A stretch of 64,000 nucleotides of DNA, taken from Planctomycetota bacterium. Its GTDB lineage: Bacteria; Planctomycetota; SZUA-567. The DNA is taken from the NCBI GenBank assembly GCA_020060765.1, contig JAGUZQ010000048.1, positions 1 through 64,000 on the forward strand, in the 5' to 3' direction. Within the stretch, counting starts at the first letter, position 1, and each line of letters begins with the position of its first letter. Of the stretch, positions 1 through 64,000 are shown in pieces. A model generated the notes under the pieces. That model had not been told where the DNA came from. It saw only the letters and a program-made list of their open reading frames with translations, and did not search any database. The position numbers and the translations under genes are program-made.

Positions 1-93
1 TAGTCGTCTCCTCTAGAGGAAGGCTGAATCCTTCCACCGTATGTATCGACCATTTGCCGCCTTCTCATTCATCCTTTTAGGGCTGACAGGGTA

Positions 94-1407
94 CTAGGCA
101 TTCAAGCCGGTTTCAGGATTGACTTCGGTCGACGGGATCAGTTTGAAATCGGTTGCGCCAAGTTGCGTGATTGCCTGTTGTGCCTTGGCTAGCTGATCCC
201 ATATATAGTATACATTGAAATTACCCGGTTTTTTGGGATAAGGCGGCCATCTGCCGTCCGAATTTTCCGCGCAGATCAAATGGAACCAGGCTTTCTTATA
301 CAGAATTTCCTCTTCCTGTGTGCGGGGCGTATCTGCCATTTCCTGTAACTTTTCCGAAAGAAGGTTGCAATACGGATCGCAGGCCAGAGCCGACGGAGTT
401 TTAGCCCATGCAGTGGCGTAAGTACGGTGCCAAGCCATGTCTTTCTCGATGTAAATCTTTTCATCTTCCAAAGCCGGCGTTTCATCGACGCACTCATCAA
501 CCCGCGCGAGTTCACCTCTTTCGAGAAGGCCGTCAAGATAATCCGACAAAAGCCGAACTGCGTCCGGGTTGTCGTCAAAGACCTGGTGCTTGCCGAAATG
601 CTTGAGGAAGAAATATCCCGTAGTCCCGACGTATTCGGCATCTTCCGCATAACAGATCAGATAACCCTCCTTCTTCCTGCCGCTCCAATGATCGACTGTC
701 TTCAGCAAGGAATCCAAAGTCACCGTCTTCTTTTCGGAATCGTCAACCGGAACCGGGCTGGTCGACATGAGATAGTATAAAGTCTGACCACTTACCCTGT
801 CGCTGCGGAAAACGCCCTTCATCCCGTCGAGAATTTTCACCGGCTTGTGCAGGTTTTCGGTGTCGGGGTCTATATCATACCACGGCATATGGCTGCCGTC
901 CTTGCGGGTGCGGTCTTCATTTTTTTCTACTGCCGCAACTTCCGGGCGGGTGGAGATGAGGTACGAATCCCAGTCCAAACTCATGATGTCAAAACCGGTA
1001 TTGCGATAAATCTGGGGAATGTCCTCGTTCCAGCAACATTCCGGGTTCCAGGCTGTACGCGGAGTCATGCCAAGGTGGCGATTGTAAGTTTCCATCGCGA
1101 ATTCACACGCCTTGATGCCGTCGGCATAATTGAAATTAGTCATGATTGAGTGCGCATATGGCGAACCCATGAATTCGCAGACACCGGATTCTATCGCGTC
1201 ACGAAGTTTTTTCAACACGTCCGGAGTCAGTTGCGCGATCATGTCAAGAGTAAACCCGGATGCTTCAAAACAGAACTTGCGCCCCTTGTAGCGGGTCGCA
1301 AACAGATCGAAAATCCGCTCATAACTTTTACGAATGCAGAATTCGTACTTTTCCGGGCGCAAACCGGAATAATGAAGATTGGCGTGAAATACCTTGATAA
1401 ATTTCAT
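94..1407 (-). CDS. GH57-like glycoside hydrolase / deacetylase-fold protein
   Basis: A 437-aa protein without a signal peptide, so probably cytoplasmic. The N-terminal half looks like the (beta/alpha)7 barrel of GH57/GH38-type enzymes: an early FHANLHYSG stretch, then EASGFTLDMI, and AWNPECCWNEDI followed by LDWDSYL. The ATG at 1407 is preceded by an AAAGGG ribosome site and by a good promoter (TTGACA at 1478-1483, TATAGT at 1456-1461). A LacI-like palindrome lies between promoter and gene. The likely role is alpha-glucan or other oligosaccharide processing. GH57 family proteins vary widely in substrate, and I cannot assign the two catalytic carboxylates with certainty. A second, dissimilar GH57-like protein lies at 60655-62112. 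Confidence 0.75.
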   Translation of the reverse strand: MKFIKVFHANLHYSGLRPEKYEFCIRKSYERIFDLFATRYKGRKFCFEASGFTLDMIAQLTPDVLKKLRDAIESGVCEFMGSPYAHSIMTNFNYADGIKACEFAMETYNRHLGMTPRTAWNPECCWNEDIPQIYRNTGFDIMSLDWDSYLISTRPEVAAVEKNEDRTRKDGSHMPWYDIDPDTENLHKPVKILDGMKGVFRSDRVSGQTLYYLMSTSPVPVDDSEKKTVTLDSLLKTVDHWSGRKKEGYLICYAEDAEYVGTTGYFFLKHFGKHQVFDDNPDAVRLLSDYLDGLLERGELARVDECVDETPALEDEKIYIEKDMAWHRTYATAWAKTPSALACDPYCNLLSEKLQEMADTPRTQEEEILYKKAWFHLICAENSDGRWPPYPKKPGNFNVYYIWDQLAKAQQAITQLGATDFKLIPSTEVNPETGLNA

Positions 1408-1425
1408 TGGATTACCCTTTCGCCG

Positions 1426-1441
1426 CCCTCAAACGTTTAAC
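1426..1441 (-). promoter_or_regulatory. LacI-type operator candidate
   Basis: The minus strand reads GTTAAACGTTTGAGGG. Its core AAACGTTT is a perfect palindrome with the central CG typical of LacI/GalR operators. It lies just downstream of the predicted transcription start of the GH57-like gene, where a bound repressor would block initiation or early elongation. A near copy is at 33608-33623. Confidence 0.4.
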
Positions 1442-1455
1442 TTTGGAATTTAAAC

Positions 1456-1483
1456 ACTATACCCTCTGTTTTTTGTTTGTCAA
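1456..1483 (-). promoter_or_regulatory. Sigma70-type promoter of the GH57-like gene
   Basis: On the minus strand, TTGACA (1478-1483) and TATAGT (1456-1461) are separated by 16 bases. The predicted start of transcription falls near 1449, about 40 bases before the ATG at 1407. Confidence 0.6.
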
Positions 1484-2012
1484 GTCCACGGTGTGTAATA
1501 TTTTTCGCCTACTCCCGAAGGGTTACGAATGCTTGTGGGTCGTCAAAATCCTGTCTCCCTTGATATTTCTAGACTTACAGGAAATACCGAATAGCCTTAC
1601 CTGATTAAGCTTTGTAGAATCAGGGGGTGAAAATGAGGTGGTTTTCTGTCCTGTATTGTCATTCTGGATCATGCACAACGCAAAATCCTGTTTTTTCGTC
1701 TGCATGAAGGAGCGGAGCGCACGTAACACGAAAGCGAACGAAGTGTTCATGACTCGCCAGTTGCATCACATTCCCTTGCCACCAGCAGCGGCGCAATGTT
1801 GCCGTTGATTAAATAGTTTTTTTGAAAATGGCAACTGCTCCCTCAGTTTCAGTTCGCACGGATTTAAGGCATAGGTTGGGCGGTTGCCAACCCGCTCTCA
1901 ATTCTACTGGTTGCATTTTTTCATAAATATACCAACTAACGCCTAAAATCTTGATAATAAAGTCTTTATGATATATATTTTGACGTTGCCCAAGTCGCTT
2001 GCAGGCTGAAAT
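1484..2012. other. Gene-poor intergenic region
   Basis: I see no convincing gene here. A 75-codon minus-strand frame (1523-1750) has no ribosome site and no family resemblance. Short inverted repeats are present: GGTTGG/CCAACC near 1874-1892 and ATAAAG-T-CTTTAT at 1957-1969. The latter lies about 45 bases before the promoter of the next gene and could be a regulator site. Confidence 0.5.
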
Positions 2013-2040
2013 TTGACATTACTTTTACAGGTGGTAATAT
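2013..2040 (+). promoter_or_regulatory. Promoter of the first AbiEi-like/pseudopilin gene
   Basis: TTGACA (2013-2018), a 16-base spacer and TAATAT (2035-2040) form a strong sigma70-type promoter. The ATG at 2074 follows 33 bases later and is preceded by TAGGAA. Confidence 0.65.
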
Positions 2041-2073
2041 CAAAATTACCTTAACCCCACTGTAGGAATCGCC

Positions 2074-3312
2074 ATGACAGGCAAAACCTATTACTGTGAT
2101 AAGAGACATATGCTGAAAGCCATTGCGGAAAAGCAAGGGGGATATTTTTCTGCAGGCCAAGCCAGTGCATGTGGCTATCATCGGGCGGTTTATCCTTATC
2201 ATCAGAAACGCGGGCACTGGCACCGCTGCGAGCGCGGGATTTATCGTCTCAGTACGCTGCCTATGGATTCGCGCGCCGGGGATTTTTATCTTTGGCTGCT
2301 GTGGAGCAATGACCGCCAAGGCAAAACGCAGGCAGTTATCAGTCATGAAAGCGCTTTATGGTATTGGGGCTTGTCGCCAACCCCTCCTGCCTCTGTTCAT
2401 TTGACAGTACCGGAAAACTTTACCCGAACAAATCCCGCGTTGACATTGCATCAGGAGGAACTAGCCGATTTCGATCTTGAAAACAGGGGGGGCTTGCGAG
2501 TTACCAAGCCGTTGAAAACATTGCGTGACATGCGGTCGAAATTAGAAAAAGAAGGAAAATTTGCCGCCACCGTCTCACATGCGATTGAGCATGGTATAAT
2601 TTCAGAGCAACAGGCAGCGGTCAGAGACTGGCCTGTGCGGGAAGCAAAGTCTCGTTTTAGACAAGGAGAGCCTATGCGCCGCGATTATTCCCGCGCATCC
2701 CAACGGGGTTTTACCCTGGTAGAGCTTCTGGTGGTGATCGCAATCTTGTCGATCCTGGCCGGTCTGCTGCTGCCAATGCTGCGGCAGGCTGTCAACAGCG
2801 CCCGGAACATGCAATGCCTGCATCACGAAAAGCAGATTTGGCTGGCGTACGAAATCTACGCCAGCGATTACAAGGGAATGTGGCCAACATATGCTTATAC
2901 TATAACCCTGCCGCAAGTGTATTGGGCTAATGCGATTGCTCCAATTCTTGGCATAGAGAAGGTTCCTGATTCACATAGGCGCACTATTCTGTGTTGTCCT
3001 GTAGATGCTGAAGACCACTTTCGTTACCACCAGGGAATTACCTGGAGTTATGGGTTCAATGCCAACTTGACAAATAAAACCGGCAATACCTGGATACGTC
3101 CATCCAAATTGAAAAACACCTCCCGCCTGTGTATGCTAGCGGACGCGGACAAATCAATATCTATTTCCTCATATACCGATGGGATGGTTTACCATCTGGA
3201 TTACCGTCACGATATTTTCAAAATCAACATTCTTTACTGCGACGGACACGCCGCGAGTCTGGCGGGGCCGCTGGAATCCGTAGTCACCAACAAGGAATTT
3301 TGGGAAAACTGA
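2074..3312 (+). CDS. AbiEi-like DNA-binding domain fused in frame to a type II/IV pseudopilin
   Basis: 412 aa. Residues 1-185 look like an AbiEi-family antitoxin/transcription regulator: a winged-helix segment (GYFSAGQASACGYHRAV, about 23-39), then GIYRL (55-59), and the family's VISHESAL (88-95). Residues 201-412 are a complete prepilin: basic leader, predicted peptidase site G212|F213, Glu at +5 (FTLVE), a hydrophobic helix, and a late RH-X10-DGH tail close to the H-X9-DG signature of PVC-type pseudopilins. There is no stop between the parts. An internal ATG at 2674 has AAGGAG five bases upstream, so the pseudopilin (212 aa) may also be made alone. If the full-length protein is made, the DNA-binding domain sits on the cytoplasmic side of the membrane and would be freed by prepilin peptidase. 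A secreted-polysaccharide-degradation gene set follows. The same architecture recurs at 17935-19317. Confidence 0.8.
   Translation: MTGKTYYCDKRHMLKAIAEKQGGYFSAGQASACGYHRAVYPYHQKRGHWHRCERGIYRLSTLPMDSRAGDFYLWLLWSNDRQGKTQAVISHESALWYWGLSPTPPASVHLTVPENFTRTNPALTLHQEELADFDLENRGGLRVTKPLKTLRDMRSKLEKEGKFAATVSHAIEHGIISEQQAAVRDWPVREAKSRFRQGEPMRRDYSRASQRGFTLVELLVVIAILSILAGLLLPMLRQAVNSARNMQCLHHEKQIWLAYEIYASDYKGMWPTYAYTITLPQVYWANAIAPILGIEKVPDSHRRTILCCPVDAEDHFRYHQGITWSYGFNANLTNKTGNTWIRPSKLKNTSRLCMLADADKSISISSYTDGMVYHLDYRHDIFKINILYCDGHAASLAGPLESVVTNKEFWEN
2663..2676 (+). promoter_or_regulatory. Internal ribosome binding site and start for stand-alone pseudopilin
   Basis: AAGGAG (2663-2668) lies five bases before an in-frame ATG (2674-2676), 12 codons before the FTLVELL prepilin motif. 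That gives a leader of normal prepilin length, so independent translation of the pseudopilin half is plausible. Confidence 0.55.
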
Positions 3313-3356
3313 CCTGTGCGTTTTTTTCGATAACAATTACGAAAGGGAGCGGTGAT

Positions 3357-5810
3357 ATGGCCTTGGCCAGCGGCACCATGAATGCGATTTTTCCTTTGCC
3401 CCGCCTGATCTCGACAACAGCCCGAACCTGCGACACGCGTGTAGGAGTGCGGATTTTATGCGCTGATCTACCCGACGCGGAAGACATTATCCGCAGGCGG
3501 CTGGGTGAACAAGGGAACGGACTCGCCATAGAAGCTTCGGTAACGCCGGACAGTTCGCTGTCAGCACAAGCGTATCGGCTGACGATCAATCCCGGTGAAA
3601 TCGCCTTGCAGGCCGCCACTCCCGCCGGTTTGTATTATGCCGCCGCCTCTCTCGCTTTCCTCTTGCGGGAAGGCAAGCCGCTGGACTGCGGGGAAATCGA
3701 GGACGAACCAGCGCAGCAGTTTCGCGGGATTCATCTCGACCTCAAGCGCCTTGGCTGGAACCAGGATTATCTCAAGCAACTGCTGCCCCGCCTGGGCGCG
3801 ATAAAAATCAATGCCGTCCTGCTGGAATACGAGGACAAGTTTCCCTATCAAAAACATCCCGACATCGCGGTCTCCTCCGCGCTTACGCCGGAGGATATCG
3901 TCGACCTGCGGCGGCTGGCGCGGGAGCATTTCATCGAGATCGTGCCCTTGGTGCAATCGCTGGGGCATCTGGAATACTTATTGACCCTTCCTCGGTATTC
4001 GCATTTATCGGAAGACACACAAGTCAAAAGCGACATCTGCCCGCAAAATCCGGAAGCGGTGGCGTTGGTGCGGGAGATGATGGAGGAAGTTCTGGCCGCC
4101 CATCCCGAATCACGCTACTTTCACATCGGTGCAGACGAACCGTTCAGGCTGGGATCCTGCCCACGCTGTCGCCAGGCAGGCAGTGAAGGCAAGGGGGAAA
4201 TCTATTTTGAACATGTGAACCTGCTTTGCGAACTGGTCTGTGCCCGAGGCAAGACTCCGATTCTGTGGAGCGACGTGCTTGAGGGGCATCCGGAAATGCT
4301 GTCGCAACTTCATCCCGCCGCTATCGTCATGTATTGGGACTACCGCAGCGAGGGGGAAGAGGTGAACTTTTTCATCAATAGAAGCCAGGAAGGCGGCGTA
4401 TTGTATGAGGACGCGGTTCTGTCCCGGTTGCCTGAATCATTTCTGGATATCTACCGCCCCTACATCGACACCGGGAAAATGCCGAAGCTTTACAAATCCC
4501 TCCCATATATGCAGTTTTTCAAGGATCGGGGACGCGAGGTGATCGGCGCCACGCATGTCAAGCAGATCGACAACTGCCTGGCGCACGCCAAACGCTGTCG
4601 CGAGTCAGGCGCGCTGGGCACGGTGGCCACAGCCTGGGCTGCGCACAACTCGCTGGCCGACCCCATCGGCTATCTGGAACTGCGTATGAAAGGCGTCTAT
4701 GCGGAAGCGGCGTTCTCCTGGGAGCAGCACACTTCGCGCGAATCCTTTGAAAAACGTTTTATTCCAGCCTTGTACGGCAGCCAGCTCGAACCGCTGCGCC
4801 GCGCTTGTGAAATCGTCGCGGAGCGCCGGGATATATTGCACCCCAATTCGGCGTCTGAATTGTCTGGGCAAAGAGAGGAATTGGCGTCCCTGAGGGAGGC
4901 GCTTGAAACTTTACAGAATACTTTCACCGGCGCGCTGACCGATAACCTGGCTTATCTGCGGCTGGTTCTGGCAAAGTTCGTGTGGGAATCCGACCTGGCT
5001 ACCGCGCGGGAGTCGCTGGTGTTGGTGCCGCCGGAAGCAGCCGCTTTCATCGACCTGTCCGGCCACGCCAACCGGGCGTTCAAGGACACGCCGGAGGTGC
5101 GCGGCTGGAGCGAACAGGGCAAGGACGAAAACGATCTGCGTCCGCTGCCTGTCGGCGTACAGACTTTTCGCGGCGTGACCTACCGGATCATAGACCCCGA
5201 CGCCAACGGAGGGCGCGCCTGCCTCATGGGCAGCGGCGATCCCGCGCGCGGATTCCCCCGGGAAACGCGCGGCATTCCCGTTAATGCGAAAATGCGGCAT
5301 TTGTTTTTCCTCCATGCGCTGGTCTGGGAAAACCTGACTGACGGCAAGTGCGGGCGTTACGTTATTCACTATGCGGACGGAACGGAAACAGCCGCTCCCA
5401 TCATAAAAAAAGACAATATCAATGGTTGGTGGAAGCCTCGCGACTTACCGGAGGCGGATGTCGCCTGGGCGGGAAACAATCTCCATTCCGAAGTCGGCCT
5501 GTATTCCTTCCGCTGGGACAACTCCCGACCGGACAGCATAATCGCCAGCCTGGACGTAATCGTGGATGACCCGGTGGTATTGGGATTGGTGGCTATAACC
5601 GGTTCGGGCGCCGTCACCAGGAAGGACTCCCGCACCGGCGAAGCCGTCGCCAGTTTGCGTAGGCTCCGGCTGGAACTGGATGAACTAACCGCCGGAGCGG
5701 CGCAACTTCTGCCCCGGTTCCATACTCCCGACGCGGCGGAGGAACTCCGGGAATTCATGTTCTCGGCGCACGACCGCAAACTTTCGTTTCTGCTGAATTA
5801 TTTCGCCTGA
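3357..5810 (+). CDS. GH20-like beta-N-acetylhexosaminidase
   Basis: 817 aa. An N-terminal hexosaminidase-type alpha/beta domain (about residues 20-110, with ATPAGLYYAAASL) precedes a TIM-barrel region that starts near FRGIHLDLKR. HIGADEP, nt 4120-4140, matches the GH20 HxGxDE motif, in which Asp positions the acetamido group and Glu is the general acid. The C-terminal third is a jelly-roll-like region. I chose the ATG at 3357 because AGGGAG lies just upstream; longer frames read into the previous gene. There is no clear signal peptide, so it may act on imported amino-sugar oligosaccharides. It starts 44 bases after the pseudopilin and is probably cotranscribed with it. The barrel is divergent, so the substrate may not be a simple GlcNAc glycoside. 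Confidence 0.8.
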   Translation: MALASGTMNAIFPLPRLISTTARTCDTRVGVRILCADLPDAEDIIRRRLGEQGNGLAIEASVTPDSSLSAQAYRLTINPGEIALQAATPAGLYYAAASLAFLLREGKPLDCGEIEDEPAQQFRGIHLDLKRLGWNQDYLKQLLPRLGAIKINAVLLEYEDKFPYQKHPDIAVSSALTPEDIVDLRRLAREHFIEIVPLVQSLGHLEYLLTLPRYSHLSEDTQVKSDICPQNPEAVALVREMMEEVLAAHPESRYFHIGADEPFRLGSCPRCRQAGSEGKGEIYFEHVNLLCELVCARGKTPILWSDVLEGHPEMLSQLHPAAIVMYWDYRSEGEEVNFFINRSQEGGVLYEDAVLSRLPESFLDIYRPYIDTGKMPKLYKSLPYMQFFKDRGREVIGATHVKQIDNCLAHAKRCRESGALGTVATAWAAHNSLADPIGYLELRMKGVYAEAAFSWEQHTSRESFEKRFIPALYGSQLEPLRRACEIVAERRDILHPNSASELSGQREELASLREALETLQNTFTGALTDNLAYLRLVLAKFVWESDLATARESLVLVPPEAAAFIDLSGHANRAFKDTPEVRGWSEQGKDENDLRPLPVGVQTFRGVTYRIIDPDANGGRACLMGSGDPARGFPRETRGIPVNAKMRHLFFLHALVWENLTDGKCGRYVIHYADGTETAAPIIKKDNINGWWKPRDLPEADVAWAGNNLHSEVGLYSFRWDNSRPDSIIASLDVIVDDPVVLGLVAITGSGAVTRKDSRTGEAVASLRRLRLELDELTAGAAQLLPRFHTPDAAEELREFMFSAHDRKLSFLLNYFA

Positions 5811-5850
5811 CCCCGGCTGTAACTATCTCACCGCATAGAGGAGAATCATC

Positions 5851-8800
5851 GTGAAAAAACTGCTGACAACGTTTCTGGCCGTACTGCTGGGGTTGGGGCT
5901 GACAGCGAACCGGCAGGCTTGGAGCGCTGAAGGCGGACTGACGTTTCACCTGTCTTGTGACGGTTCTCCCGACGCCGGGTTTGCCCGTGGCAAGGCGCAG
6001 GCGGCGCGAAAGGGGAATATCGAATTTGTTCCCGGCTATCGCGGCCAGGGGCTCCGCCTGCATCCGGGCGCTTCGCTGGCTTACGACAACGCGGATAATT
6101 TCAATCCCGCCGTTGGCACGTTGATGTTCCGGTTCAAGCCGGAATGGAAGACTAACGGAGCCGGCAATATGGTGTTTTTCCGCAACCGCGTCATGGACTG
6201 TTACCGTACCATGCACTCCAAAGGCCAGGCTCATCTGCAGATACGGATCAATGCTGGTGGCAAGTACGTGGTTAATCAGGTTCTGCCGGATCTGCCAACG
6301 GGAAAATGGATTCATGCTGCCGTGACCTGGGATTGCACCGGGGGAGTTGCCATTTATTTCGATGGGGAGGCGCGGGAAAGCAGGCAGGCTACCTGGACGC
6401 CAAGCTTACCCTCGGGAGAACAGACCTTTTCACTTTCCGCGCCAATCGCGCCGGGTGAGGCGGAGGGTGCCACCGGTATCCTTGACGATTATCGACTGTA
6501 TGACCGGGCGCTGACCGCGGCGGAAATCAAACTACTCTGCCTGGGCGGAGGAGACACGCCGACTCCGGCCAGGGAGCCGGTGTTTTACGCGGGATTTGAG
6601 GACAACACACGCGCTGCCCTGCGCGGAAAGCCTCTGGCCGGGCAGAACTTTCGTACTTCCTATGAAGCTGGAGCCTACGGCAAAGGCCTGCGGATCGCGC
6701 GTATAGCGTATGATCAGAAGGGTTTTCTCCGGTACGAAGGCGTCTCTGCGTTAGCGCCAGCGACGACGGTTTCATTTTATTTCCGCCCGGAATGGCAAGT
6801 AGATGACGGCAACCGGCACGAGCTGCTGCAATTCCTGGCGGAGGGAAAATCCGTCAGCCTGGAAAAGACCGCGGAGGGGAAAATGGCGCTGCGGTTTCGC
6901 GCTGGCGAGGACAGCCGCGAGTTGCTGGTACCAGCCGCCTTCCCCCCGAACGGATTCGTTCGCGTAGTCATGGCCTGGAATGAGGAACAGAATAGTTCGG
7001 AATTGACGGTGAACGGAAAAACTATAACGGCAACCGAACCATTCCCCATCCGGAATTTTTTTGCCGGGGAATGGGAACTCATGTTAGGCGCGTTTACCCA
7101 GGACAATTTCACCGGAGACGCGGCTGACGGCGTGTTTGACGAATTGAAAATTTTCGAGGGCGCGCTTACCCTGGAGGAGTTGCAGGAGGAATCGAAGGCG
7201 GGCAGCCAGGTGACGCTCACCGCGATTCAGCCAAATATGGAAAAAATGCAAACTCCGGCAATATGGGAGGAGGCGCTGGCGTTTTATGCGCCAGGCGCGC
7301 GCGGGATGGAGCGCCCTTTGCAACTGGCGCTGTTGCCGGGGAAGGAAGTATACGGATACACAGGCGGTGTGGTCGGCACTGAGGGAACCTTCTCCTGCTG
7401 GAACCGGGCAAAAGCCAAGACGCGGGTGACCTTGCTGGCCTTGAACGGCGAGGCGGCGCGCTGCCAACTGGTTTACGATCCCCATTTGGCCAAGGTTAAT
7501 CTGATGCTGGAGTCAGGCAGTCAAAAACAGGCGTTGGCCAGCCTGGATGCCGTCCTGGTCGAAGAATGGAATCATTACGCTGTCTGCTGGCAAGGCGATG
7601 GCCTGGTTTTTTACCTGAACGGAGTCAGGCAAGCTGTCAGCCGGGATTTCGCCTTCGCGCCGGGAGCAATCAAATCCTTCGGCTATGCTGCCGCCGGAAT
7701 CGACACCGCCGAGATTTGCGCCTGGCGCCGGAATCTGACGGAAGACGAGTTGTGCGCGCTGTTCAACGCGGGAACCAATCCCGCATATATCGAAAGCGCG
7801 CCGAGTGACTACGAGCGTGATTGCTGGTCGTTCGTCGGCGCGGATCGGCGACGCAGCGCGACGGGAGAGCAAATCTGCCTCAGCGGCGTGTGGCGGATTC
7901 ATCTGCAACCGGACGGCAATCTCCTGCCGCCGCCGGATCAGGGGAAATATTACAGCCAACTGCCGGGACGCTGGACGGCGACGGGCTATTCCAGCGTATT
8001 CGACGCGGCAGGCAAGCCGCTGGCGGATTGGCACGGCACGCCGCTGAAGGAATGCTACCGGGGCTGGTATACGCGCTATGTCGAGATACCGGCAGACTAT
8101 CATGACGCCCGGGTCTATCTCAGCGCCACCTACCTCGGAGCGCGCACCGCGCGAATCTACGTTAATAATGAACTGGTGCGCAGCTTTGCCGAAACCGCCC
8201 CTGGTCTTCAGGACGAAGTCAGGTATCTGCAGGCTGATCTCACCCGCTTCCGCGACCTGCCGCGAGTCAAGGTAGATGTGTTTCTCTCGCAACCGGAACA
8301 GACCAGCCGCTGGAACACGGCAGACGCCTCGTTGCTGGACGTGGCGCTGGAAAAACGCCCGGAACTGTTCACCGTCAACCCGGTGGTACGGCCTTCGGTC
8401 AAAAACCAGTCGCTGACGTTTCTGTGTACGCTAGCCAATCCTCTCCGGCAGGCGCGCCGGATTACGCTGGCGGCGCGTATTTACAATCAGGACGGCAGCG
8501 TGGCCGGAGAGAGCGAACCGCAGACTGTAGACTTGACAGGTGCAGCCGGTCAAGACGTTACCTTCCGCCACGATTGGAAAGAGGGAAAGCCGTGGTCGCC
8601 GTCCAATCCTGTTCTGTATGACTACCGCCTGGTCATACGGGACGAAGGCGGGCAAATGCTGGACGAGTCTTTTGCCACTCGTTTCGGCTTTCGCGAATTT
8701 GAATTGCGGGACAGCGCCTTCCGTCTCAACGGCAACAAGTTCCATTCATTTTATTGCAGCAGTTCCGACGGCAACTGGTTCCGCTATTCGCAATATTACG

Positions 8801-11800
8801 GCGTGCATCGCGATCAGGCCTTCGCCGCCGTGAAGGCGCTCAAGGACGCGGGCTTCAACACTATCGGCGTCAGGTTCAGCTTTGACGGCAGCGGCGGCCT
8901 GGGACGCAGTCCGGTCAGCCAGCGCAACGTCCTGGATGCCGCCGACGAACTGGGAATGCTGGTGGTGCTGTGGGCGCCGGAACTGCGCCAGCATATGGAT
9001 CTGGATCAATACCGTGAAAGCGTGGCGAATTTCACGCGGGTCTGGGGCAATCATCCCAGTGTCTGCTTCTACCTCCTCACGTTCAATAACTGCCATTATC
9101 CATGGGCGGAGCAACCCTCCAAGGTAGACGATCTCACCTACGAGCCGCCGCACAAAAAAGAAGCGCGTGATCTGGCCCGGCAGGCAAATCAGATCTATGC
9201 GGAAATCGATCCCTCCCGGGTGGTCTGGCATAACGCTTCCGGCAACCTGACGGAACTTTACACCACCATGCACTACCTGTCCTTCGGAGTGCCGTTGCAG
9301 GAACGCGAGGACTGGCCGCGCCGCTGGGCGGAAACGCGCAAAACCGCGTTCATGTCGGCGGAACTGGGCTTCCCCTACCAGGAACAATTTTTTGATTTCG
9401 ATTATCCGGAGCGACGCGGCCCGATCCTGCTGCTGGAAAACACGGCGCGTTATTTCGGAGACGCAGCCTATCGCCTGGCGGTCGGCGAAGCGCCTTTCCA
9501 GGCCTATACCGACAACCAGTATTTTTACGACGACCTGAAACTGCGTCCGGCGGTGCTGGCGATCAAGTCGCTTTTCGCCCGCAATCATCTCCGCGCCTGG
9601 CGCGGTTACGACGTGTCCGGCCTCGGCATTTTCGCCGAGGAAACCGCGATGTTCCGCCAGGTATACCAGAATCGTTCCGAGTCTCCCGGTATCGCCAACC
9701 TCAAGACTTGGGGTGTCAAGCCGGATAAGATGCACATGGAACATCGCTTCAAGGATCTCAGCCAGGCAAGCGAATACGCCGGGGTACTGGCGGATTGTCT
9801 GGCACCGGTACTGGTCACTATCGGCGGTTCTGCCGAAAATTTCAACGAAAAGGATCATGCCTATTACGTCGGTGAGGAAATCACAAAACAGGCAATTATC
9901 ATTAATGACACCGAGGCGTCGCTAGTTGCCAATCTGCGGGTCGCGCTGCTGGCTGCCGACGGCGTTGTGCTCCAGGAGTTCACGCAAGCGCTTGCAGTAG
10001 CGCCTGGTGAAGTATATAAGCATCCGTTCACGGTCACGGCACCTGCCGCCGATCAGCGCGCCTCCTGCCGCCTGGTGCTGGAAGTCAATCAGGGTGACAC
10101 GCGAATCGGTCAGGACGAATTCTCCCTGCAGATTTTTCCCCGGCGGCAACAGCCGCTGGCGCTAAGCAGCCGCATCGGGCTGTATGACAAATCAGGAAAA
10201 ACCCGCGCCCTGCTGGAAAAAGCGGGAGTGACATTTCGCGACATAGCGACCCTGGCCGATCTCGATGGAGTCGGAGTATTGGTGGTAGGGCGGGAAACCC
10301 TGGGCACTGAAGCGGATCCGCTGCTGCGGCAGATCGAAAATTCCGGACTGATCGACCGGGGGCTGAACCTGCTGGTGTTGGCGCAGAAGGAATGCAATTT
10401 CGCCAATCTGCTGTACGAGCAGGAAAGCCAGCGCTACGCCTTTATCCGCGCGCGGAGCCATCCCGCGTTCCAGGGTCTGGCGGACGAGGATTTCGTTAAT
10501 TGGCGCGGCGCGGCCGACCTGATCGAGCCGGTCTCGATACCGGACGAAGCCAGCCAATTCACACCGCACTATCCGCAGGCCAAATGGAAATTTGGCAACG
10601 GCGGCATCGTCGCCACCTACACCGTACGCATTCCGCAGTTTGGCGATTTTACCCCTCTGCTGGAATGCGGTTTCGATTTGCTGAACTCGCCCCTGCTGGA
10701 ACTGATCAAAGGGCGCGGACGGGTGCTGCTGTGCCAGCTCGATATCACTGAACGTTACGGCATCGATCCTGTCGCTACTCGCGTGACCGACAATATTCTC
10801 ACATATCTTGACGCGGCTCCTCCCGCGCCGACGGAAAAGAATGTTGCCTATTACGGCGAGGATAACTCTGTCTGGCAGGCACTGGCAGACTCCGGTACGG
10901 CTTGCGTCCGGCTCAAGGAACTGGATAACCTTGCCGTCGACTCGGTGCTGATCGTGGCTACTCCCGACGCCGCCAAACTGGAACAGAAGAAACAACACCT
11001 GCAGGCTTTTGTCGAAAGTGGCGGCACAGTGGTTTACTTCCCGGCCTCTGGCTCCACGCCTGACTGGACGACTTTCCCGGTGCGATATGTGACAGACGAG
11101 GTGTTTCAGGATTTCCCTGTCGCGGAAGCGCCGCTCCTCGCCGGTCTGGGTAGTGCCGCGTTTTACTGGCGTACGAAAAAGGCGGTAACGAGATTTGAAG
11201 GCGTGGAAAAATTGACTGAAACCGGAATACTGGCGCGGCGATCGCAAGGGAAAGGAGAATACATCTTTTGCGGAATCGCTCCCGAAAAGTTTCTTCCTGT
11301 TCCTTATAATGTCGGCAAGCGTGAATATATTTCCTTCATCGACCAGGAGATTCAGCAGAAGGCCCAGCGCATCATCATGACCCTGCTGCACAATCTGGGC
11401 GTCCGCTGCCATCGCCTGTCCCTGTTCGGCAACGAGCGCTTCATGCACAACCGCCGCAACGCCAATGACCGGGAACTCAACCTGGACAATTGGGTTTTCT
11501 CCCTCGATCCGCTAAACGAGGGCGTGGCGGCGGGTTGGATGCGACCGGAATATGATATTTCCTCCTGGAAAAAAATCCAGGTGCTGACCGCTTGGGAACA
11601 TCAGGGCTATGCCCAGGATAATCCGCACCACGATTACGGCGACGACGATGCGCGGTGGCGACCGGGAGGTGAAAGCCATGTGCCTTATGACGGATATGCC
11701 TGGTATCGCACTACGGCTGTCATCCCCGCCGGGGGAGTGCGGGTGATGCTGCGCCTGGGCTGCGTCGACGACATAGACTGGACGTATGTCAATGGCGTAC

Positions 11801-12063
11801 AGGTGGGACATATCGGCAAGGAGACCGACCACTACTGGGGGCGGGAGCGACTCTATGAAATTCCGCGCGAGGTGCTGCGGCCCGGGGAATCCAATGTCAT
11901 CGCCGTGCGCGTGCTGGATATTCACGGCTCCGGCGGCCTGACCCGCGCCCCGTTACGTCTGGAGATAAAAGCCGACGGAGGAAAGGATCAGATTGACGCT
12001 TCCTTTTCACCTTACGTAAAGATGTTACCCGCTTACGATCTAAATGCTTTTCATCAATGGTAG
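5851..12063 (+). CDS. Giant secreted LamG/GH2-like multidomain protein
   Basis: 2070 aa from a GTG start with AGAGGAG upstream. A signal peptide (MKKLLTTFLAVLLGLGL, cleaved near residue 25) is followed by three concanavalin-A/LamG-like modules (about 28-215, 245-450 and 470-650, each with WxHxAVxW or an equivalent and a DDYRLYDRAL-type end). Next come a GH2-like sugar-binding beta-sandwich, an Ig-like domain and a GH2-like TIM barrel (about 960-1200), then a Rossmann/GATase-like segment (VLVVGRETL, RVLLCQLDI). The C-terminus is another GH2-type jelly roll (about 1880-2055). In the barrel, HPSV starts at 1068, but the position of the GH2 acid/base Glu is Asn1079. E1171 in SAELG may be the nucleophile position. 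It may therefore be a binding protein or an unusual glycosidase. Its start is 40 bases after the GH20-like gene. Confidence 0.75.
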   Translation: MKKLLTTFLAVLLGLGLTANRQAWSAEGGLTFHLSCDGSPDAGFARGKAQAARKGNIEFVPGYRGQGLRLHPGASLAYDNADNFNPAVGTLMFRFKPEWKTNGAGNMVFFRNRVMDCYRTMHSKGQAHLQIRINAGGKYVVNQVLPDLPTGKWIHAAVTWDCTGGVAIYFDGEARESRQATWTPSLPSGEQTFSLSAPIAPGEAEGATGILDDYRLYDRALTAAEIKLLCLGGGDTPTPAREPVFYAGFEDNTRAALRGKPLAGQNFRTSYEAGAYGKGLRIARIAYDQKGFLRYEGVSALAPATTVSFYFRPEWQVDDGNRHELLQFLAEGKSVSLEKTAEGKMALRFRAGEDSRELLVPAAFPPNGFVRVVMAWNEEQNSSELTVNGKTITATEPFPIRNFFAGEWELMLGAFTQDNFTGDAADGVFDELKIFEGALTLEELQEESKAGSQVTLTAIQPNMEKMQTPAIWEEALAFYAPGARGMERPLQLALLPGKEVYGYTGGVVGTEGTFSCWNRAKAKTRVTLLALNGEAARCQLVYDPHLAKVNLMLESGSQKQALASLDAVLVEEWNHYAVCWQGDGLVFYLNGVRQAVSRDFAFAPGAIKSFGYAAAGIDTAEICAWRRNLTEDELCALFNAGTNPAYIESAPSDYERDCWSFVGADRRRSATGEQICLSGVWRIHLQPDGNLLPPPDQGKYYSQLPGRWTATGYSSVFDAAGKPLADWHGTPLKECYRGWYTRYVEIPADYHDARVYLSATYLGARTARIYVNNELVRSFAETAPGLQDEVRYLQADLTRFRDLPRVKVDVFLSQPEQTSRWNTADASLLDVALEKRPELFTVNPVVRPSVKNQSLTFLCTLANPLRQARRITLAARIYNQDGSVAGESEPQTVDLTGAAGQDVTFRHDWKEGKPWSPSNPVLYDYRLVIRDEGGQMLDESFATRFGFREFELRDSAFRLNGNKFHSFYCSSSDGNWFRYSQYYGVHRDQAFAAVKALKDAGFNTIGVRFSFDGSGGLGRSPVSQRNVLDAADELGMLVVLWAPELRQHMDLDQYRESVANFTRVWGNHPSVCFYLLTFNNCHYPWAEQPSKVDDLTYEPPHKKEARDLARQANQIYAEIDPSRVVWHNASGNLTELYTTMHYLSFGVPLQEREDWPRRWAETRKTAFMSAELGFPYQEQFFDFDYPERRGPILLLENTARYFGDAAYRLAVGEAPFQAYTDNQYFYDDLKLRPAVLAIKSLFARNHLRAWRGYDVSGLGIFAEETAMFRQVYQNRSESPGIANLKTWGVKPDKMHMEHRFKDLSQASEYAGVLADCLAPVLVTIGGSAENFNEKDHAYYVGEEITKQAIIINDTEASLVANLRVALLAADGVVLQEFTQALAVAPGEVYKHPFTVTAPAADQRASCRLVLEVNQGDTRIGQDEFSLQIFPRRQQPLALSSRIGLYDKSGKTRALLEKAGVTFRDIATLADLDGVGVLVVGRETLGTEADPLLRQIENSGLIDRGLNLLVLAQKECNFANLLYEQESQRYAFIRARSHPAFQGLADEDFVNWRGAADLIEPVSIPDEASQFTPHYPQAKWKFGNGGIVATYTVRIPQFGDFTPLLECGFDLLNSPLLELIKGRGRVLLCQLDITERYGIDPVATRVTDNILTYLDAAPPAPTEKNVAYYGEDNSVWQALADSGTACVRLKELDNLAVDSVLIVATPDAAKLEQKKQHLQAFVESGGTVVYFPASGSTPDWTTFPVRYVTDEVFQDFPVAEAPLLAGLGSAAFYWRTKKAVTRFEGVEKLTETGILARRSQGKGEYIFCGIAPEKFLPVPYNVGKREYISFIDQEIQQKAQRIIMTLLHNLGVRCHRLSLFGNERFMHNRRNANDRELNLDNWVFSLDPLNEGVAAGWMRPEYDISSWKKIQVLTAWEHQGYAQDNPHHDYGDDDARWRPGGESHVPYDGYAWYRTTAVIPAGGVRVMLRLGCVDDIDWTYVNGVQVGHIGKETDHYWGRERLYEIPREVLRPGESNVIAVRVLDIHGSGGLTRAPLRLEIKADGGKDQIDASFSPYVKMLPAYDLNAFHQW

Positions 12064-12119
12064 ATTCGCAATTGCGGCATTGGTCGCCACGGCATCAATA
12101 ATCTTGTCGGCTTCAGCGT

Positions 12120-13589
12120 TCAATGCTGATGATATTCTCCCCGGTCAAGAAAAGGCTGAGGCTGGGTGTTTTCATTGATTTTTGACAACAGCTTGCCCAT
12201 CATCTGCATAAGCAGAGTCTGTCTCTCGGGGTCGGAGGACAAGTCTTCGAGTTCGTGCGGGTCATTTTGCAGATCGTACAATCTGGCCGGACTTGGCGGA
12301 ATATCGACCGGTTTGTCCAGGTGCAGCCTGCCCAGAGAGCGCTTGTCGCTGCCGGGATCGCCCCACATCAGCTTGTAGCGACCGTCGAAAATCATCTTGT
12401 CGCAGCCCATCTCCGTGTAGACCGATTCCCGGTGAGTGTCGGTTTGCCCCTTAAGGAGTGGAACCAGGCTGCGGCCTTGGTCAAGCCGGTGAGGTTTTAC
12501 CCCTGCCAGTTCGTTGATGGTCTTGCCAATATCGAGCGTTTCCACGAGAGCGGCAGATTTGCGCGCCGCCTTCACGCCGGAGCCGCTGATGATAAGCGGC
12601 ACCCGGAGGCTTCCTTCATAGAAACAAGTCTTATCGAATCGGCCGTGATCGCCAGCCATTTCGCCATGATCCGAACTATAGACAAAAACAGTGTTGTCCC
12701 GGTCAGCCCTTGCGTCTACCGCAGCCAGCACCTGGCCGATGGCGTGATCAATCTGGCTGATGTAGGCCCGGTAGCCTTTGCGCGCGGCCAGCGTCCATGA
12801 GGCCAGGGGGGCGTCTCCCCACGGCAGATTATCCGGTTCATTGTCGTAAAGCTTGAGAAAGTCCGGATTGGGTTCAGTCGGAGAATGCGGACCGGGATAA
12901 CCCAGAAAAAGGAAATAGGGTTGCGCTGAATTATAGTTTGCGAGCCAGTCGCAGGCGGAGCTGGTCAGAAACGCGGTTTCCTGCAGTTCCGCCGGAAGTT
13001 CCCAGGGATGAAGCGCAAACGGATGGTCGGCGGGAACGCCGGTGCTCATGAAATAATGCCAATGCCGGTAATAATTTTTGACAGAATCCAATGCCCCCCG
13101 TTCGCGCAGGAATTCGGAATAGGCGCAACGTATGCCGGTTACACACATCATGCCTCCGGAGACTTCCCGGATTTCGTCCCAGCCCAGTGAATCCATGTAT
13201 TGGCGGTGCGGCTCGCCGGTCAGGTCGGAGTCATAGGCATGGATTTCCATATGGGTCTTACCGATGGCGCAAGTCCGGTAACCGGCGGTGCGCAAGCGGG
13301 GAACGTATCCGTCTGTTCCGGGGGGGAGCTGGTGGAGGTTGGTGAAACACCCGGTATTGAACCCGTAGCGCCCTGACGCAATGGCTGCGCGCGCAGGGCA
13401 ACAGAGCGGAGCGGGACAATAAGCCTTTTGGAATATGACGCCATTATTTCCCAGCTTGTCCAAATTGGGAGTAAACGTCTGGCCGTTGTCTCCATAGCCC
13501 ATGAAATCCCATCGGTGCTGATCCGAAAAGATAAAAACCACGTTCGGCCTGGAGGCAATAGTGCTTTCTGCAAGATCAAAGTTGGCCAT
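12120..13589 (-). CDS. Sulfatase (formylglycine type)
   Basis: 489 aa of the alkaline-phosphatase/arylsulfatase superfamily. NVVFIFSDQHRWD supplies the N-terminal metal ligands. CCPARAAIASGRY is the C-x-P-x-R activation site, where Cys becomes formylglycine; the usual CTPSR is here CCPAR. GKTHMEIH and YSSDHGEMAGDHG carry further ligands and the sulfate-binding Lys/His. No signal peptide is visible, so it may act in the cytoplasm or use another exit route. It would remove sulfate esters from the glycans attacked by neighbouring hydrolases. It is downstream of the 1388-aa glycosidase-like gene but has its own promoter candidate. The formylglycine-generating enzyme is not in the window. Confidence 0.9.
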   Translation of the reverse strand: MANFDLAESTIASRPNVVFIFSDQHRWDFMGYGDNGQTFTPNLDKLGNNGVIFQKAYCPAPLCCPARAAIASGRYGFNTGCFTNLHQLPPGTDGYVPRLRTAGYRTCAIGKTHMEIHAYDSDLTGEPHRQYMDSLGWDEIREVSGGMMCVTGIRCAYSEFLRERGALDSVKNYYRHWHYFMSTGVPADHPFALHPWELPAELQETAFLTSSACDWLANYNSAQPYFLFLGYPGPHSPTEPNPDFLKLYDNEPDNLPWGDAPLASWTLAARKGYRAYISQIDHAIGQVLAAVDARADRDNTVFVYSSDHGEMAGDHGRFDKTCFYEGSLRVPLIISGSGVKAARKSAALVETLDIGKTINELAGVKPHRLDQGRSLVPLLKGQTDTHRESVYTEMGCDKMIFDGRYKLMWGDPGSDKRSLGRLHLDKPVDIPPSPARLYDLQNDPHELEDLSSDPERQTLLMQMMGKLLSKINENTQPQPFLDRGEYHQH

Positions 13590-13652
13590 TCAAAATGTTC
13601 CCTATTGGAATGAAAATTTGATAACGCTAACACTATTTTTACAGTTCAGCAT

Positions 13653-13661
13653 ATTATATCA
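13653..13661 (-). promoter_or_regulatory. Extended -10 promoter of the sulfatase gene
   Basis: The minus strand reads TGATATAAT, a consensus TATAAT (13653-13658) with the upstream TGn of extended -10 promoters. No good -35 is visible. It lies 64 bases before the sulfatase ATG. Confidence 0.45.
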
Positions 13662-13732
13662 AATTAATCGGGGAGGGGGAGAATTTTATCTCTCCGATCG
13701 CCGGAATTATGCACTTAAAACACGGCAAGCAA

Positions 13733-16700
13733 CTATTTTATCCACCCCTCCTCGGTTTCGACTCGTTCCATTTCAACGTGCGTAATCGGGAGGCGCTTGA
13801 CCAATTCCTGCTTGTCATACGGCAGCGGTTCCCGTCCCAGCGCCCAGGCAATTACATTCATCAGGAATTGGGCGTTATCATCATCCTCTACCCGGAACGG
13901 CTGCAGCCACATCAGATCAGCCGCGACCACCATCCGCCCCTTCCCCACCTGTCCAGCCAACACCAGGGGCGCGGACGGATAGGCGAGATCATCCTTCTCG
14001 GTTAATACCACCGGTTGCAGTGGACATGACGGCTTGATTTGCAGAGCGGGAGAAATGAAGAACTGAAGGCTGTTCACATTTTTTGCCAGAGGGTGCTCGG
14101 CAAATGTTGCGACTCTCAACTGCAACGGGTCTCCATAGCCGTGGGCACGTGGATTGCGGCAATATTCGCCAGTAGCGCTGAAGCCTAGTTTACCGCCGAA
14201 CCATTTTAGCAATTCCCGCGCAGCGTTAAAGTGGCCAGTCGAGGCATTGACTATGATCAAACTGCCCCCCTGGTTGACATAATCCAGTAAATTGGGCAAC
14301 ACCGCGATTTCCTTCGAGCCCATGATGCGCCGGTAAGGAGAGCTGACGTCCTCAGCTAAAAACACTGCCGCGTATTGCCTGAGGTTTTCCGGTGTGAATT
14401 TTTGCCAAGGCAGCACCTGGGTATCGCACCCCGACTGCCGCATGAACTCATCCACGACCGGATGGTATTTCCGTCCGATGGTAACACCGCTTATGTCTTC
14501 CAGAAACAGAATTTTCGGACGATTCTGATCGCTTTCGCCAAGCGGTTTACGCAACTCGGCCAGTCTGTCCAGCAATGCCTGCCTCCTGGGAGAAATTTTT
14601 GGCAGAACCCGGGGAGCGGAGTCTGTCTTTTCAAAAAGGAAAATAGCCGGATCCATCGATTCCACCTGCATCCGTAATCCTGTCTTCATTTCTTCCGCCG
14701 TGACCCTGGCTCCCTGGTCGGGAGCGCCGCGCACCCTCCTCATCAGGTAATCGCCTTCCCGGAAAGCAGGATCGTTGATGCTTACCATCGCCTCATGCGT
14801 CAATCCGCCCCAATTGGCAAGATGAAGCACGAACCGCTGCGGGGTGCCGGTAATCCCCGCCTCTATATAAGGAAATTCCTTGGTCGTATCGGAAGTAACG
14901 GTCACAGGCGTTGTTATGTGGAGTTGCTGCATTGTCTGGCGGAAGAACGCGGACGCAGCCGGCAGGTTCAGGCGCGCGGCAACGTAAAAAATCCGCCCCT
15001 GGCCATGCTCACGCACCGTGATGGCCGGAGTGCCGTCGCCATACGAAGCGATCTGCCGTGCCTCGCGCAATTTGATGCTCATGCCGTATTTCGCGCAGCT
15101 ATCGCCCTTGACCAGCGGGTATGTCTCTCCGTCGAGTTGCAGCGTGACCGGCTCATTCAGCGCACCGGCAACCTCGACACCGGCGAATTCCCCTATGGGC
15201 AAAGCGCTGTACCGGTGGTATTCCTGCTGGAGGGAATCGAACGTCACCACCGCCGATCCGCCCTCTTCCACGTACTGGCGAAGCCAGGCAAACACTTCAG
15301 GGCGGACTGTTTTGGCGTAAGGTATCACGGCAAGGGGATGGCTTGCGGGCGAAATCCCGACTATTTTTTTCTCGTCCAGAACATCCGGTCGCGCCTGGAG
15401 AAAAGTAAGAGCGCCGAAGTAGCTCAAATAATCGAGGTGGTTACCGGTATTATGGGGAATGCCGAAGAAACTGAGGCTGGGCAGTAAAATCGCCGTCCGG
15501 GTGCCGGTGTGCCGCGTCTCCGGCATGATGATATCGCTGACGGAGTTGAGTTCAGCGCCCAGTTCCGGCATGAACAGCCGCTCCGGATCGTCCCAGAACC
15601 AGAGACTGATGCCGGAACAACCATGAATCAGGCTGGTCCACAAGATGGTAGCGTATTCCTTTTTCTCCAATTCACGGGCAGTGGAAACCCGGTCATTGGG
15701 AAGAATGAAAAAGTGGAAGCGCAGGCCGTTGTTATAGCCGCTGCCGTCTACCAGAAACGCGATCGAGTTTTCGCCGCCATATTTCAGGAGGGGACTGATG
15801 TCATACTGGTATTCCGTACTCCATCCGGCCGGTTCTCCCACTTTCTGGCCGTTCACCCAGATAGTTCCGTTCTGCGCCACGCCCTTGCCCACAATCAGGT
15901 AGCGCTTGCTGCCATCTACAAAATCATTCTGCAAGCCGGCTGGAACCGTAAACTTTGCGCGATACCAGCCCCAGCCTTGCTTGTTCTTGTATTCCTCGGT
16001 GGTGTCCCAGCAGCCGGGAACCTCCATCCCCCCCCAGCTTGAATCGTCCAGGTCGGGGCGAAACCATTCCTGTTTGATTCCTTCAGCCGCGGGATCCAGC
16101 CTGAAGCGCCATTTGCCATGAAATTGCCCCAGGCTGTTTTGTTCCATAGCCTTGAAATCGCTTTTGGGCGCGCTGACCTCGGTGTGGATCGCCTCGGGGT
16201 TGAAGATAGGCTTGTCTGTATTGCATCTTACGTAACCATGGGACAGCAGCGACCGGGTCAGGCTCGTGAGTACGCTGACTTCGTCGGCGGGCTGCCGGTT
16301 GTAGTCAAACAATCTGAATCCCAAATGCAGGAAATAAATATCCGCCAGCTCCTCAAGCTGTTCCAAACCGACGGCGGCATAACCGTCGAAGTCGGTTTGA
16401 TGCCCGCGCCAATCCACCGCGAACGGTGCCGACGACAGCTTGCGAAAATCTTCCTTCATCTTCCGCAGCCCCGGCATGAGGTCTGCCCTCAGATAAATCA
16501 GCCAGTCGAGATATCCGGGAGTTTCATGACAGGCTTTGACGCTGTTCAACCTTTCCGAATATGACGAGAACAAGTCGTTGTCAGCAGTCAAATGCGGCGG
16601 CAGCACTTCCTTCCACGATTTGAAATTGCTGCCCCATATTCTGTTTGCCTCCGCCAGCGAATCATATTTCTCGCGGGCGAATTGCCGGAAACCTTCGCGC

Positions 16701-17899
16701 ACCCGTTGATGCCTCGGCGTATAGCCCAACTCGTTGAAGCATTCAAACGCCAGCAAAGGAGCATCCCGGATATGGCGAAAATAACTTTTCCAGGCGTTGA
16801 AATGCAATTCGCGACCGAGCTCCGTGTTATGGTCGAACCCGTAATAGTGGCTGCCTTCGGTGTAGAATTCGTTCAGCCAGGGAAACTTTTCCACGTAGCG
16901 CTTGAGCGGGATGTATTTGTAATAAGCATTGCCAATATCCAACTGGGTTATCAAGTGATACCGCGCCAGTTCCCTGAGAACACTATAGGAAGCTGCCGCA
17001 TCCTGATATTCGATAGTCAGCGTGTCGGCCTCGCTGGATACTTTCATTGCCCCACCCACCCCCCGGTTCACCTCGCAAAATGAGTGCCGCATCACCCGCG
17101 CCAGCCATGATGACGCGATATGAGCCTGTCCGCCGCCGACAGTGTTGCTGCCGATGTAGAAAAACGGCTTGGCATCGCGGGTCAAATAACCATCCTGCAA
17201 GCCGAAGGCGTAACCCAGAGCGGGAAACGCTCCGTATCCGGCGGCTTCTTCCGGTGAAAGGTCGGCAGGCGGCACGACTTTAAGCCAGTTCGGATTCGGC
17301 TTTCTCGGTTCGGCGCACAATTCCTCCGTCAGGGTCACTTCATCCAGGTTGAATTCTTCCCGTCCATTCTGGAGAAGGAAATATAACCGTACGGCGAGAG
17401 ACGCGCCGCGAATACTGGCGGGAATCGCAATCAGCTCGCTGGTGTCGCGCCATTTGTCAGTCTGTTCCAAGCGGAAATGTTTGATGAAATGATGGTTGGC
17501 GGGCGTCATTATTGCCACATATTTGCCCTCTTCCTGCCGATAAAACCGCGTCTGGAAGCTTGCACTTCCCCGGTAGCGCAAAGCCAGCGTCAACCGTTGT
17601 CCCTCCGCATTCTGGAGCGGGATCAAAGGCGAAAACAGTTGCACCCCTCCCTGTTCGTTAGTGCGGTTCAAGGAAAAGCAGTATTTGCCGCGCGCTCCCT
17701 CCACTCCCATAGCGCGCCCCCAAGCGCCCTCAGCGCCATCATATCCGTTGGCAGACCAATCAGTAGCCTGCTTCCCGTCACCTTGCTCGAACCCGGCATT
17801 GGGGACAATATTTACCGCCTTAGTTGTCGCCTCGCCAGCCAGTAGAACCGCTCCGTACGCGAACACGAATAGCACAGAAGTGAATCTTGCCGTCATCAT
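13733..17899 (-). CDS. Large secreted GH-A clan glycosidase-like protein
   Basis: 1388 aa. The ATG at 17899 (ATGATG) is chosen because GGAGG precedes it. The N-terminus is a hydrophobic signal sequence (FTSVLFVFAYGAVLLAG). A carbohydrate-binding beta-sandwich (NIVPNAGFEQGD...) follows, then a TIM barrel resembling GH42/GH5-type enzymes (about 240-620) with LLAFECFNELGY, where Glu in NE is a likely acid/base. A GH2-like jelly roll (GKWRFRLDP ... NGTIWVNGQKVGE) is inserted, followed by a second barrel-like half and a GATase-like fold (SLIIVNASTGHFN). Such barrel-plus-GATase layouts occur in beta-galactosidase-like families. Its ATG is only 35 bases after the AbiEi-like/pseudopilin gene, so the two are probably one transcript. 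The substrate is unknown. Confidence 0.75.
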   Translation of the reverse strand: MMTARFTSVLFVFAYGAVLLAGEATTKAVNIVPNAGFEQGDGKQATDWSANGYDGAEGAWGRAMGVEGARGKYCFSLNRTNEQGGVQLFSPLIPLQNAEGQRLTLALRYRGSASFQTRFYRQEEGKYVAIMTPANHHFIKHFRLEQTDKWRDTSELIAIPASIRGASLAVRLYFLLQNGREEFNLDEVTLTEELCAEPRKPNPNWLKVVPPADLSPEEAAGYGAFPALGYAFGLQDGYLTRDAKPFFYIGSNTVGGGQAHIASSWLARVMRHSFCEVNRGVGGAMKVSSEADTLTIEYQDAAASYSVLRELARYHLITQLDIGNAYYKYIPLKRYVEKFPWLNEFYTEGSHYYGFDHNTELGRELHFNAWKSYFRHIRDAPLLAFECFNELGYTPRHQRVREGFRQFAREKYDSLAEANRIWGSNFKSWKEVLPPHLTADNDLFSSYSERLNSVKACHETPGYLDWLIYLRADLMPGLRKMKEDFRKLSSAPFAVDWRGHQTDFDGYAAVGLEQLEELADIYFLHLGFRLFDYNRQPADEVSVLTSLTRSLLSHGYVRCNTDKPIFNPEAIHTEVSAPKSDFKAMEQNSLGQFHGKWRFRLDPAAEGIKQEWFRPDLDDSSWGGMEVPGCWDTTEEYKNKQGWGWYRAKFTVPAGLQNDFVDGSKRYLIVGKGVAQNGTIWVNGQKVGEPAGWSTEYQYDISPLLKYGGENSIAFLVDGSGYNNGLRFHFFILPNDRVSTARELEKKEYATILWTSLIHGCSGISLWFWDDPERLFMPELGAELNSVSDIIMPETRHTGTRTAILLPSLSFFGIPHNTGNHLDYLSYFGALTFLQARPDVLDEKKIVGISPASHPLAVIPYAKTVRPEVFAWLRQYVEEGGSAVVTFDSLQQEYHRYSALPIGEFAGVEVAGALNEPVTLQLDGETYPLVKGDSCAKYGMSIKLREARQIASYGDGTPAITVREHGQGRIFYVAARLNLPAASAFFRQTMQQLHITTPVTVTSDTTKEFPYIEAGITGTPQRFVLHLANWGGLTHEAMVSINDPAFREGDYLMRRVRGAPDQGARVTAEEMKTGLRMQVESMDPAIFLFEKTDSAPRVLPKISPRRQALLDRLAELRKPLGESDQNRPKILFLEDISGVTIGRKYHPVVDEFMRQSGCDTQVLPWQKFTPENLRQYAAVFLAEDVSSPYRRIMGSKEIAVLPNLLDYVNQGGSLIIVNASTGHFNAARELLKWFGGKLGFSATGEYCRNPRAHGYGDPLQLRVATFAEHPLAKNVNSLQFFISPALQIKPSCPLQPVVLTEKDDLAYPSAPLVLAGQVGKGRMVVAADLMWLQPFRVEDDDNAQFLMNVIAWALGREPLPYDKQELVKRLPITHVEMERVETEEGWIK

Positions 17900-17934
17900 A
17901 ACTAAAATCCTCCGGTTTTTTTGCCAGCGTTCAA

Positions 17935-19317
17935 TCAATGAGACCACTCAGTCGGCAGAGGGTGCGTTTGAAACGTGCTGCTGACGTGGAAATCGAACCA
18001 AAGCACATTGGCGGAAATCCCCCCCTGGTGCCGGAGATCCCAAACCACACAATCAGGCTGGCCGAGATGCCATTCCCAGTAAGTTATATTGTGAGATACG
18101 GCGTTACGGCCTTCTCCCCAGAACAGCACCTGCGTGGGGTTTTTAATCTGGGAGATTTTTGCCTGGTGATAAGTCTTGATATTATATTGGTTGTAATAAT
18201 AACCTGCGCTGGTGGTGCGCGTGGGAGAGGAGGGGCATACGAACATATCGTACCCCGGATTATAAATACCGCCGGTCGAAGTGGTCGACGATAAATTAAA
18301 ATACCCGGCCAGTTCCCGCTGGAACCACCACCCCTGGTTATAATAAGTAGTGCCGCTGAGAGTGCCCATATTCTCTGGCCACACCCAACCTCGGTTATCA
18401 TCCACATACATCTGGCAGGCCAGGCCGTTTTCCTTCAGGTTGTTGATGCAGCTGATGCTGCGCGCCGACTCCATCGCTTTTTTTAGCACAGGCAATAGCA
18501 AGCCCGATAGAATGCTGACAATAGCTATCACCACCAGAAGTTCCACCAAGGTAAAGCCAGCTTTTGATCTTCGTCTACCAGCCTCAGTCCGATCATAAAT
18601 CATCTTCCATACTCCTTCCGATACAGGATCGAATACGATTTCCCTGCTTGACTGTACTTCGATTGCCTTGACATTTTGCTTCAGCCTGCCTAGCCCTATT
18701 TGCCCCGAGGAAGTCTCTATGCCAATGTTACCACCAGAAGCCATTGTGGACGAAGAAATTATACCAAGAGTTACCATCTCGGCATGAGATATTCTGCCAT
18801 CGGCCAGGACTTTGCTGATTAGACCATCCCATGCGCCCTTTTCCTCCAATTCCAAGCGCATATCAACCAAAGTTTGGCCAAGGCGTGTAACCATAAAGCT
18901 GTCATGGCTTTCAATAGCGGAAAGATTTAATGTTGCTTTATGGATTATGACTTCCTTCGGTATTTTTTTTTGAAACCGCCCGTCTACAGTAATATGTATT
19001 TCGTTAGAATTAGAGTTTGCAAAGCCATGGAACGCTAATGCGCTGTCATGACTGATTACCCCCTGAGGTAACTCAAAGGAATTACGGCTCCATAAGCACC
19101 ATTTTGTAAATTCAGACTCCACTGAATCTGAATAATTTGGCAATCGGTAGAGTCCGGAGAACACTCTTAACCAATTACTGCGCTTGATATGATACAAGTG
19201 ATTATCCCTTATATAGCCTATTTTTATAGCCTGACTCGCCGTAAAATACCCGTATTGCCTATCCGCGATACTCAGGAGCTCTTTTCTTCTAAAACATATT
19301 GGGCCAAAAAATGCCAT
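17935..19317 (-). CDS. Second AbiEi-like/pseudopilin in-frame fusion
   Basis: 460 aa. I chose the ATG at 19317 rather than the GTG at 19386 because the protein then aligns end to end with the fusion at 2074-3312. Residues 1-190 are AbiEi-like: [16 protein letters not shown] (about 23-38), SGLYRL (54-59) and VISHDSAL (97-104). A linker of about 45 residues follows. The prepilin part has a basic leader, predicted cut G254|F255, [15 protein letters not shown], and a degenerate tail ([16 protein letters not shown]) with two extra residues and DF in place of DG relative to H-X9-DG. An internal ATG (18603) has GGAAGGAG eight bases upstream and would give a 222-aa pseudopilin alone. The AbiEi half is more AT-rich than its neighbours, which hints at transfer. 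It heads the transcript for the 1388-aa glycosidase-like protein. Confidence 0.8.
18601..18619 (-). promoter_or_regulatory. Internal ribosome binding site and start inside the second fusion
   Basis: On the minus strand GGAAGGAG (18612-18619), an eight-base spacer and an in-frame ATG (18601-18603) precede the prepilin motif by 16 codons. The same TCGGAAGGAGT block occurs before the third pseudopilin (33737-33747). Confidence 0.6.
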
Positions 19318-19390
19318 AACATCAACCCTTGCAATAGCCAGCAATATTTGCGCGCCAAACTGTAAATTTTCCTGATCGCAGAGCACTTAT

Positions 19391-19437
19391 ATTATACTAT
19401 CTTTATCGAAATAAAAAACATTCAGATATTATATCTG
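19391..19437 (-). promoter_or_regulatory. Promoter -10 and adjacent palindrome of the second fusion gene
   Basis: The minus strand has TATAAT at 19391-19396 with a poor T-rich -35. Just upstream, 19423-19437 is a perfect 7-1-7 inverted repeat, CAGATAT-T-ATATCTG, a likely regulator site. The divergent IclR gene or the AbiEi-like product are candidates for the binding protein. Confidence 0.45.
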
Positions 19438-19739
19438 CGACTATAAAATGGTTATGTTTCCATATATTCTTTTATGGCAAATGATTATAGTTAAAGTATT
19501 ACCGAATCTGAACGCGAAACTTCCCGACTCTCCATTGCAAAGCAAGAGAAAGGATGCCTCATTCCGAATGTCGGATATACTAATAGACGGCATCTCCTAG
19601 GCGCAACTGAAAATGCTGGAACCCAACACCGAAAGAAAAGCTGCGCACCATAAGCTCGAATAGGCTGGGCTTCTCATCAAAAAAGGAAGCGTATCCCGCT
19701 ACAGAAAAACACTTTTTTCGGAAAAATCAGCCAACCTGC
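19438..19739. other. Intergenic region between divergent genes
   Basis: About 300 AT-rich bases with no supportable gene. I see no tRNA and no clear hairpin here. Confidence 0.5.
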
Positions 19740-19770
19740 TTGACAAATCAATTTAAGGGTGTATTTATAT
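19740..19770 (+). promoter_or_regulatory. Promoter candidate for the IclR gene
   Basis: TTGACA at 19740-19745 is followed, 16-19 bases later, by an AT-rich -10 region (19762-19770) with no single best hexamer. Confidence 0.4.
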
Positions 19771-19805
19771 ATGAAATAAGTTTATTCACATATGAAAGGC
19801 TTGAC

Positions 19806-20558
19806 ATGAGCAACAATCAAGTCCCGGCGGTGGAAAAAGCGATAAAAATCATGAGCCTGATCGCTGAAACCCCAGGGGCAATGACTACTTCGGATCTAGC
19901 CAGAAGCCTCAAAATCTCTCAGGCCACCTGTTATCGGATTATCCAGACGCTGGTGGCAAATGATTGGATATCTCCTTGTGGAGATGGGGGATATGTATTT
20001 TCTCGCGGCCTGCATTCTATCGCCAGGCAGCTTTTTCCGACCCAGATTATCGCAGACAAGCTGCAGCCTGCGCTAAAGCGGCTGGTTGAGGTTACTGGCA
20101 TTACCGCCAAGATTTCCGTCAGGCAAGGCAACAGCGCGGTGTCGATTGTCAGGGTTAACTCCAGCCGCCCCATGGCTTTAAACGGACAGACCGGCAGCCT
20201 TTTCCCCTTGGCTCTGGGCAGCAGCGGCGCGGCTCTCCTCAGCAATCTGGAAGATGGTGAAATCGATAAAATCATCGTCCAATCGCCTGCATCTGCCTGG
20301 CAGAATCAGACCCCTGAAGATGTTCGCCAGCGCGTGGCCGAATGCCGCCGCGAGGGGGTTTGCTCCGATAACGGCTCGTACCGTCCGTACGTACACACTC
20401 TCTCCGCGCCGATTCGGAACGGGAAAAACCTCGCCGTCATTACCCTGCTGGGGTTGCCGGACGACTTTGCCCCGGAAGTATTGCCAGAACTGAAAAAAGT
20501 ATTGAAAAGGGTTGTCAATGAATGCGAGTGCGAGTTTAAAAAAGAGGAGAACCTGTGA
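19806..20558 (+). CDS. IclR-family transcriptional regulator
   Basis: 250 aa. The N-terminal winged helix (AVEKAIKIMSLIAETPGAMT, then SDLARSLKISQATCYRIIQTL, about residues 10-60) and the C-terminal effector domain (SSGAALLSNLEDGEI, RREGVCSDNGSY, SAPIRNG) are typical and full length for the family. The ATG at 19806 has AAAGG upstream; an upstream frame extension is not needed. Its stop overlaps the next gene's GTG by four bases, so it is cotranscribed with the enolase-superfamily gene and probably controls this catabolic operon in response to a sugar acid or related ligand. Confidence 0.9.
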   Translation: MSNNQVPAVEKAIKIMSLIAETPGAMTTSDLARSLKISQATCYRIIQTLVANDWISPCGDGGYVFSRGLHSIARQLFPTQIIADKLQPALKRLVEVTGITAKISVRQGNSAVSIVRVNSSRPMALNGQTGSLFPLALGSSGAALLSNLEDGEIDKIIVQSPASAWQNQTPEDVRQRVAECRREGVCSDNGSYRPYVHTLSAPIRNGKNLAVITLLGLPDDFAPEVLPELKKVLKRVVNECECEFKKEENL

Positions 20559-21745
20559 AAATAGTTGATATGCGTGTGCGTTGCGTCGCCATTCCCATGA
20601 CCTGCCAACTCAGGCACAACACCGGAGTGCATCCGGGCTATCTACTGCGCACGGTGCTGGAGCTTATCACCGATGAAGGCCTTGTCGGCCTGGGCGAAGT
20701 CGGCGGCGGCGACCAGCGGGGCGCTTTAATGAAACTGAAACCGCGCATCGTCGGTCTCGATCCATTCCATCTCGAAACCATCAAGCTGAAAGTTCTGCGC
20801 AGCATCTATTATCTGTCGAATTCGCGGCTGTATGGTGCGATTGAAATGGCTTGTCTCGACATTATGGGCAAAGCCCTGAACCGTCCGATGAGCGACCTGC
20901 TGGGCGGGTCGGTGCGTGACCGGATACCGATGATCGCCTATCTCTTCTGGCGCTATGACCGTCCCGGCGGCGGCGACGACGCCTGCGCCGAAGACCTGGC
21001 CGACTGGTGCGAGGAGTTGCACGGAACTCTCGGCGTAAACGCGATGAAGTTGAAAGCAGGGGTAATGGAACCGGCGGAAGAAGCTCGCGTGCTGGAACTA
21101 TGCCGCGAGCGGTTGGGCGATAATTTCGGCCTGCGCATCGACCCCAACGGCGTCTGGTCGGTGCAAACCGCCACCCGTATCGGCAGACGGCTGGAAGCAC
21201 TTGACCTGGAATATTTTGAAGACCCTTCATGGGGCTTGGAAGGCAACGCCGCCGTGCGCAAGGCAGTGCGAATTCCAATAGCCACGAATATGTATCCCAA
21301 CAAGTTCGACGACCTCGCTCCTGCGATTCATCGCGGCTCGGTCGATATCGTCCTGACCGACCTGCATTACTGGGAAGGCCCCAAGGGCGTTAAAGACCTC
21401 GTCGCGGTCTGTAATACTTTCGGCCTCGGCGTAGCCATGCACAGCGGCGCGGAGTTCGGCATTGAACTGGCGGCTATGCTGCACACCGCCTCAACCATCC
21501 CGCAGATGAGTTGCGCGGGCGACGCGCATTACCACTACCTCAAGGACGACATCATCAAGGGCGGATTGATGAAATATGAAAACGGCGCGATCAAGGTGCC
21601 GACCGGTGCCGGGCTCGGGGTGGAACTGGACGAGGAGAAGATGAAGCGTTACGAGAAATATTACGAGGAAAAAGGCGACTACTACGCGCGCTTCCATCAA
21701 GACCAGAAACGGCCGGACTGGTATCCGATAGTGGGCGGACTATAG
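20555..21745 (+). CDS. Enolase-superfamily dehydratase, glucarate-dehydratase-type
   Basis: 396 aa, starting at GTG (20555) with GAGGAG upstream. The N-terminal capping domain (about 1-125) precedes the TIM barrel. Visible active-site elements are KLK (the KxK general base motif in NAMKLKAG), metal ligands in RIDPNG, YFEDPS and IATNM, and the Asp (LTDLHYW) and His (AMHSGAEFGIE) dyad. The Asn in the third metal-ligand position and the dyad arrangement fit the glucarate dehydratase subgroup rather than mandelate racemase. The predicted reaction is dehydration of an acid sugar to a 2-keto-3-deoxy acid, followed by steps encoded downstream. The exact substrate cannot be read from sequence. Confidence 0.8.
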   Translation: MKIVDMRVRCVAIPMTCQLRHNTGVHPGYLLRTVLELITDEGLVGLGEVGGGDQRGALMKLKPRIVGLDPFHLETIKLKVLRSIYYLSNSRLYGAIEMACLDIMGKALNRPMSDLLGGSVRDRIPMIAYLFWRYDRPGGGDDACAEDLADWCEELHGTLGVNAMKLKAGVMEPAEEARVLELCRERLGDNFGLRIDPNGVWSVQTATRIGRRLEALDLEYFEDPSWGLEGNAAVRKAVRIPIATNMYPNKFDDLAPAIHRGSVDIVLTDLHYWEGPKGVKDLVAVCNTFGLGVAMHSGAEFGIELAAMLHTASTIPQMSCAGDAHYHYLKDDIIKGGLMKYENGAIKVPTGAGLGVELDEEKMKRYEKYYEEKGDYYARFHQDQKRPDWYPIVGGL

Positions 21746-21970
21746 GTGGTGCGTGCCGCACGGGCATATTTGGCAAGGTGCCAGCGGCACTCGCATTTTT
21801 CGCAAGCGGCGGTGAAGCGTGAATGCTTTCTGCACTCCCGTTGGTCGCGGGCGAAGAACGCACGCATGTTTTGTGCGAACAGAAACGCATGCGTAATATA
21901 GCAGCGGGGCTTCCCCGCCTTTGTGGATTTAAGTGCAATACTCATTCACTGATTTAGAAAAGGATTCAAA
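21746..21970. other. Palindrome-rich spacer
   Basis: A 225-base gap inside the catabolic operon. It contains a GCGGGG-CTT-CCCCGC hairpin (21904-21918) and ACGCATG/CATGCGT arms further upstream. Spurious frames cover it, but none has a start or known family. It may hold a weak terminator, an mRNA-processing site or a dispersed repeat. Confidence 0.4.
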
Positions 21971-23329
21971 ATGCCTGACAAATCTTTGAAAATCAATCAG
22001 GCTTGTGCGCGGGAAACAGTGCCATGGCTGACGAAAAGCGTGATGTACCAGATATTCCTGCGTTCCTTCACGCCGGAGGGAACCCTCGCCGCCGCGACGA
22101 AGAAATTGCCGCAACTGGCTGAACTCGGCGTGGACGTGGTTTACCTCTGCCCGTTTTTCGTGCAGGACGACGACCCGCGCACCGAGGGCTGGAGTCCGCG
22201 TCAGAAAATCTCGGGTCTGAACAATCCGAAAAATCCGTACCGCATCAAGGATTACTATAACGTCGACCCCGAACACGGCACCGACTCCGACCTGCGCGAA
22301 TTCGTCGAAACCGCGCACCGCTTGAAGATACGCGTGATTTTCGACATCGTCTTCCTGCATTGCGGCCCCAACGCGGTCTTTATCGAAGAGCATCCTGATT
22401 ATGTTCAACGCGACAAAAACGGCGAGACCGTCTGCAATCACTACGGCTTTCCCCTGATAAATTTCGAAAGCGACGGGCTGCGCGAATATTTATGGAAAAA
22501 CCTGGAATACTGGATTGAAAATTTTAGCGTAGACGGCTACCGGGTAGATGTGGCCGACCAAATTCCGCTCGACTTCATGGAAAAGGCGAGAACGCGGCTG
22601 GAAAAACTCAAGCCCGACGTCATTATGCTGGCGGAGGGTAAGAAAATAGAGCACCAACTATTCGCCTACGACTTGAATTATATGTTTCCGTTGCATGGCG
22701 CGCTGATCGGCTGTTTTAACGGAGGAGGAGCTGCCCCGCTCCGGCGCGACAACGAGGTCATGAGCGCGCATTTTCCGCGCGGCGCAAGATTTATTCGTTA
22801 TCTCGATAACCATGACCTCGCCAATGAATCGCGTTTCAATCGCATAGAAGACGCCTGGAAAGTGGATGGTGTCGACGCTGCGCTGGTGATGACGTTTACC
22901 CTTGACGGGATGCCGATGCTCTACAACGGCCAGGAAGTCGCCGACCGTTCGACTCACAGCATCTACGGCAATTTCCCCGTCCAGTGGGAGCGGCTTAAAA
23001 CTCCGGAAGGTAAACAGCGATTCGCTTTTTGCCAGAAGCTCTGCCGAATGCGGCACGAAGAATCCGTTCTCGCTAACGGTGAAACAATCTGGCTCGACCA
23101 CTCTAATGAAAAGCAGGTTCTCGCTTTCACTCGGGAACTGGAGGGAAAGAAATTTCTTGTTGTCATCAACCTGACGAAAGAAACAGCGGAGACTGTTTTG
23201 CAGGTGGACGGATTGTCCGGAACAGGCAGGGAAATTCTCCGGCACGGCGTCGAATACGCGCCTGTCGGCAGAAACGGTAAATTCAAATTTTCGTTCGGGA
23301 GATTCGGGTATCTCGCGATCGAACTCTAA
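21971..23329 (+). CDS. GH13 alpha-amylase-family enzyme
   Basis: 452 aa, no signal peptide, so intracellular. The (beta/alpha)8 barrel begins at TKSVMYQIFLRSFTPEGT. The catalytic triad is visible: nucleophile Asp in GYRVDVADQ, acid Glu in MLAEGK and stabilising Asp in YLDNHD. VIFDIVFLHCG is region I. A short C-terminal beta domain ends the protein. Likely substrates are alpha-glucosidic oligosaccharides, but family-13 subfamilies include isomerases and phosphorylases, so the exact reaction is open. Its stop is 15 bases before the SDR gene, placing it in the same transcript as the sugar-acid enzymes. Confidence 0.85.
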   Translation: MPDKSLKINQACARETVPWLTKSVMYQIFLRSFTPEGTLAAATKKLPQLAELGVDVVYLCPFFVQDDDPRTEGWSPRQKISGLNNPKNPYRIKDYYNVDPEHGTDSDLREFVETAHRLKIRVIFDIVFLHCGPNAVFIEEHPDYVQRDKNGETVCNHYGFPLINFESDGLREYLWKNLEYWIENFSVDGYRVDVADQIPLDFMEKARTRLEKLKPDVIMLAEGKKIEHQLFAYDLNYMFPLHGALIGCFNGGGAAPLRRDNEVMSAHFPRGARFIRYLDNHDLANESRFNRIEDAWKVDGVDAALVMTFTLDGMPMLYNGQEVADRSTHSIYGNFPVQWERLKTPEGKQRFAFCQKLCRMRHEESVLANGETIWLDHSNEKQVLAFTRELEGKKFLVVINLTKETAETVLQVDGLSGTGREILRHGVEYAPVGRNGKFKFSFGRFGYLAIEL

Positions 23330-23344
23330 TCTGCGGAGACAAAG

Positions 23345-24115
23345 ATGAATTACGTGGAAGCATTTTCCCTGTCCGGTAAGACGGCGCTTATCACCGGCTC
23401 CAGCCGCGGCATTGGCAGGGCGATATTGCTCGCCTTTGCCAAAGCCGGAGCAAACGTAATCGCGCACGGTTCGCGCCCCGGCGGCAAGCTGGAGGAAGCG
23501 GCGGCAGAGGCGCGCGCGTTGGTCGTAAAGGCGGCGGCGGTGAACGGCGACCTGTCCGATTCCGCGCAAGTGAAAAAGCTTCACGCCGAGGCGGTCGCGG
23601 CACTGGGCGGGATCGACATTCTCGTCCTGAACGCCTCGCTGCAGATCAGGAAAAAGTGGGAGGAAATCCCACCCGATGAATTCGACAGCCAGATGCACAT
23701 CAACGTGCGCGCGTCGCTGGAACTGATGCAACTCTGCGCTCCGCATATGCGCGGGAACAAATGGGGGCGTATCCTGACGGTCGGCAGCGTGCAGCAGGTC
23801 TCGCCCCATCCCGACATGCTGGTTTACGCCGCCAGCAAGTCGGCCTTGGTGAACATGGTGAAAAGCCTCGCTCGCCAACTCGCGCCGGAAGGTATCACCG
23901 TCAACAATCTCGCCCCCGGCGTCATCTACACCGACCGCAACGAGGAGGCGTTAAGCGACGAGAATTACCGGCAGAAAGTTTTGGAAAAAATTCCCGCCGG
24001 TTTCTGGGGCGAGCCGGAGGACTGCGCAGGCGCGGCGCTGCTGTTATGTTCCGACGCGGGGCGCTATATCACGGGACAGGATCTGATCGTAGACGGGGGC
24101 ATGAGTTTGCATTGA
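23345..24115 (+). CDS. Short-chain dehydrogenase/reductase
   Basis: 256 aa, a classical SDR. TGSSRGIG near residue 18 binds NAD(P), LNAS carries the structural Asn, Ser is in TVGSVQQ, and YAASK gives the Tyr-x-x-x-Lys pair. The C-terminal GQDLIVDGGMSLH is standard. The ATG is placed by the GGAGAC-rich leader. Position between a GH13 enzyme and an RraA-like protein suggests oxidation or reduction of a sugar acid or keto-sugar (inference). Confidence 0.88.
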   Translation: MNYVEAFSLSGKTALITGSSRGIGRAILLAFAKAGANVIAHGSRPGGKLEEAAAEARALVVKAAAVNGDLSDSAQVKKLHAEAVAALGGIDILVLNASLQIRKKWEEIPPDEFDSQMHINVRASLELMQLCAPHMRGNKWGRILTVGSVQQVSPHPDMLVYAASKSALVNMVKSLARQLAPEGITVNNLAPGVIYTDRNEEALSDENYRQKVLEKIPAGFWGEPEDCAGAALLLCSDAGRYITGQDLIVDGGMSLH

Positions 24116-24139
24116 TTATTTTAAAAGAAAAGGAAAAAC

Positions 24140-24874
24140 ATGAGCACGACCAAAACCGCCAGCAAGATGAAACTTCAGCGCCTGACCGAAATCCGCGAGA
24201 CTGTTTCGCAAAAGAAATTCCCCGTGCCGCTCTCTGAAATGCGCGCACGGTTTATGAAACTGTACACCGGCGCGGTCAACGACGTGATGCGCGAGATGTG
24301 CCTCACTAACCAGGCCCTGCCGCACGGCATCGTGCCGCTCCGCGACGAGATGGTGATCTGCGGCGAGGCGTTCACTATCCGCAGCGCGAAAGACCCGACC
24401 CTATCCGGCGAGATGGAGACGCGCGTGAAGATGCTGGAAATGATCTACGACGGTTGCGTCTGCGTGTGGAACGCCAACGGCGACGACGACGCCAGCCACT
24501 GGGGCGAGGTCATGACCGCCGCCTCGAAAAAGCGCGGCTGCGCAGGCGCGATCATCGACGGCGGCATCCGCGACACGCGCCAGATCCTGGAGCAGGATTA
24601 TCCGATTTTCTATCGCTTCCGCACCTCCAACGGCTCCATGTCCCGCTGCAAGATCACCGCATTGCAGCAGCCGGTCGTGGTAGGCACAGTCATAATCAAG
24701 CCCGGCGACATCATCTTCGGCGACATCGATGGCGCGGTCTGCGTACCGCGCGAAATCGCCTACGAAGTCCTGACCCGCGCGGAGGCGATCAAGAACAACG
24801 AAGAGGAAATCCGCGACTGGGTCGCCGAAGGCCTCTCCGCCGACGAAATCCACAGCCGGGGCGGATATTTTTAA
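24140..24874 (+). CDS. RraA/HMG-aldolase-family protein
   Basis: 244 aa. The family core is present: HWGEVMTAASKKRGCAGAII with DGGIRD and GDIIFGDIDGAVCVP near the C-terminus. The Arg and Asp of GGIRD bind substrate and metal in 4-hydroxy-4-methyl-2-oxoglutarate aldolases. Several members act as aldolases or decarboxylases on keto acids; others are RNase E regulators or unknown. Here, next to a sugar-acid dehydratase and an SDR, a retro-aldol step on a 2-keto acid is the best inference. Confidence 0.82.
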   Translation: MSTTKTASKMKLQRLTEIRETVSQKKFPVPLSEMRARFMKLYTGAVNDVMREMCLTNQALPHGIVPLRDEMVICGEAFTIRSAKDPTLSGEMETRVKMLEMIYDGCVCVWNANGDDDASHWGEVMTAASKKRGCAGAIIDGGIRDTRQILEQDYPIFYRFRTSNGSMSRCKITALQQPVVVGTVIIKPGDIIFGDIDGAVCVPREIAYEVLTRAEAIKNNEEEIRDWVAEGLSADEIHSRGGYF

Positions 24875-24932
24875 CATTCATAAGTAGGCTGACAAATCCA
24901 ATTCATAACATTATCTATTGCGGGAGACGGTG

Positions 24933-26984
24933 ATGGCAATCAAAGACAAGCCGAACCGAAATGGTGCTTGGTATGCCTTGCGGCGGACATTGCCGCCGTG
25001 GCGCTGGCGCGAGAATCTGGACGAACTGAAAGCCGCGTGCAGGCAATATGAACTCGACGAGGTGATAGTGAAGATCGACACCGGCACCTTTACGCACTAC
25101 CAGCCGTCGTTTGAATGGCTTAACGATTACCAGAAAATACTTTTCGCGATCCGTGACGAACTGACGGATATAGGCGTAGTTTATTCGCTCAATCCCAATG
25201 TGACTCTTGGCCACGGTGACCGCGGCCGTAATTTGAAGGTATCGCATCCGGGCGTCGGATTTCTTGTCGGTCACGACGGCAAGGAATGCACCGATTGCGC
25301 CTGCCCGCTTTCTGAAGGCTGGCGCAAGTACATCGCCAAACAGTGGCGCATCTATGCCGAAACAAAACCGTCTGTTATCTGGGTAGAGGATGACATCCGC
25401 CTGTTTAACCATTTTCCCGTCACCTACGGATGCTTTTGCGAAAACCACCTGGCAGGATTTTCCAGCCGGATTGGTGAAACCGTGACGCGGGAAAAGCTGG
25501 TTACGGCGTTGCTGGCTCCCGGGAAGCCGCATCCTTTGCGCGCGCAGTGGCTGGACTTCATCGGTGAAAGCATGGTTGACGTGGCGGGTATCCTTGAAAA
25601 TGCAGTGCACAGCGTATCTTCCGGGACTCATTTGGGGCTGATGTCAAGCGGACCACAAAACCATTGCGTCGAAGGCCGCCGCTGGCAGGATTTTTCCGCG
25701 GCCTTGGCTGGTGGAAAAACATTATTAAGCCGCCCGCCGTTGGGTTCTTACCAGGAAGCCGGCCTGTTGCCCTTGGCTTATACCGCTCGCAGCATCCAGC
25801 TTACCCGCCACGTTCTGCCGGAAAAAACGGTCGAGATGACCGAAGTGGAAAATTATCCTTACACCCAGTATCACAAATCTGCCGCATTCACATTTTTCCA
25901 GACTGTCGTTAGCGTGGCGCTGGGGTGCGACGGGGTGACATTTAATATATTCGACCATTGTGGCACGCCTATGAGCGAAACGCCGGGTTTGCTGGAGGCT
26001 TTGGGTCAGGGTAAGCCATACCTGCGGGCGTTGGCGAAAAAATGTTTCCCGCGTGGGACTTTGCGCGGCGTAGGACTGCTGCATCAAGAAAAGGCTTCTT
26101 ACGAAAAGCGGCTGAAGGAGGGTGAGTCCCATAGCGAATTGGCTTGCGACAGTTATGGCTGGCTGCAGCCGCTTAACGCGATGGGCTTTGCCGCAACTTT
26201 CGAGGAGGAAGATGTTGTCGCGCTTTCGGGTCAGGCGGTGAGGTGTTTGCCGGAAGATAAGATCAGGCAACTGCTGTCGCGGGGATTGCTGTGCGATCTG
26301 AGTGCGGCTCAAACCCTGCAGGATTTGGGTTACGGCAAATATCTCGGCGTCGAAGTCAGGCGGATCATGCCTATCTATGCCGAACCGCTCGCGGCGGAAC
26401 ATTTGACCCATCCGGACTTCGGCGGAAGCGGACAGCGTTATTTCAGTCTCGCCCCGCATCCCAAAACCATGACCGTCGGCGAGGTGGCACTGCAGCCGGG
26501 CGCGATCGAGCTTTCCCGGATCATCGATCCCGATCTGAAGCGGCTTTATCCCGGCATGAGCCTGTTTGAAAACGAACTGGGCGGGAGGGTGGCGGTCTAT
26601 CCTTTCGACATGAACTGCGCGGGGCCGGTTTACCAACACCCGGCAAGGCAGAAACATTTGTCATTGGTGTTGGCTTGGCTACGTCAAAAGCCGCTGCCTC
26701 TTTTCGCCAACACACCCTATGCCGCGTTCCCTTTCCGGATGGATAATGAAGATACAACCGTTATAGGCGTGTTCTGCCTGTCGCACGACGCCTGGGAGCG
26801 GGTTCCGCTGGAAATGGGCGCGGAAGGCAAAACCGTGGTTGGTGCGGAATATCTTGCGCCGGAGGGGGAATGGAAAAAGTTCGCGGACTTTCAGCAGGAG
26901 GGTGACGTCGTCACGCTGGATTACGATATGCCGGTTGATTACCGAAAGCCAATGATCATTTGTGTGAAGTGGCGCCAAGATTAG
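24933..26984 (+). CDS. Uncharacterised TIM-barrel glycoside-hydrolase-like protein
   Basis: 683 aa with no signal peptide. The ATG at 24933 has CGGGAGA upstream and is preferred to a TTG five codons earlier. The N-terminal half looks like a GH-A (beta/alpha)8 barrel: WVEDDIRLFNHFPVTYGCF, ENHLAGF, and VEMTEVENYPYTQYHKSA with a possible nucleophile Glu. The C-terminal half resembles the Rossmann and beta-sandwich domains that follow GH42 barrels. I cannot name a family or assign catalytic residues with confidence. It closes the IclR operon, 58 bases after the RraA-like gene, so it may supply the sugars the operon degrades. Confidence 0.6.
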   Translation: MAIKDKPNRNGAWYALRRTLPPWRWRENLDELKAACRQYELDEVIVKIDTGTFTHYQPSFEWLNDYQKILFAIRDELTDIGVVYSLNPNVTLGHGDRGRNLKVSHPGVGFLVGHDGKECTDCACPLSEGWRKYIAKQWRIYAETKPSVIWVEDDIRLFNHFPVTYGCFCENHLAGFSSRIGETVTREKLVTALLAPGKPHPLRAQWLDFIGESMVDVAGILENAVHSVSSGTHLGLMSSGPQNHCVEGRRWQDFSAALAGGKTLLSRPPLGSYQEAGLLPLAYTARSIQLTRHVLPEKTVEMTEVENYPYTQYHKSAAFTFFQTVVSVALGCDGVTFNIFDHCGTPMSETPGLLEALGQGKPYLRALAKKCFPRGTLRGVGLLHQEKASYEKRLKEGESHSELACDSYGWLQPLNAMGFAATFEEEDVVALSGQAVRCLPEDKIRQLLSRGLLCDLSAAQTLQDLGYGKYLGVEVRRIMPIYAEPLAAEHLTHPDFGGSGQRYFSLAPHPKTMTVGEVALQPGAIELSRIIDPDLKRLYPGMSLFENELGGRVAVYPFDMNCAGPVYQHPARQKHLSLVLAWLRQKPLPLFANTPYAAFPFRMDNEDTTVIGVFCLSHDAWERVPLEMGAEGKTVVGAEYLAPEGEWKKFADFQQEGDVVTLDYDMPVDYRKPMIICVKWRQD

Positions 26985-27092
26985 CATCAATGTTTCGCCC
27001 TGCGCAGCGTACATTGAATTTGATCGGTCAAACAAGCCTGCCGTTCATGCCGGACATGACGGCCAGCGCGTTTTCATCGGCTTGAATTGCTA

Positions 27093-27542
27093 TCACTCCC
27101 CTGCCGGAACGTCGACGATAATTGTGACTGGTCCGGAGTTGTTCAGCGTCACATCCATGTGTGCGCCAAACACCCCTCGCTCCACTCTTACGCCCAGCAT
27201 CACCATCTCCCGGCAGAACAGGTCGTACAACGGCTCCGCTGTTCCCGGATTCGCCGCGGCAGCGAAAGACGGTCGGTTTCCCCGGCTCGCGTCTGCCAGC
27301 AGAGTGAACTGACTCACCGCCAGTACCCCGCCGCCGGTGTCCAGGAGCGACAGGTTCATCTTATCGTCGGCATCCTTGAACACGCGTAGCCTGGCGATTT
27401 TTCCCGCCATTTTTTTCGCGCTCGCCTCGTCGTCATCGTGCCCCACGCCCAGCAGAACCAGGAAGCCGTCTCCGATTTCCCCCGTGGTCTCGCCTGCTAC
27501 CACCACTTTGGCAAAAGAAACTCTCTGCACCACCGCGCGCAA
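27093..27542 (-). CDS. dtd: D-aminoacyl-tRNA deacylase
   Basis: 149 aa, full length. MRAVVQRVSFAKV, SQFTLLAD and the NSGPVTI C-terminal motif are the Dtd signatures; Thr in SQFTL and the Gly-Pro (cross-subunit GP) pair form the D-chirality pocket. It removes D-amino acids mischarged on tRNA. Its start lies 10 bases after the stop of the upstream alpha/beta hydrolase, so the two are probably cotranscribed. Confidence 0.95.
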   Translation of the reverse strand: MRAVVQRVSFAKVVVAGETTGEIGDGFLVLLGVGHDDDEASAKKMAGKIARLRVFKDADDKMNLSLLDTGGGVLAVSQFTLLADASRGNRPSFAAAANPGTAEPLYDLFCREMVMLGVRVERGVFGAHMDVTLNNSGPVTIIVDVPAGE

Positions 27543-27551
27543 GCGAAACTC

Positions 27552-28340
27552 CTATTTCGTAAGCTCCATGCCTTTTTTCTCCGCGTTACCCGCCAGTTGC
27601 GCAAACCATTCCATTGCACGGTCGCAATGGCAGTCGTGCCCGCCGGGGTGGATATCCAGCCAGCAACGCGCGCCAGGCGCGGTGTATTTTACCTTGCAGA
27701 ACAAGTTGAGTGAATGCGTACAAGGCACCGAGGGGTCGTCCAGTCCGTGGTGAATCCAGACCGTCGCCCGGGCGAGGCGGCCGACGTGGCTGACAGGCGA
27801 GCGCGCAGCGTATTCGGCATCGATCGCCATGCTTTCGCCGGGCTTGCCCCCGCAGCAGGCCTCAATGTGCGCGCTGTAGTTGGGGTTTTCGCCGTGCCAC
27901 TGCGCCAGGTCGGTGATGGGGCACCACGCGCTGACTCCCCGCCATAATTCCGGCGCAGCCGCCGCCATCATCAACGACATATGCCCGCCCCCGCTGCCGC
28001 CAAAACAGAAAATGGCGTCACTTCTCACCTCGTATTTTTCCCGCACAGCCGCCACCGCGTCCAGCACGTCCTGCCGGGCGAGGGAAGAGGCGCACGCTTC
28101 TTTCGCGCGCGGGTTGGTCGTCAGGTTGGGGCCGCGGAAATTCGGCACCAGCAAGCCCCACCCGCGTTCCTCCACGAACGGCAAAACATTTTCGGCCTGT
28201 TTGACGCTATTCACCTCCGCGCTCCAGGTATGCAACACCACCAGCAGCGGCTGTTGCTTTCCCGCCGGAGGCAGCAGCAAATTCATTTCCTGAGAGCCGT
28301 CGATACTGGAAGCGACCTCGAATTTTATCAGTTCCGCCAT
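27552..28340 (-). CDS. Alpha/beta hydrolase, prolyl-oligopeptidase/acyl-esterase type
   Basis: 262 aa. The ATG at 28340 has GAGGAG upstream. The nucleophile elbow is GGSGGGHMS, the Asp is in HHGLDDPSVP and the His in HPGGHDCH, a complete triad. No signal peptide is visible. Family members are acyl or carbohydrate esterases and peptidases. Neighbourhood with many glycosidases makes a carbohydrate esterase possible but unproven. Confidence 0.82.
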   Translation of the reverse strand: MAELIKFEVASSIDGSQEMNLLLPPAGKQQPLLVVLHTWSAEVNSVKQAENVLPFVEERGWGLLVPNFRGPNLTTNPRAKEACASSLARQDVLDAVAAVREKYEVRSDAIFCFGGSGGGHMSLMMAAAAPELWRGVSAWCPITDLAQWHGENPNYSAHIEACCGGKPGESMAIDAEYAARSPVSHVGRLARATVWIHHGLDDPSVPCTHSLNLFCKVKYTAPGARCWLDIHPGGHDCHCDRAMEWFAQLAGNAEKKGMELTK

Positions 28341-28440
28341 GACCGTCTCCTCTGAACTGCAACCAGAAAATGGTTCTTCGCATGTTTTCGGGGAAAGCTG
28401 GTGGTTGCGAAGATGCCGTTTGGAAAAATATCTATAGACC

Positions 28441-28519
28441 GTCATTCCCGCGAAGGCGGGAATCCAGGCGGGGAACCCGTACGCAACACCTCCTGGATTC
28501 CTGCCTTCGCAGGAATAAC
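28441..28519. repeat. Long inverted repeat of the VIPAKAGIQ class
   Basis: Arms of 28 bases (28441-28468 and 28492-28519) match at 25 positions and are separated by 23 bases. Translated, it gives VIPAKAGIQ, a well known signature of dispersed REP/MITE-like palindromes in many bacteria. It lies upstream of the hydrolase and downstream of ackA. A shorter relative is at 59634-59658. Confidence 0.8.
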
Positions 28520-28625
28520 GATGCGTAAGTTTTGTGTCTTTTCGAACGTTTTACTCGATTGAAGCAAATAAGCATTACCCCGAAATATTATGAAGAACCC
28601 AAAAAATAATGCGGCAACCTGCCCC

Positions 28626-29831
28626 CTATTTCGCCAGTTCGTAAGTCTCGGTCGCGATCCAGCCTTCCTCGTCGGTAGGCACGACCATGACTTTAACCTT
28701 GCTGCCGGAAGTGGAGATAATTCCTTCCTTACCGCGGATCGTGCCTTTGTTTTTAGCTTCGTCGATTTCAATGCCGAACGCCGACAGGTTGCCGCAAGAA
28801 GCGCTTCTGACGTGCGAACCGTTTTCGCCAATGCCGCCGGTAAAAACGATGGCGTCGACCTGCCCGAGAATTGCCATGTACGCGCCGATGTAGAATTTGA
28901 GCCGGTAATTGAAGATATCAAGCGCCAGTTGGGCGCGCGGGTGCCCGCCGTTATTGGCTGCAAGCTCCTCCAGGTCGCGCATGTCGTTAGAGACGCCGCT
29001 GATACCGAGTAGCCCTGATTTCTTATTAAGCAGGTTGTCGATCTTTTTCGGATCGGCGAATTCGTCCTTGCCCAGCAGGTAGAATATGATCGCCGGGTCG
29101 ATATCGCCGCACCGGGTGCCCATCACCACGCCCGGCAGCGGCGTCATGCCCATCGTGGTGTCGATGCCTTTGCCGTTTTTCACCGCCGCCATGGAACCGC
29201 CGTTGCCGAGGTGGCAGGTGATGATGTTGGTCTGATCCAGGGGCTTACCCAGCAACTCCGCCGTCCGGTGCGTGACAAACGCATGCGAGGTGCCGTGAAA
29301 ACCGTATTTCCGCACGCGGTATTTCTCGTACAATTCGTGCGGCAGCGCATAAAGATACGCGTGCGGCGGGATGGTCTGGTGAAACGCGGTGTCGAAAACC
29401 GCCACCATCGGCACGCCGGGCAGAGCCTCCTGCGCTTCCCTGATGCCGGTCAGGTTCGGCGGATTGTGCAACGGCGCGAGGTCGCAGAAATCCTCCACGC
29501 AGGCCAGCACCTTGTCGTCGATCAGAACCGATCCGGAATAGGCCTCGCCTCCGTGCACCACCCGGTGACCCACCGCGCCGATCTCGCCGATCTGTTCGAT
29601 CACCCCGTGAGTCGCGTCAGTCAATATCCGCAAAATCTCGGACATTCCGGCTTTGTGATTCCTCACCGCCACTTCCGCTTCGTGTTTACCCTTGTCGGAC
29701 TTATGAATAAGCCGTGAGCCGCTTTCGCCGATCTTCTCTACCAGCCCCTTGGCAAGCACCGCCTTTTCCGGCATTTTGTACAGTTGGTATTTGATCGAGG
29801 AAGAACCGCAGTTGATTACCAGAACAATCAT
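28626..29831 (-). CDS. ackA: Acetate kinase
   Basis: 401 aa, normal length. VLVINCGSSSIKYQLY is the phosphate-binding start, HRVVHGG and YGFHGTSH carry active-site His/Arg, and VFTGGIGENG is the adenine-site motif. It converts acetyl phosphate and ADP to acetate and ATP, the usual last step of acetate fermentation. The ATG at 29831 has AAAGG upstream; longer frames run antisense to the histidine kinase and were rejected. No phosphotransacetylase gene is in the window. Confidence 0.97.
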   Translation of the reverse strand: MIVLVINCGSSSIKYQLYKMPEKAVLAKGLVEKIGESGSRLIHKSDKGKHEAEVAVRNHKAGMSEILRILTDATHGVIEQIGEIGAVGHRVVHGGEAYSGSVLIDDKVLACVEDFCDLAPLHNPPNLTGIREAQEALPGVPMVAVFDTAFHQTIPPHAYLYALPHELYEKYRVRKYGFHGTSHAFVTHRTAELLGKPLDQTNIITCHLGNGGSMAAVKNGKGIDTTMGMTPLPGVVMGTRCGDIDPAIIFYLLGKDEFADPKKIDNLLNKKSGLLGISGVSNDMRDLEELAANNGGHPRAQLALDIFNYRLKFYIGAYMAILGQVDAIVFTGGIGENGSHVRSASCGNLSAFGIEIDEAKNKGTIRGKEGIISTSGSKVKVMVVPTDEEGWIATETYELAK

Positions 29832-29895
29832 GACGCGCCTTTCTTTCCAAGCTGTGAAGTGTTTTGCGCCGGGACAAACCAATCGAGGCGTTTCC

Positions 29896-29924
29896 ATCTT
29901 AACGCGGGAGTCCGGGGCGGTCAA
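29896..29924 (-). promoter_or_regulatory. Promoter of ackA
   Basis: On the minus strand TTGACC (29919-29924), a 17-base spacer and TAAGAT (29896-29901). Confidence 0.55.
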
Positions 29925-29972
29925 GAGCGCAATCGCGGCGGAATAATATTTCGCCTGTATTTTTTTTACGCA

Positions 29973-30001
29973 TTGAACTATTTCGCTGAATGCTGTAAAT
30001 T
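29973..30001 (+). promoter_or_regulatory. Promoter of the hybrid histidine kinase gene
   Basis: TTGAAC (29973-29978), a 17-base spacer and TAAATT (29996-30001), about 28 bases before the ATG at 30030. Confidence 0.5.
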
Positions 30002-30029
30002 TTACACTTAATCCTTGAATGGAACACCT

Positions 30030-31562
30030 ATGAATAACTGCAATCATCGAAATAATCAAGAACTGACCGACACGGGACTCCTGCGCCGGGAAAAAAATGC
30101 CTTGGAAAACCAACTGCGCCGGATTTTCGAAACTGTCGAATCCGGCCTGCTGGTACTTGATCAGGAGTTGAACATCCTGACCGCGAACAAAAACGCCTGC
30201 GAAATAATGGGCTGCGTAGAAGACGAAATCGGCCACCCCCCGGTGTCTGCTTTCTTCGGCAAGGAATACGCCGACATCGAGTGGATGCTCGCGGCGGTGT
30301 TGCGCACCGGCCAGACCAGGAAAACCTCTATCTGCCTCAAGCGCGGCGACAACAAGAGCAAGCATATAAGCCTGACCGTGGCGATTCTTAACGAACTTGA
30401 TGAAAATATCCGCCTGCTGGTTTGCCTGAACGACATCAGCGAGTACTACGAAAGTCTGGTGCAGAAAGCCCAGACCGAGAAAATGGCGGCGGTGGGGCTG
30501 CTGGCGGCAGGCATCGCCCACGAATTCAACAATATCTGGGCCAGCGTACACGGCTACGCCGAACTCGCCAAGCAAAACGATAAATTCGCGGCCGAACTCG
30601 TCGACGTGACACTGGAGCAGTCTGAGCGCGCCAGCGAAATCATCCATTCCCTCCTCAGTTTCTCCGACATGCGCGTCGACCTCCGCCGGGGCGTACGCAT
30701 CGGCCGGATTCTGAAATCGATCCAGCGGCTGGTGGAACTGGAGATGCGCGCCAAGGGTATCGAGATGAAGCTTCACATCGCCGAGGATCCCAAAATCATC
30801 GGCAATGAGAGTATGCTGCAACAGGTTTTTCTCAACCTGGTGATAAACGCCTATCAGTCGATCGAGGACAAGGGTACGGTCTCCATTTCCCTGAAAGCCG
30901 ACAATTCCTCAGTTTATATCGCTATCAGCGACACTGGCTGCGGCATGACGCCCGATCAGATGACTCACATTTTCGAACCTTTTTATACCACCAAGGGCGC
31001 TCTGGGCGGCAACGAACGCGTCGACGGCCACGGCCTGGGACTCACCCTTTCCTACAACCTCATTACCGTGCACAGTGGAGAAATTTCCGTCGACAGCAAG
31101 CCTGGCGCTGGTAGCGTGTTTACGGTAAGAATTCCTCTCGAACTGGAAGAAGAGGAGTTTCTTATCCGGAAAGAACCGCTGGCCGCCAAGTACGCCGAGA
31201 CGGCGGGCTTGCGGATTCTGGTAGTCGACGACGAAATCATGCTCCACGGCCTGATCCGCAGCATGTTGCCGCAGCACACCGTCGACGCGGTCGCCAAAGC
31301 TTCGCAGGCGCTGGAAATGATCGACAACGAATGTTACGATGCGATTTTCCTCGACCTCATTCTCGGCAGCGAGATGGACGGTTTCCAACTTTTTGCCGTG
31401 CTCCAGGAAAAAAAGCTCCAGGACAAGGTAATCCTGATTACCGGCCGCCCGGAAGACAAACGCATCAACAGCATCCGCCAGAAAGCAGCGGCTTTTATCA
31501 CCAAGCCCTTCAGCATGGACGATATCCGCAATTCCGTAAACCTCGCCGCTGGCGTGCGCTAA
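30030..31562 (+). CDS. Soluble PAS-domain hybrid histidine kinase
   Basis: 510 aa with no membrane segment, so a cytoplasmic sensor. A PAS domain (about residues 20-140, RIFETVESGLLVLDQELNIL) leads to the H-box GIAHEFNNIWASVHGY, then N, G1 (ISDTGCGMT), F (IFEPFYTTK) and G2 (GHGLGLT) boxes. The C-terminus is a receiver domain with VVDDE and the phospho-acceptor in FLDLILG; the kinase-receiver order is that of NtrB-like hybrids. There is no output domain, so phosphate is probably passed on or the receiver self-regulates. ATG 30030 is preferred over a TTG 15 bases upstream. No partner regulator is nearby. Confidence 0.92.
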   Translation: MNNCNHRNNQELTDTGLLRREKNALENQLRRIFETVESGLLVLDQELNILTANKNACEIMGCVEDEIGHPPVSAFFGKEYADIEWMLAAVLRTGQTRKTSICLKRGDNKSKHISLTVAILNELDENIRLLVCLNDISEYYESLVQKAQTEKMAAVGLLAAGIAHEFNNIWASVHGYAELAKQNDKFAAELVDVTLEQSERASEIIHSLLSFSDMRVDLRRGVRIGRILKSIQRLVELEMRAKGIEMKLHIAEDPKIIGNESMLQQVFLNLVINAYQSIEDKGTVSISLKADNSSVYIAISDTGCGMTPDQMTHIFEPFYTTKGALGGNERVDGHGLGLTLSYNLITVHSGEISVDSKPGAGSVFTVRIPLELEEEEFLIRKEPLAAKYAETAGLRILVVDDEIMLHGLIRSMLPQHTVDAVAKASQALEMIDNECYDAIFLDLILGSEMDGFQLFAVLQEKKLQDKVILITGRPEDKRINSIRQKAAAFITKPFSMDDIRNSVNLAAGVR

Positions 31563-31598
31563 AAAAAGGCATTATGTTCCGGGGAAGAACATAATGCC
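31561..31598 (-). terminator. Rho-independent terminator of recA
   Basis: A perfect 12-bp stem (31568-31579 with 31587-31598) and a 7-base loop are followed on the minus strand by seven T residues (31567-31561). It ends the lexA-recA transcript and overlaps the stop of the convergent kinase gene. Confidence 0.85.
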
Positions 31599-31684
31599 AG
31601 GGGGATTGAAGCGCGGAAAGGATACGCTTCCGGGGATTTTTTTTAGTGCCCTCCTGCAGGTGTATGAAATATATAATTCCAGCC

Positions 31685-32770
31685 TTATGCCACTTCGTCC
31701 GCCACTTCTGCTCCGGTTTCCTCCTCGGTTTCTGACTGTCCGCCAGACTCTGAATAGGTTTCCTTGACCTTCAGTTCCAACAGGGCGCAAATGTCCTTAT
31801 TTTCCTCCAGAAATTCCATCGCCTTATCCCTGCCCTGCCCCAACCTGGTTTCGCCGAAGCTCAGCCAGGAACCGGATTTTTCCAGAATTTTGTTCTCTAC
31901 GCCCAAATCCAGCAATTCGCCATAATAGTTTATGCCGCGATTGAACAAAATGTCGAAAATCGCCACCCGGAACGGCGCAGCCACCTTGTTCTTTACCACC
32001 TTGACCTTGACCTGGTTGCCGATCGGAACCTCGCCCTTCTTGATTGTGCCTATCCGCCTGATATCCAGCCGGAGAGAAGCATAGAACTTCAAGGCGTTTC
32101 CGCCCGGTGTCGTCTCGGGACTGCCGAACATCACGCCGATTTTCATCCTGATCTGGTTGATGAAGATGACGGAAGTATTGGTTTTCTTGACGATTCCGGT
32201 CAGTTTGCGCAAGGCCTGGCTCATCAGACGCGCCTGCAATCCCACGTGATTCTGACCCATTTCGCCGTCGATTTCATGCTGCGGCGTCAGGGCAGCCACC
32301 GAATCTACCACCACGATGTCAACCGCGCCTGACCGGGTCAGCAATTCGCAGATTTCCAGCGCCTGCTCGCCGCTATCCGGCTGGCTGACCAACAGATTGT
32401 CCAGATCAACCCCCAGTTTGCGTGCATAGGAAGGATCCAGCGCGTGCTCCGCATCGATAAATGCCGCCGTGCCCCCAAGCTTCTGCGCAGTAGCGATACA
32501 GTGCAGTGCCAGCGTGGTTTTTCCCGAACTTTCCGGCCCGTAAAACTCCACCACCCGCCCGCGGGGAATGCCGCCTACCCCCACCGCCGCGTCCAGCGAC
32601 AGGCTGCCGGTACTGATAGCGTCGCATTCTGCCTTGTAGTCCGAGCCCAGTCGCATAATCGCCTCAGTACCGAATTTTTTGGAAATTTCGTCCAGAGTCC
32701 GCCCCAGCGCTTTATCCTTGCCGCCGGTATCCTTTTCAGTTGTAATTTCTTTTGTCTTTGCGCGAGCCAT
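31685..32770 (-). CDS. recA: RecA recombinase
   Basis: 361 aa, full length. Walker [10 protein letters not shown], Walker B region [10 protein letters not shown], the L1/L2 loops ([27 protein letters not shown]) and the C-terminal acidic tail ([14 protein letters not shown]) are present. It forms filaments on single-stranded DNA, drives strand exchange and triggers LexA self-cleavage. It lies 28 bases downstream of lexA and shares its terminator-bounded transcript. Confidence 0.98.
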
Positions 32771-32798
32771 ACTGTCCCCCCTTTTTATAATTCAGTCT

Positions 32799-33410
32799 TT
32801 AATATAAAACCCTGTGTACTCCCACCACTTTTCCACCGACTCGGAAATCGGTAGACTCCAGATCAACGTGAATCGGACTGTAAAGCGAATTGGCAGGAAT
32901 CAGCTGCGCGGTTCTGCCCGAAATGACTATTCGCTTCACGGTAGCCTCGCCCTCTACCACCGCTACTCCGATTTCGCCGTTTTCCACCCGCGGCTGATTC
33001 CTGACAATCGCGAAATCCCCATCCCAGATACCATCGTCTATCATGCTGTCGCCTCGAACTCGCAGGGCGTAATGATTATCCGCAGCATAAAGATTTTCCA
33101 ATTCCAGATAGCCATCGAGATTTTCAATTGCCGTAATCGGTGCGCCTGCCGCCACCCGCCCGACAATAGGAATACCCCGCTCCGCGTTTTCCAGAAACTC
33201 CCCGGCAATTTCAATACCGCGGGAGCTATGAGGGCGCCGCGAGATATAGCCTTTTTTCTCCAGCGCCTCCAGATAGCCCCGCACCGAATTGGTCGAACTA
33301 AAGCCAAAGCGTTCGCCAATTTCCCGCACGGTCGGAACATAATTTTCATCCCGAACACAGGAACGGATAAACTCGAAAACTTCCTGCTGTTTGTCTGTAA
33401 GCGATTTCAA
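32799..33410 (-). CDS. lexA: LexA SOS repressor
   Basis: 203 aa. The N-terminal winged helix (VPTVREIGERFGFSSTNSVR, about residues 25-44) is followed by the self-cleavage site A-G in RVAAGAPI and the Ser/Lys dyad (GDSMID; ATVKRIV). The start is TTG (33410) with AAAGGAG seven bases upstream and no better start nearby. It would repress its own operon, which also holds recA. A consensus-like promoter with an embedded palindrome lies at 33452-33480. Confidence 0.95.
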   Translation of the reverse strand: MKSLTDKQQEVFEFIRSCVRDENYVPTVREIGERFGFSSTNSVRGYLEALEKKGYISRRPHSSRGIEIAGEFLENAERGIPIVGRVAAGAPITAIENLDGYLELENLYAADNHYALRVRGDSMIDDGIWDGDFAIVRNQPRVENGEIGVAVVEGEATVKRIVISGRTAQLIPANSLYSPIHVDLESTDFRVGGKVVGVHRVLY

Positions 33411-33451
33411 TTCCTGCTCCTTTGTGCAGCCTCATAACAGTTATATCGGCT

Positions 33452-33480
33452 AATATACTGCACGCATGTACACTTTTCAA
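33452..33480 (-). promoter_or_regulatory. lexA promoter with embedded operator candidate
   Basis: The minus strand has TTGAAA (33475-33480), an exact 17-base spacer and TATATT (33452-33457). The spacer holds TGTAC-N4-GTGCA (33459-33472), an imperfect 5-4-5 palindrome placed where LexA would exclude RNA polymerase. A weaker match, TGCAC-N4-TTGCA, lies at 33500-33513. Confidence 0.55.
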
Positions 33481-33499
33481 GCGTTTTTTTTATTTTTAC

Positions 33500-33513
33500 T
33501 GCACATATTTGCA
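33500..33513. promoter_or_regulatory. Second, weaker LexA-operator-like site
   Basis: TGCACATATTTGCA resembles the element inside the lexA promoter (shared TGCAC half and 4-base gap) and lies 41 bases upstream of it. Confidence 0.3.
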
Positions 33514-33581
33514 CCCAACCATATAAATCCTTATCTGTTCTGGCTTTACGCAAGAGATATTTTTATTGATTTTTCTTAGGC

Positions 33582-33623
33582 TTGACAAAGCGCCTTTCAT
33601 GCAGTACGTTAAACGTTTAGGGG
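33582..33623 (+). promoter_or_regulatory. Promoter and LacI-type operator before the third pseudopilin
   Basis: TTGACA (33582-33587) and a weak TACGTT (33605-33610) are 17 bases apart. GTTAAACGTTTAGGGG (33608-33623) overlaps the -10; it contains the 10-base palindrome TAAACGTTTA and matches 14 of 16 positions of the site at 1426-1441. The leader down to the coding start is about 130 bases with no other gene. Confidence 0.45.
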
Positions 33624-33755
33624 GTATCTGGATTTAATATCACACGATAAAATTGCCAGATGTATTGGGGGAAATATGAAGTAAACTGTACATATTGAGA
33701 TTCATATTCCATATTTACAGGGCGCGCTGGTTCTATGTCGGAAGGAGTGTGTAAA

Positions 33756-34436
33756 TTGCTGTACAGAAAGATGGATACTCGGCGGCAAAGAAAATTCATA
33801 CACCCTACTGCTTTAAGCTTTACGCTTATCGAATTGCTGGTCGTGATCTCCATCATATCCATCCTGATGGGTATGCTGTTGCCTGTGCTTCAGCAAGCAA
33901 AAAATAGCGCCCAAAGTGTGCAGTGTATTAATAATTTAAAAAACACCGGACATGTGTGCTATTTGTATTCCGAGAACCACAACAACTATTTTGTACCTAT
34001 CAGGACTAATGCAAACAGCGGAATGGCATGGTCGAGAATCCTTGTGCGGGGCGGGTACTACACCGACCTGATTGACACTGCCGCCGACCTGTATGTGCAA
34101 AATCTGGATAATTGCTTTCTCCTTTGCCCTTCAAATGAACCGGAGAAATGGACGTGGAACAGTAACTACAGTTACGGCATGGATAACGCCGGATCGGGCG
34201 CGGATGCTCCCTTCAGAATTTCCAAAATGCCCGGCAATAAGCTTGTTTTCGCCGATAGCATCAGAATTTCCGATAACGGCAAACAGCATTACATTTTCTA
34301 CGAAGGCGGCACAGACCGATGCGTGCATCTGCGACATTCTGGAAAGGCAAACGCCTGGCACCTGGACGGAAGCGTTCGCAAAACTGACAGGAAGGAACTC
34401 CTGGACAATAATCTTACAACTTGCGTATATCCGTAG
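33756..34436 (+). CDS. Type II/IV pseudopilin, stand-alone form
   Basis: About 226 aa from a TTG at 33756, chosen because GGAAGGAG (33739-33746) sits nine bases before it. An ATG at 33735 would place that site inside the gene, and an ATG at 33771 is also possible. A basic leader ends at [14 protein letters not shown]. The residue before the predicted cut is Ser, whereas Gly is usual; Glu at +5 is kept. The tail [13 protein letters not shown] is an exact H-X9-DG. It is exported and processed by prepilin peptidase, then built into a pseudopilus or remains in the membrane. It lacks the AbiEi-like domain of the other two. The next gene, a large secreted glycosidase-like protein, starts 30 bases after its stop. 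Confidence 0.85.
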
Positions 34437-34465
34437 TCACACCTCAAACCAGAAGGGGATTCTTT

Positions 34466-37400
34466 ATGCGTAAAAACAGGGTCGTTTTGTTAGCCGGTCT
34501 TATTTTGCCGGTAGTTTTTTTCTGCGAATCATGTTCTCCCGCTAAAACTGTCGCAATCAAAAAAATTGAAACGGAATCGTCCATTGGCCTTGAATATCCC
34601 GCGCGCGCAGAAAACAGGGCACCTGTTTTTAACGGCGATTTCGAGTTGGGAACTGCAGGTTTCGGATTGAAAAGTGTTTTGGATGCTTCTGTCGCTTTTA
34701 ATCCCGACCTCAAGTATGGCTTGGAAACAACAAATAAGAAAGACGGCAAAGGAAACTGCCTGCGGATAAAATCCACCGGGGGATCACCACGCTTCACCCT
34801 GATGGGAAGGGAAGTCTATATCCCGAAAGCAATGAAACTCAAGATGACCTTTCATGCAAAACTTGAGAACCCCGAGAAAGCAGACGCCAAAATTGCATTG
34901 CGGGTGGATTTCCGCCATGTCAAGCCCGGAAAGATTCGCGACAGCAAGGAAAAGTACTCTATCTCGGGGGGCAGCGTAACACTGGGCTCCGATTGGAACA
35001 TGTGCACTGTCAATATAGATGCCAAAATAGAAGGCTATTACCGATATTGCATCTTTACCGATCTGGCTGCGGAAAAATCACTGCCAGGCATTCTCATCGA
35101 TTCCATTTCCTTAGCAGCGGAAAACGAATCATTTGGCAAGGATCCTTGCCCGCAGGTTGCCGTTTACACTGACAAATCAATTCCTGCATACTTAAAAGAG
35201 GATGAAGTAAAATACACCATCAAAGCGCTTTTGCCCGACCACCAGGGCAATACAGCCGATGTCAGCCTCGAATTCTACAACGAACAGACAAAAATCGTTT
35301 CATTCACCAAATCAGTGATTCTGAATAAAAGGGCGGGCGGAATTTTCGAGGGCTGCGCAACCCTGATACCTGCACAATACGGGCCGTTTGGACTACAAGT
35401 CAAATACAAAGGCAGAGTAGTTGACAGTTTTGGCGGGGAAACCCTGGTTTTGCATCCGAACCGGGAGCATCAAGCAAACGAGATCGGCTTCCGGATTGGA
35501 ACCAACTTTCACAATCTGGTGGAGCATATGCGGGGCCAGGCGGAAAATGACAAAAGGCAGTTCTGGAATTCTTCTGCTTCTCATTCGGAAAAAATTGAAG
35601 ACCAGTTTGAGCTCCTGCGGCTTGCGGGATTTAAAACCATCAACCTGGGGTTGATGTGGCTGTACATGGAGCCGGAGGAGGGCAAGTGGGACTTGTCTGC
35701 CTATGATAAAGTTGCCTCCCTTTGCCGGAAATACAATGTCAAGGTAATCGGTCTTCTCGGGCCGCATTTTTCGTTAAACGCGAAAACGGGAAAACCCCTG
35801 GATTTGCCTGAATGGCTTGTCAAGTATTCAACTAAGCACAAGATTACGCCTTTCCATAATTGGGAAGGCTGTATGCCGCCGGAAAAACTGTGGGCCGGAT
35901 ACTGTAAAAAACTTGCCGCCCGCTACAAAGATGTGTTATGTGCCATGAGCGTTCTGGGCGAACCGAAGGCTTGGTGCACTCCGGAGGAGTACATGGTTTA
36001 TTTGAAATCAGCACACGAGGCGGTAAAGTCGGAAGCGCCGGAAATCCAGATCATTGGCGTAGACCCGACCGGCGATGGGGATTCGCCCAGATTTATCGAA
36101 TGGTCCAAGCTTGTCCTGGATCAGGGCGCCGAAGAGTATCTGGACGGGTTTGCGTATCATCCCTATGGAGCAGCAAACGATTTCCAGATGGGCGATTATT
36201 TTGAGGCTACCGATGTAATAAACAAAGTAAAAAGCTTGCTGAAAAAGCCTGCAACAGGGCTTTGGAATCTGGAATGCTTCCAGCACACAAACTCAAAATA
36301 CAAACGCAGCGACAGGTGGGATGCGTCCACCGCCTTGCGGCATTATCTGATTACGCTGGGGAACGGCGCCAAAACCGCCTCGCCGCATGACCTTTACGAA
36401 TTGCGCAAAGACAGACTGAATCCGCATGTCCGGATAATCACGCCCTGGGTATATGAGAAAATCCCCGCCCCCCTGACGGCGGCGACCAATTATCTTTCCT
36501 TTGCGCTCGAAGATACGACCGAAGCCCGGGTTGTCGAGATAAACAACTTCGCCAGGACATATCTGTTCGCCAATGAATCCGGCAGCCGTGCGCTTGGCGT
36601 GGCATGGTATCTGAGGCCGGGAGGATGCACCTGGACAAGTTCGGCAAGCAATGCTGCCGTCCTGTCAGACATGTTCGGCAACAAGCTTGAAAAAGCCACT
36701 GAAATAAGTCTGGGTTATGACCCGGTATATATCTCAGGAAACAAGAAGAATGTGGAGGAATACCTGACCAAATCTCAATTCCTCCCCGTCGGGGGAATCT
36801 TAGACGTAAAGGGGCGTATTTTCAAAACAGCGCTGCTTCTGGATGCGAAAAACAATTTAGGTAAACCGGAACGATTAGGAATAAAAATTGAAAAGACGGC
36901 GTCATTTGAATTCCCCGAGTTGTGCGAATTCGCTTTTTCAAAAAACATTTACTGTCAGGCAAAAATACCGGATTGTGTTAACCAGGGAGCTCCGGCAAGC
37001 AATCTGAAATACCAAACATTCCTTTTAGGTAAGCATTTCAGCGACGGGGAAATTGAAATTATCCCTGCGACAAAATGCTTCGACTTGCCGTTCGGCAACG
37101 CCAAACCCTTGGATATGGAATTACGCAAAGGAAGCAAGTTAACGTTTTATGCGACCAAAGAATATCTTTGCATGACAGCAACAGTAAAAGACAAAACAGT
37201 CACCGCGCCTGCCACGCATCTGTGGGAAGCCGATGCCGTTGAAATATTTGTGGATAATAGTCCTGTTTCCAAACTGGACAGCAGCTCTACTAAAAAAGTC
37301 AGGCAGTATGTTTTTTCCGCCAAGCCTTCTGCGGCAACCGGGCTTTCCAGTTGGGAAAAACTCCAAGCGCCCGACAAAGCCGTCTCGAAATCCACTTTGA

Positions 37401-38173
37401 CAGATGACGGTTATGTTATCGAAGCGAAAATCCCCTGGCGCGCGTTGCTGCCAGACACCGGATATTCCCCCCCCATGATCTATGGGATTGAGGTGACGAT
37501 CGACCATGTTTCTCCAGGTGAAAAACCCGAATACGAAACTTTGAGCGGAGTAGCACTTCCGTCGTTCCAGCAGCGATTCCATTATCCCCTGTTTGGGCTT
37601 CCCGCGGAATTATACGATGGTTTGGCTGATGACAGTGTTGGCTCTATAGAAGCGCCGTGCTTGAAAAACAGCTCCTTTCTTTTGGAAGGCAAACGCTCCA
37701 TGCCACTGGACTGGTGGCTGAACCCGGAAGGCTTCTGGCAATACGGAAGATTCGGCTTGAATGGAAAGGTCGGGGTTAAGATCTCTGTGCCTGCGGAAAG
37801 ATCGGATAAAAACACGCCTTCCGCCGCCCAAAAAATCCCATGCGACAAATTGGTCGGCAAGGAGATCATTATCGAACTCCTCGCAAAAGGTGAAAATTTA
37901 CGCACGACAAGCGACAAATCTGCCTATAACCCAGGCCTCCGGCTTATGGCCTATTTCCAAGACAAGGAAGCGAAAGATATTCCACATACAGCGCAAGGGA
38001 TAGGTATTGATAAACCTTTCATCGATTCTTTTGGGTGGAGCATTCTACAGTTTTCCGCAAAAGTCCCTGAAAATGCCGCCTATGTGACGGTGCATTGCGG
38101 TTTTTCAAGAACCGGCTGTGCCGGTGACCTATACCTGTCTGATGTTTATCTTAAAACCTGCTCTGTAGAATAG
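34466..38173 (+). CDS. Secreted GH-A clan glycosidase-like protein with CBM9-like domain
   Basis: 1235 aa. The ATG at 34466 has AGAAGGGG upstream. A signal sequence ends in FFCESCSP, possibly a lipobox-like cysteine (non-canonical). A carbohydrate-binding sandwich (PVFNGDFELGTAGF) leads to a GH5/GH39/GH42-like barrel (about 335-640). VLGEPKAW probably holds the acid/base and LWNLECFQ the nucleophile Glu. A CBM9/DOMON-like module follows (LWEADAVEIFVDN, then YVIEAKIPWRAL), and the C-terminus is another jelly-roll. No exact family can be named. It follows the third pseudopilin on the same transcript. Confidence 0.75.
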   Translation: MRKNRVVLLAGLILPVVFFCESCSPAKTVAIKKIETESSIGLEYPARAENRAPVFNGDFELGTAGFGLKSVLDASVAFNPDLKYGLETTNKKDGKGNCLRIKSTGGSPRFTLMGREVYIPKAMKLKMTFHAKLENPEKADAKIALRVDFRHVKPGKIRDSKEKYSISGGSVTLGSDWNMCTVNIDAKIEGYYRYCIFTDLAAEKSLPGILIDSISLAAENESFGKDPCPQVAVYTDKSIPAYLKEDEVKYTIKALLPDHQGNTADVSLEFYNEQTKIVSFTKSVILNKRAGGIFEGCATLIPAQYGPFGLQVKYKGRVVDSFGGETLVLHPNREHQANEIGFRIGTNFHNLVEHMRGQAENDKRQFWNSSASHSEKIEDQFELLRLAGFKTINLGLMWLYMEPEEGKWDLSAYDKVASLCRKYNVKVIGLLGPHFSLNAKTGKPLDLPEWLVKYSTKHKITPFHNWEGCMPPEKLWAGYCKKLAARYKDVLCAMSVLGEPKAWCTPEEYMVYLKSAHEAVKSEAPEIQIIGVDPTGDGDSPRFIEWSKLVLDQGAEEYLDGFAYHPYGAANDFQMGDYFEATDVINKVKSLLKKPATGLWNLECFQHTNSKYKRSDRWDASTALRHYLITLGNGAKTASPHDLYELRKDRLNPHVRIITPWVYEKIPAPLTAATNYLSFALEDTTEARVVEINNFARTYLFANESGSRALGVAWYLRPGGCTWTSSASNAAVLSDMFGNKLEKATEISLGYDPVYISGNKKNVEEYLTKSQFLPVGGILDVKGRIFKTALLLDAKNNLGKPERLGIKIEKTASFEFPELCEFAFSKNIYCQAKIPDCVNQGAPASNLKYQTFLLGKHFSDGEIEIIPATKCFDLPFGNAKPLDMELRKGSKLTFYATKEYLCMTATVKDKTVTAPATHLWEADAVEIFVDNSPVSKLDSSSTKKVRQYVFSAKPSAATGLSSWEKLQAPDKAVSKSTLTDDGYVIEAKIPWRALLPDTGYSPPMIYGIEVTIDHVSPGEKPEYETLSGVALPSFQQRFHYPLFGLPAELYDGLADDSVGSIEAPCLKNSSFLLEGKRSMPLDWWLNPEGFWQYGRFGLNGKVGVKISVPAERSDKNTPSAAQKIPCDKLVGKEIIIELLAKGENLRTTSDKSAYNPGLRLMAYFQDKEAKDIPHTAQGIGIDKPFIDSFGWSILQFSAKVPENAAYVTVHCGFSRTGCAGDLYLSDVYLKTCSVE

Positions 38174-38308
38174 TTTTCGCCACGTTAAACGTCGAATCCG
38201 GCGATGGAAATGTCTTCTGTTTGCGTTTTTTGTTAAAAGCTCTTGCTTGTTGTCATTAATTGCGCCCGGAACCGCAATGTACTTTTGCACTCAAGTATCA
38301 TTTTGAAC

Positions 38309-39889
38309 TCAGGCAGGCATGGTTTTGGTGCGGTTGCGGCCTTCGCTTTTGGCGAGGCGCATCCCGTCCTCGGCTCGCCTGACCAGTTCCCGCATCTTCT
38401 CGTCGGGAGCCAGTTGGGCGACGCCGATACTGATGGTGACGCCGGTCGCCGGGGAGAAATCCTGCACCGCGACCATCTCCCGCAATTTTTCCGCCAGCAG
38501 CCCAGCGCCAGCAAGATCGGTATTAGGAATCAGGATCAGGAATTCCTCGCCGCCGTAGCGGAACAGGAAATCGCTGTCTCGGATCGCGCTTTTGATATGC
38601 CTGCCCAGTTGCCCCAGAATCTGATCGCCCCCCTCGTGGCCATGCGCGTCGTTAAGCTGCCTGAACCGGTCGATATCGACCAGCAGGATTGACAGGGGAT
38701 TCTTGTACCGTGCGGCGCGATGTATTTCCTTTTCCAGAGTCTCGTCGCATTTGTGCCGGTTCAGCGCATTGGTCAGCTTGTCGGTGGTTGCCAGCAATTC
38801 GAGTTCGTTTTCGAGTTTCCGCCGATGTTCCAGGTTGCGCACAAACACCGCCACTATTTTCTGGAGAAAATAGTCCAGCAGGCCCACTTCGTCCGAGGAG
38901 GAATTTCCCGATTCTATTTTCGGCGCTTCATTGGAGATAAAACCAGCCGTCACCTCGCGCGCGGCGCGGGTAAGTTTCGCCAGACTGGCGGAGATACGAA
39001 GAACCACCACCAGGCTCAGCAAAATGCCGAAGACAGAGACGCCAAGCAAAATGGCGCTGTTGCGATAGAGAAATGCGCTGCCGGTCGAATTTATCTCCAC
39101 GCCGGATTCGCCCATGAGCTTCCTGATATCGCGATTCAGGCTGCCTGCCAACTCCTCCGCCTCCGCGGCGCACAGTTCAGCCGCAGCGATAAAATCCTCC
39201 GGAATCTCCTCTTCGTTTACCTTCAGCAACTTGATAGCCGTCTCCATCCTGCCAGACAGCTCCGCCCCCTTGTTTTCCAACTGCCCCAAAGCCAGCGCGA
39301 ATCTGCCGTACTGCTCCCTTACTTCGGGCGTCAACCTCTTGGCTCTGGCGATAATCTCCGCGCTGCGGGCAAGTCCCTGCCTGATTTCCTGCCCGGTTTT
39401 CGTGGCGGCAGCGGTGAGGCTACGCAGGCGCGCGTCCAGATCCTCGTCGTTCCGGTGCAGACGCAGCACCTTTTCGATCAGCAGATGCTGGCGGATGACA
39501 TTGGCCTGTATCCCGCCAATTTCGTTGCCTAGCGGAAGATCGAGATCAGCCACTTCGCGCATTTTCCCAGTCAAGCGGACGGTGTGAACCGCGCTGTGAA
39601 TCAACGCTCCCGCCAGCAGGGCGAAGATCACTATCAGCAGCAGCCCGACCTTCTTGCCGATCGACCATTTCAGATTTGGTGCCGTCACCTCCGCCTTATC
39701 CCGGGTAAGATCCTCCAGTTGTTTCAGCTCGCGGTGATGCTCCTGCTCCGCCTGCATCAGCGCGGTGAACTTCAACCGCAGCTCGTCGTCGTCGACTTGG
39801 TTAATCAGGTTGCTGTAGCCCTTCATCATGCGGAGTTCCACGCTCTGCAATTCCTGCAGGTGTTCCTGGAAACTTTTTCTAGTAAACAT
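38309..39889 (-). CDS. Membrane diguanylate cyclase with N-terminal ferritin-like helices
   Basis: 526 aa. The ATG at 39889 has GGAGGG upstream and overlaps the preceding gene by 11 bases. Residues 1-60 form two helices with E48-x-x-H51, like half of a ferritin/rubrerythrin bundle. TM1 (about 81-98), a helical periplasmic sensor (100-275), TM2 (278-298) and a HAMP-like segment follow. The GGDEF domain has GGEEF (446-450) and, five residues before it, RDSD (437-440), an intact inhibitory I-site. It should make c-di-GMP from GTP and be product-inhibited. It is the last gene of the exopolysaccharide operon and the likely source of its c-di-GMP signal. Confidence 0.9.
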   Translation of the reverse strand: MFTRKSFQEHLQELQSVELRMMKGYSNLINQVDDDELRLKFTALMQAEQEHHRELKQLEDLTRDKAEVTAPNLKWSIGKKVGLLLIVIFALLAGALIHSAVHTVRLTGKMREVADLDLPLGNEIGGIQANVIRQHLLIEKVLRLHRNDEDLDARLRSLTAAATKTGQEIRQGLARSAEIIARAKRLTPEVREQYGRFALALGQLENKGAELSGRMETAIKLLKVNEEEIPEDFIAAAELCAAEAEELAGSLNRDIRKLMGESGVEINSTGSAFLYRNSAILLGVSVFGILLSLVVVLRISASLAKLTRAAREVTAGFISNEAPKIESGNSSSDEVGLLDYFLQKIVAVFVRNLEHRRKLENELELLATTDKLTNALNRHKCDETLEKEIHRAARYKNPLSILLVDIDRFRQLNDAHGHEGGDQILGQLGRHIKSAIRDSDFLFRYGGEEFLILIPNTDLAGAGLLAEKLREMVAVQDFSPATGVTISIGVAQLAPDEKMRELVRRAEDGMRLAKSEGRNRTKTMPA

Positions 39890-40118
39890 CGCGCTCACCC
39901 TCCTGCACCTGCTGGAGAATTTCTTCAAGCATCTGCTTATGCTGATCGGTCTCCTGGCCGATCCGGGTCAGGGTCTCGCGCAACCTTGCTTCCTCCTCTT
40001 CCGAAAAACCGTACCAGGGAATACTCTGTATAATATGTCGCTGGTAAATCGGATAGGCGTGCTCCTCCTCCCACATGACTTCATTGAGGCGTTGCATTAA
40101 ATCTGCCTTGCTGATCAT
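39879..40118 (-). CDS. Small half-ferritin-like helical protein
   Basis: 79 aa from an ATG (40118) with GGAG upstream. It is almost all helix: WEEEHAYPIYQRHI and IGQETDQHKQMLEEI carry the Glu/His spacing of ferritin-like or rubrerythrin-like metal sites, but only two helices are present, so a dimer would be needed to make a four-helix bundle. It sits 14 bases after the GH8 gene and overlaps the cyclase gene, whose own N-terminus has a similar two-helix segment. A redox or oxygen-sensing partner of the cyclase is possible (inference). Confidence 0.65.
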   Translation of the reverse strand: MISKADLMQRLNEVMWEEEHAYPIYQRHIIQSIPWYGFSEEEEARLRETLTRIGQETDQHKQMLEEILQQVQEGERDVY

Positions 40119-40132
40119 GTTCTGTCTCCGGT

Positions 40133-41362
40133 TTAGTACTCTCTTTCTTCCGAGGAACCGATCTTGGCGAAGGGAAACCTCTGCGCGCCGACTGCGTCGC
40201 CGAACCAGGCCCAACTGTTGACGTAATAGTCGTCGGATTCGCCGTAACCGCCGTCTTCCTCGTGGCGGAACTCCCGCAGGCGGCTGCGCAGGCGGGTTGC
40301 CAGACCCGGCTCCAGCCCGTCCAGGCACCAGGCGTACAGACCCAGCGGCGCCGGGCTTTCATAAGCCTTGGCCACGCTGCCGTCATAGTTGTATTCCAAT
40401 TGCACCTCTCCCCCCAGCAGACGCGCCGACAGGAACGGTGCCAGCCGGGAGGTCAGCAGGCGTTTGGCCTCGGCGCTGCCGCGCAGATCGTAATCCAGCC
40501 GCACGCGCCACCACAGGCGGAAAGCGTCCCAGCCCGAACTCAACCCGCGTGCTTCGGCAGGATAAAACTTGCCCGCGAGGTCGGCTTCGCACCAGTCCGG
40601 CGGAATGCCGACTCCGGTCACGTTGTCCAGCCGGGAAAGAATTTCATCCAACTGGCGGTAAGTCGCCCCGGCCAGCGCCAGCCAGCGCGAGTCCCCGGTT
40701 CTGGCGTGGAACAGGGCGTAATGCCCCGGCGAAAAGTAGGAGGGATTGATTTCGTAACGACCGGTGGCACTCGGCTTCTCTTCCGGCCAAGGCAACAGTA
40801 GAAGTTCGCCGTTTTGCAGTTCCAGCGTCTCCAGTGCGAGGATGTCAGCAGCCACAGCCCTGGCCTTGTCGGCATAATCCGCGCACCTGTCCGGCGTCTG
40901 ACCGCACCATTTCTCGGCGGCCAGGAACAGGGCAAGCGCATAATCCAGGTCGGCGTCGGAAGCGGCGTTCCAGTCGAGAATCCCCGCCTTGCCGTTCGCG
41001 CCGTTGCCGTAATGCCAGGCCAGCAGATTGTCGGCGAACTTTGCCTTGCGCGAAAGATTTTTTTCCGTCCAGCGGTAGCACGATTCGAAAGTCTCGGAGT
41101 CGTCCAGCCACAGCGCGCGCAGCATGGCGTAGGCCTGGCCTTCGCTGACCGTGTCGTTGTCGTTCCGGGGCCGGATCACGCGGCCGTTGACGATAAACTC
41201 GCGCCGGTAGCCGGCCCAGGATTTTCCCGTCAGGGAATCGGCGGGGGAGTTTTCGCCCAGGTCGATCTCGACTTCGCGCTGAAAGGCCTTGACCGCCAGC
41301 AGGATAATCGCTACCGCCACCAGCGCGAACATCACGGTATGGAGAAAGGGATTGTCCTTCAC
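40133..41362 (-). CDS. GH8 endoglucanase-like protein
   Basis: 409 aa from a GTG (41362) with GGAG upstream; it overlaps the GT2 stop by four bases. An N-terminal signal anchor (VMFALVAVAIILLAVKAF) targets it to the periplasm. SEGQAYAMLRAL carries the GH8 catalytic acid Glu, and DWNAASDADLDYALAL the conserved Asp region. Its arrangement next to a cellulose-synthase-like GT2 is that of BcsZ, which trims or edits beta-1,4-glucan during secretion. The polymer here could be cellulose or another beta-glucan. Confidence 0.88.
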   Translation of the reverse strand: MKDNPFLHTVMFALVAVAIILLAVKAFQREVEIDLGENSPADSLTGKSWAGYRREFIVNGRVIRPRNDNDTVSEGQAYAMLRALWLDDSETFESCYRWTEKNLSRKAKFADNLLAWHYGNGANGKAGILDWNAASDADLDYALALFLAAEKWCGQTPDRCADYADKARAVAADILALETLELQNGELLLLPWPEEKPSATGRYEINPSYFSPGHYALFHARTGDSRWLALAGATYRQLDEILSRLDNVTGVGIPPDWCEADLAGKFYPAEARGLSSGWDAFRLWWRVRLDYDLRGSAEAKRLLTSRLAPFLSARLLGGEVQLEYNYDGSVAKAYESPAPLGLYAWCLDGLEPGLATRLRSRLREFRHEEDGGYGESDDYYVNSWAWFGDAVGAQRFPFAKIGSSEEREY

Positions 41363-42945
41363 GCCGCTTCTCCTGTGATAACGTCCCCCACGCCTGCGTA
41401 GCGGAAATAGAAAACGCTGGACAGCAGCAGAAAATGGTAAAACACCCAGAACATGCTCATCAGTACGCTGGCGTCGCCCTCGTAGGCAAAATGGTTTGCT
41501 CCCCAGACCAGCGCGGCAAAATGAACCAGCCACATAAGTATCTGCGGCCACAACTCGCGATAAGGCACCACCGTCCCGCGTTCGCCCTTCTGGGTAATGC
41601 CGAATCCTGATTTCAGCCCCAGCAGCGCGACGACGGCGGCTTTCATGTACACGGGAAAAGAAATGAAACTCAGCAGCACCCCGGTGGCGAGTTGGTCGGC
41701 GCGGTAATTGCGCTTGCGCATGCTGGTGAAGAAAATGGTGAACGACAGCGTGAAATAAGGGATAAAGGTCAGCAAATATACTTCCGGCTTGATGAAGAAC
41801 GAGGGCGTGCGCAGGAAGATATAAGTCAGGGGACATAGCATCAGCAGAAAATACGCCCAGCCGATCAGGTAGTAGCTGCCGGTAGCGAAATATTCCCACC
41901 ACTGGCTGAAGGTCAGGCTGAAGGGGCGGGTCAGGAAATTGCGGGCGATTTTTTTCAGCACTCCCAGGTTGCCCCGCGCCCAGCGCCATTGCTGCTTGAG
42001 ATATGGCATCAGGGTGGTGGGGCCTTCGCCGAACACGAAGGCGTGGCCGTAATACCTGCTTTCCCAGCCCCGCAGGTGCCAGTCGATGGAGGTGGAGAAA
42101 TCCTCGGTAATCGAGGTCTCGTCCAGCCCGCCGATGTCGTTAAGCGCGGAACGGCGGATAATGGCGTTGGTGCCGCAGAGGATCATCGCGCCGCGCTCGC
42201 TCTTGCCCTCGCAGATATATTCGTAAAACATGCAGTGCTGCAGATTGGCGCCGAAAGCGACCGAACTCCGGTCGGTGTTGGTGTAGAACTGGGGCGTCTG
42301 CACGAACGCCAGTTTGGGATTAGCCTCGATCACCGGCACCAGCGTCTTCAGGAAGTGCCGCGCCGGGTTCTGGTCAGCGTCGAAGATCACCACGTAATCG
42401 TCGGTCAGTGTTTTCAGGCAGTCGTTGATGATGCCTGCCTTGGCGCCGTGGCGTTCGGCGCGGCGGAAAATCTTCGCGCCATAGGTAAGAGCCAGTTCCT
42501 CCGCTTCCCGCAGATATTTCTCGTCGGAGGAATCGTCGAGAAAATAGATTGTCTTGTTGGGATAATCGATATTCCGCAGGCAGAACAGCGTCTGCTCCAG
42601 CACCTGGTAGGGCTCATGCCGGGCAGGCATCAGGATGGCGACGCCGGGAGCCATTTCCCAATCTCGGATCTCGACCACGGGCAGTGGCTTCTTGTTGCAG
42701 GCGTAGACGAAATCCACGCAGTAGGCGACGGAGTGGAACATGACGAACGCCTCGCCCGCCAGCAGCGCCAGCGCCATGACCAGACTGAACGCGTCGTTCA
42801 GGTTCTGCGCGACAAAAATCGCGCGGGTAATCAGGTACACGCAGGCGGCGACTACCGTCAGGTTGACCGCAGCCAGCAGCAGACCGGCCTGGTCTACCGG
42901 CTGGACGCCGTCCTCGGGCTTGAATTCTTCCGGCAAAGCCGTCAT
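41359..42945 (-). CDS. Cellulose-synthase-like GT2 processive glycosyltransferase
   Basis: 528 aa. Two N-terminal TM helices, a GT-A domain and a C-terminal set of TM helices. Motifs are LDDSSD, FDADQNP, TED (SITEDFS) and QQWRW, the D,D,D,QxxRW signature of processive beta-glycan synthases such as BcsA. The protein ends after the TM region, so the C-terminal PilZ c-di-GMP domain of BcsA is absent. No bcsB gene is nearby. The polymer is probably exported by the upstream TPR/beta-barrel protein. It starts 10 bases after that gene. Confidence 0.92.
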   Translation of the reverse strand: MTALPEEFKPEDGVQPVDQAGLLLAAVNLTVVAACVYLITRAIFVAQNLNDAFSLVMALALLAGEAFVMFHSVAYCVDFVYACNKKPLPVVEIRDWEMAPGVAILMPARHEPYQVLEQTLFCLRNIDYPNKTIYFLDDSSDEKYLREAEELALTYGAKIFRRAERHGAKAGIINDCLKTLTDDYVVIFDADQNPARHFLKTLVPVIEANPKLAFVQTPQFYTNTDRSSVAFGANLQHCMFYEYICEGKSERGAMILCGTNAIIRRSALNDIGGLDETSITEDFSTSIDWHLRGWESRYYGHAFVFGEGPTTLMPYLKQQWRWARGNLGVLKKIARNFLTRPFSLTFSQWWEYFATGSYYLIGWAYFLLMLCPLTYIFLRTPSFFIKPEVYLLTFIPYFTLSFTIFFTSMRKRNYRADQLATGVLLSFISFPVYMKAAVVALLGLKSGFGITQKGERGTVVPYRELWPQILMWLVHFAALVWGANHFAYEGDASVLMSMFWVFYHFLLLSSVFYFRYAGVGDVITGEAA

Positions 42946-42955
42946 GTTTCACCGC

Positions 42956-45217
42956 CTAAAAATCGAGCGTAAGGAAAAACTTTCCGTGGTGTTCGCGGTA
43001 GACGTCGCTTTTGTGCGTCGCCAGTTCCAATTCCACGCGGGAATTTTCCCCGAAATCGTGGCGCAGCCCCCCGGCAAAACCCAGCCCCGGCTCATGGCTT
43101 TTATCCCACGAGTATTTGGCGTCCAGAAAATAGTAGGTGCGCTTGGAACCCCAGAACAATTCGTCCTTGCTCAGGTAATGGCGCCATTCGGCGCGCACCT
43201 CCTGCGTCCAGAAATTGCCGGGAGAAAAATAGTCGTCCTTCTGTTCGGCGAATTCGTAGTATTGCCCGTAATAGCCGAGGGAAAAACTCCGGGGCGCGGG
43301 GAGAAGCTCCCAGTACGCCTCACCTCCCAACTCTTCGCGGCGGTTGCCGTCGTTGCAATAGCCCCGCTGCCCCCAGGTTTTCAGCAACGCGCTGCCGACG
43401 GGACGGAACTCCAGCGACGCGCCGTTATCGATCCGGTAAAGCCCCTCGACCAGGTTGCGGCGGTTGTCGTACTGGTCGTGACGGACGGAATACACCTCGC
43501 CCCGCAAGCGCGCGCCCGGTTGCAAGCGCAGGCGCGCGTCGTAAAGAAACTGCGCCCCCGCCTCGTCGGTCAGATTCCGCACGCCCAGTTCGATTTCCGT
43601 TTCCCAGGCGGGGCGGGAGGAATACAAGCCCCTGACGCGCAGCACGTCGGCGTCGAGATCCTCGGCTCCGCCGAAACTGTAGTTCTCGTGCGCGGCGGAA
43701 ATCCCCAGGCGCAAGTCGTCCCGCAGCCAGCGCGTCACGGAAACGCCGGACTCGTGCAGGCGGATGCCTGTCAATCTGCCCGGGCTTTTCCGCATTTCAT
43801 AATTGTATGAGGGAACCGCTACCCAGGCATGGGTGATTTGATCCACTAGTGCCAGTGCTTCCCGCGCGCGGAAATGGTTGGGGTAAATCGAAATAACTTT
43901 TTCATAGCATTGGCGCGCCTCCCGCCAGATCGACTGGTGCGAGTAAGCCTGCGCCAGGTCGAAGTGCGCCTCCAGGTTGTCCGGCTCCGCCTCGATCAGC
44001 CGCAGGTACAGCGGGATTGCCACGTGGTCGTCGCTTGCGTAATACGCCTGCTTGGCCTGCCTCTCCAGCGCCACCGCCGCGACGTCGGGGTTAGCCTCGA
44101 TGATCAGCGAGTATTCCGCCAGTGCCGCGACGTAATTCCGCGCCCAGCCGAGAGCCCGCGCCTTTTCCCGCCAGATATGCCAGTCGCGCGGCTCCCGCAC
44201 CAATAGCAGATCGTACTCCGCCAACGCCTCGGCATAAAGCTGATCCCAACTCAGCACCCGCGCCAGCCTCAGGCGGGTCTCGTCGCGCTTGTCGCCGTTA
44301 GCCAGAGTCTGCCGGTAAGATGCGGCGGCCTTGAGGTAATCCTGCTCCTCCAGCGCCAGGTCTCCCGCCAACCGGAACAGCTCGAAATCGTCGGGAGTCC
44401 TGAGCAGCAGCGCGTCCAGCCGCTCGCGCGCCAGCTTTTTCTCGCCGTGCAGATGCAGCGCGAAAATATAACTTCGCTCCAACGCCGGATCGTCGGGGTG
44501 GCTGGCCACCAGCCGCTCGTATTGCTTCATGGCCGTCTCGTACTCGTGCGCCCCCAGCGCGCAGTCGGCATAGCGCCGGATAAAATCATCGTCCTGCCCG
44601 CGCGTCTCCAGCAACACCCGATATCGCGGCAGAGCCTGAACCGGCTGGCCGTCCCAGAACAGCGCGTCAGCCAGTCTTTCGCTGAATTCCGGATTGCCCG
44701 GCTCCAGCTCCAGCAGTTTGCCAAACGCGTCCCGCACGTCGGGGAAGGACTTTCCCCACATCGCGGCATTGGCATAAGCCACCAGGTTTTCCCGGTCGTC
44801 AGGTTTGAGCTTTATCAGGCGGCGCCACAGATCGATCGCCTCCTGCGGACGCTTCAGCAGCAGCAGCAGATTGGCCGTTTCCGTCACCAGCTCCGCTTCC
44901 TGCGGACGGTTTTTGAGTTCGGCCTGCAATTCGGCCAGCGCCTGTTCCGCCTGGTCATTTGACTCCAAGGCGGAGGACAGCCGCAGGATTTGCGCGGTAG
45001 TAAGCGTCGCCCCGGCCTGCCGCAACTGGCGGTAATAACCCGCCGCTTTTTCGTATTGTTTATTATTGAAGGCTGATTCCGCCAGGCGGGTCAGAAGCTC
45101 GGTTTTCGTCACTCCGGTTTTCGCGTCGCCTTCCGCAGCGACACCTGCGCCCACCGCCGACAAAACAGTGAACAGAAACACGATAAGCGACGTAAATATG
45201 TTACGGTAAACTTTCAT
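42956..45217 (-). CDS. TPR/beta-barrel outer-membrane export protein
   Basis: 753 aa. A signal peptide (FTSLIVFLFTVLSAVGAGVAA) is followed by about ten TPR units (residues 40-470) and a C-terminal beta-barrel (about 480-753) ending in Phe (FLTLDF), as outer-membrane proteins do. This layout is that of BcsC, PgaA and AlgK/AlgE-type polysaccharide porins. It probably carries the GT2 product across the periplasm and outer membrane. Its start overlaps the upstream pseudokinase stop by four bases. Confidence 0.85.
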   Translation of the reverse strand: MKVYRNIFTSLIVFLFTVLSAVGAGVAAEGDAKTGVTKTELLTRLAESAFNNKQYEKAAGYYRQLRQAGATLTTAQILRLSSALESNDQAEQALAELQAELKNRPQEAELVTETANLLLLLKRPQEAIDLWRRLIKLKPDDRENLVAYANAAMWGKSFPDVRDAFGKLLELEPGNPEFSERLADALFWDGQPVQALPRYRVLLETRGQDDDFIRRYADCALGAHEYETAMKQYERLVASHPDDPALERSYIFALHLHGEKKLARERLDALLLRTPDDFELFRLAGDLALEEQDYLKAAASYRQTLANGDKRDETRLRLARVLSWDQLYAEALAEYDLLLVREPRDWHIWREKARALGWARNYVAALAEYSLIIEANPDVAAVALERQAKQAYYASDDHVAIPLYLRLIEAEPDNLEAHFDLAQAYSHQSIWREARQCYEKVISIYPNHFRAREALALVDQITHAWVAVPSYNYEMRKSPGRLTGIRLHESGVSVTRWLRDDLRLGISAAHENYSFGGAEDLDADVLRVRGLYSSRPAWETEIELGVRNLTDEAGAQFLYDARLRLQPGARLRGEVYSVRHDQYDNRRNLVEGLYRIDNGASLEFRPVGSALLKTWGQRGYCNDGNRREELGGEAYWELLPAPRSFSLGYYGQYYEFAEQKDDYFSPGNFWTQEVRAEWRHYLSKDELFWGSKRTYYFLDAKYSWDKSHEPGLGFAGGLRHDFGENSRVELELATHKSDVYREHHGKFFLTLDF

Positions 45218-48048
45218 TTGTCAGCCGCCGCCTCTTTCCGGCCGTGTTGCAGGCGATAAAGCTTTTCCAGCAACACCAGTTCCTGATCAGGATACCCGCT
45301 CCAAGCCGCCTCTTCCGAGGCTTGCAGCAACAGAGCTTCATCGGTTTCGAATTTTTCCGCAAGCCTTTTGTACAGCGGCCAGGCTTCCTGATGATTGCCC
45401 TCAGCCCGCAGCAGTTGCGCGAAATATTTCAGTGTCGGCCAATCTTCGGGATGCTGTTCCAGCCAGCTCCGGAACCGCTCCAGCCTGCCCTTTCCGTCCG
45501 ACGCCTTGATTTCCAGTTCCACCAGCTTCAACAATTCCTCCGCGTCCTGGGGCGTGCCTGCCCGGTTCAATAATTCCCTCGCCTTTTCGCGCTTGCCCTG
45601 CGCCACGTATATTTCCGCCAACCCGGCCAGAATCCGAATGTCGCCCGGATCGTCAAGTCCGCTGAGAATTTTCTCGGCCTCTTCCGCCTGTTTGGCCCAG
45701 ATCAGGGTCTGCGCCAGTTCGATCCGCGCCTCGCGTCCGCCGCCCAGTTCGAGCGCTTTCCTGTAATATTCTATCGCCTCTGCCGGTTTGCCTGCCCACG
45801 CATATGAGCGCGCGATTCCCAGCGCATAACGGGCACGCCCGGGAAAACGCCGCGACAGTTCCTGATAAATCCCGATAGCGTCATCGAATTTCCTCGCCCC
45901 CTGGTAAAGCGCCGCCAGGGTTTCCCTGACGCTGGTCGAGGACGGAGCCAGTTGCAGCATCCGCTGGTAACAGGCCGAAGCGGCGTCGGTTTTGTTCTGC
46001 CCCAGGCAAGCGTAGGCCAGATTTTTCCAGAGTTCCAGATTGTCCGGATCAGCCGAAAGCAGTTTGCGGAAAGCCTCTTCCGCCTGGCTGTATTTCTTCG
46101 CCCACAGCCAGGCTTTGGCGGCAGCGGTATCAGCCTCCATGCTTTTGGCCGAAGCGGCGTAACTCGCCAGCACCGCCGACGCCTGCTCGAACTCTCCCGA
46201 AGCCGCCAGGGCATCGCCATACTCTATCTGCGCAGCCGGATCGTCCGGGCGTTCTTGCAGGTAGGCGACATAATGCCGCTGGGCGTCGATGTAGTCGTTG
46301 CCGACAAAGGCGGTACGCGCCGCTTCCAGCAAGGCCGGAACCTGGGCGCGGTCACGGTCGAATAGCGCGCGGAAAGTCGCGGCGGCTTCGCGATAATTAC
46401 CCACTTCGCGCAACGTCTGCGCAACCTTCAGCACCACCCCCGGTTTATACGTCAGCTGTTCGGACTGCCGATAGGCGTTCAGCGCGGCGGGGAATTCCTT
46501 CTGCCACGCGCGCAGGTCGCCCAATTGCTCCAGCAGCGCCGGATCGCGGTTGCCAGACTTCTCGGCCAGACTGGTGGCTGCGACTTCGGCACTGGCGAAA
46601 TCGCCGCTCCATTCGCCCACGGTCACAAGCCTCCGGAGAAGACCATCATCGCCGGGTTTGACCTTGAGTCCTTTTTTTAAAGCCGTGATCGCTCCGGCCA
46701 GGTCGCCCTTCTCCGCCAATAGGCTGGCCTTGTTCATATAAGCGCGGTGGCGCTGTGTATGGTGATAGTACCAACTCAAAGCCAGTGCCATCACCAGCAA
46801 CACGGCAAACGGCGCGAGGTTGCGCCTGAAAGCCAAGGCCAGTCCGAATCCGGCAGGCGCCTGCGTGACCGCAGGTTGCGGCCTGTCGCCAGGGAGTTGC
46901 GAATCTTCCACGAATTTTTCCTGGTACTCACGCACCGATTTTTCGTAATCCGCCGCCAGGCGCTCGTCGGCATTGACCCGGCGCAGAAAACTGTGAAAGT
47001 CCTTTTCCAGTTCCTCCGCGTTCTGGTAGCGCGCGTCCTCCTCGACTTCCAACATCCGGGAAATAATCGCGCTGAGGAAAGGGTGCAGGTGCGCGACCAG
47101 GCTGGAGGCCTCGACCGGCTTCTCCCGGCTGATAGAGACAATCACTTCCGCCAGACTGTTACCCACGTGCGGCGGGCGACCGACCATCGCGTGGTAGAGC
47201 GTCGCGCCCAGGCTATAGATATCGCTGCGAAAATCTGCCGGTCTCTCGTTCAGCGCCTGCTCCGGGGAAATATAAAAAGGAACGTTAGGCACTTCCTCCA
47301 GTAATTTTTCCGAATTCGCCAGAGGGTTACGCATGATACCATAACCGCAAAGCTTCACCACCCCTTCAGCGGTAATCAGGATATTGGAGGGGCGGATCGC
47401 GCCGTGCACGAATTTCATTTTTTCCAGATACTTCAGCGCCACCAGCAGCTGCAGCGCGATCTGCACCACCCACGGCCACGGCAGCCGTTCCTCCTCGGCG
47501 ATGAGCCGGTGCAGGCTGGTGCCGGGAAAATATTCCGCCGCGTAATAAGCCTGGCCTTCGATCCTTCCCACCGTCAGCACGCGTTGCAGATTTTTCCCGC
47601 CCAGTTTTTTCGCGTGTTCCGCATGCCGGAAAAAATAACGCGCCTCTTCCGGTGTCAGTTCCCCCATCGACTCAGCCTGCATCCGCAGAATCACCCTGGC
47701 GCCAGTCGCCAGGTGCCTGGCGTCATAGGAAAAACCGAACGCGTCGGAACCCAGCGAACCCAGTATCCTGAATTGCGCGAGTTCTTCGCTGGCGGCTATC
47801 TTTTCCGGGGGAAGAGAAGTTCTTTTTGCATCAGGCTTGACGGACGGCGGGCGCTTCCGCAACGCCTCTTCCAATTGCGTCGCGGCGAGATAACCCCTGC
47901 TGACCAGCAGTTCCCCCAGTTGCGGCGGAGTAACGCCAGACTGGCGGAGCCGGGTCTGCTCCTCTAGGCATTCCTGCAGTTGCGCCGGCGAAATAACTTT
48001 CTTCTCCAGTAGCACCCGCCCCAGTAATTTTGCTTTGACACTTGGCAT
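45214..48048 (-). CDS. MshEN-like/pseudokinase/TPR membrane protein
   Basis: 944 aa and the first gene of the exopolysaccharide operon. Residues 8-31 and 43-66 are two 24-residue motifs of the form xLGxxLLxxxxIxxxxLxxxLxxQ, as in MshEN (c-di-GMP-binding GspE_N) domains; the leading Arg is Leu8 and Gln43. Residues 90-355 fold like a Ser/Thr kinase, but the VAIK Lys is R122, HRD is H215-G-A217 and DFG is G235-Y-G. With no catalytic residues it is a pseudokinase; Asn222 and the SPE and SDIYSLG structural motifs remain. A TM helix (411-428) leads to about 12 TPRs that should lie in the periplasm. A c-di-GMP receptor that signals to the export apparatus is the best inference. Confidence 0.85.
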   Translation of the reverse strand: MPSVKAKLLGRVLLEKKVISPAQLQECLEEQTRLRQSGVTPPQLGELLVSRGYLAATQLEEALRKRPPSVKPDAKRTSLPPEKIAASEELAQFRILGSLGSDAFGFSYDARHLATGARVILRMQAESMGELTPEEARYFFRHAEHAKKLGGKNLQRVLTVGRIEGQAYYAAEYFPGTSLHRLIAEEERLPWPWVVQIALQLLVALKYLEKMKFVHGAIRPSNILITAEGVVKLCGYGIMRNPLANSEKLLEEVPNVPFYISPEQALNERPADFRSDIYSLGATLYHAMVGRPPHVGNSLAEVIVSISREKPVEASSLVAHLHPFLSAIISRMLEVEEDARYQNAEELEKDFHSFLRRVNADERLAADYEKSVREYQEKFVEDSQLPGDRPQPAVTQAPAGFGLALAFRRNLAPFAVLLVMALALSWYYHHTQRHRAYMNKASLLAEKGDLAGAITALKKGLKVKPGDDGLLRRLVTVGEWSGDFASAEVAATSLAEKSGNRDPALLEQLGDLRAWQKEFPAALNAYRQSEQLTYKPGVVLKVAQTLREVGNYREAAATFRALFDRDRAQVPALLEAARTAFVGNDYIDAQRHYVAYLQERPDDPAAQIEYGDALAASGEFEQASAVLASYAASAKSMEADTAAAKAWLWAKKYSQAEEAFRKLLSADPDNLELWKNLAYACLGQNKTDAASACYQRMLQLAPSSTSVRETLAALYQGARKFDDAIGIYQELSRRFPGRARYALGIARSYAWAGKPAEAIEYYRKALELGGGREARIELAQTLIWAKQAEEAEKILSGLDDPGDIRILAGLAEIYVAQGKREKARELLNRAGTPQDAEELLKLVELEIKASDGKGRLERFRSWLEQHPEDWPTLKYFAQLLRAEGNHQEAWPLYKRLAEKFETDEALLLQASEEAAWSGYPDQELVLLEKLYRLQHGRKEAAADK

Positions 48049-48097
48049 ATCGCCAACCTTTTGGATTATGGCAAAACCTTATCCTAACACGGCATGC

Positions 48098-48125
48098 ATT
48101 CTAGCACGTTGCCAGCGCCGGTCAA
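48098..48125 (-). promoter_or_regulatory. Promoter of the exopolysaccharide operon
   Basis: The minus strand has TTGACC (48120-48125), a 16-base spacer and TAGAAT (48098-48103), about 50 bases before the ATG at 48048. Confidence 0.55.
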
Positions 48126-48229
48126 AGAAAAAGGCTTGACCCTTGCGCACGCAATGGGGAAAATTAAAATATCAGGCAAGATTTCCAGACCCTGTCACCT
48201 TTTTTTTCCGTCAGTAACAAGGTAAAGGC

Positions 48230-48853
48230 ATGGCTTTGGCCGTTGAACAGACCAGCCCGGAACCGGAAGAGGAAGAGCGCCTGCTCACGGCCTATGCCCT
48301 CGGCGACCGGGAAGCGTTTACACAGCTGGTCGGCTTGATCGGCTCCCGGTTATACGGGTTTGTCTGCCGGTTTTTGCGTGACGCCTGCCTGGCTGAAGAT
48401 GTGTATCAGGAAATCCTGGTCAAGCTGGCGAAAAACGCCTCCGGCTTCGACCGCCGGGCAAAGTTCAACACCTGGCTGTACCGCATCGCGCGCAACGCCT
48501 GTCTGGACGAGTTGAGAAAGAAAAAGCGCGGTAAGACCCTGAATATTGATAATCCTGACGACCGGCGGGAAAACGGACTGGAAACGCTGCCCTCTGACAC
48601 CCCGCCCCCCGACGAGCGCGCGACCATGGCGGAGTTGGGAAAGAAAATCGCCGAGGCAGTCGCCAATCTGCCGGAAGAACAGCGGGAAGTGTTTCTGCTG
48701 AAGGAAGACGGCGGCCTGACGTTCGCGGAAATAGCCGAGACTCTCGGCTGCGGATTGGAGACGGTGAAAAGCCGGATGCGCTATGCGCTGGCGCGGTTAC
48801 GCAGCGCCCTGGCGCGGGAGGCGCGGTTGTTTGGAATGGCGGATAAGATATGA
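48230..48853 (+). CDS. ECF-family RNA polymerase sigma factor
   Basis: 207 aa. Region 2 (LAEDVYQEILVKLAKNASGF, FNTWLYRIARNACLDELRKK) binds core polymerase and the -10 element; region 4 (LPEEQREVFLLKEDGGLTF, EIAETLGCGLETVKSRMRYA) binds the -35. A proline-rich linker separates them. It is translationally coupled to the next gene by an ATGA overlap, the usual layout of an ECF sigma factor and its membrane antagonist. The divergent exopolysaccharide operon may be one target, but no shared promoter motif was identified. Confidence 0.92.
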   Translation: MALAVEQTSPEPEEEERLLTAYALGDREAFTQLVGLIGSRLYGFVCRFLRDACLAEDVYQEILVKLAKNASGFDRRAKFNTWLYRIARNACLDELRKKKRGKTLNIDNPDDRRENGLETLPSDTPPPDERATMAELGKKIAEAVANLPEEQREVFLLKEDGGLTFAEIAETLGCGLETVKSRMRYALARLRSALAREARLFGMADKI

Positions 48854-50115
48854 AACCGGAAAATGAAAACCGCATTCTCGATTGTCTTTACGGCGAACCC
48901 GGTGACGGTTCCGGCGCGCCCGGTTTTTCCGCCGAGGAATTGCGCGAGGCGGAAGACCTGCAGAAAATACTCTCTGCTTATCGCGCATTGCCCTGCCCTA
49001 CCCCACCATCTGGAGCGACGGAAAAAGCGCTGATGCTGGCGGAAAGTTCCTCTTCGGCGAAAGTGACAACCTTGCCCCCGCGCCGCTTCATTTTCCATCC
49101 GTTCTGGGGAGTGGCGGCGCTGTTCGTGGTCGTGTGCACGCTGCTGTATACCATGCCGGAACGCGTGGAACAAAAAACGAAAACTTTCGACACGCGCAAT
49201 TTCGAGCAACCCGCTCCCGCCGATGCACCGGACATGAATGAAGCGTTAGAAAAGAGAAACGAAGCGAAACCGTCTGCCATTGTAACGAAATCCGTCGCGG
49301 AGGATGAGGAAAGGGATCGAGATAATCTCAAAATTACCGCCGACCAAGCCCCGCCCGCCGCACCCATGCGTAGGGGCATGGCCGAAGGCAAAGGCGGAGG
49401 CGGTTTCGGCGAACTAAGAGAAGAGGCCAATGGCTTGCGGACGCTGGCCGATGCCAAACACGACGGCAAAGACGCAATGGCCGCCGCCGACAAGTCGCCG
49501 GAACTGAAACGCGACCGGGACGACAGGGCATCCGCCATGCCTGAACTGGCGATAGCGGCGGAGAAGGCGGAAAGTGTTGCCGCGCAAAACGCCGTGAAGA
49601 AAACCCGACAGCCGGTTCTTGGGATTCCGGCAGAACAGGAAAAAACCGTACCTATCGCCGGTGCAGTTCAGGCGGAACCGAAGGCGTTGCGCAAGGCCAA
49701 GGAGGAAAAAAAGCGGGCTGAACCGAAAGATGAGATTGATGAACTAGCAGATCGGGAAGTTGGAAAAAGCGCCTTGCCGACGCCAAGGTTGACCGCTGAG
49801 TCTGCTAAATTGGCGGAAGCCGTAGCGACTGCGAGATATGCCGAAGTAGTGCGCCTGTTGGGGCAGAAGGATTACACCGGCTGTTTGCGTCTCAGCGACA
49901 GGTTGCTCGCGAATTTGGAGAAACCAGCGGAAAATGCCGTGAAGTCTTCTGCGCCGGAAGACAGAGTCATCTTGCTGTCACTCAAGGCCAGATGTGAAAT
50001 CGAACTTGGCACGGTTGCCGCCGCAAAACAGACGCTCGACCTTTTGCGCGCCGTCTCGCCCGAAAACGCCGCCTTGCTGGAACGCGAATACGCAGATAAA
50101 CTCGCCGGTCAGTAG
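48850..50115 (+). CDS. Membrane protein, probable anti-sigma factor
   Basis: 421 aa. The N-terminus (ENRILDCLYGEPGD ... EDLQKILSAYRALP) is a short helical cytoplasmic part, followed by one TM helix (FWGVAALFVVVCTLLYTM, about 84-101). A long charged, low-complexity periplasmic stretch follows, and a TPR-like C-terminus (about 320-421, CLRLSDRLLANL, ARCEIELGTVAAAKQTLDLL). No canonical zinc-binding ZAS HxxxCxxC is visible. Position and topology suggest it holds the ECF sigma factor at the membrane until a cell-envelope signal arrives (inference). Confidence 0.7.
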   Translation: MKPENENRILDCLYGEPGDGSGAPGFSAEELREAEDLQKILSAYRALPCPTPPSGATEKALMLAESSSSAKVTTLPPRRFIFHPFWGVAALFVVVCTLLYTMPERVEQKTKTFDTRNFEQPAPADAPDMNEALEKRNEAKPSAIVTKSVAEDEERDRDNLKITADQAPPAAPMRRGMAEGKGGGGFGELREEANGLRTLADAKHDGKDAMAAADKSPELKRDRDDRASAMPELAIAAEKAESVAAQNAVKKTRQPVLGIPAEQEKTVPIAGAVQAEPKALRKAKEEKKRAEPKDEIDELADREVGKSALPTPRLTAESAKLAEAVATARYAEVVRLLGQKDYTGCLRLSDRLLANLEKPAENAVKSSAPEDRVILLSLKARCEIELGTVAAAKQTLDLLRAVSPENAALLEREYADKLAGQ

Positions 50116-50243
50116 TCGCACTCCATATCTTGCTTTGATCGGATTACTAATCTTGGGTTCTTCGGTAGTTTCTAAGGATTTTTTTTGCATAAGTGTGAGC
50201 AGAAACATCTTATCTGCGCCTGCAATTTAATTGGGAACGCCCT

Positions 50244-51854
50244 CTAATCCCTGCCGCCTGCCTGGTCGAAATATCGCGCCGTCAACCCGACCGTCAGCGC
50301 CGACAGGAAAACGTAGCCGGACAGACTCCAGGCAATGCCTTCAATCAGCGCCTGGTTCAGGGAACGGCGGGCAAGCATTTCCGGCCAGCAGGACAAAGCC
50401 CAGTAAAACAGTGATGACTGCGCGGACGATACCTCGGCTCCCGCAGCCGTAAGTGACAGCCACAGCCCCCACAGCAGCAGGTGAAATATACCCATCACCA
50501 GCAGCGCGCCACTGACTCCCCGTCCGATGCCTTTAGGGATAAAAACTCCCGCCAGCAGACCGATTGAACAGAACGTGAAAATATAGACGAAAAAGACCAG
50601 CAGCAGCAGCACCGGCAGGAAAAGCGGGAACTCTCCCGTCACCGCGAAGAAGACGCCGTACATCAGCGCCGGCACCGCCCACGGCAGCAGCTTCAGCAGC
50701 AGCGCGGAAAGCTTGCCCGCCAGAATGGCTTGAGCCGAAAGCGAAGTGGACAGCAGAACCGGCATGATGCCGCGCTCGCGTTCCTGGGAAAAGCTGCCTG
50801 CCGCCAGGATCAGCGCGCCGCCGCCAAGGGCGAGAAAAAAGACCGCCGCCAGCAGCGCGTGCAGGGTGACCCAGCTTCCGTCCGGCAGTTGCCAGCGGAC
50901 GAATTTCCCCGCCGCCAGCGCCAGCAGCCCCAGCCTCGTCGCCAGCCTTACTCCGTCGCGCACGGCCTGCCACGGGGAACCAGTCTCGCGAATCAGAACC
51001 GGGTTATCTCCCGCTTGCGGAAAACAGGGCACAGTGGAAGGCTCCGGCAGAAATAAGATGCGTCTGCCCAGCCACGGCAAGCCGGAACTGATGAAACCTT
51101 TCCGTTCGTGCTCGGTCAATCGGCGCAGGACGCAGGCGGAAATCGCCACGCAGGCCGCGATCGCGCTTGCGGTAGTTGCCAGCGAGAAAAACAGCGGACT
51201 GGCTTCCTCGGGAGTTACTACCGCCATTTGCATGACAGCGAAAAAAGCGTGCAGCGGCTCCAACCGCTCGGGGTGCTGCGTCAGCAGCTCCGCCAACAGG
51301 AAAAAAAAAGGCGGCAGCGCCAATCCCCAGCCGAACGCGATATGTGTCTTTCTGACAAAGGTGGAACCCAGCAGCGCGCACGCTCCCCCCAGGCACGCGC
51401 AGGCCAGAGTGAAAGCCGAGACCGTGCCCAGTTCCAGCAGCGAAAGTCCGCCGAAAGAGAGGAGCAGAAACAGTATCGGCATTCCCGCCAGCAGCAGCAG
51501 CATGACCGGCAGCAGCCCTCCCAGCAGTTTGCCGATACTGATTGACAGCGAGGACAGGCCGGTGGATAAAAGCACCGGCAGGGTTTTACGGCTTTTTTCT
51601 TCCGAGATGGCTCCCGCCAGAGTCAGCGGCGCGGCGAGATTGAGCAGCGCGAACTGCGCCCAGGAAAAGATGCGGAACAGGTAACGCCCCATCGCTTCCT
51701 GCTCGGTCCAGTCCATTCCCGCCGGATTCCGCGCGACCCAGGCAAGAGCAACGGCGGTAGCCAGCAGCGAAATGTAAAGCGCGCGTAACCAGTGCGAACG
51801 GTCACGCCGACCGGAACGGGCCAGTTCCAGCCGAAATACTGCCAGTGACTTCAT
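50244..51854 (-). CDS. ABC-2-type transporter permease
   Basis: 536 aa with about twelve hydrophobic helices. AISEEKSRKTLPVLLSTGLS and SQERERGIMPVLLSTSLSAQAI are the ExxK/R-type loop repeats of ABC-2 permeases, present twice, so it looks like a tandem duplication of one permease. No ATPase subunit lies in the window. The ATG at 51854 has only a weak ribosome site after a hairpin (51874-51899). Export of a polymer, peptide or lipid is possible; the substrate is unknown. Confidence 0.75.
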   Translation of the reverse strand: MKSLAVFRLELARSGRRDRSHWLRALYISLLATAVALAWVARNPAGMDWTEQEAMGRYLFRIFSWAQFALLNLAAPLTLAGAISEEKSRKTLPVLLSTGLSSLSISIGKLLGGLLPVMLLLLAGMPILFLLLSFGGLSLLELGTVSAFTLACACLGGACALLGSTFVRKTHIAFGWGLALPPFFFLLAELLTQHPERLEPLHAFFAVMQMAVVTPEEASPLFFSLATTASAIAACVAISACVLRRLTEHERKGFISSGLPWLGRRILFLPEPSTVPCFPQAGDNPVLIRETGSPWQAVRDGVRLATRLGLLALAAGKFVRWQLPDGSWVTLHALLAAVFFLALGGGALILAAGSFSQERERGIMPVLLSTSLSAQAILAGKLSALLLKLLPWAVPALMYGVFFAVTGEFPLFLPVLLLLVFFVYIFTFCSIGLLAGVFIPKGIGRGVSGALLVMGIFHLLLWGLWLSLTAAGAEVSSAQSSLFYWALSCWPEMLARRSLNQALIEGIAWSLSGYVFLSALTVGLTARYFDQAGGRD

Positions 51855-51858
51855 TTTG

Positions 51859-51899
51859 GTTTTTCCGAAAAACAGGCCATCTCCCGCAGGAAATGGCCT
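51859..51899 (-). terminator. Hairpin and T-run between the two permease genes
   Basis: On the minus strand an 11-bp stem with one mismatch (51889-51899 with 51874-51884, loop CGCA) is followed by GTTTTT. It ends just before the start of the 536-aa permease, so it may act as an attenuator between the genes. Confidence 0.45.
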
Positions 51900-51927
51900 G
51901 ATGATTTGCCCGAAATAAACGCAGGCT

Positions 51928-52671
51928 TCAGCCCAGATCCTTGCGGCTGAAAATGCAGTTAGCCAACGCCGTCAGCGCAATTGCGTAAGCCAGCGCGTAG
52001 AAAATTCCCATCAGCAGGAAAGCGGGATCGACCGCGACGCCGTGGCTGAGTTCGGTCTTCACGTCGAGGTTATAAAAATTGGGCAGCGCGTAATAAAGAG
52101 CGTGGGACAGGGGGTTATCGGAAATGCGGGGCAGCATCGGCACGAGGTGTCCTACGCAGAAGCAGACAAAAGTCAGAATCGCGGCCAGTGTGTCGGAAAG
52201 CAACACGCTGAACACCAGCCCGATGCCGACCAGCATCACGCCCTCCGCCGCCACCAACGCGGCGCCGGTACCCAGCCCCTCAGGCACCTTGCCGAAACTC
52301 AGGCGATAGGCCAGCGCCGAACCGACCGCGACTATCGCCACGTTGTAAACCACGAGCGTGGCGACGCCCAGAAACTTGCCGCAGACAAAAGCGTCGCGCC
52401 CGCCGGGTTTGGATAGAATATAGGTGGCGGTCTTGTCCCGCAGTTCTCGCGGCACATCGAAAGCAATAACCAGCGCGGTAATCAGCGCCACCACCAGGCA
52501 GATCGCCAGGGCGCCGTCGAACATGAGTTCCTTTTCCAGACCCAGGGAAAGTTCCCCGTACGCTGCCATCGCCGCCACGTCGAGGACGCAGATCAACAGC
52601 ATGAAATACAAGGCCTTCATTCTGGCGATGCGGTGAAAAGTGCTTTGCGCGACTGTCATGATATCGTTCAT
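51928..52671 (-). CDS. Second ABC-2-type permease-like membrane protein
   Basis: 247 aa, six hydrophobic helices. PRELRDKTATYILSKPGGRDAFVCGKFLG is the ABC-2 loop repeat seen also in the neighbouring permease. The ATG at 52671 is favoured by GGGGGAG six bases upstream; a GTG lies three bases earlier. It is probably expressed before the 536-aa permease, with the intervening hairpin limiting read-through. Confidence 0.75.
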   Translation of the reverse strand: MNDIMTVAQSTFHRIARMKALYFMLLICVLDVAAMAAYGELSLGLEKELMFDGALAICLVVALITALVIAFDVPRELRDKTATYILSKPGGRDAFVCGKFLGVATLVVYNVAIVAVGSALAYRLSFGKVPEGLGTGAALVAAEGVMLVGIGLVFSVLLSDTLAAILTFVCFCVGHLVPMLPRISDNPLSHALYYALPNFYNLDVKTELSHGVAVDPAFLLMGIFYALAYAIALTALANCIFSRKDLG

Positions 52672-52774
52672 CACTGACTCCCCCGAAACATCCGCCTATA
52701 AGAAAATCAACTCCCGTAACCACCTGTCAGTATCATACCATACTATACCGCCAAGTTGAAATCCCGTCAAGTAA

Positions 52775-53647
52775 CTATCCTGCGAGATCCGGATCGGCGG
52801 CATCAATCAGCGCCTTGCCCGCGCGTTGCAGCTTCAGCGCAACCTCGAGAATGCGCTGCTGGGTTTCCTCGATATCGCCTACCCGCACCCGACCGGAGGC
52901 ATTTTTCATATCCCGCCTGATGTCTTCCGCCCGGCGGGGGCTGATCGAGGCCAGCGCGCGTTTTACCAGTTTGTCCGGCGCAAACCGCAAGGCCAGCGCC
53001 GCCTGGTCGGTATCGACAGCGGAAAAAACCAATTGCAAAGTGTCGTCTGGCGCATTGCACAAGTCCTCGAACACGAACATCCTTTTGCGCAGGGAGGTGT
53101 AAAGATCCGGCGCATGGTCGGAAACGTTGTGCCTGACCTCGGGCGAGGCGTAGCGCAGAATCGTCGCGGCCAGAGCCATGCCGTCGATCTTCCTGCCTTT
53201 CTCCCCTGTCGGCTGCGCGCCTACTGCCTGCTGGCGCTTTTTCTTGGCCTGCGCCAGCACTTCCTGCATCGCCTGCCGCCGCCGAATATCATTGTCGGGG
53301 AGGGGGACGTTTACCGGCTGGCCGCGCGTGCTTTCGGGCGACCATTTTTCCGGTGGCGGATTTAGCCGGAAGCCGTCCGGTTGCGCCGACAGTTTCTGCG
53401 CCACTTCCTCCAGCACGGCAGCGACCATCGCGGGAGGAGCCTGCCTGGCGCCGCGCATGGCGGAAACGACTTCCTTCTGCCGGTCAGCAGTCATGTTGGC
53501 CATGATTTTCGCCGCCTGCGCCGGCTGGAGATTAGCCAGCACCAGACCTGCGGTGCGCGGGCTTTCGTGCGCCAGGTAGCGGTTCAGCGACTCCGGCGGA
53601 AGACCGTGCAGCTTTTTTATGGTTTCGCCCAGGTTGCCGCGCTCCAT
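52775..53647 (-). CDS. Orphan FliG-like protein
   Basis: 290 aa from an ATG (53647) with AAGGGG upstream. The middle part (LAHESPRTAGLVLANLQPAQ) matches the FliG middle domain EHPQTxALVL. The C-terminal part (MFVFEDLCNAPDDTLQLVFS, then VDTDQAALALRFAPDKLV, and SPRRAEDIRRDM with VGDIEETQQRILEVALKL) matches the FliG torque domain. A shorter linker than in true FliG is seen, the charged DD pair in the torque helix is D-M here, and no other flagellar gene lies nearby. It may be a chemotaxis-independent scaffold or a relict. Confidence 0.75.
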   Translation of the reverse strand: MERGNLGETIKKLHGLPPESLNRYLAHESPRTAGLVLANLQPAQAAKIMANMTADRQKEVVSAMRGARQAPPAMVAAVLEEVAQKLSAQPDGFRLNPPPEKWSPESTRGQPVNVPLPDNDIRRRQAMQEVLAQAKKKRQQAVGAQPTGEKGRKIDGMALAATILRYASPEVRHNVSDHAPDLYTSLRKRMFVFEDLCNAPDDTLQLVFSAVDTDQAALALRFAPDKLVKRALASISPRRAEDIRRDMKNASGRVRVGDIEETQQRILEVALKLQRAGKALIDAADPDLAG

Positions 53648-53752
53648 CTTTTCCCCTTTACATATAACTATGCAGGCAGGCAGGCCGCCAGTCAAGCAAG
53701 TTTTCCCCCACAACCTTAACCGAAAACCCGGCCAGCCAATTTTTGCCTTTAC

Positions 53753-53781
53753 TTGACAGATTTCCCTTGGCGCGCTATGAA
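53753..53781 (+). promoter_or_regulatory. Promoter of the nuclease-like gene
   Basis: TTGACA (53753-53758), a 17-base spacer and TATGAA (53776-53781), about 54 bases before the ATG at 53835. Confidence 0.5.
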
Positions 53782-53834
53782 TAAGTGTTGCCCCAGAAGG
53801 CTGCGCGAGACGCGAAATTCACCAGAGGATCGAC

Positions 53835-54914
53835 ATGAGCAAAGTATATACCGGTTCCGGCCGCCTGTTTCAGGAAGTCCAGGCGCTGGGTCTCGACGAC
53901 GAGGCGCTGTTGGATATCGAGCGGCGCGTGAAGGTGCAGCCGCATTTCTTGGGAGAGCCGCTGGTGGTGATCGCCGAGGCGCGCGACTTCCCGCAGATCG
54001 TAAGTCCCGATTCGCACGACATCGTCGCGCTCGACTCGATGGGGCGGGCGGTGGCGATTTCCCTCAAGGTCGAGGTGGCCGACGCCGGCGACGATATCCA
54101 CGCCCTGCAACTTGCTGCCCATATCGGCACCCTGCATCCTGAGGAACTGGGCAAAATCGCGCGCAGTTTCATCATGCGCCCCGCCAATGACAACATCCGC
54201 CGCGCCTGGGAAGACATGGGCGTGGAGATGGGAGAGGAATCGGTGGAACTGACCAGCCTGCTGGCGGCAAATTTCGAACGCGACGCCGAAGACTACGCCA
54301 CCATGATAAATTCCAGCCAGCGCGTGATCCTCGCCGCGGAAGGCTTTACCAGCCGCCTGGTCAGCGTGATCGAATGGCTGGAAAACTCGGGCGTCAACAT
54401 CATCGGCATCCGCTACCGGAAATATCTCGTCGGCGGCCAGGAAGTGTATTTCGCCGAGCAGGTCGTGCCGCGCCTCGACCCGGCGGTCGACACCCCCGAC
54501 TCGCGCAAGGCGGGAAAACATTCCGCGGAAGTAGCCGAACCCTGGAAAACCAAGGGCCGCATCTACCACGCCGAACGCCTCACCCCGGCGCTGGCCAACC
54601 GCCTGAACGAATTCATCGTCCTCACGAAAGAATCCACCTTCGCCATCAACTGGAGCAACAAGTATTATTTCTGGCTGCGCGGCGGCAAGAGGAATCTCCG
54701 CGTTCGCACCTATTTCCGCGACAAGATGGAACTCGGCTTCTATAACATAACTCCAAGCGCGCTGACCGAATTCCTGGCGAAATACAAGCTGGAAGGCCTG
54801 GAAATTTCCGTTGTCGGTGGTTATACCGATTCACCTTTTCTTGCGGTAACTTCAGAAATGGAATTCACGCCCGAGTGGACGCGGATGCTTAACGCCTGGC
54901 TGTCGGGCGCTTGA
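53835..54914 (+). CDS. Uncharacterised protein with degenerate nuclease-like domain
   Basis: 359 aa, soluble. The N-terminal part (FPQIVSPDSHDIVALDSMGR, then AVAISLKVEVAD) resembles a PD-(D/E)xK core as in NucS-like nucleases, but the ExK position reads SLK, so the catalytic Glu is missing. The C-terminal part (FAINWSNKYYFWLRGGKR ... VRTYFRDKMELGFYN) looks like a DUF-type nucleic-acid-associated alpha/beta domain. I do not recognise a named family. It is followed 14 bases later by a DJ-1-like gene. Confidence 0.7.
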   Translation: MSKVYTGSGRLFQEVQALGLDDEALLDIERRVKVQPHFLGEPLVVIAEARDFPQIVSPDSHDIVALDSMGRAVAISLKVEVADAGDDIHALQLAAHIGTLHPEELGKIARSFIMRPANDNIRRAWEDMGVEMGEESVELTSLLAANFERDAEDYATMINSSQRVILAAEGFTSRLVSVIEWLENSGVNIIGIRYRKYLVGGQEVYFAEQVVPRLDPAVDTPDSRKAGKHSAEVAEPWKTKGRIYHAERLTPALANRLNEFIVLTKESTFAINWSNKYYFWLRGGKRNLRVRTYFRDKMELGFYNITPSALTEFLAKYKLEGLEISVVGGYTDSPFLAVTSEMEFTPEWTRMLNAWLSGA

Positions 54915-54927
54915 AAAGGAGAAAACC

Positions 54928-55479
54928 ATGTCCAAACAGGCAGTCGTGATTCTCGCCAGCGGTTTCGAGGAAATCGAAGCCATCACGCCCATCGACGTCC
55001 TGCGCCGTGCCGGGGTCGAGGTGACCGTCGCCGGGTTGGACGGGAAAACGATCGAGGGCGCGCACGGCATCGCGGTGGAAGTGGATGTGCAGTTGTGCGA
55101 TTACGAAGGCACCCCCGACGCGCTGGTGCTGCCGGGGGGCTTGCCCGGCTCCAAACACCTCGGCGCGAGCGAGGAGGTGAAAGAGTTGGCGCTCAGGGTC
55201 GACCAGGCGGGCGGCATCTGCGCGGCCATCTGCGCGGCGCCAGCCTATACGCTGGCGCAGTGGGGGCTGCTCGACGGCAAGGAGGCGACGTGTTACCCCT
55301 CCTGCGAGGAGATGTTCCCCTCATCGGTCATCGCCACGCAGAACCGGGTGCAGGTGGACGGCAACATCGTCACCAGCCGGGGAGCAGGCACGGCGCTGGA
55401 ATTCGCCATCACGCTGGCGCAAATGCTCACCAACGAGGAAACCGCCGCCAGCCTGCGCCAGGGAATGCTGGTGAAGTGA
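54928..55479 (+). CDS. DJ-1/PfpI-family protein
   Basis: 183 aa, full length. The nucleophile elbow AAICAAP has the conserved Cys, and the Glu near the N-terminus (FEEIEAI) is the residue that tunes it in DJ-1. VLPGGLPG and the GAGTALEFAI C-terminus match YajL/DJ-1. Members act as deglycases, glyoxalases or oxidative-stress proteins. A hairpin terminator follows. Confidence 0.9.
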   Translation: MSKQAVVILASGFEEIEAITPIDVLRRAGVEVTVAGLDGKTIEGAHGIAVEVDVQLCDYEGTPDALVLPGGLPGSKHLGASEEVKELALRVDQAGGICAAICAAPAYTLAQWGLLDGKEATCYPSCEEMFPSSVIATQNRVQVDGNIVTSRGAGTALEFAITLAQMLTNEETAASLRQGMLVK

Positions 55480-55505
55480 GTGCGGGGATCCGGCTGTAAA
55501 TTCAT

Positions 55506-55539
55506 GCCTGTTCCGGTAGCCGGGACAGGCGTTGTTTTT
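55506..55539 (+). terminator. Rho-independent terminator after the DJ-1 gene
   Basis: An 11-bp stem with one G-T pair (55506-55516 with 55520-55530, loop TAG) is followed by GTTGTTTTT. Confidence 0.75.
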
Positions 55540-55557
55540 CCGGAAGACTAAAAATCC

Positions 55558-55583
55558 CCCTCTCCCCTTGCAAGGGGAGAGGG
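55558..55583. repeat. CCCTCTCCCC palindrome, copy 1
   Basis: Perfect 13-base arms, CCCTCTCCCCTTG and its complement, with no loop; followed by a GTCGGGGTGAGGGG tail. A second copy lies at 57195-57220. Such elements are dispersed in many bacterial genomes. Confidence 0.7.
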
Positions 55584-55638
55584 TCGGGGTGAGGGGTTTC
55601 AGTTTTCCGAATGTTGGTGAAGTAACGGATATCGCACG

Positions 55639-56193
55639 ATGCCGAAAAAATGGATGTTCCTGGGTTGCGTGCTGCTAGCACTGCTGGCGGATTGTTTCAT
55701 GCTCCTGTCGCAGAGTTTCCGGGGGAGTTTTGTTCATTTGCTATTAGGCGTCATTTCGTTTTTTTGTGTGATTCTCGGCTTACTGATAGTCGGGATACGT
55801 TACACACCTTATCTATTGTCAAGGAAATGTTCTAGATTTAAAAAGGATCTATTCACGCCCGGTGTTTTAACAATATATTTTTGTTTATTACTTCTTTCTA
55901 TACCGACAGGACTATATTTTCATGACCTTGATATAAAAAAAGCCATGCAATTCTGCCTGGATGTTGTCAAAAGCGGCAAAATCAGAAAAGACGTCACTGG
56001 ATCATATCCGGAAGCGCTACCCAAGGAAATGTATGAAAATCTACCTTACCTGATCGACCATAATTTCTATTCCAGATCCGGCAATCCCGCAAGTTATCAA
56101 TTGCGTTTTGCCGATAGAAATAGTTTTTTTAAAACATCATACACGTATACTTACTCTGAGGAAAACGGCGGCGGCTGGATGATAATAGACTGA
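55639..56193 (+). CDS. Small integral membrane protein
   Basis: 184 aa, AT-rich relative to its neighbours. Three TM helices (about 4-22, 32-53, 75-93) and an extracytoplasmic tail that ends in ENGGGWMIID. No family is recognised. Its stop abuts the ATG of the next gene with no gap, so translation is coupled. The base composition suggests recent acquisition. Confidence 0.65.
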   Translation: MPKKWMFLGCVLLALLADCFMLLSQSFRGSFVHLLLGVISFFCVILGLLIVGIRYTPYLLSRKCSRFKKDLFTPGVLTIYFCLLLLSIPTGLYFHDLDIKKAMQFCLDVVKSGKIRKDVTGSYPEALPKEMYENLPYLIDHNFYSRSGNPASYQLRFADRNSFFKTSYTYTYSEENGGGWMIID

Positions 56194-57177
56194 ATGGATA
56201 ACGCATTGAACATCGGCATCACCACCACCGTTCCCGTGGAACTGATTTTCGCGGCGGGGCGGCGGGCGGTTGATCTGAACAACATTTTCATTGGTGACGA
56301 AAACCCGGCGGCGCTGGTGGAACTAGCGGAACGCGCCGGTTTTCCGCAAAGCACCTGCGCCTGGATCAAAGGCATCTACGGCGCCATCCGCCAGCACGGC
56401 ATCCGCGAAGTGATCGGCGTAGTCGAGGGCGACTGCGCGGAGACCGGCGCTCTGCTGGAAATCCTGCAAAGCGAGGGCGTGCGCGTCATTCCTTTCGCGT
56501 TCCCGCACTCGCGCGCGACTAAAGACCTGCGCCGCGAAATCGACCGCCTCGCAGATTCTTTAGGCGTCACTTACGAAGCGGCTGAAGCTGAAAAGAAAAA
56601 GCTGGACGAACTCCGTCTGCTAGGCAGGAAAATCGACGAAGCTGCCGCGACCGGCGACGGGGTGGAAAGCAATCTCCTCTTTGACTCGCTGCTGGCAATG
56701 AGCGACTTTTTCGGCGAGCCGGAAAAATGCCGCGAGCTTTTGCAGGCCAATCTCTCTAAAATAACTAAAGAAAATGTTGGCGCGAAAATCCGGCTGGGCT
56801 GCGTGGGAGTGCCGCCGATCCTGCCCGACCTGTGGGACTTGTGCGAGAATTTGGGCGCAAGGGTCGCGTACCAGGAAATCCCGCGCCAGTTCTCACGCAT
56901 CGACGGTATAGAACTCGACCTGACGGAAAGTTACCGCGAGTACACTTATCCGTACGATATTTTCCGGAGGTTGGAGGAAATCGTAAAAATGGTCGAGACG
57001 CGGCGGCTGAACGGTATAATCCATTACGTGCAGAGCTTCTGCCACCGCCAGCTGCACGACCGCCTGTTGCGCGAACGCCTGCGCCTGCCGATCCTGACTG
57101 TCGAAGGCGACCGCCCCGGCAACATCGACGGCCGCACCTTGACGCGGATCGAGGCGTTTGTGGAGCAGTTGGGGTGA
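56194..57177 (+). CDS. 2-hydroxyacyl-CoA dehydratase D-component-like protein
   Basis: 327 aa. It resembles HgdB/BadE-type subunits: GITTTVPVELIFAAGRRAVDLNN start, Cys in STCAWIKG, GDCAET and SFCHRQ that could hold a [4Fe-4S] cluster, and the C-terminal GIIHYVQSFCHRQ. In that family an ATP-dependent activase feeds one electron to the enzyme. No activase or partner subunit is in the window, so substrate and even activity are open; single-subunit YjiM-like members exist. Confidence 0.8.
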   Translation: MDNALNIGITTTVPVELIFAAGRRAVDLNNIFIGDENPAALVELAERAGFPQSTCAWIKGIYGAIRQHGIREVIGVVEGDCAETGALLEILQSEGVRVIPFAFPHSRATKDLRREIDRLADSLGVTYEAAEAEKKKLDELRLLGRKIDEAAATGDGVESNLLFDSLLAMSDFFGEPEKCRELLQANLSKITKENVGAKIRLGCVGVPPILPDLWDLCENLGARVAYQEIPRQFSRIDGIELDLTESYREYTYPYDIFRRLEEIVKMVETRRLNGIIHYVQSFCHRQLHDRLLRERLRLPILTVEGDRPGNIDGRTLTRIEAFVEQLG

Positions 57178-57194
57178 CGGGGCGCGGATTCTCC

Positions 57195-57220
57195 CCCTCT
57201 CCCCGTATAAGGGGAGAGGG
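57195..57220. repeat. CCCTCTCCCC palindrome, copy 2
   Basis: Ten-base perfect arms, CCCTCTCCCC and its complement, with a six-base loop. It lies between the dehydratase-like gene and the flippase-like gene, and blocks a longer N-terminus for the latter from being meaningful. Confidence 0.65.
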
Positions 57221-57319
57221 AACTTTGATTTGCGGCTGGCAAAGTTTGCTGGAAAATTTGAAAACGAACTATCTCGCGACCATACTATTTGCTCCCGCAA
57301 CCGGAAAGACCTAACGCTT

Positions 57320-58492
57320 TTGACTGATAGCACACAAAAAAACCATCCTCTCGAATGGCTGCCGGTGGCGCTGGAAGCGGTGCTGCTGCTGTTGCTGTGG
57401 CATCGCCCCGAATTCCTGCAGGGGCAGCTCGTGCCGTGCCTCGCGCTGGGGCTGGCTCCCGGCTGCGCGTTCCGGCTGGCGGGAAGGCGTTCCCTTTCCG
57501 CCCACCGGTTCGGCATTTCGCTGGGGTTGATCGCGTTCCTCTTTACTAACGGCACCCTGCACCTTAGTGCTATTGCCAGCCTGTTTACGCACTGGCAACT
57601 GCTCGCGCCCGCACTGCTGCTGATTCTGATCCAGCCGTTTCTGGGAGCGTGGCGCTGGATGATTCTTCTGAAGGCACAGGAAATGGAACTGTCTTTCGCC
57701 GAGTCGCTACGGCTGGTGCTGGTGGGATTTTTCTTCAACACCTTCGTCCCCGGCGCGACGGGGGGAGACCTGTTCCGGATTTATTACGTCGCGCGCGGCC
57801 AAGGCAAAACCGGCGCGGCGGTGGCCAGCGTCGTCGCCGACCGGCTGATGGGACTGCCACCGCTGATCCTGCTGGTACTGGCGGCGTTGCTGCTGGACTG
57901 GGAGTTCGTAAAAATCTCCGCCGCATTCCGACCGTATGCGTGGGCGGCGGGAGTGGTGGGTCTGTCATCGCTGGTTTTTTTCTGGCTGTTGCTGCGGTTC
58001 CGGGTTTCGCAGAACGAGGAAGGCTGGGCGCACCGCCTGCCAGGCGGCCAGGGCTTCCTGCGTTTTCACCGCGCGCTACGCACCTATCGCGCCAGCGGGA
58101 AAACCGTCCTGCTCGCGCTGATTATCAGCCTCATCGGGCACATCGCCTCGGTGGGCGCGGCGGTGCTGCTGGGCCATGCCGCCGGAGTGGAGGCGATTCC
58201 CGACAGCCGTTACGCGCTGCTGGTGCCGCTGGGACTGACGATCAATTCCATCCCCGCGCTGCCGGGAGGATTGGGGCAGGGGGAGATGGCGTTTTCGCAA
58301 CTGTTCCTGGCCGCGTCACTGATCGCGGAAAACGCCGCGCGCGGCGCGACCGTGATGCTGGGGCTGCGCCTGGGACTGATCCTGGCAGGACTGGCGGGAG
58401 GAGTATTATACGCCCTCGGTCGCCACGAAGTCGATTCGGCGATAGCGCAAGCCCAGTCGGCAGGAAAGGAAAAACCGGACGGAGCAACCTGA
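57320..58492 (+). CDS. Lysylphosphatidylglycerol-synthase-TM/UPF0104-type membrane protein
   Basis: 390 aa from a TTG at 57320 with GGAAAG upstream. A longer frame runs through the palindrome and was rejected; GTG starts a few codons downstream are possible alternatives. About eight TM helices. FFFNTFVPGATGGDLFRIYY and PALPGGLGQGEMAFSQLF are the two signatures of the LPG_synthase_TM (AglD-like/UPF0104) family, which moves or modifies lipid-linked sugars or lipids. The soluble synthase domain is absent. It overlaps the PHP gene by one base. Confidence 0.85.
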   Translation: MTDSTQKNHPLEWLPVALEAVLLLLLWHRPEFLQGQLVPCLALGLAPGCAFRLAGRRSLSAHRFGISLGLIAFLFTNGTLHLSAIASLFTHWQLLAPALLLILIQPFLGAWRWMILLKAQEMELSFAESLRLVLVGFFFNTFVPGATGGDLFRIYYVARGQGKTGAAVASVVADRLMGLPPLILLVLAALLLDWEFVKISAAFRPYAWAAGVVGLSSLVFFWLLLRFRVSQNEEGWAHRLPGGQGFLRFHRALRTYRASGKTVLLALIISLIGHIASVGAAVLLGHAAGVEAIPDSRYALLVPLGLTINSIPALPGGLGQGEMAFSQLFLAASLIAENAARGATVMLGLRLGLILAGLAGGVLYALGRHEVDSAIAQAQSAGKEKPDGAT

Positions 58493-59550
58493 TGAATTAT
58501 CAGTGCAACCTGCGCGCCTATCGCTGCGCGATTCACGTCCATACGGATTGCCACGACGGCGAAAAACCGGTCGCCGCGGTAGTCGCCGACGCGCGCGCGG
58601 CGGGAGTGGAGATTCTTTTTCTCAGCGACCATAACGAGATGAAGGCGCGCGACAACGGATGGGGAGGAATGCACGAAGGCGTGTTCGTCGTGGTGGGGGC
58701 GGAACTGGGTACCCGCGATGGCGACCACCTGCTCACCTTCGGCATCCGCGACAAGGTGGCGACGAAACTACTGCCCACTCCCGCCGCGCTGGAACTGCTC
58801 CACAAACTGGGCGCAATTGTTTTCGCCGCCCATCCGCAAGGCCGACGCCGCGTCATCGGCAAACCGAAACACCGCTGGTCGCACTGGCAGAACAAATATT
58901 TCGCCGGTGTGGAAATCTGGGCCTATATGCACGACTGGATCGACGGCATAAAACTGGCGAAGCTTCCCGCCATGTGCCGCGAACCGGGCAAATTCATCAC
59001 CGGTCCGGAACCGTGGGTGCTGCAGGAATGGGACAGTCTGGCGCAGACCCGGCACGTAGCCGGAATCGGCGCGCTCGACTCGCACGGCAAACACCTGCCC
59101 CTGGGACTGCGCCACTTCTTTCCCTGGGCGAAAGACGGCATCCTGCCCTATGCGCAGAATTTCAAGGCGCTTGCCACTTACCTGCTCGCGCCGGAACTGT
59201 CGGGGGATGACCGGAAAGACGAGCGGATTTTCATCAAGGCGCTGGCGGCGGGAAAATGCTGGACGTCGCATGACGAACTTTACTGCGGTCGCGAATTTTA
59301 TTTCGCGGGAGAAACCGGGGAGGGAATCATCTTGCCGGGCGAAGAAATAAAATTCGCTCCCGGCCTCGAGCTACGCGCGCGCGCTCCGCAGGAAGCGCGG
59401 ATAAAAATTCTGAACCGCGGCGCGGTCGCGGCGGAAACAGTCGGCACGGAATTGCGGCATAGGCCGGATGAAGCGGGAGAATACCGGGCAGAGGCTTTTC
59501 TTGGGGATCGTCCCTGGCTATACTCTAATCATGTTTATCTGCGAGGATAA
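58492..59550 (+). CDS. PHP-domain metal-dependent phosphoesterase-like protein
   Basis: 352 aa. IHVHTDCHDG, FLSDHNEM, AAHPQG and GALDSHG supply the metal-binding His/Asp residues of CehA/McbA-type PHP proteins. The start ATG (58492) has GGAG upstream and overlaps the preceding stop. The C-terminal part (GREFYFAGETGEG ... LFLGDRPWLYSNHVYL type sandwich) is a beta-domain common in these. It is probably a soluble hydrolase of a phosphoester or ester linked to the lipid or sugar chemistry of the flippase-like neighbour; substrate unknown. Confidence 0.85.
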   Translation: MNYQCNLRAYRCAIHVHTDCHDGEKPVAAVVADARAAGVEILFLSDHNEMKARDNGWGGMHEGVFVVVGAELGTRDGDHLLTFGIRDKVATKLLPTPAALELLHKLGAIVFAAHPQGRRRVIGKPKHRWSHWQNKYFAGVEIWAYMHDWIDGIKLAKLPAMCREPGKFITGPEPWVLQEWDSLAQTRHVAGIGALDSHGKHLPLGLRHFFPWAKDGILPYAQNFKALATYLLAPELSGDDRKDERIFIKALAAGKCWTSHDELYCGREFYFAGETGEGIILPGEEIKFAPGLELRARAPQEARIKILNRGAVAAETVGTELRHRPDEAGEYRAEAFLGDRPWLYSNHVYLRG

Positions 59551-59592
59551 ATTCAACAAGACTCGCGATTAATAATCCCAAATACGGTTCAG

Positions 59593-59678
59593 TTAAGGAA
59601 AAATCGTTCTGTTTTCAAATTAAAGTTGCGAGCGTCATTCCCGCGGGGCGGGAATGACGGTATGAGTTTTTCCCTTAA
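59593..59678. repeat. MITE-like nested inverted repeat
   Basis: Inner perfect 11-base arms (59634-59644 and 59648-59658, GTCATTCCCGC and its complement) sit inside outer arms TTAAGGAAAAA (59593-59603) and TTTTTCCCTTAA (59667-59678), which differ by one base in length. It resembles the longer palindrome at 28441-28519. Confidence 0.6.
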
Positions 59679-59773
59679 TTAAACCGCGTTGCCCCCAACT
59701 GGGCGAGAGGGGACTTTGCTTTCCGGCAAGAAACGGTTGCTGGAAAGTGTGAAACTTGAACTAAGGATTTTCC

Positions 59774-60658
59774 ATGCCGGAAAAGATTGTCGTAGGGTTA
59801 GGCGAAATTTTGTGGGATCTGCTGCCGCAGGGCAAGCAACTCGGAGGCGCGCCCGCGAACTTCGCCTGCCACGCGCATTTTCTTGGAGCAGAAGCGCACG
59901 TTGCCAGCGCCGTCGGCAACGACGAACTCGGCCGGGAAATCAGGGAAATACTCGCCCAGTCCGGACTGGGACTGTCGGCACTGGCGACAGACGCGAATCA
60001 TCCTACCGGCACGGTTTCGGTTACGCTCGACGCGGACGGGCATCCTTCCTATATCATCCATGAAAACGTAGCCTGGGATTTCCTTGAATTCGGAAAGTCT
60101 GAAAAAAAGCTGGCGAAAACCGCCGACGCCGTCTGTTTCGGCACGCTGGCGCAACGCGGCGAAAAGTCGGCGCGCGGCGTGCAGGAATTTCTGTCATGCA
60201 CGCGCCCGGAATGCCTGCGGATTTTCGACATCAATCTGCGGCAAAAATATTATTCCCGCGAAATCGTCAACCAATCCTTACAAAGCGCCAATATATTCAA
60301 GCTTAACGACGAGGAACTGCCGGTAGTCGCGGAATTACTCGACATTAAACCAACAGGAGAAACAGCGCTGGCTGAAATCCTTAACCGGTTTTCGCTGCGA
60401 CTGATCGCACTTACCTGCGGCGGCGCAGGCAGCGTGCTGCTGACCGCTGAGGGAATATCCCGGCATCCGGGCTTTCCGACCAAAGTTGCCGACACCGTCG
60501 GCGCGGGCGATTCCTTCACCGCGACGCTGGCCGTGGGAATACTGGCCGGTCATGCCCTGGAAAAAATTCACGAACGCGCGAGCCGCGTGGCCGCTTTCGT
60601 CTGTTCGCAAGCGGGAGCCACTCCGCGCCCGACCCACAATTTACTGGAGGACTTATGA
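59774..60658 (+). CDS. PfkB-family sugar kinase, fructokinase-like
   Basis: 294 aa. The N-terminal GLGEILWDLLPQ and LGGAPANFACH substrate-binding motif and the C-terminal DTVGAGDSFTATLA (catalytic Asp and ATP-site anion hole) are the PfkB signatures. GEILWD with GGAPANFA is typical of fructokinase/ribokinase members. It should phosphorylate a sugar with ATP. Its stop overlaps the start of the GH57-like gene by four bases, so both act in one pathway. Confidence 0.9.
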   Translation: MPEKIVVGLGEILWDLLPQGKQLGGAPANFACHAHFLGAEAHVASAVGNDELGREIREILAQSGLGLSALATDANHPTGTVSVTLDADGHPSYIIHENVAWDFLEFGKSEKKLAKTADAVCFGTLAQRGEKSARGVQEFLSCTRPECLRIFDINLRQKYYSREIVNQSLQSANIFKLNDEELPVVAELLDIKPTGETALAEILNRFSLRLIALTCGGAGSVLLTAEGISRHPGFPTKVADTVGAGDSFTATLAVGILAGHALEKIHERASRVAAFVCSQAGATPRPTHNLLEDL

Positions 60659-62112
60659 GCGATTTACCCGAATATGTCGATGGTCTGCCCAACATCTGCG
60701 GCGAGGAAAACCGCATTGCCGAAGCCACGCGCGGCGGAGGCAAAGTTTTTCTTAACGAAAGCGGAATCGATTTCAACGGCATCAACAGCGCTTTCTGCAT
60801 CGCCCTGCACATGCAGCAGCCGCTGATTCCGGCAGGCGGCGACAACCTCTCCACCGCCGAGATCATCAGCAATCTGCAATACATGATGGAACACCAGGGC
60901 ACCGGCGACAACCACAACGCCTCCGTTTTCCACTGGTGTTACAAGCGTATCGGCGAACTGGTGCCGGAACTGGTCGACGGCGGCAAGGAGCCGCGCGTGA
61001 TGCTGGACTACTCCGGCTGCCTGCTGCACGGACTCCGCAAGATGGGACTGAACGACGTATTCGACAGTCTCCGCCGCATCACCTGCGAGCCGCGCTACCG
61101 CCGGTGCGTGGAGTGGCTGGGCTGCACCTGGAGCCACGCGGTCGCGCCCTCCACGCCGGTGCAGGATTTTCGCCTGCATGTCAAAGCCTGGCAACACCAC
61201 TTCGCCGCGATTTTCGGACTGGAAGCCCTGTCCCGCGTGAAAGGCTTTTCCCCCGCCGAAATGGCTCTGCCCAACCATCCGGACGTCGCCTACGAATTCG
61301 TGAAGACGCTCAAAGATTGCGGCTATCTCTGGGTCATGGTGCAGGAACATTCTGTCGAGGAACCGGAAAGCGGGCGCAATCCTTCCCGTCCGCATCTGCC
61401 GCACCGGCTGGTGGTGGAAAATTCCAAAGGCGAATCAATCAGCATTATCGCCATCATCAAGACGCAGGGGTCGGACACCAAGCTGGTCGCACAGATGCAG
61501 CCGTTTTACGAAGCGAAAAGCATGGGGCGGACGGAATTGAACGGCAAGTCGATTCCGCCGCTGGTGACGCAGATCGGCGACGGGGAAAACGGCGGCGTGA
61601 TGATGAACGAATTCCCCGGCATGTTCCGGCAGGCAATGGGCGAAGCCACCCGCTCCGGCACGCCCGCCCTGAACGCGACGGAATATCTGGAACATCTGTT
61701 CGCGTCTGGAATCACGGAAAACGACCTGCCGGTGGTGCAGCCGATCAAGCAAAAAAAACTGTTCGAGCGTTTCACCCGCGCCGCCGGGCCGGAAAAACTG
61801 GTGCAGATTATCGCGGAAATAAAGAAGGAAGACGGCTCTTTCCACATGGACGGCGGCAGTTGGACTAACAATATTTCCTGGGTCAGCGGCTACGAAAACG
61901 TATTGGGGCCGATGGATAAGGTCAGCGTCGATTTCGCGGAAAAGGTGTTGGCGAAAAACGTCCCCACCCACGACCCGCGCTACCGTAACGCGCTTTACTA
62001 TCTGCTGCTGACACAGACGAGTTGCTACCGCTACTGGGGACAGGGAATCTGGACAGATTACGCCAAGGAACTCTGCCGCCGGGGCGAGGCGATTCTGGGG
62101 CATGATTTTTAA
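60655..62112 (+). CDS. GH57-like glycoside hydrolase
   Basis: 485 aa, cytoplasmic (no signal peptide). INSAFCIALHMQQPLIP, GFSPAEMALPNHPDV, LWVMVQEHSVE and MNEFPGMF match GH57-type barrels. The Glu in GFSPAEMALP is a likely nucleophile position. Coupling to a sugar kinase suggests alpha-glucan breakdown followed by phosphorylation. It is unlike the 437-aa GH57-like protein at the start of the window. Confidence 0.82.
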   Translation: MSDLPEYVDGLPNICGEENRIAEATRGGGKVFLNESGIDFNGINSAFCIALHMQQPLIPAGGDNLSTAEIISNLQYMMEHQGTGDNHNASVFHWCYKRIGELVPELVDGGKEPRVMLDYSGCLLHGLRKMGLNDVFDSLRRITCEPRYRRCVEWLGCTWSHAVAPSTPVQDFRLHVKAWQHHFAAIFGLEALSRVKGFSPAEMALPNHPDVAYEFVKTLKDCGYLWVMVQEHSVEEPESGRNPSRPHLPHRLVVENSKGESISIIAIIKTQGSDTKLVAQMQPFYEAKSMGRTELNGKSIPPLVTQIGDGENGGVMMNEFPGMFRQAMGEATRSGTPALNATEYLEHLFASGITENDLPVVQPIKQKKLFERFTRAAGPEKLVQIIAEIKKEDGSFHMDGGSWTNNISWVSGYENVLGPMDKVSVDFAEKVLAKNVPTHDPRYRNALYYLLLTQTSCYRYWGQGIWTDYAKELCRRGEAILGHDF

Positions 62113-62131
62113 GAGATGACAGAGAATAGAA

Positions 62132-62725
62132 TTGGTGATTTTTTTTCAAAAGGCAAATCACTTGCATCGGATAAATATAAAAACATGTTTGCGTTTTTTT
62201 TACGCCTTTATACTGACCGCTTTTCTTGCATTCATGTTAAATGCCTTTATGTGGTTCGTGCTGTATTTATTTGAAGAAACTCTTGGCAGTATCCAGAAAA
62301 CTTTCAACTTTTGCGATTGCCGTAAAGTTATAATTCCCATTTTGATATTGTTGTCATCGAATGTTTCAGCTTACTTTACGGCAAGGATGGTTGTCAATCG
62401 CATGAAGGATGGCAAATGGGCATGCACTCTTTTTTTCACTAGTGTTGCTGCGCTTTTTTCCATCTCTATTGCAATTGCAGATAGCACTACACATACACAT
62501 GCAGCACTTATCCTTGCATGGCTGACGCTGCCAGTTGGCACATCTTTCGTTGCTGCCGATTTAGAACAAAGAAAAATCCTCCGCGGCAACTCACAACGTA
62601 AAACTGTATACAGAAACTGGATTGACAGAGTATTAAAATATCAGCAGTCTAGGCAAGCTCTTCTGGGAGAAAAGCAAAACCCTAGCCTTCCGGGAAAATC
62701 GGAAGATAAAGGGTTGAAACTATGA
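62132..62725 (+). CDS. Small four-helix membrane protein
   Basis: 197 aa from a GTG (62132) without a clear ribosome site. Four TM helices (about 22-48, 66-88, 98-115, 124-144) and a basic C-terminal tail. It is AT-rich compared with its neighbours. No family is recognised; it may have been acquired. Confidence 0.55.
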   Translation: MVIFFQKANHLHRINIKTCLRFFYAFILTAFLAFMLNAFMWFVLYLFEETLGSIQKTFNFCDCRKVIIPILILLSSNVSAYFTARMVVNRMKDGKWACTLFFTSVAALFSISIAIADSTTHTHAALILAWLTLPVGTSFVAADLEQRKILRGNSQRKTVYRNWIDRVLKYQQSRQALLGEKQNPSLPGKSEDKGLKL

Positions 62726-62742
62726 ATTTATAACGCGTGCCC

Positions 62743-63243
62743 TCATGCGCTGACAGCGTCGGTTTCTGTCGCGTCAACTTTTTCCGTTTCCATCAGGCGG
62801 CTGGGGACGACCGTGACCGGGCAGCAGGCCTTGTGCAGGATCGCCTCGCTGATGCTGCCCAATAGCAGGTCGTGCAGCGCGCCATGCCCGTGCGAGCCGA
62901 TGACGATCATGTCGGCTTTCCATGCCTCCGACTCAGACATAATCCCGTCGATCACCGCCCCGTCAGCCATCATGGTTTCGGTACTGATGCCGACCGCCAG
63001 CGGGCGGCGCACAAGCTGCCGCAGCATTCCCTCGCGCCGCGCGCGCTCACGGGCAAGCACGCCGGGGTCGGGGAAATAGCCGACGTAAGCGTTGCCCGCC
63101 ATATAGCCGACCGGCTCGCGCTCAGGCACAAACACATGAAAGAGCTTCACTGTCGCGCCCGTCGCCCGTGCCAACTTGAATGCCGTGTCAACCGTGCAAT
63201 CCGTGATGCGAGAGAAATCCAGAGGAACAAGAATGCGTTTCAT
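62743..63243 (-). CDS. Universal stress protein
   Basis: 166 aa. KRILVPLDFSRITDC and the ATP-binding GSHGHGALHDLLLGSISEAI, then CPVTVVPS, are the UspA core (G-2x-G-9x-G-S). It should bind ATP and form dimers. It lies convergent to the small membrane protein and divergent from the SUI1 gene. Confidence 0.92.
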   Translation of the reverse strand: MKRILVPLDFSRITDCTVDTAFKLARATGATVKLFHVFVPEREPVGYMAGNAYVGYFPDPGVLARERARREGMLRQLVRRPLAVGISTETMMADGAVIDGIMSESEAWKADMIVIGSHGHGALHDLLLGSISEAILHKACCPVTVVPSRLMETEKVDATETDAVSA

Positions 63244-63395
63244 GAGCTTCCCCTTTCGCGCCGGAAAAAGACGTGCAGCTGTCGGTCGCCGGCCAACGCC
63301 CGAAAAACCTTCCCCTCTACCTTAAGTGTATGACATGTGGACGCTAAAGCAAATTCCGGTATAATGAATTTGTCTGCTGAAATGAGGATGAACCC

Positions 63396-63713
63396 ATGTC
63401 TAAAAAACTCACCTCCGGCGAGGGTTGGAGCCTGGTGCCTTCCGAGCCCGGAAGCGCGGATGATTTCGAACTGCTGCCGCCGGAAAAGCACAGGCTGAAA
63501 ATCAAACTGGAAAAACGCGCCAAGGGGAAAACCGTAACCTCTATCGGAATTTTCTCCCTGCCGGAAGACGACCTGAAAGAACTGGCCAAAAAGCTGAAAA
63601 GCGCCTGCGGCGGCGGCGGTACGGCCAGGGAGCGCGCAATCGAAATCCAGGGCGACCACCGCGACAGAATCCGCGACTGGTTGCAGAAAAACGGATGGGG
63701 CGTTTCCGGCTAA
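63396..63713 (+). CDS. SUI1/YciH-type translation initiation factor-like protein
   Basis: 105 aa. The second half (HRLKIKLEKRAKGKTVTSIG, ELAKKLKSACGGGGTARERA, IEIQGDHRDRIRDWL) matches bacterial YciH and eIF1/SUI1. Such proteins bind the small ribosomal subunit and affect start-site fidelity in eukaryotes; the bacterial role is less certain. A TATAAT (63360-63365) lies upstream without a clear -35. A 9-bp hairpin follows the gene. Confidence 0.9.
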   Translation: MSKKLTSGEGWSLVPSEPGSADDFELLPPEKHRLKIKLEKRAKGKTVTSIGIFSLPEDDLKELAKKLKSACGGGGTARERAIEIQGDHRDRIRDWLQKNGWGVSG

Positions 63714-63721
63714 CCCGGCCT

Positions 63722-63742
63722 TGTTTCGCGGCGCGCGAAACA
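63722..63742. terminator. Hairpin after the SUI1-like gene
   Basis: Perfect 9-base arms, TGTTTCGCG and CGCGAAACA, with loop GCG. No T-run follows, so termination by this hairpin alone is uncertain. Confidence 0.45.
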
Positions 63743-63816
63743 TATAATGCTTTGAACGAGTTTATCTATCGGCTTTATCAACGAATGACGAAGCCAGGAA
63801 AACCCGTCAACACGTG

Positions 63817-63822
63817 TATAAT
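63817..63822 (+). promoter_or_regulatory. -10 candidate of the last gene
   Basis: TATAAT preceded by TGn-like bases (CGTGTATAAT), 27 bases before the TTG start; no clear -35. Confidence 0.4.
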
Positions 63823-63849
63823 AAAAATGGTTCACGCAAAGGAATCTGA

Positions 63850-64000
63850 TTGGACACGCAAGGCAAAACCGATTATGGCTGGCTGTTGCTGCTGGCGACG
63901 GCGGGATGCCTGATCCTGGGCTCGCGGCTGCTGATCGTGCAGACCTGCGGCAGTCCCGTGCCGCTGCTCGACCAGTGGGGCGAGGAAGGGCTTAACCTTT
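63850..64000 (+). CDS. N-terminal part of a membrane protein, truncated by the window end
   Basis: A TTG (63850) with AAAGGA upstream opens a frame that runs to the window end without a stop. The 50 visible residues start MDTQGKTDYGWLLLLATAG, then a TM helix, and PVPLLDQWGEEG, a phrase reminiscent of multi-TM glycosyltransferase-like membrane proteins. The family cannot be fixed from this fragment. Confidence 0.5.
   Translation, partial: MDTQGKTDYGWLLLLATAGCLILGSRLLIVQTCGSPVPLLDQWGEEGLNL

Follow-up and report, generated by a model that had tools for sequence, protein, structure and literature searches.

The first gene of a putative exopolysaccharide operon in a Planctomycetota genome encodes P0001, a protein of 944 amino acid residues in which an MshEN-like domain and a pseudokinase are followed by a predicted transmembrane (TM) helix and TPRs. 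We read P0001 as a TM-TPR subunit in the inner membrane, belonging to a cellulose-like polysaccharide synthase, that would carry an added cytoplasmic head, composed of the MshEN-like domain and the dead kinase, and we consider the chances of this reading to be evenly balanced. The gene lies on the minus strand of the window (the whole analysed stretch of 64,000 nucleotides), where its frame runs from position 48048 down to 45214. The open frame measures 954 residues against the 944 of the protein; it is closed some ten codons before the start by an in-frame stop, which leaves no room for further motifs at the N-terminus.

The MshEN-like domain (positions 47851-48027, minus strand) consists of two 24-residue motifs, motif I at residues 8-31 (LLGRVLLEKKVISPAQLQECLEEQ) and motif II at residues 43-66 (QLGELLVSRGYLAATQLEEALRKR). 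The sequence-only reading that preceded this analysis had placed both motifs correctly and had overlooked K17, R66 and the spacer. The published MshEN consensus is RLGxx(L/V/I)2xxG(L/V/I)2xxxxLxxxLxxQ, present twice with a 5-residue spacer (PMC5013675). The spacer in P0001 has 11 residues, which is typical of the MshEN-pseudokinase family described below. Residues 1-70 score 49.7 bits with NF053729, the NCBI curated model of the MshE-related c-di-GMP motif, and thus pass its cut-off of 38. The Pfam MshEN model PF05157 gave no match to P0001 in a search of contig C68, a failure probably due to the missing C-terminal half of the MshEN domain; PF05157 was rejected as a membership test, as it misses the short, 11-spaced form.

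A first Foldseek run with a model of residues 1-375 was dominated by the kinase, and the first 70 residues were therefore folded separately. AlphaFold2, supplied with 43 homologous motif pairs, predicted four helices (pLDDT 79.9), the fold of the N-terminal subdomain of MshEN. The best PDB match of this model was MshE with c-di-GMP (5htl_B, probability 1.00, rmsd 1.2 A over 57 columns), PilF GSPII-A was also among the best matches, and c-di-GMP-bound structures of PilF GSPII-B stood lower in the list (rmsd 1.1-1.8 A), all with E-values above 0.1, which are weak as expected for a 70-residue query. A profile search of PDB sequences also matched 5htl and PilF; matches to PPR proteins in the same search were discarded as helical-repeat noise. 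Profile comparison with a GspE-type MshEN domain of the same genome produced no useful alignment, probably owing to a wrong frame or subdomain. With motif sequence, predicted fold and top matches in agreement, the assignment of residues 1-70 to the MshEN-type fold is firm. The domain thus deserves the name MshEN-like that it had received from its sequence, with the qualification, missed at that time, that the C-terminal subdomain is absent.

Residues 89-356 (positions 46981-47784, minus strand) match the Pfam Pkinase model PF00069 with 86 bits. The model of residues 1-375, built with 36 homologues, is confident (pLDDT 89.6), and Foldseek retrieves PknB and related kinases with an E-value of 1e-20, so that the kinase fold is unambiguous from both profile and predicted structure. 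As had been claimed earlier, arginine replaces the VAIK lysine (R122), alanine the HRD aspartate (A217) and glycine the DFG aspartate (G235). By these residues P0001 is a Hanks-type pseudokinase, predicted to be catalytically dead.

The predicted TM helix covers approximately residues 405-429 (positions 46762-46836, minus strand). Its hydropathy is only moderate (best 19-residue value 1.59), and it is followed directly by a juxtamembrane TQ motif at residues 431-432, a motif shared with orthologues in a sister genus and with TM-TPR proteins of Omnitrophota. TPRs recognized by many Pfam models extend from the TM helix to the C-terminal end (positions 45217-46761, minus strand), and they would be located on the periplasmic side. 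The proposed succession of a TM helix and TPRs was therefore recovered.

P0001 is the first of six tightly packed genes on the minus strand, the others encoding P0002, a GT2 synthase, a GH8 enzyme, a 79-residue product and a diguanylate cyclase, in keeping with the place at the head of an exopolysaccharide operon that it had been given earlier; their spacing suggests that the six genes are co-transcribed. A possible sigma-70-like promoter (48098-48125, minus strand) is a consensus match only. P0002 (42956-45217, 753 residues), whose start codon overlaps the stop codon of P0001 (ATGA), matches TPR models and is a putative export porin, its C-terminal beta-barrel being predicted from position and from a layout like that of PgaA and BcsC. 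Ten bases after P0002 starts the gene for the BcsA-like GT2 synthase P0004 (41359-42945, 528 residues), which has the motifs DAD, TED, QQWRW and FGITQK and scores 232 bits with the CelA model TIGR03030, far below the cut-off of 699. Neither the Pfam search nor inspection of motifs revealed a PilZ domain in P0004, and with no Pfam match to PilZ the reading of P0004 as a PilZ-controlled GT2 was rejected. The GTG start of the gene for a BcsZ-like GH8 endoglucanase with an N-terminal TM segment (40133-41362; PF01270, 130 bits; PRK11097) overlaps the GT2 stop. Next come the 79-residue ORF (39879-40118), which begins with MISKADLMQRL and overlaps the cyclase gene, and the cyclase itself (38309-39889), which combines an N-terminal helical part, a TM segment, a HAMP-like region and a GGDEF domain (PF00990, 134 bits) with an intact GGEEF motif and an RDSD I-site.

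Two observations concern the surroundings of these genes. The 79-residue ORF resembles a short helical bundle, as does the N-terminal part of the cyclase (39650-39889, minus strand), and an ORF that follows GT2 and GH8 at another locus (L059:4065-4556) has a similar start (MFTKAEYAHYFQ). Just upstream of the operon, positions 48230-50115 of the plus strand encode a divergent ECF sigma factor together with the 421-residue product of an overlapping gene, both possible regulators.

When 392 genomes of the phylum were searched for the GT2, it was present in six, all belonging to the window's own family. An orthologue of P0001 stands upstream in all four GT2-bearing genomes of the sister genus in which the upstream region is visible; in the sixth GT2-bearing genome the contig stops before this position. 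The search for the same domain order beside GT2 genes, proposed together with the sequence-only reading, was thus successful at four loci. The orthologues are 27% identical to P0001 over the whole length, TM helix and TQ motif included, and have six MshEN motifs instead of two, followed by the pseudokinase, the TM helix and the TPRs. Porin, GT2 and GH8 follow in the same order as in the window. An additional gene, with a 583-residue product (L045:3809-5560), is found in two of the four genomes between those for the MshEN-pseudokinase protein and the porin. In another respect one of the four genomes (L048/L055) differs, a stop codon breaking the orthologue just after the TM helix. Homologues in the same operon place with kinase catalytic residues had been named in advance as evidence against the pseudokinase interpretation, which withstood this check: all four sister pseudokinases lack the VAIK lysine and the DFG aspartate and keep the HRD aspartate. 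No GGDEF cyclase gene turned up in the retrieved flanks of the other GT2 loci, and we therefore rejected the cyclase as a conserved part of the operon within the flanks examined.

We also scanned 84,980 species for this GT2 family, which yielded 75 loci. The combination of MshEN and kinase is confined to the four sister loci, and the head is absent from the other 71. In Omnitrophota, Desulfobacterota and other lineages a short TM-TPR segment having almost no cytoplasmic part often precedes the porin or forms its beginning. The Omnitrophota forms carry the TQ motif directly after the TM helix, as do P0001 (YHHTQRHRAYMNKA) and its sister orthologues (YKTTQSSHGLMVRA), so that P0001 resembles these bare subunits in both motif and position. 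Our reading of these sequences is that TM-TPR is a conserved inner-membrane subunit and the MshEN-pseudokinase head an add-on. Where the segment and the porin form a single ORF (e.g. L058, 813 residues), the segment may be a signal peptide. The regulators attached to the GT2 loci seem to differ between lineages. Some GT2 proteins of Omnitrophota, about 610 residues long (L062:9983-11818, L058, L063, L074), have a C-terminal extension of 100 residues resembling a small beta domain; it has no Pfam match and is possibly a divergent PilZ. A stand-alone PilZ-like protein is encoded near the GT2 in Desulfobacterota (L087:4209-5015 and L091:16370-17179, the latter on the minus strand), and a HATPase_c_2 protein upstream at one locus of Chlamydiae (L103:8469-8909).

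The head of P0001 belongs to a larger group of proteins. Searching the 392 genomes with a profile of seven kinase domains of this kind, we obtained top scores (276-407 bits) mostly from MshEN-pseudokinase proteins; ordinary kinases scored about 270 bits or less and occurred in nearly all genomes. Since no wide gap separates the scores, the family was delimited by residues. We sampled 93 distinct domains, of which 33 are without the DFG aspartate and 60 have it. An MshEN-like motif pair precedes all 33 domains of the first set, with both motif glycines in 31 and the glycines plus both glutamines in 18; the corresponding counts for the 60 kinases are 42, 15 and 5. The difference in glycines (Fisher test, 4e-11) is uncorrected for phylogeny, and it applies to domains that were chosen by similarity to the pseudokinases and to an MshEN model built from the same families. 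In this sample dead kinases go with intact MshEN and live kinases with mostly degenerate MshEN, which would give the dead kinase a role beyond this operon. In a phylogenetic tree 59 of the 60 kinases fall on one side of a branch (support 100/99) and the pseudokinases on the other, and P0001 groups with its sister orthologues (98/74) on long branches. By its sequences, the MshEN-pseudokinase group is a distinct family in Planctomycetota, with the typical signature HGD(I/V)RPSN and (S/A)(G/N)LG (loci L010-L038 and L140-L209). Most members keep the VAIK lysine and the HRD aspartate (HGD) and have lost only the DFG aspartate; P0001 and P0006, its paralogue in this genome, rank with the most degenerate members.

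Three further features of these proteins were noted. One member inside the pseudokinase clade (L177) has an aspartate at the DFG position (LTDLG) and keeps HGD, the aspartate being either retained or regained. Ordinary kinases of Planctomycetota often have a degenerate MshEN-like N-terminus. P0006 (L050:616-2193, minus strand, contig C119) consists of an MshEN pair, a pseudokinase (VILR, HQE, AFG) and a TM segment, with no TPRs.

What, then, does the MshEN-like domain bind? A role for c-di-GMP is plausible for the family and doubtful for P0001 itself. Motif I of P0001 has L8, G10, K17 in place of glycine, and Q31; motif II has Q43 in place of arginine, G45, G52, and R66 in place of glutamine. 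The full set of key residues (R, K or L at position 1, Gly3, Gly10 and Gln24 in each motif) is thus incomplete. K17 alone says little, because K, R or H is common at this position throughout the pseudokinase family. The first arginine is indeed changed in each motif, as the sequence-only reading had pointed out. This is a smaller obstacle to binding than was supposed, since PilF GSPII-B accepts leucine or lysine at position 1 with an affinity that is even raised, to 6 nM (PMC11731258). The N-terminal subdomain of MshE is by itself enough for binding c-di-GMP, at 350 nM (PMC11731258). More serious are R66 and the missing 5-residue spacing between motifs, which make binding by P0001 doubtful. 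In PilF GSPII-A comparable losses go together with a failure to bind: histidine and arginine occupy the two glutamine positions and serine position 1 of motif II, and restoring these positions was necessary and not sufficient to regain binding (PMC12002112). The sister orthologues have motif spacings alternating as 11, 5, 11, 5 or 6, and 11, and their 5-spaced pair of motifs 2 and 3 (KLG..Q and LIG..Q) aligns with PilF GSPII-B, sharing its K and L at position 1. P0001 matches only sister motifs 3 and 4, the latter likewise without the last glutamine (K there). Gly3 and Gln24 are conserved in both motifs of the paralogue P0006, which is, by its residues, a better candidate for c-di-GMP binding than P0001.

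This pattern lends some weight to the alternative that the head of P0001 does not bind c-di-GMP and is a docking platform for GT2, the cyclase or P0006, a tentative possibility that falls short of probable. R66, Q43 and the single, 11-spaced pair in P0001 speak for it, as do the canonical sister motifs 2 and 3 beside a motif 4 that has lost its glutamine, and the Gly3 and Gln24 residues of P0006; against it, the fold of P0001 still matches ligand-bound MshE, the cut-off of the c-di-GMP motif model is passed, and G10, Q31 and G45 are retained. A second alternative, which we hold to be improbable, is that there is more to the kinase fold than a dead enzyme and that nucleotide binding or a non-canonical transfer provides the signal. 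It would fit the majority of family members, in which only the DFG aspartate is lost, and the published bacterial pseudokinases, some of which are predicted to bind ATP (PMC12599244), but P0001 lacks all three residues and its sister orthologues two. Decay of the gene under relaxed selection, with no function left, is very improbable: the joint loss of several key residues, the 27% identity between orthologues and the stop in one sister copy would agree with it, but the frame of P0001 is open over 944 residues with overlapping neighbours, and architecture and operon place are kept in the sister genus despite the divergence.

We return to a c-di-GMP-responsive head on a synthase-dependent exopolysaccharide machine, attached to its inner-membrane TM-TPR subunit, an explanation that, taken as a whole, we regard as equally open to being right or wrong. 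c-di-GMP, supplied at least partly by the operon's own cyclase, would alter the state of the MshEN/pseudokinase head, which would act by binding and conformation, not by phosphorylation. Its target would be the neighbouring PilZ-less GT2 and/or, via the TM helix, the route along the periplasmic TPRs to the porin. We infer complex formation, contact with the GT2, the part of c-di-GMP as ligand and control, and the direction of that control. The explanation is favoured by the domains and the MshEN fold of P0001, a GT2 without PilZ, the intact GGEEF cyclase in the operon, the gene order of the sister operons, the bare TM-TPR proteins at loci that lack the head, the distinctness of the MshEN-pseudokinase family and the precedent of NfrB, and is weakened by K17, Q43, R66, the missing 5-spaced pair, the moderate TM hydropathy and the failure to find the cyclase in the flanks of the other loci. 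Slightly under even, in our estimate, stands the broader proposal that Planctomycetota possess a family of c-di-GMP receptors whose MshEN array would signal through a fused pseudokinase, a relay that needs no catalysis, and that one planctomycete family has placed such a receptor on the TM-TPR subunit of its PilZ-less, cellulose-like synthase.

That this fusion also stands at the head of the operon in four related genomes suggests a previously undescribed means of turning on polysaccharide export. If this is true, a receptor on a TM-TPR scaffold, relayed through a dead kinase, would be another solution to c-di-GMP control, with the TM-TPR subunit, not the synthase, as the point from which the messenger controls export. 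Bacterial pseudokinases, the functions of which are to our knowledge mostly unknown, would thereby be given a concrete, testable job.

Published descriptions touch on parts of this arrangement. Fusions of MshEN to Ser/Thr kinase domains were mentioned in general terms by Wang et al. in 2016; the passages in question say nothing of the pseudokinase state, the fusion to TM-TPR or the synthase operon (PMC5013675). The pseudokinase families ActPs1-3, GLW, CP1, DYD and DLHK are also Hanks-type and some are membrane-anchored, but the GLW, CP1, DYD and DLHK signatures do not fit P0001, and the review from 2025 that covers these Ser/Thr pseudokinases of bacteria makes no mention of Planctomycetes, c-di-GMP or TPR (PMC12599244). 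A study of Planctomycetota kinases makes no mention of MshEN, GspE or pseudokinases, and a literature search of freely accessible main texts found nothing joining a pseudokinase with MshEN or, in such a role, with c-di-GMP.

Synthase-dependent polysaccharides are controlled by c-di-GMP through PilZ (Bcs, Alg44), through a degenerate GGDEF domain (PelD), through PgaCD and through MshEN on a GT2 (NfrB). With Bcs the operon shares a BcsA-like GT2 having an FxVTxK-type gating motif (FGITQK), a BcsC-like TPR porin and a GH8 enzyme corresponding to BcsZ; it differs in that the GT2 has no PilZ and scores far below the CelA cut-off, and no BcsB is found among the six genes. In the Pel system, PelE is a TM-TPR subunit beside PelD. 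PelD resembles the proposed head in being a degenerate enzyme fold, in this case GGDEF, that acts as a cytoplasmic c-di-GMP receptor (PMC8461298). The domains are unrelated, however, PelF is a GT4, and the Pel receptor and TPR are separate proteins. The NFR system of E. coli and other Proteobacteria (NfrB-NfrA-YbcH) has an MshEN-controlled GT2, NfrB, which is a fusion of GT2 to MshEN activated by c-di-GMP, together with a TPR outer-membrane porin, a TM-anchored periplasmic protein and sometimes an adjacent cyclase gene (PMC8669469). Here GH8 is present as well and P0004 ends at 528 residues without MshEN, so that the domain carried by the GT2 in NFR is found instead on the TM-TPR subunit, joined to a pseudokinase.
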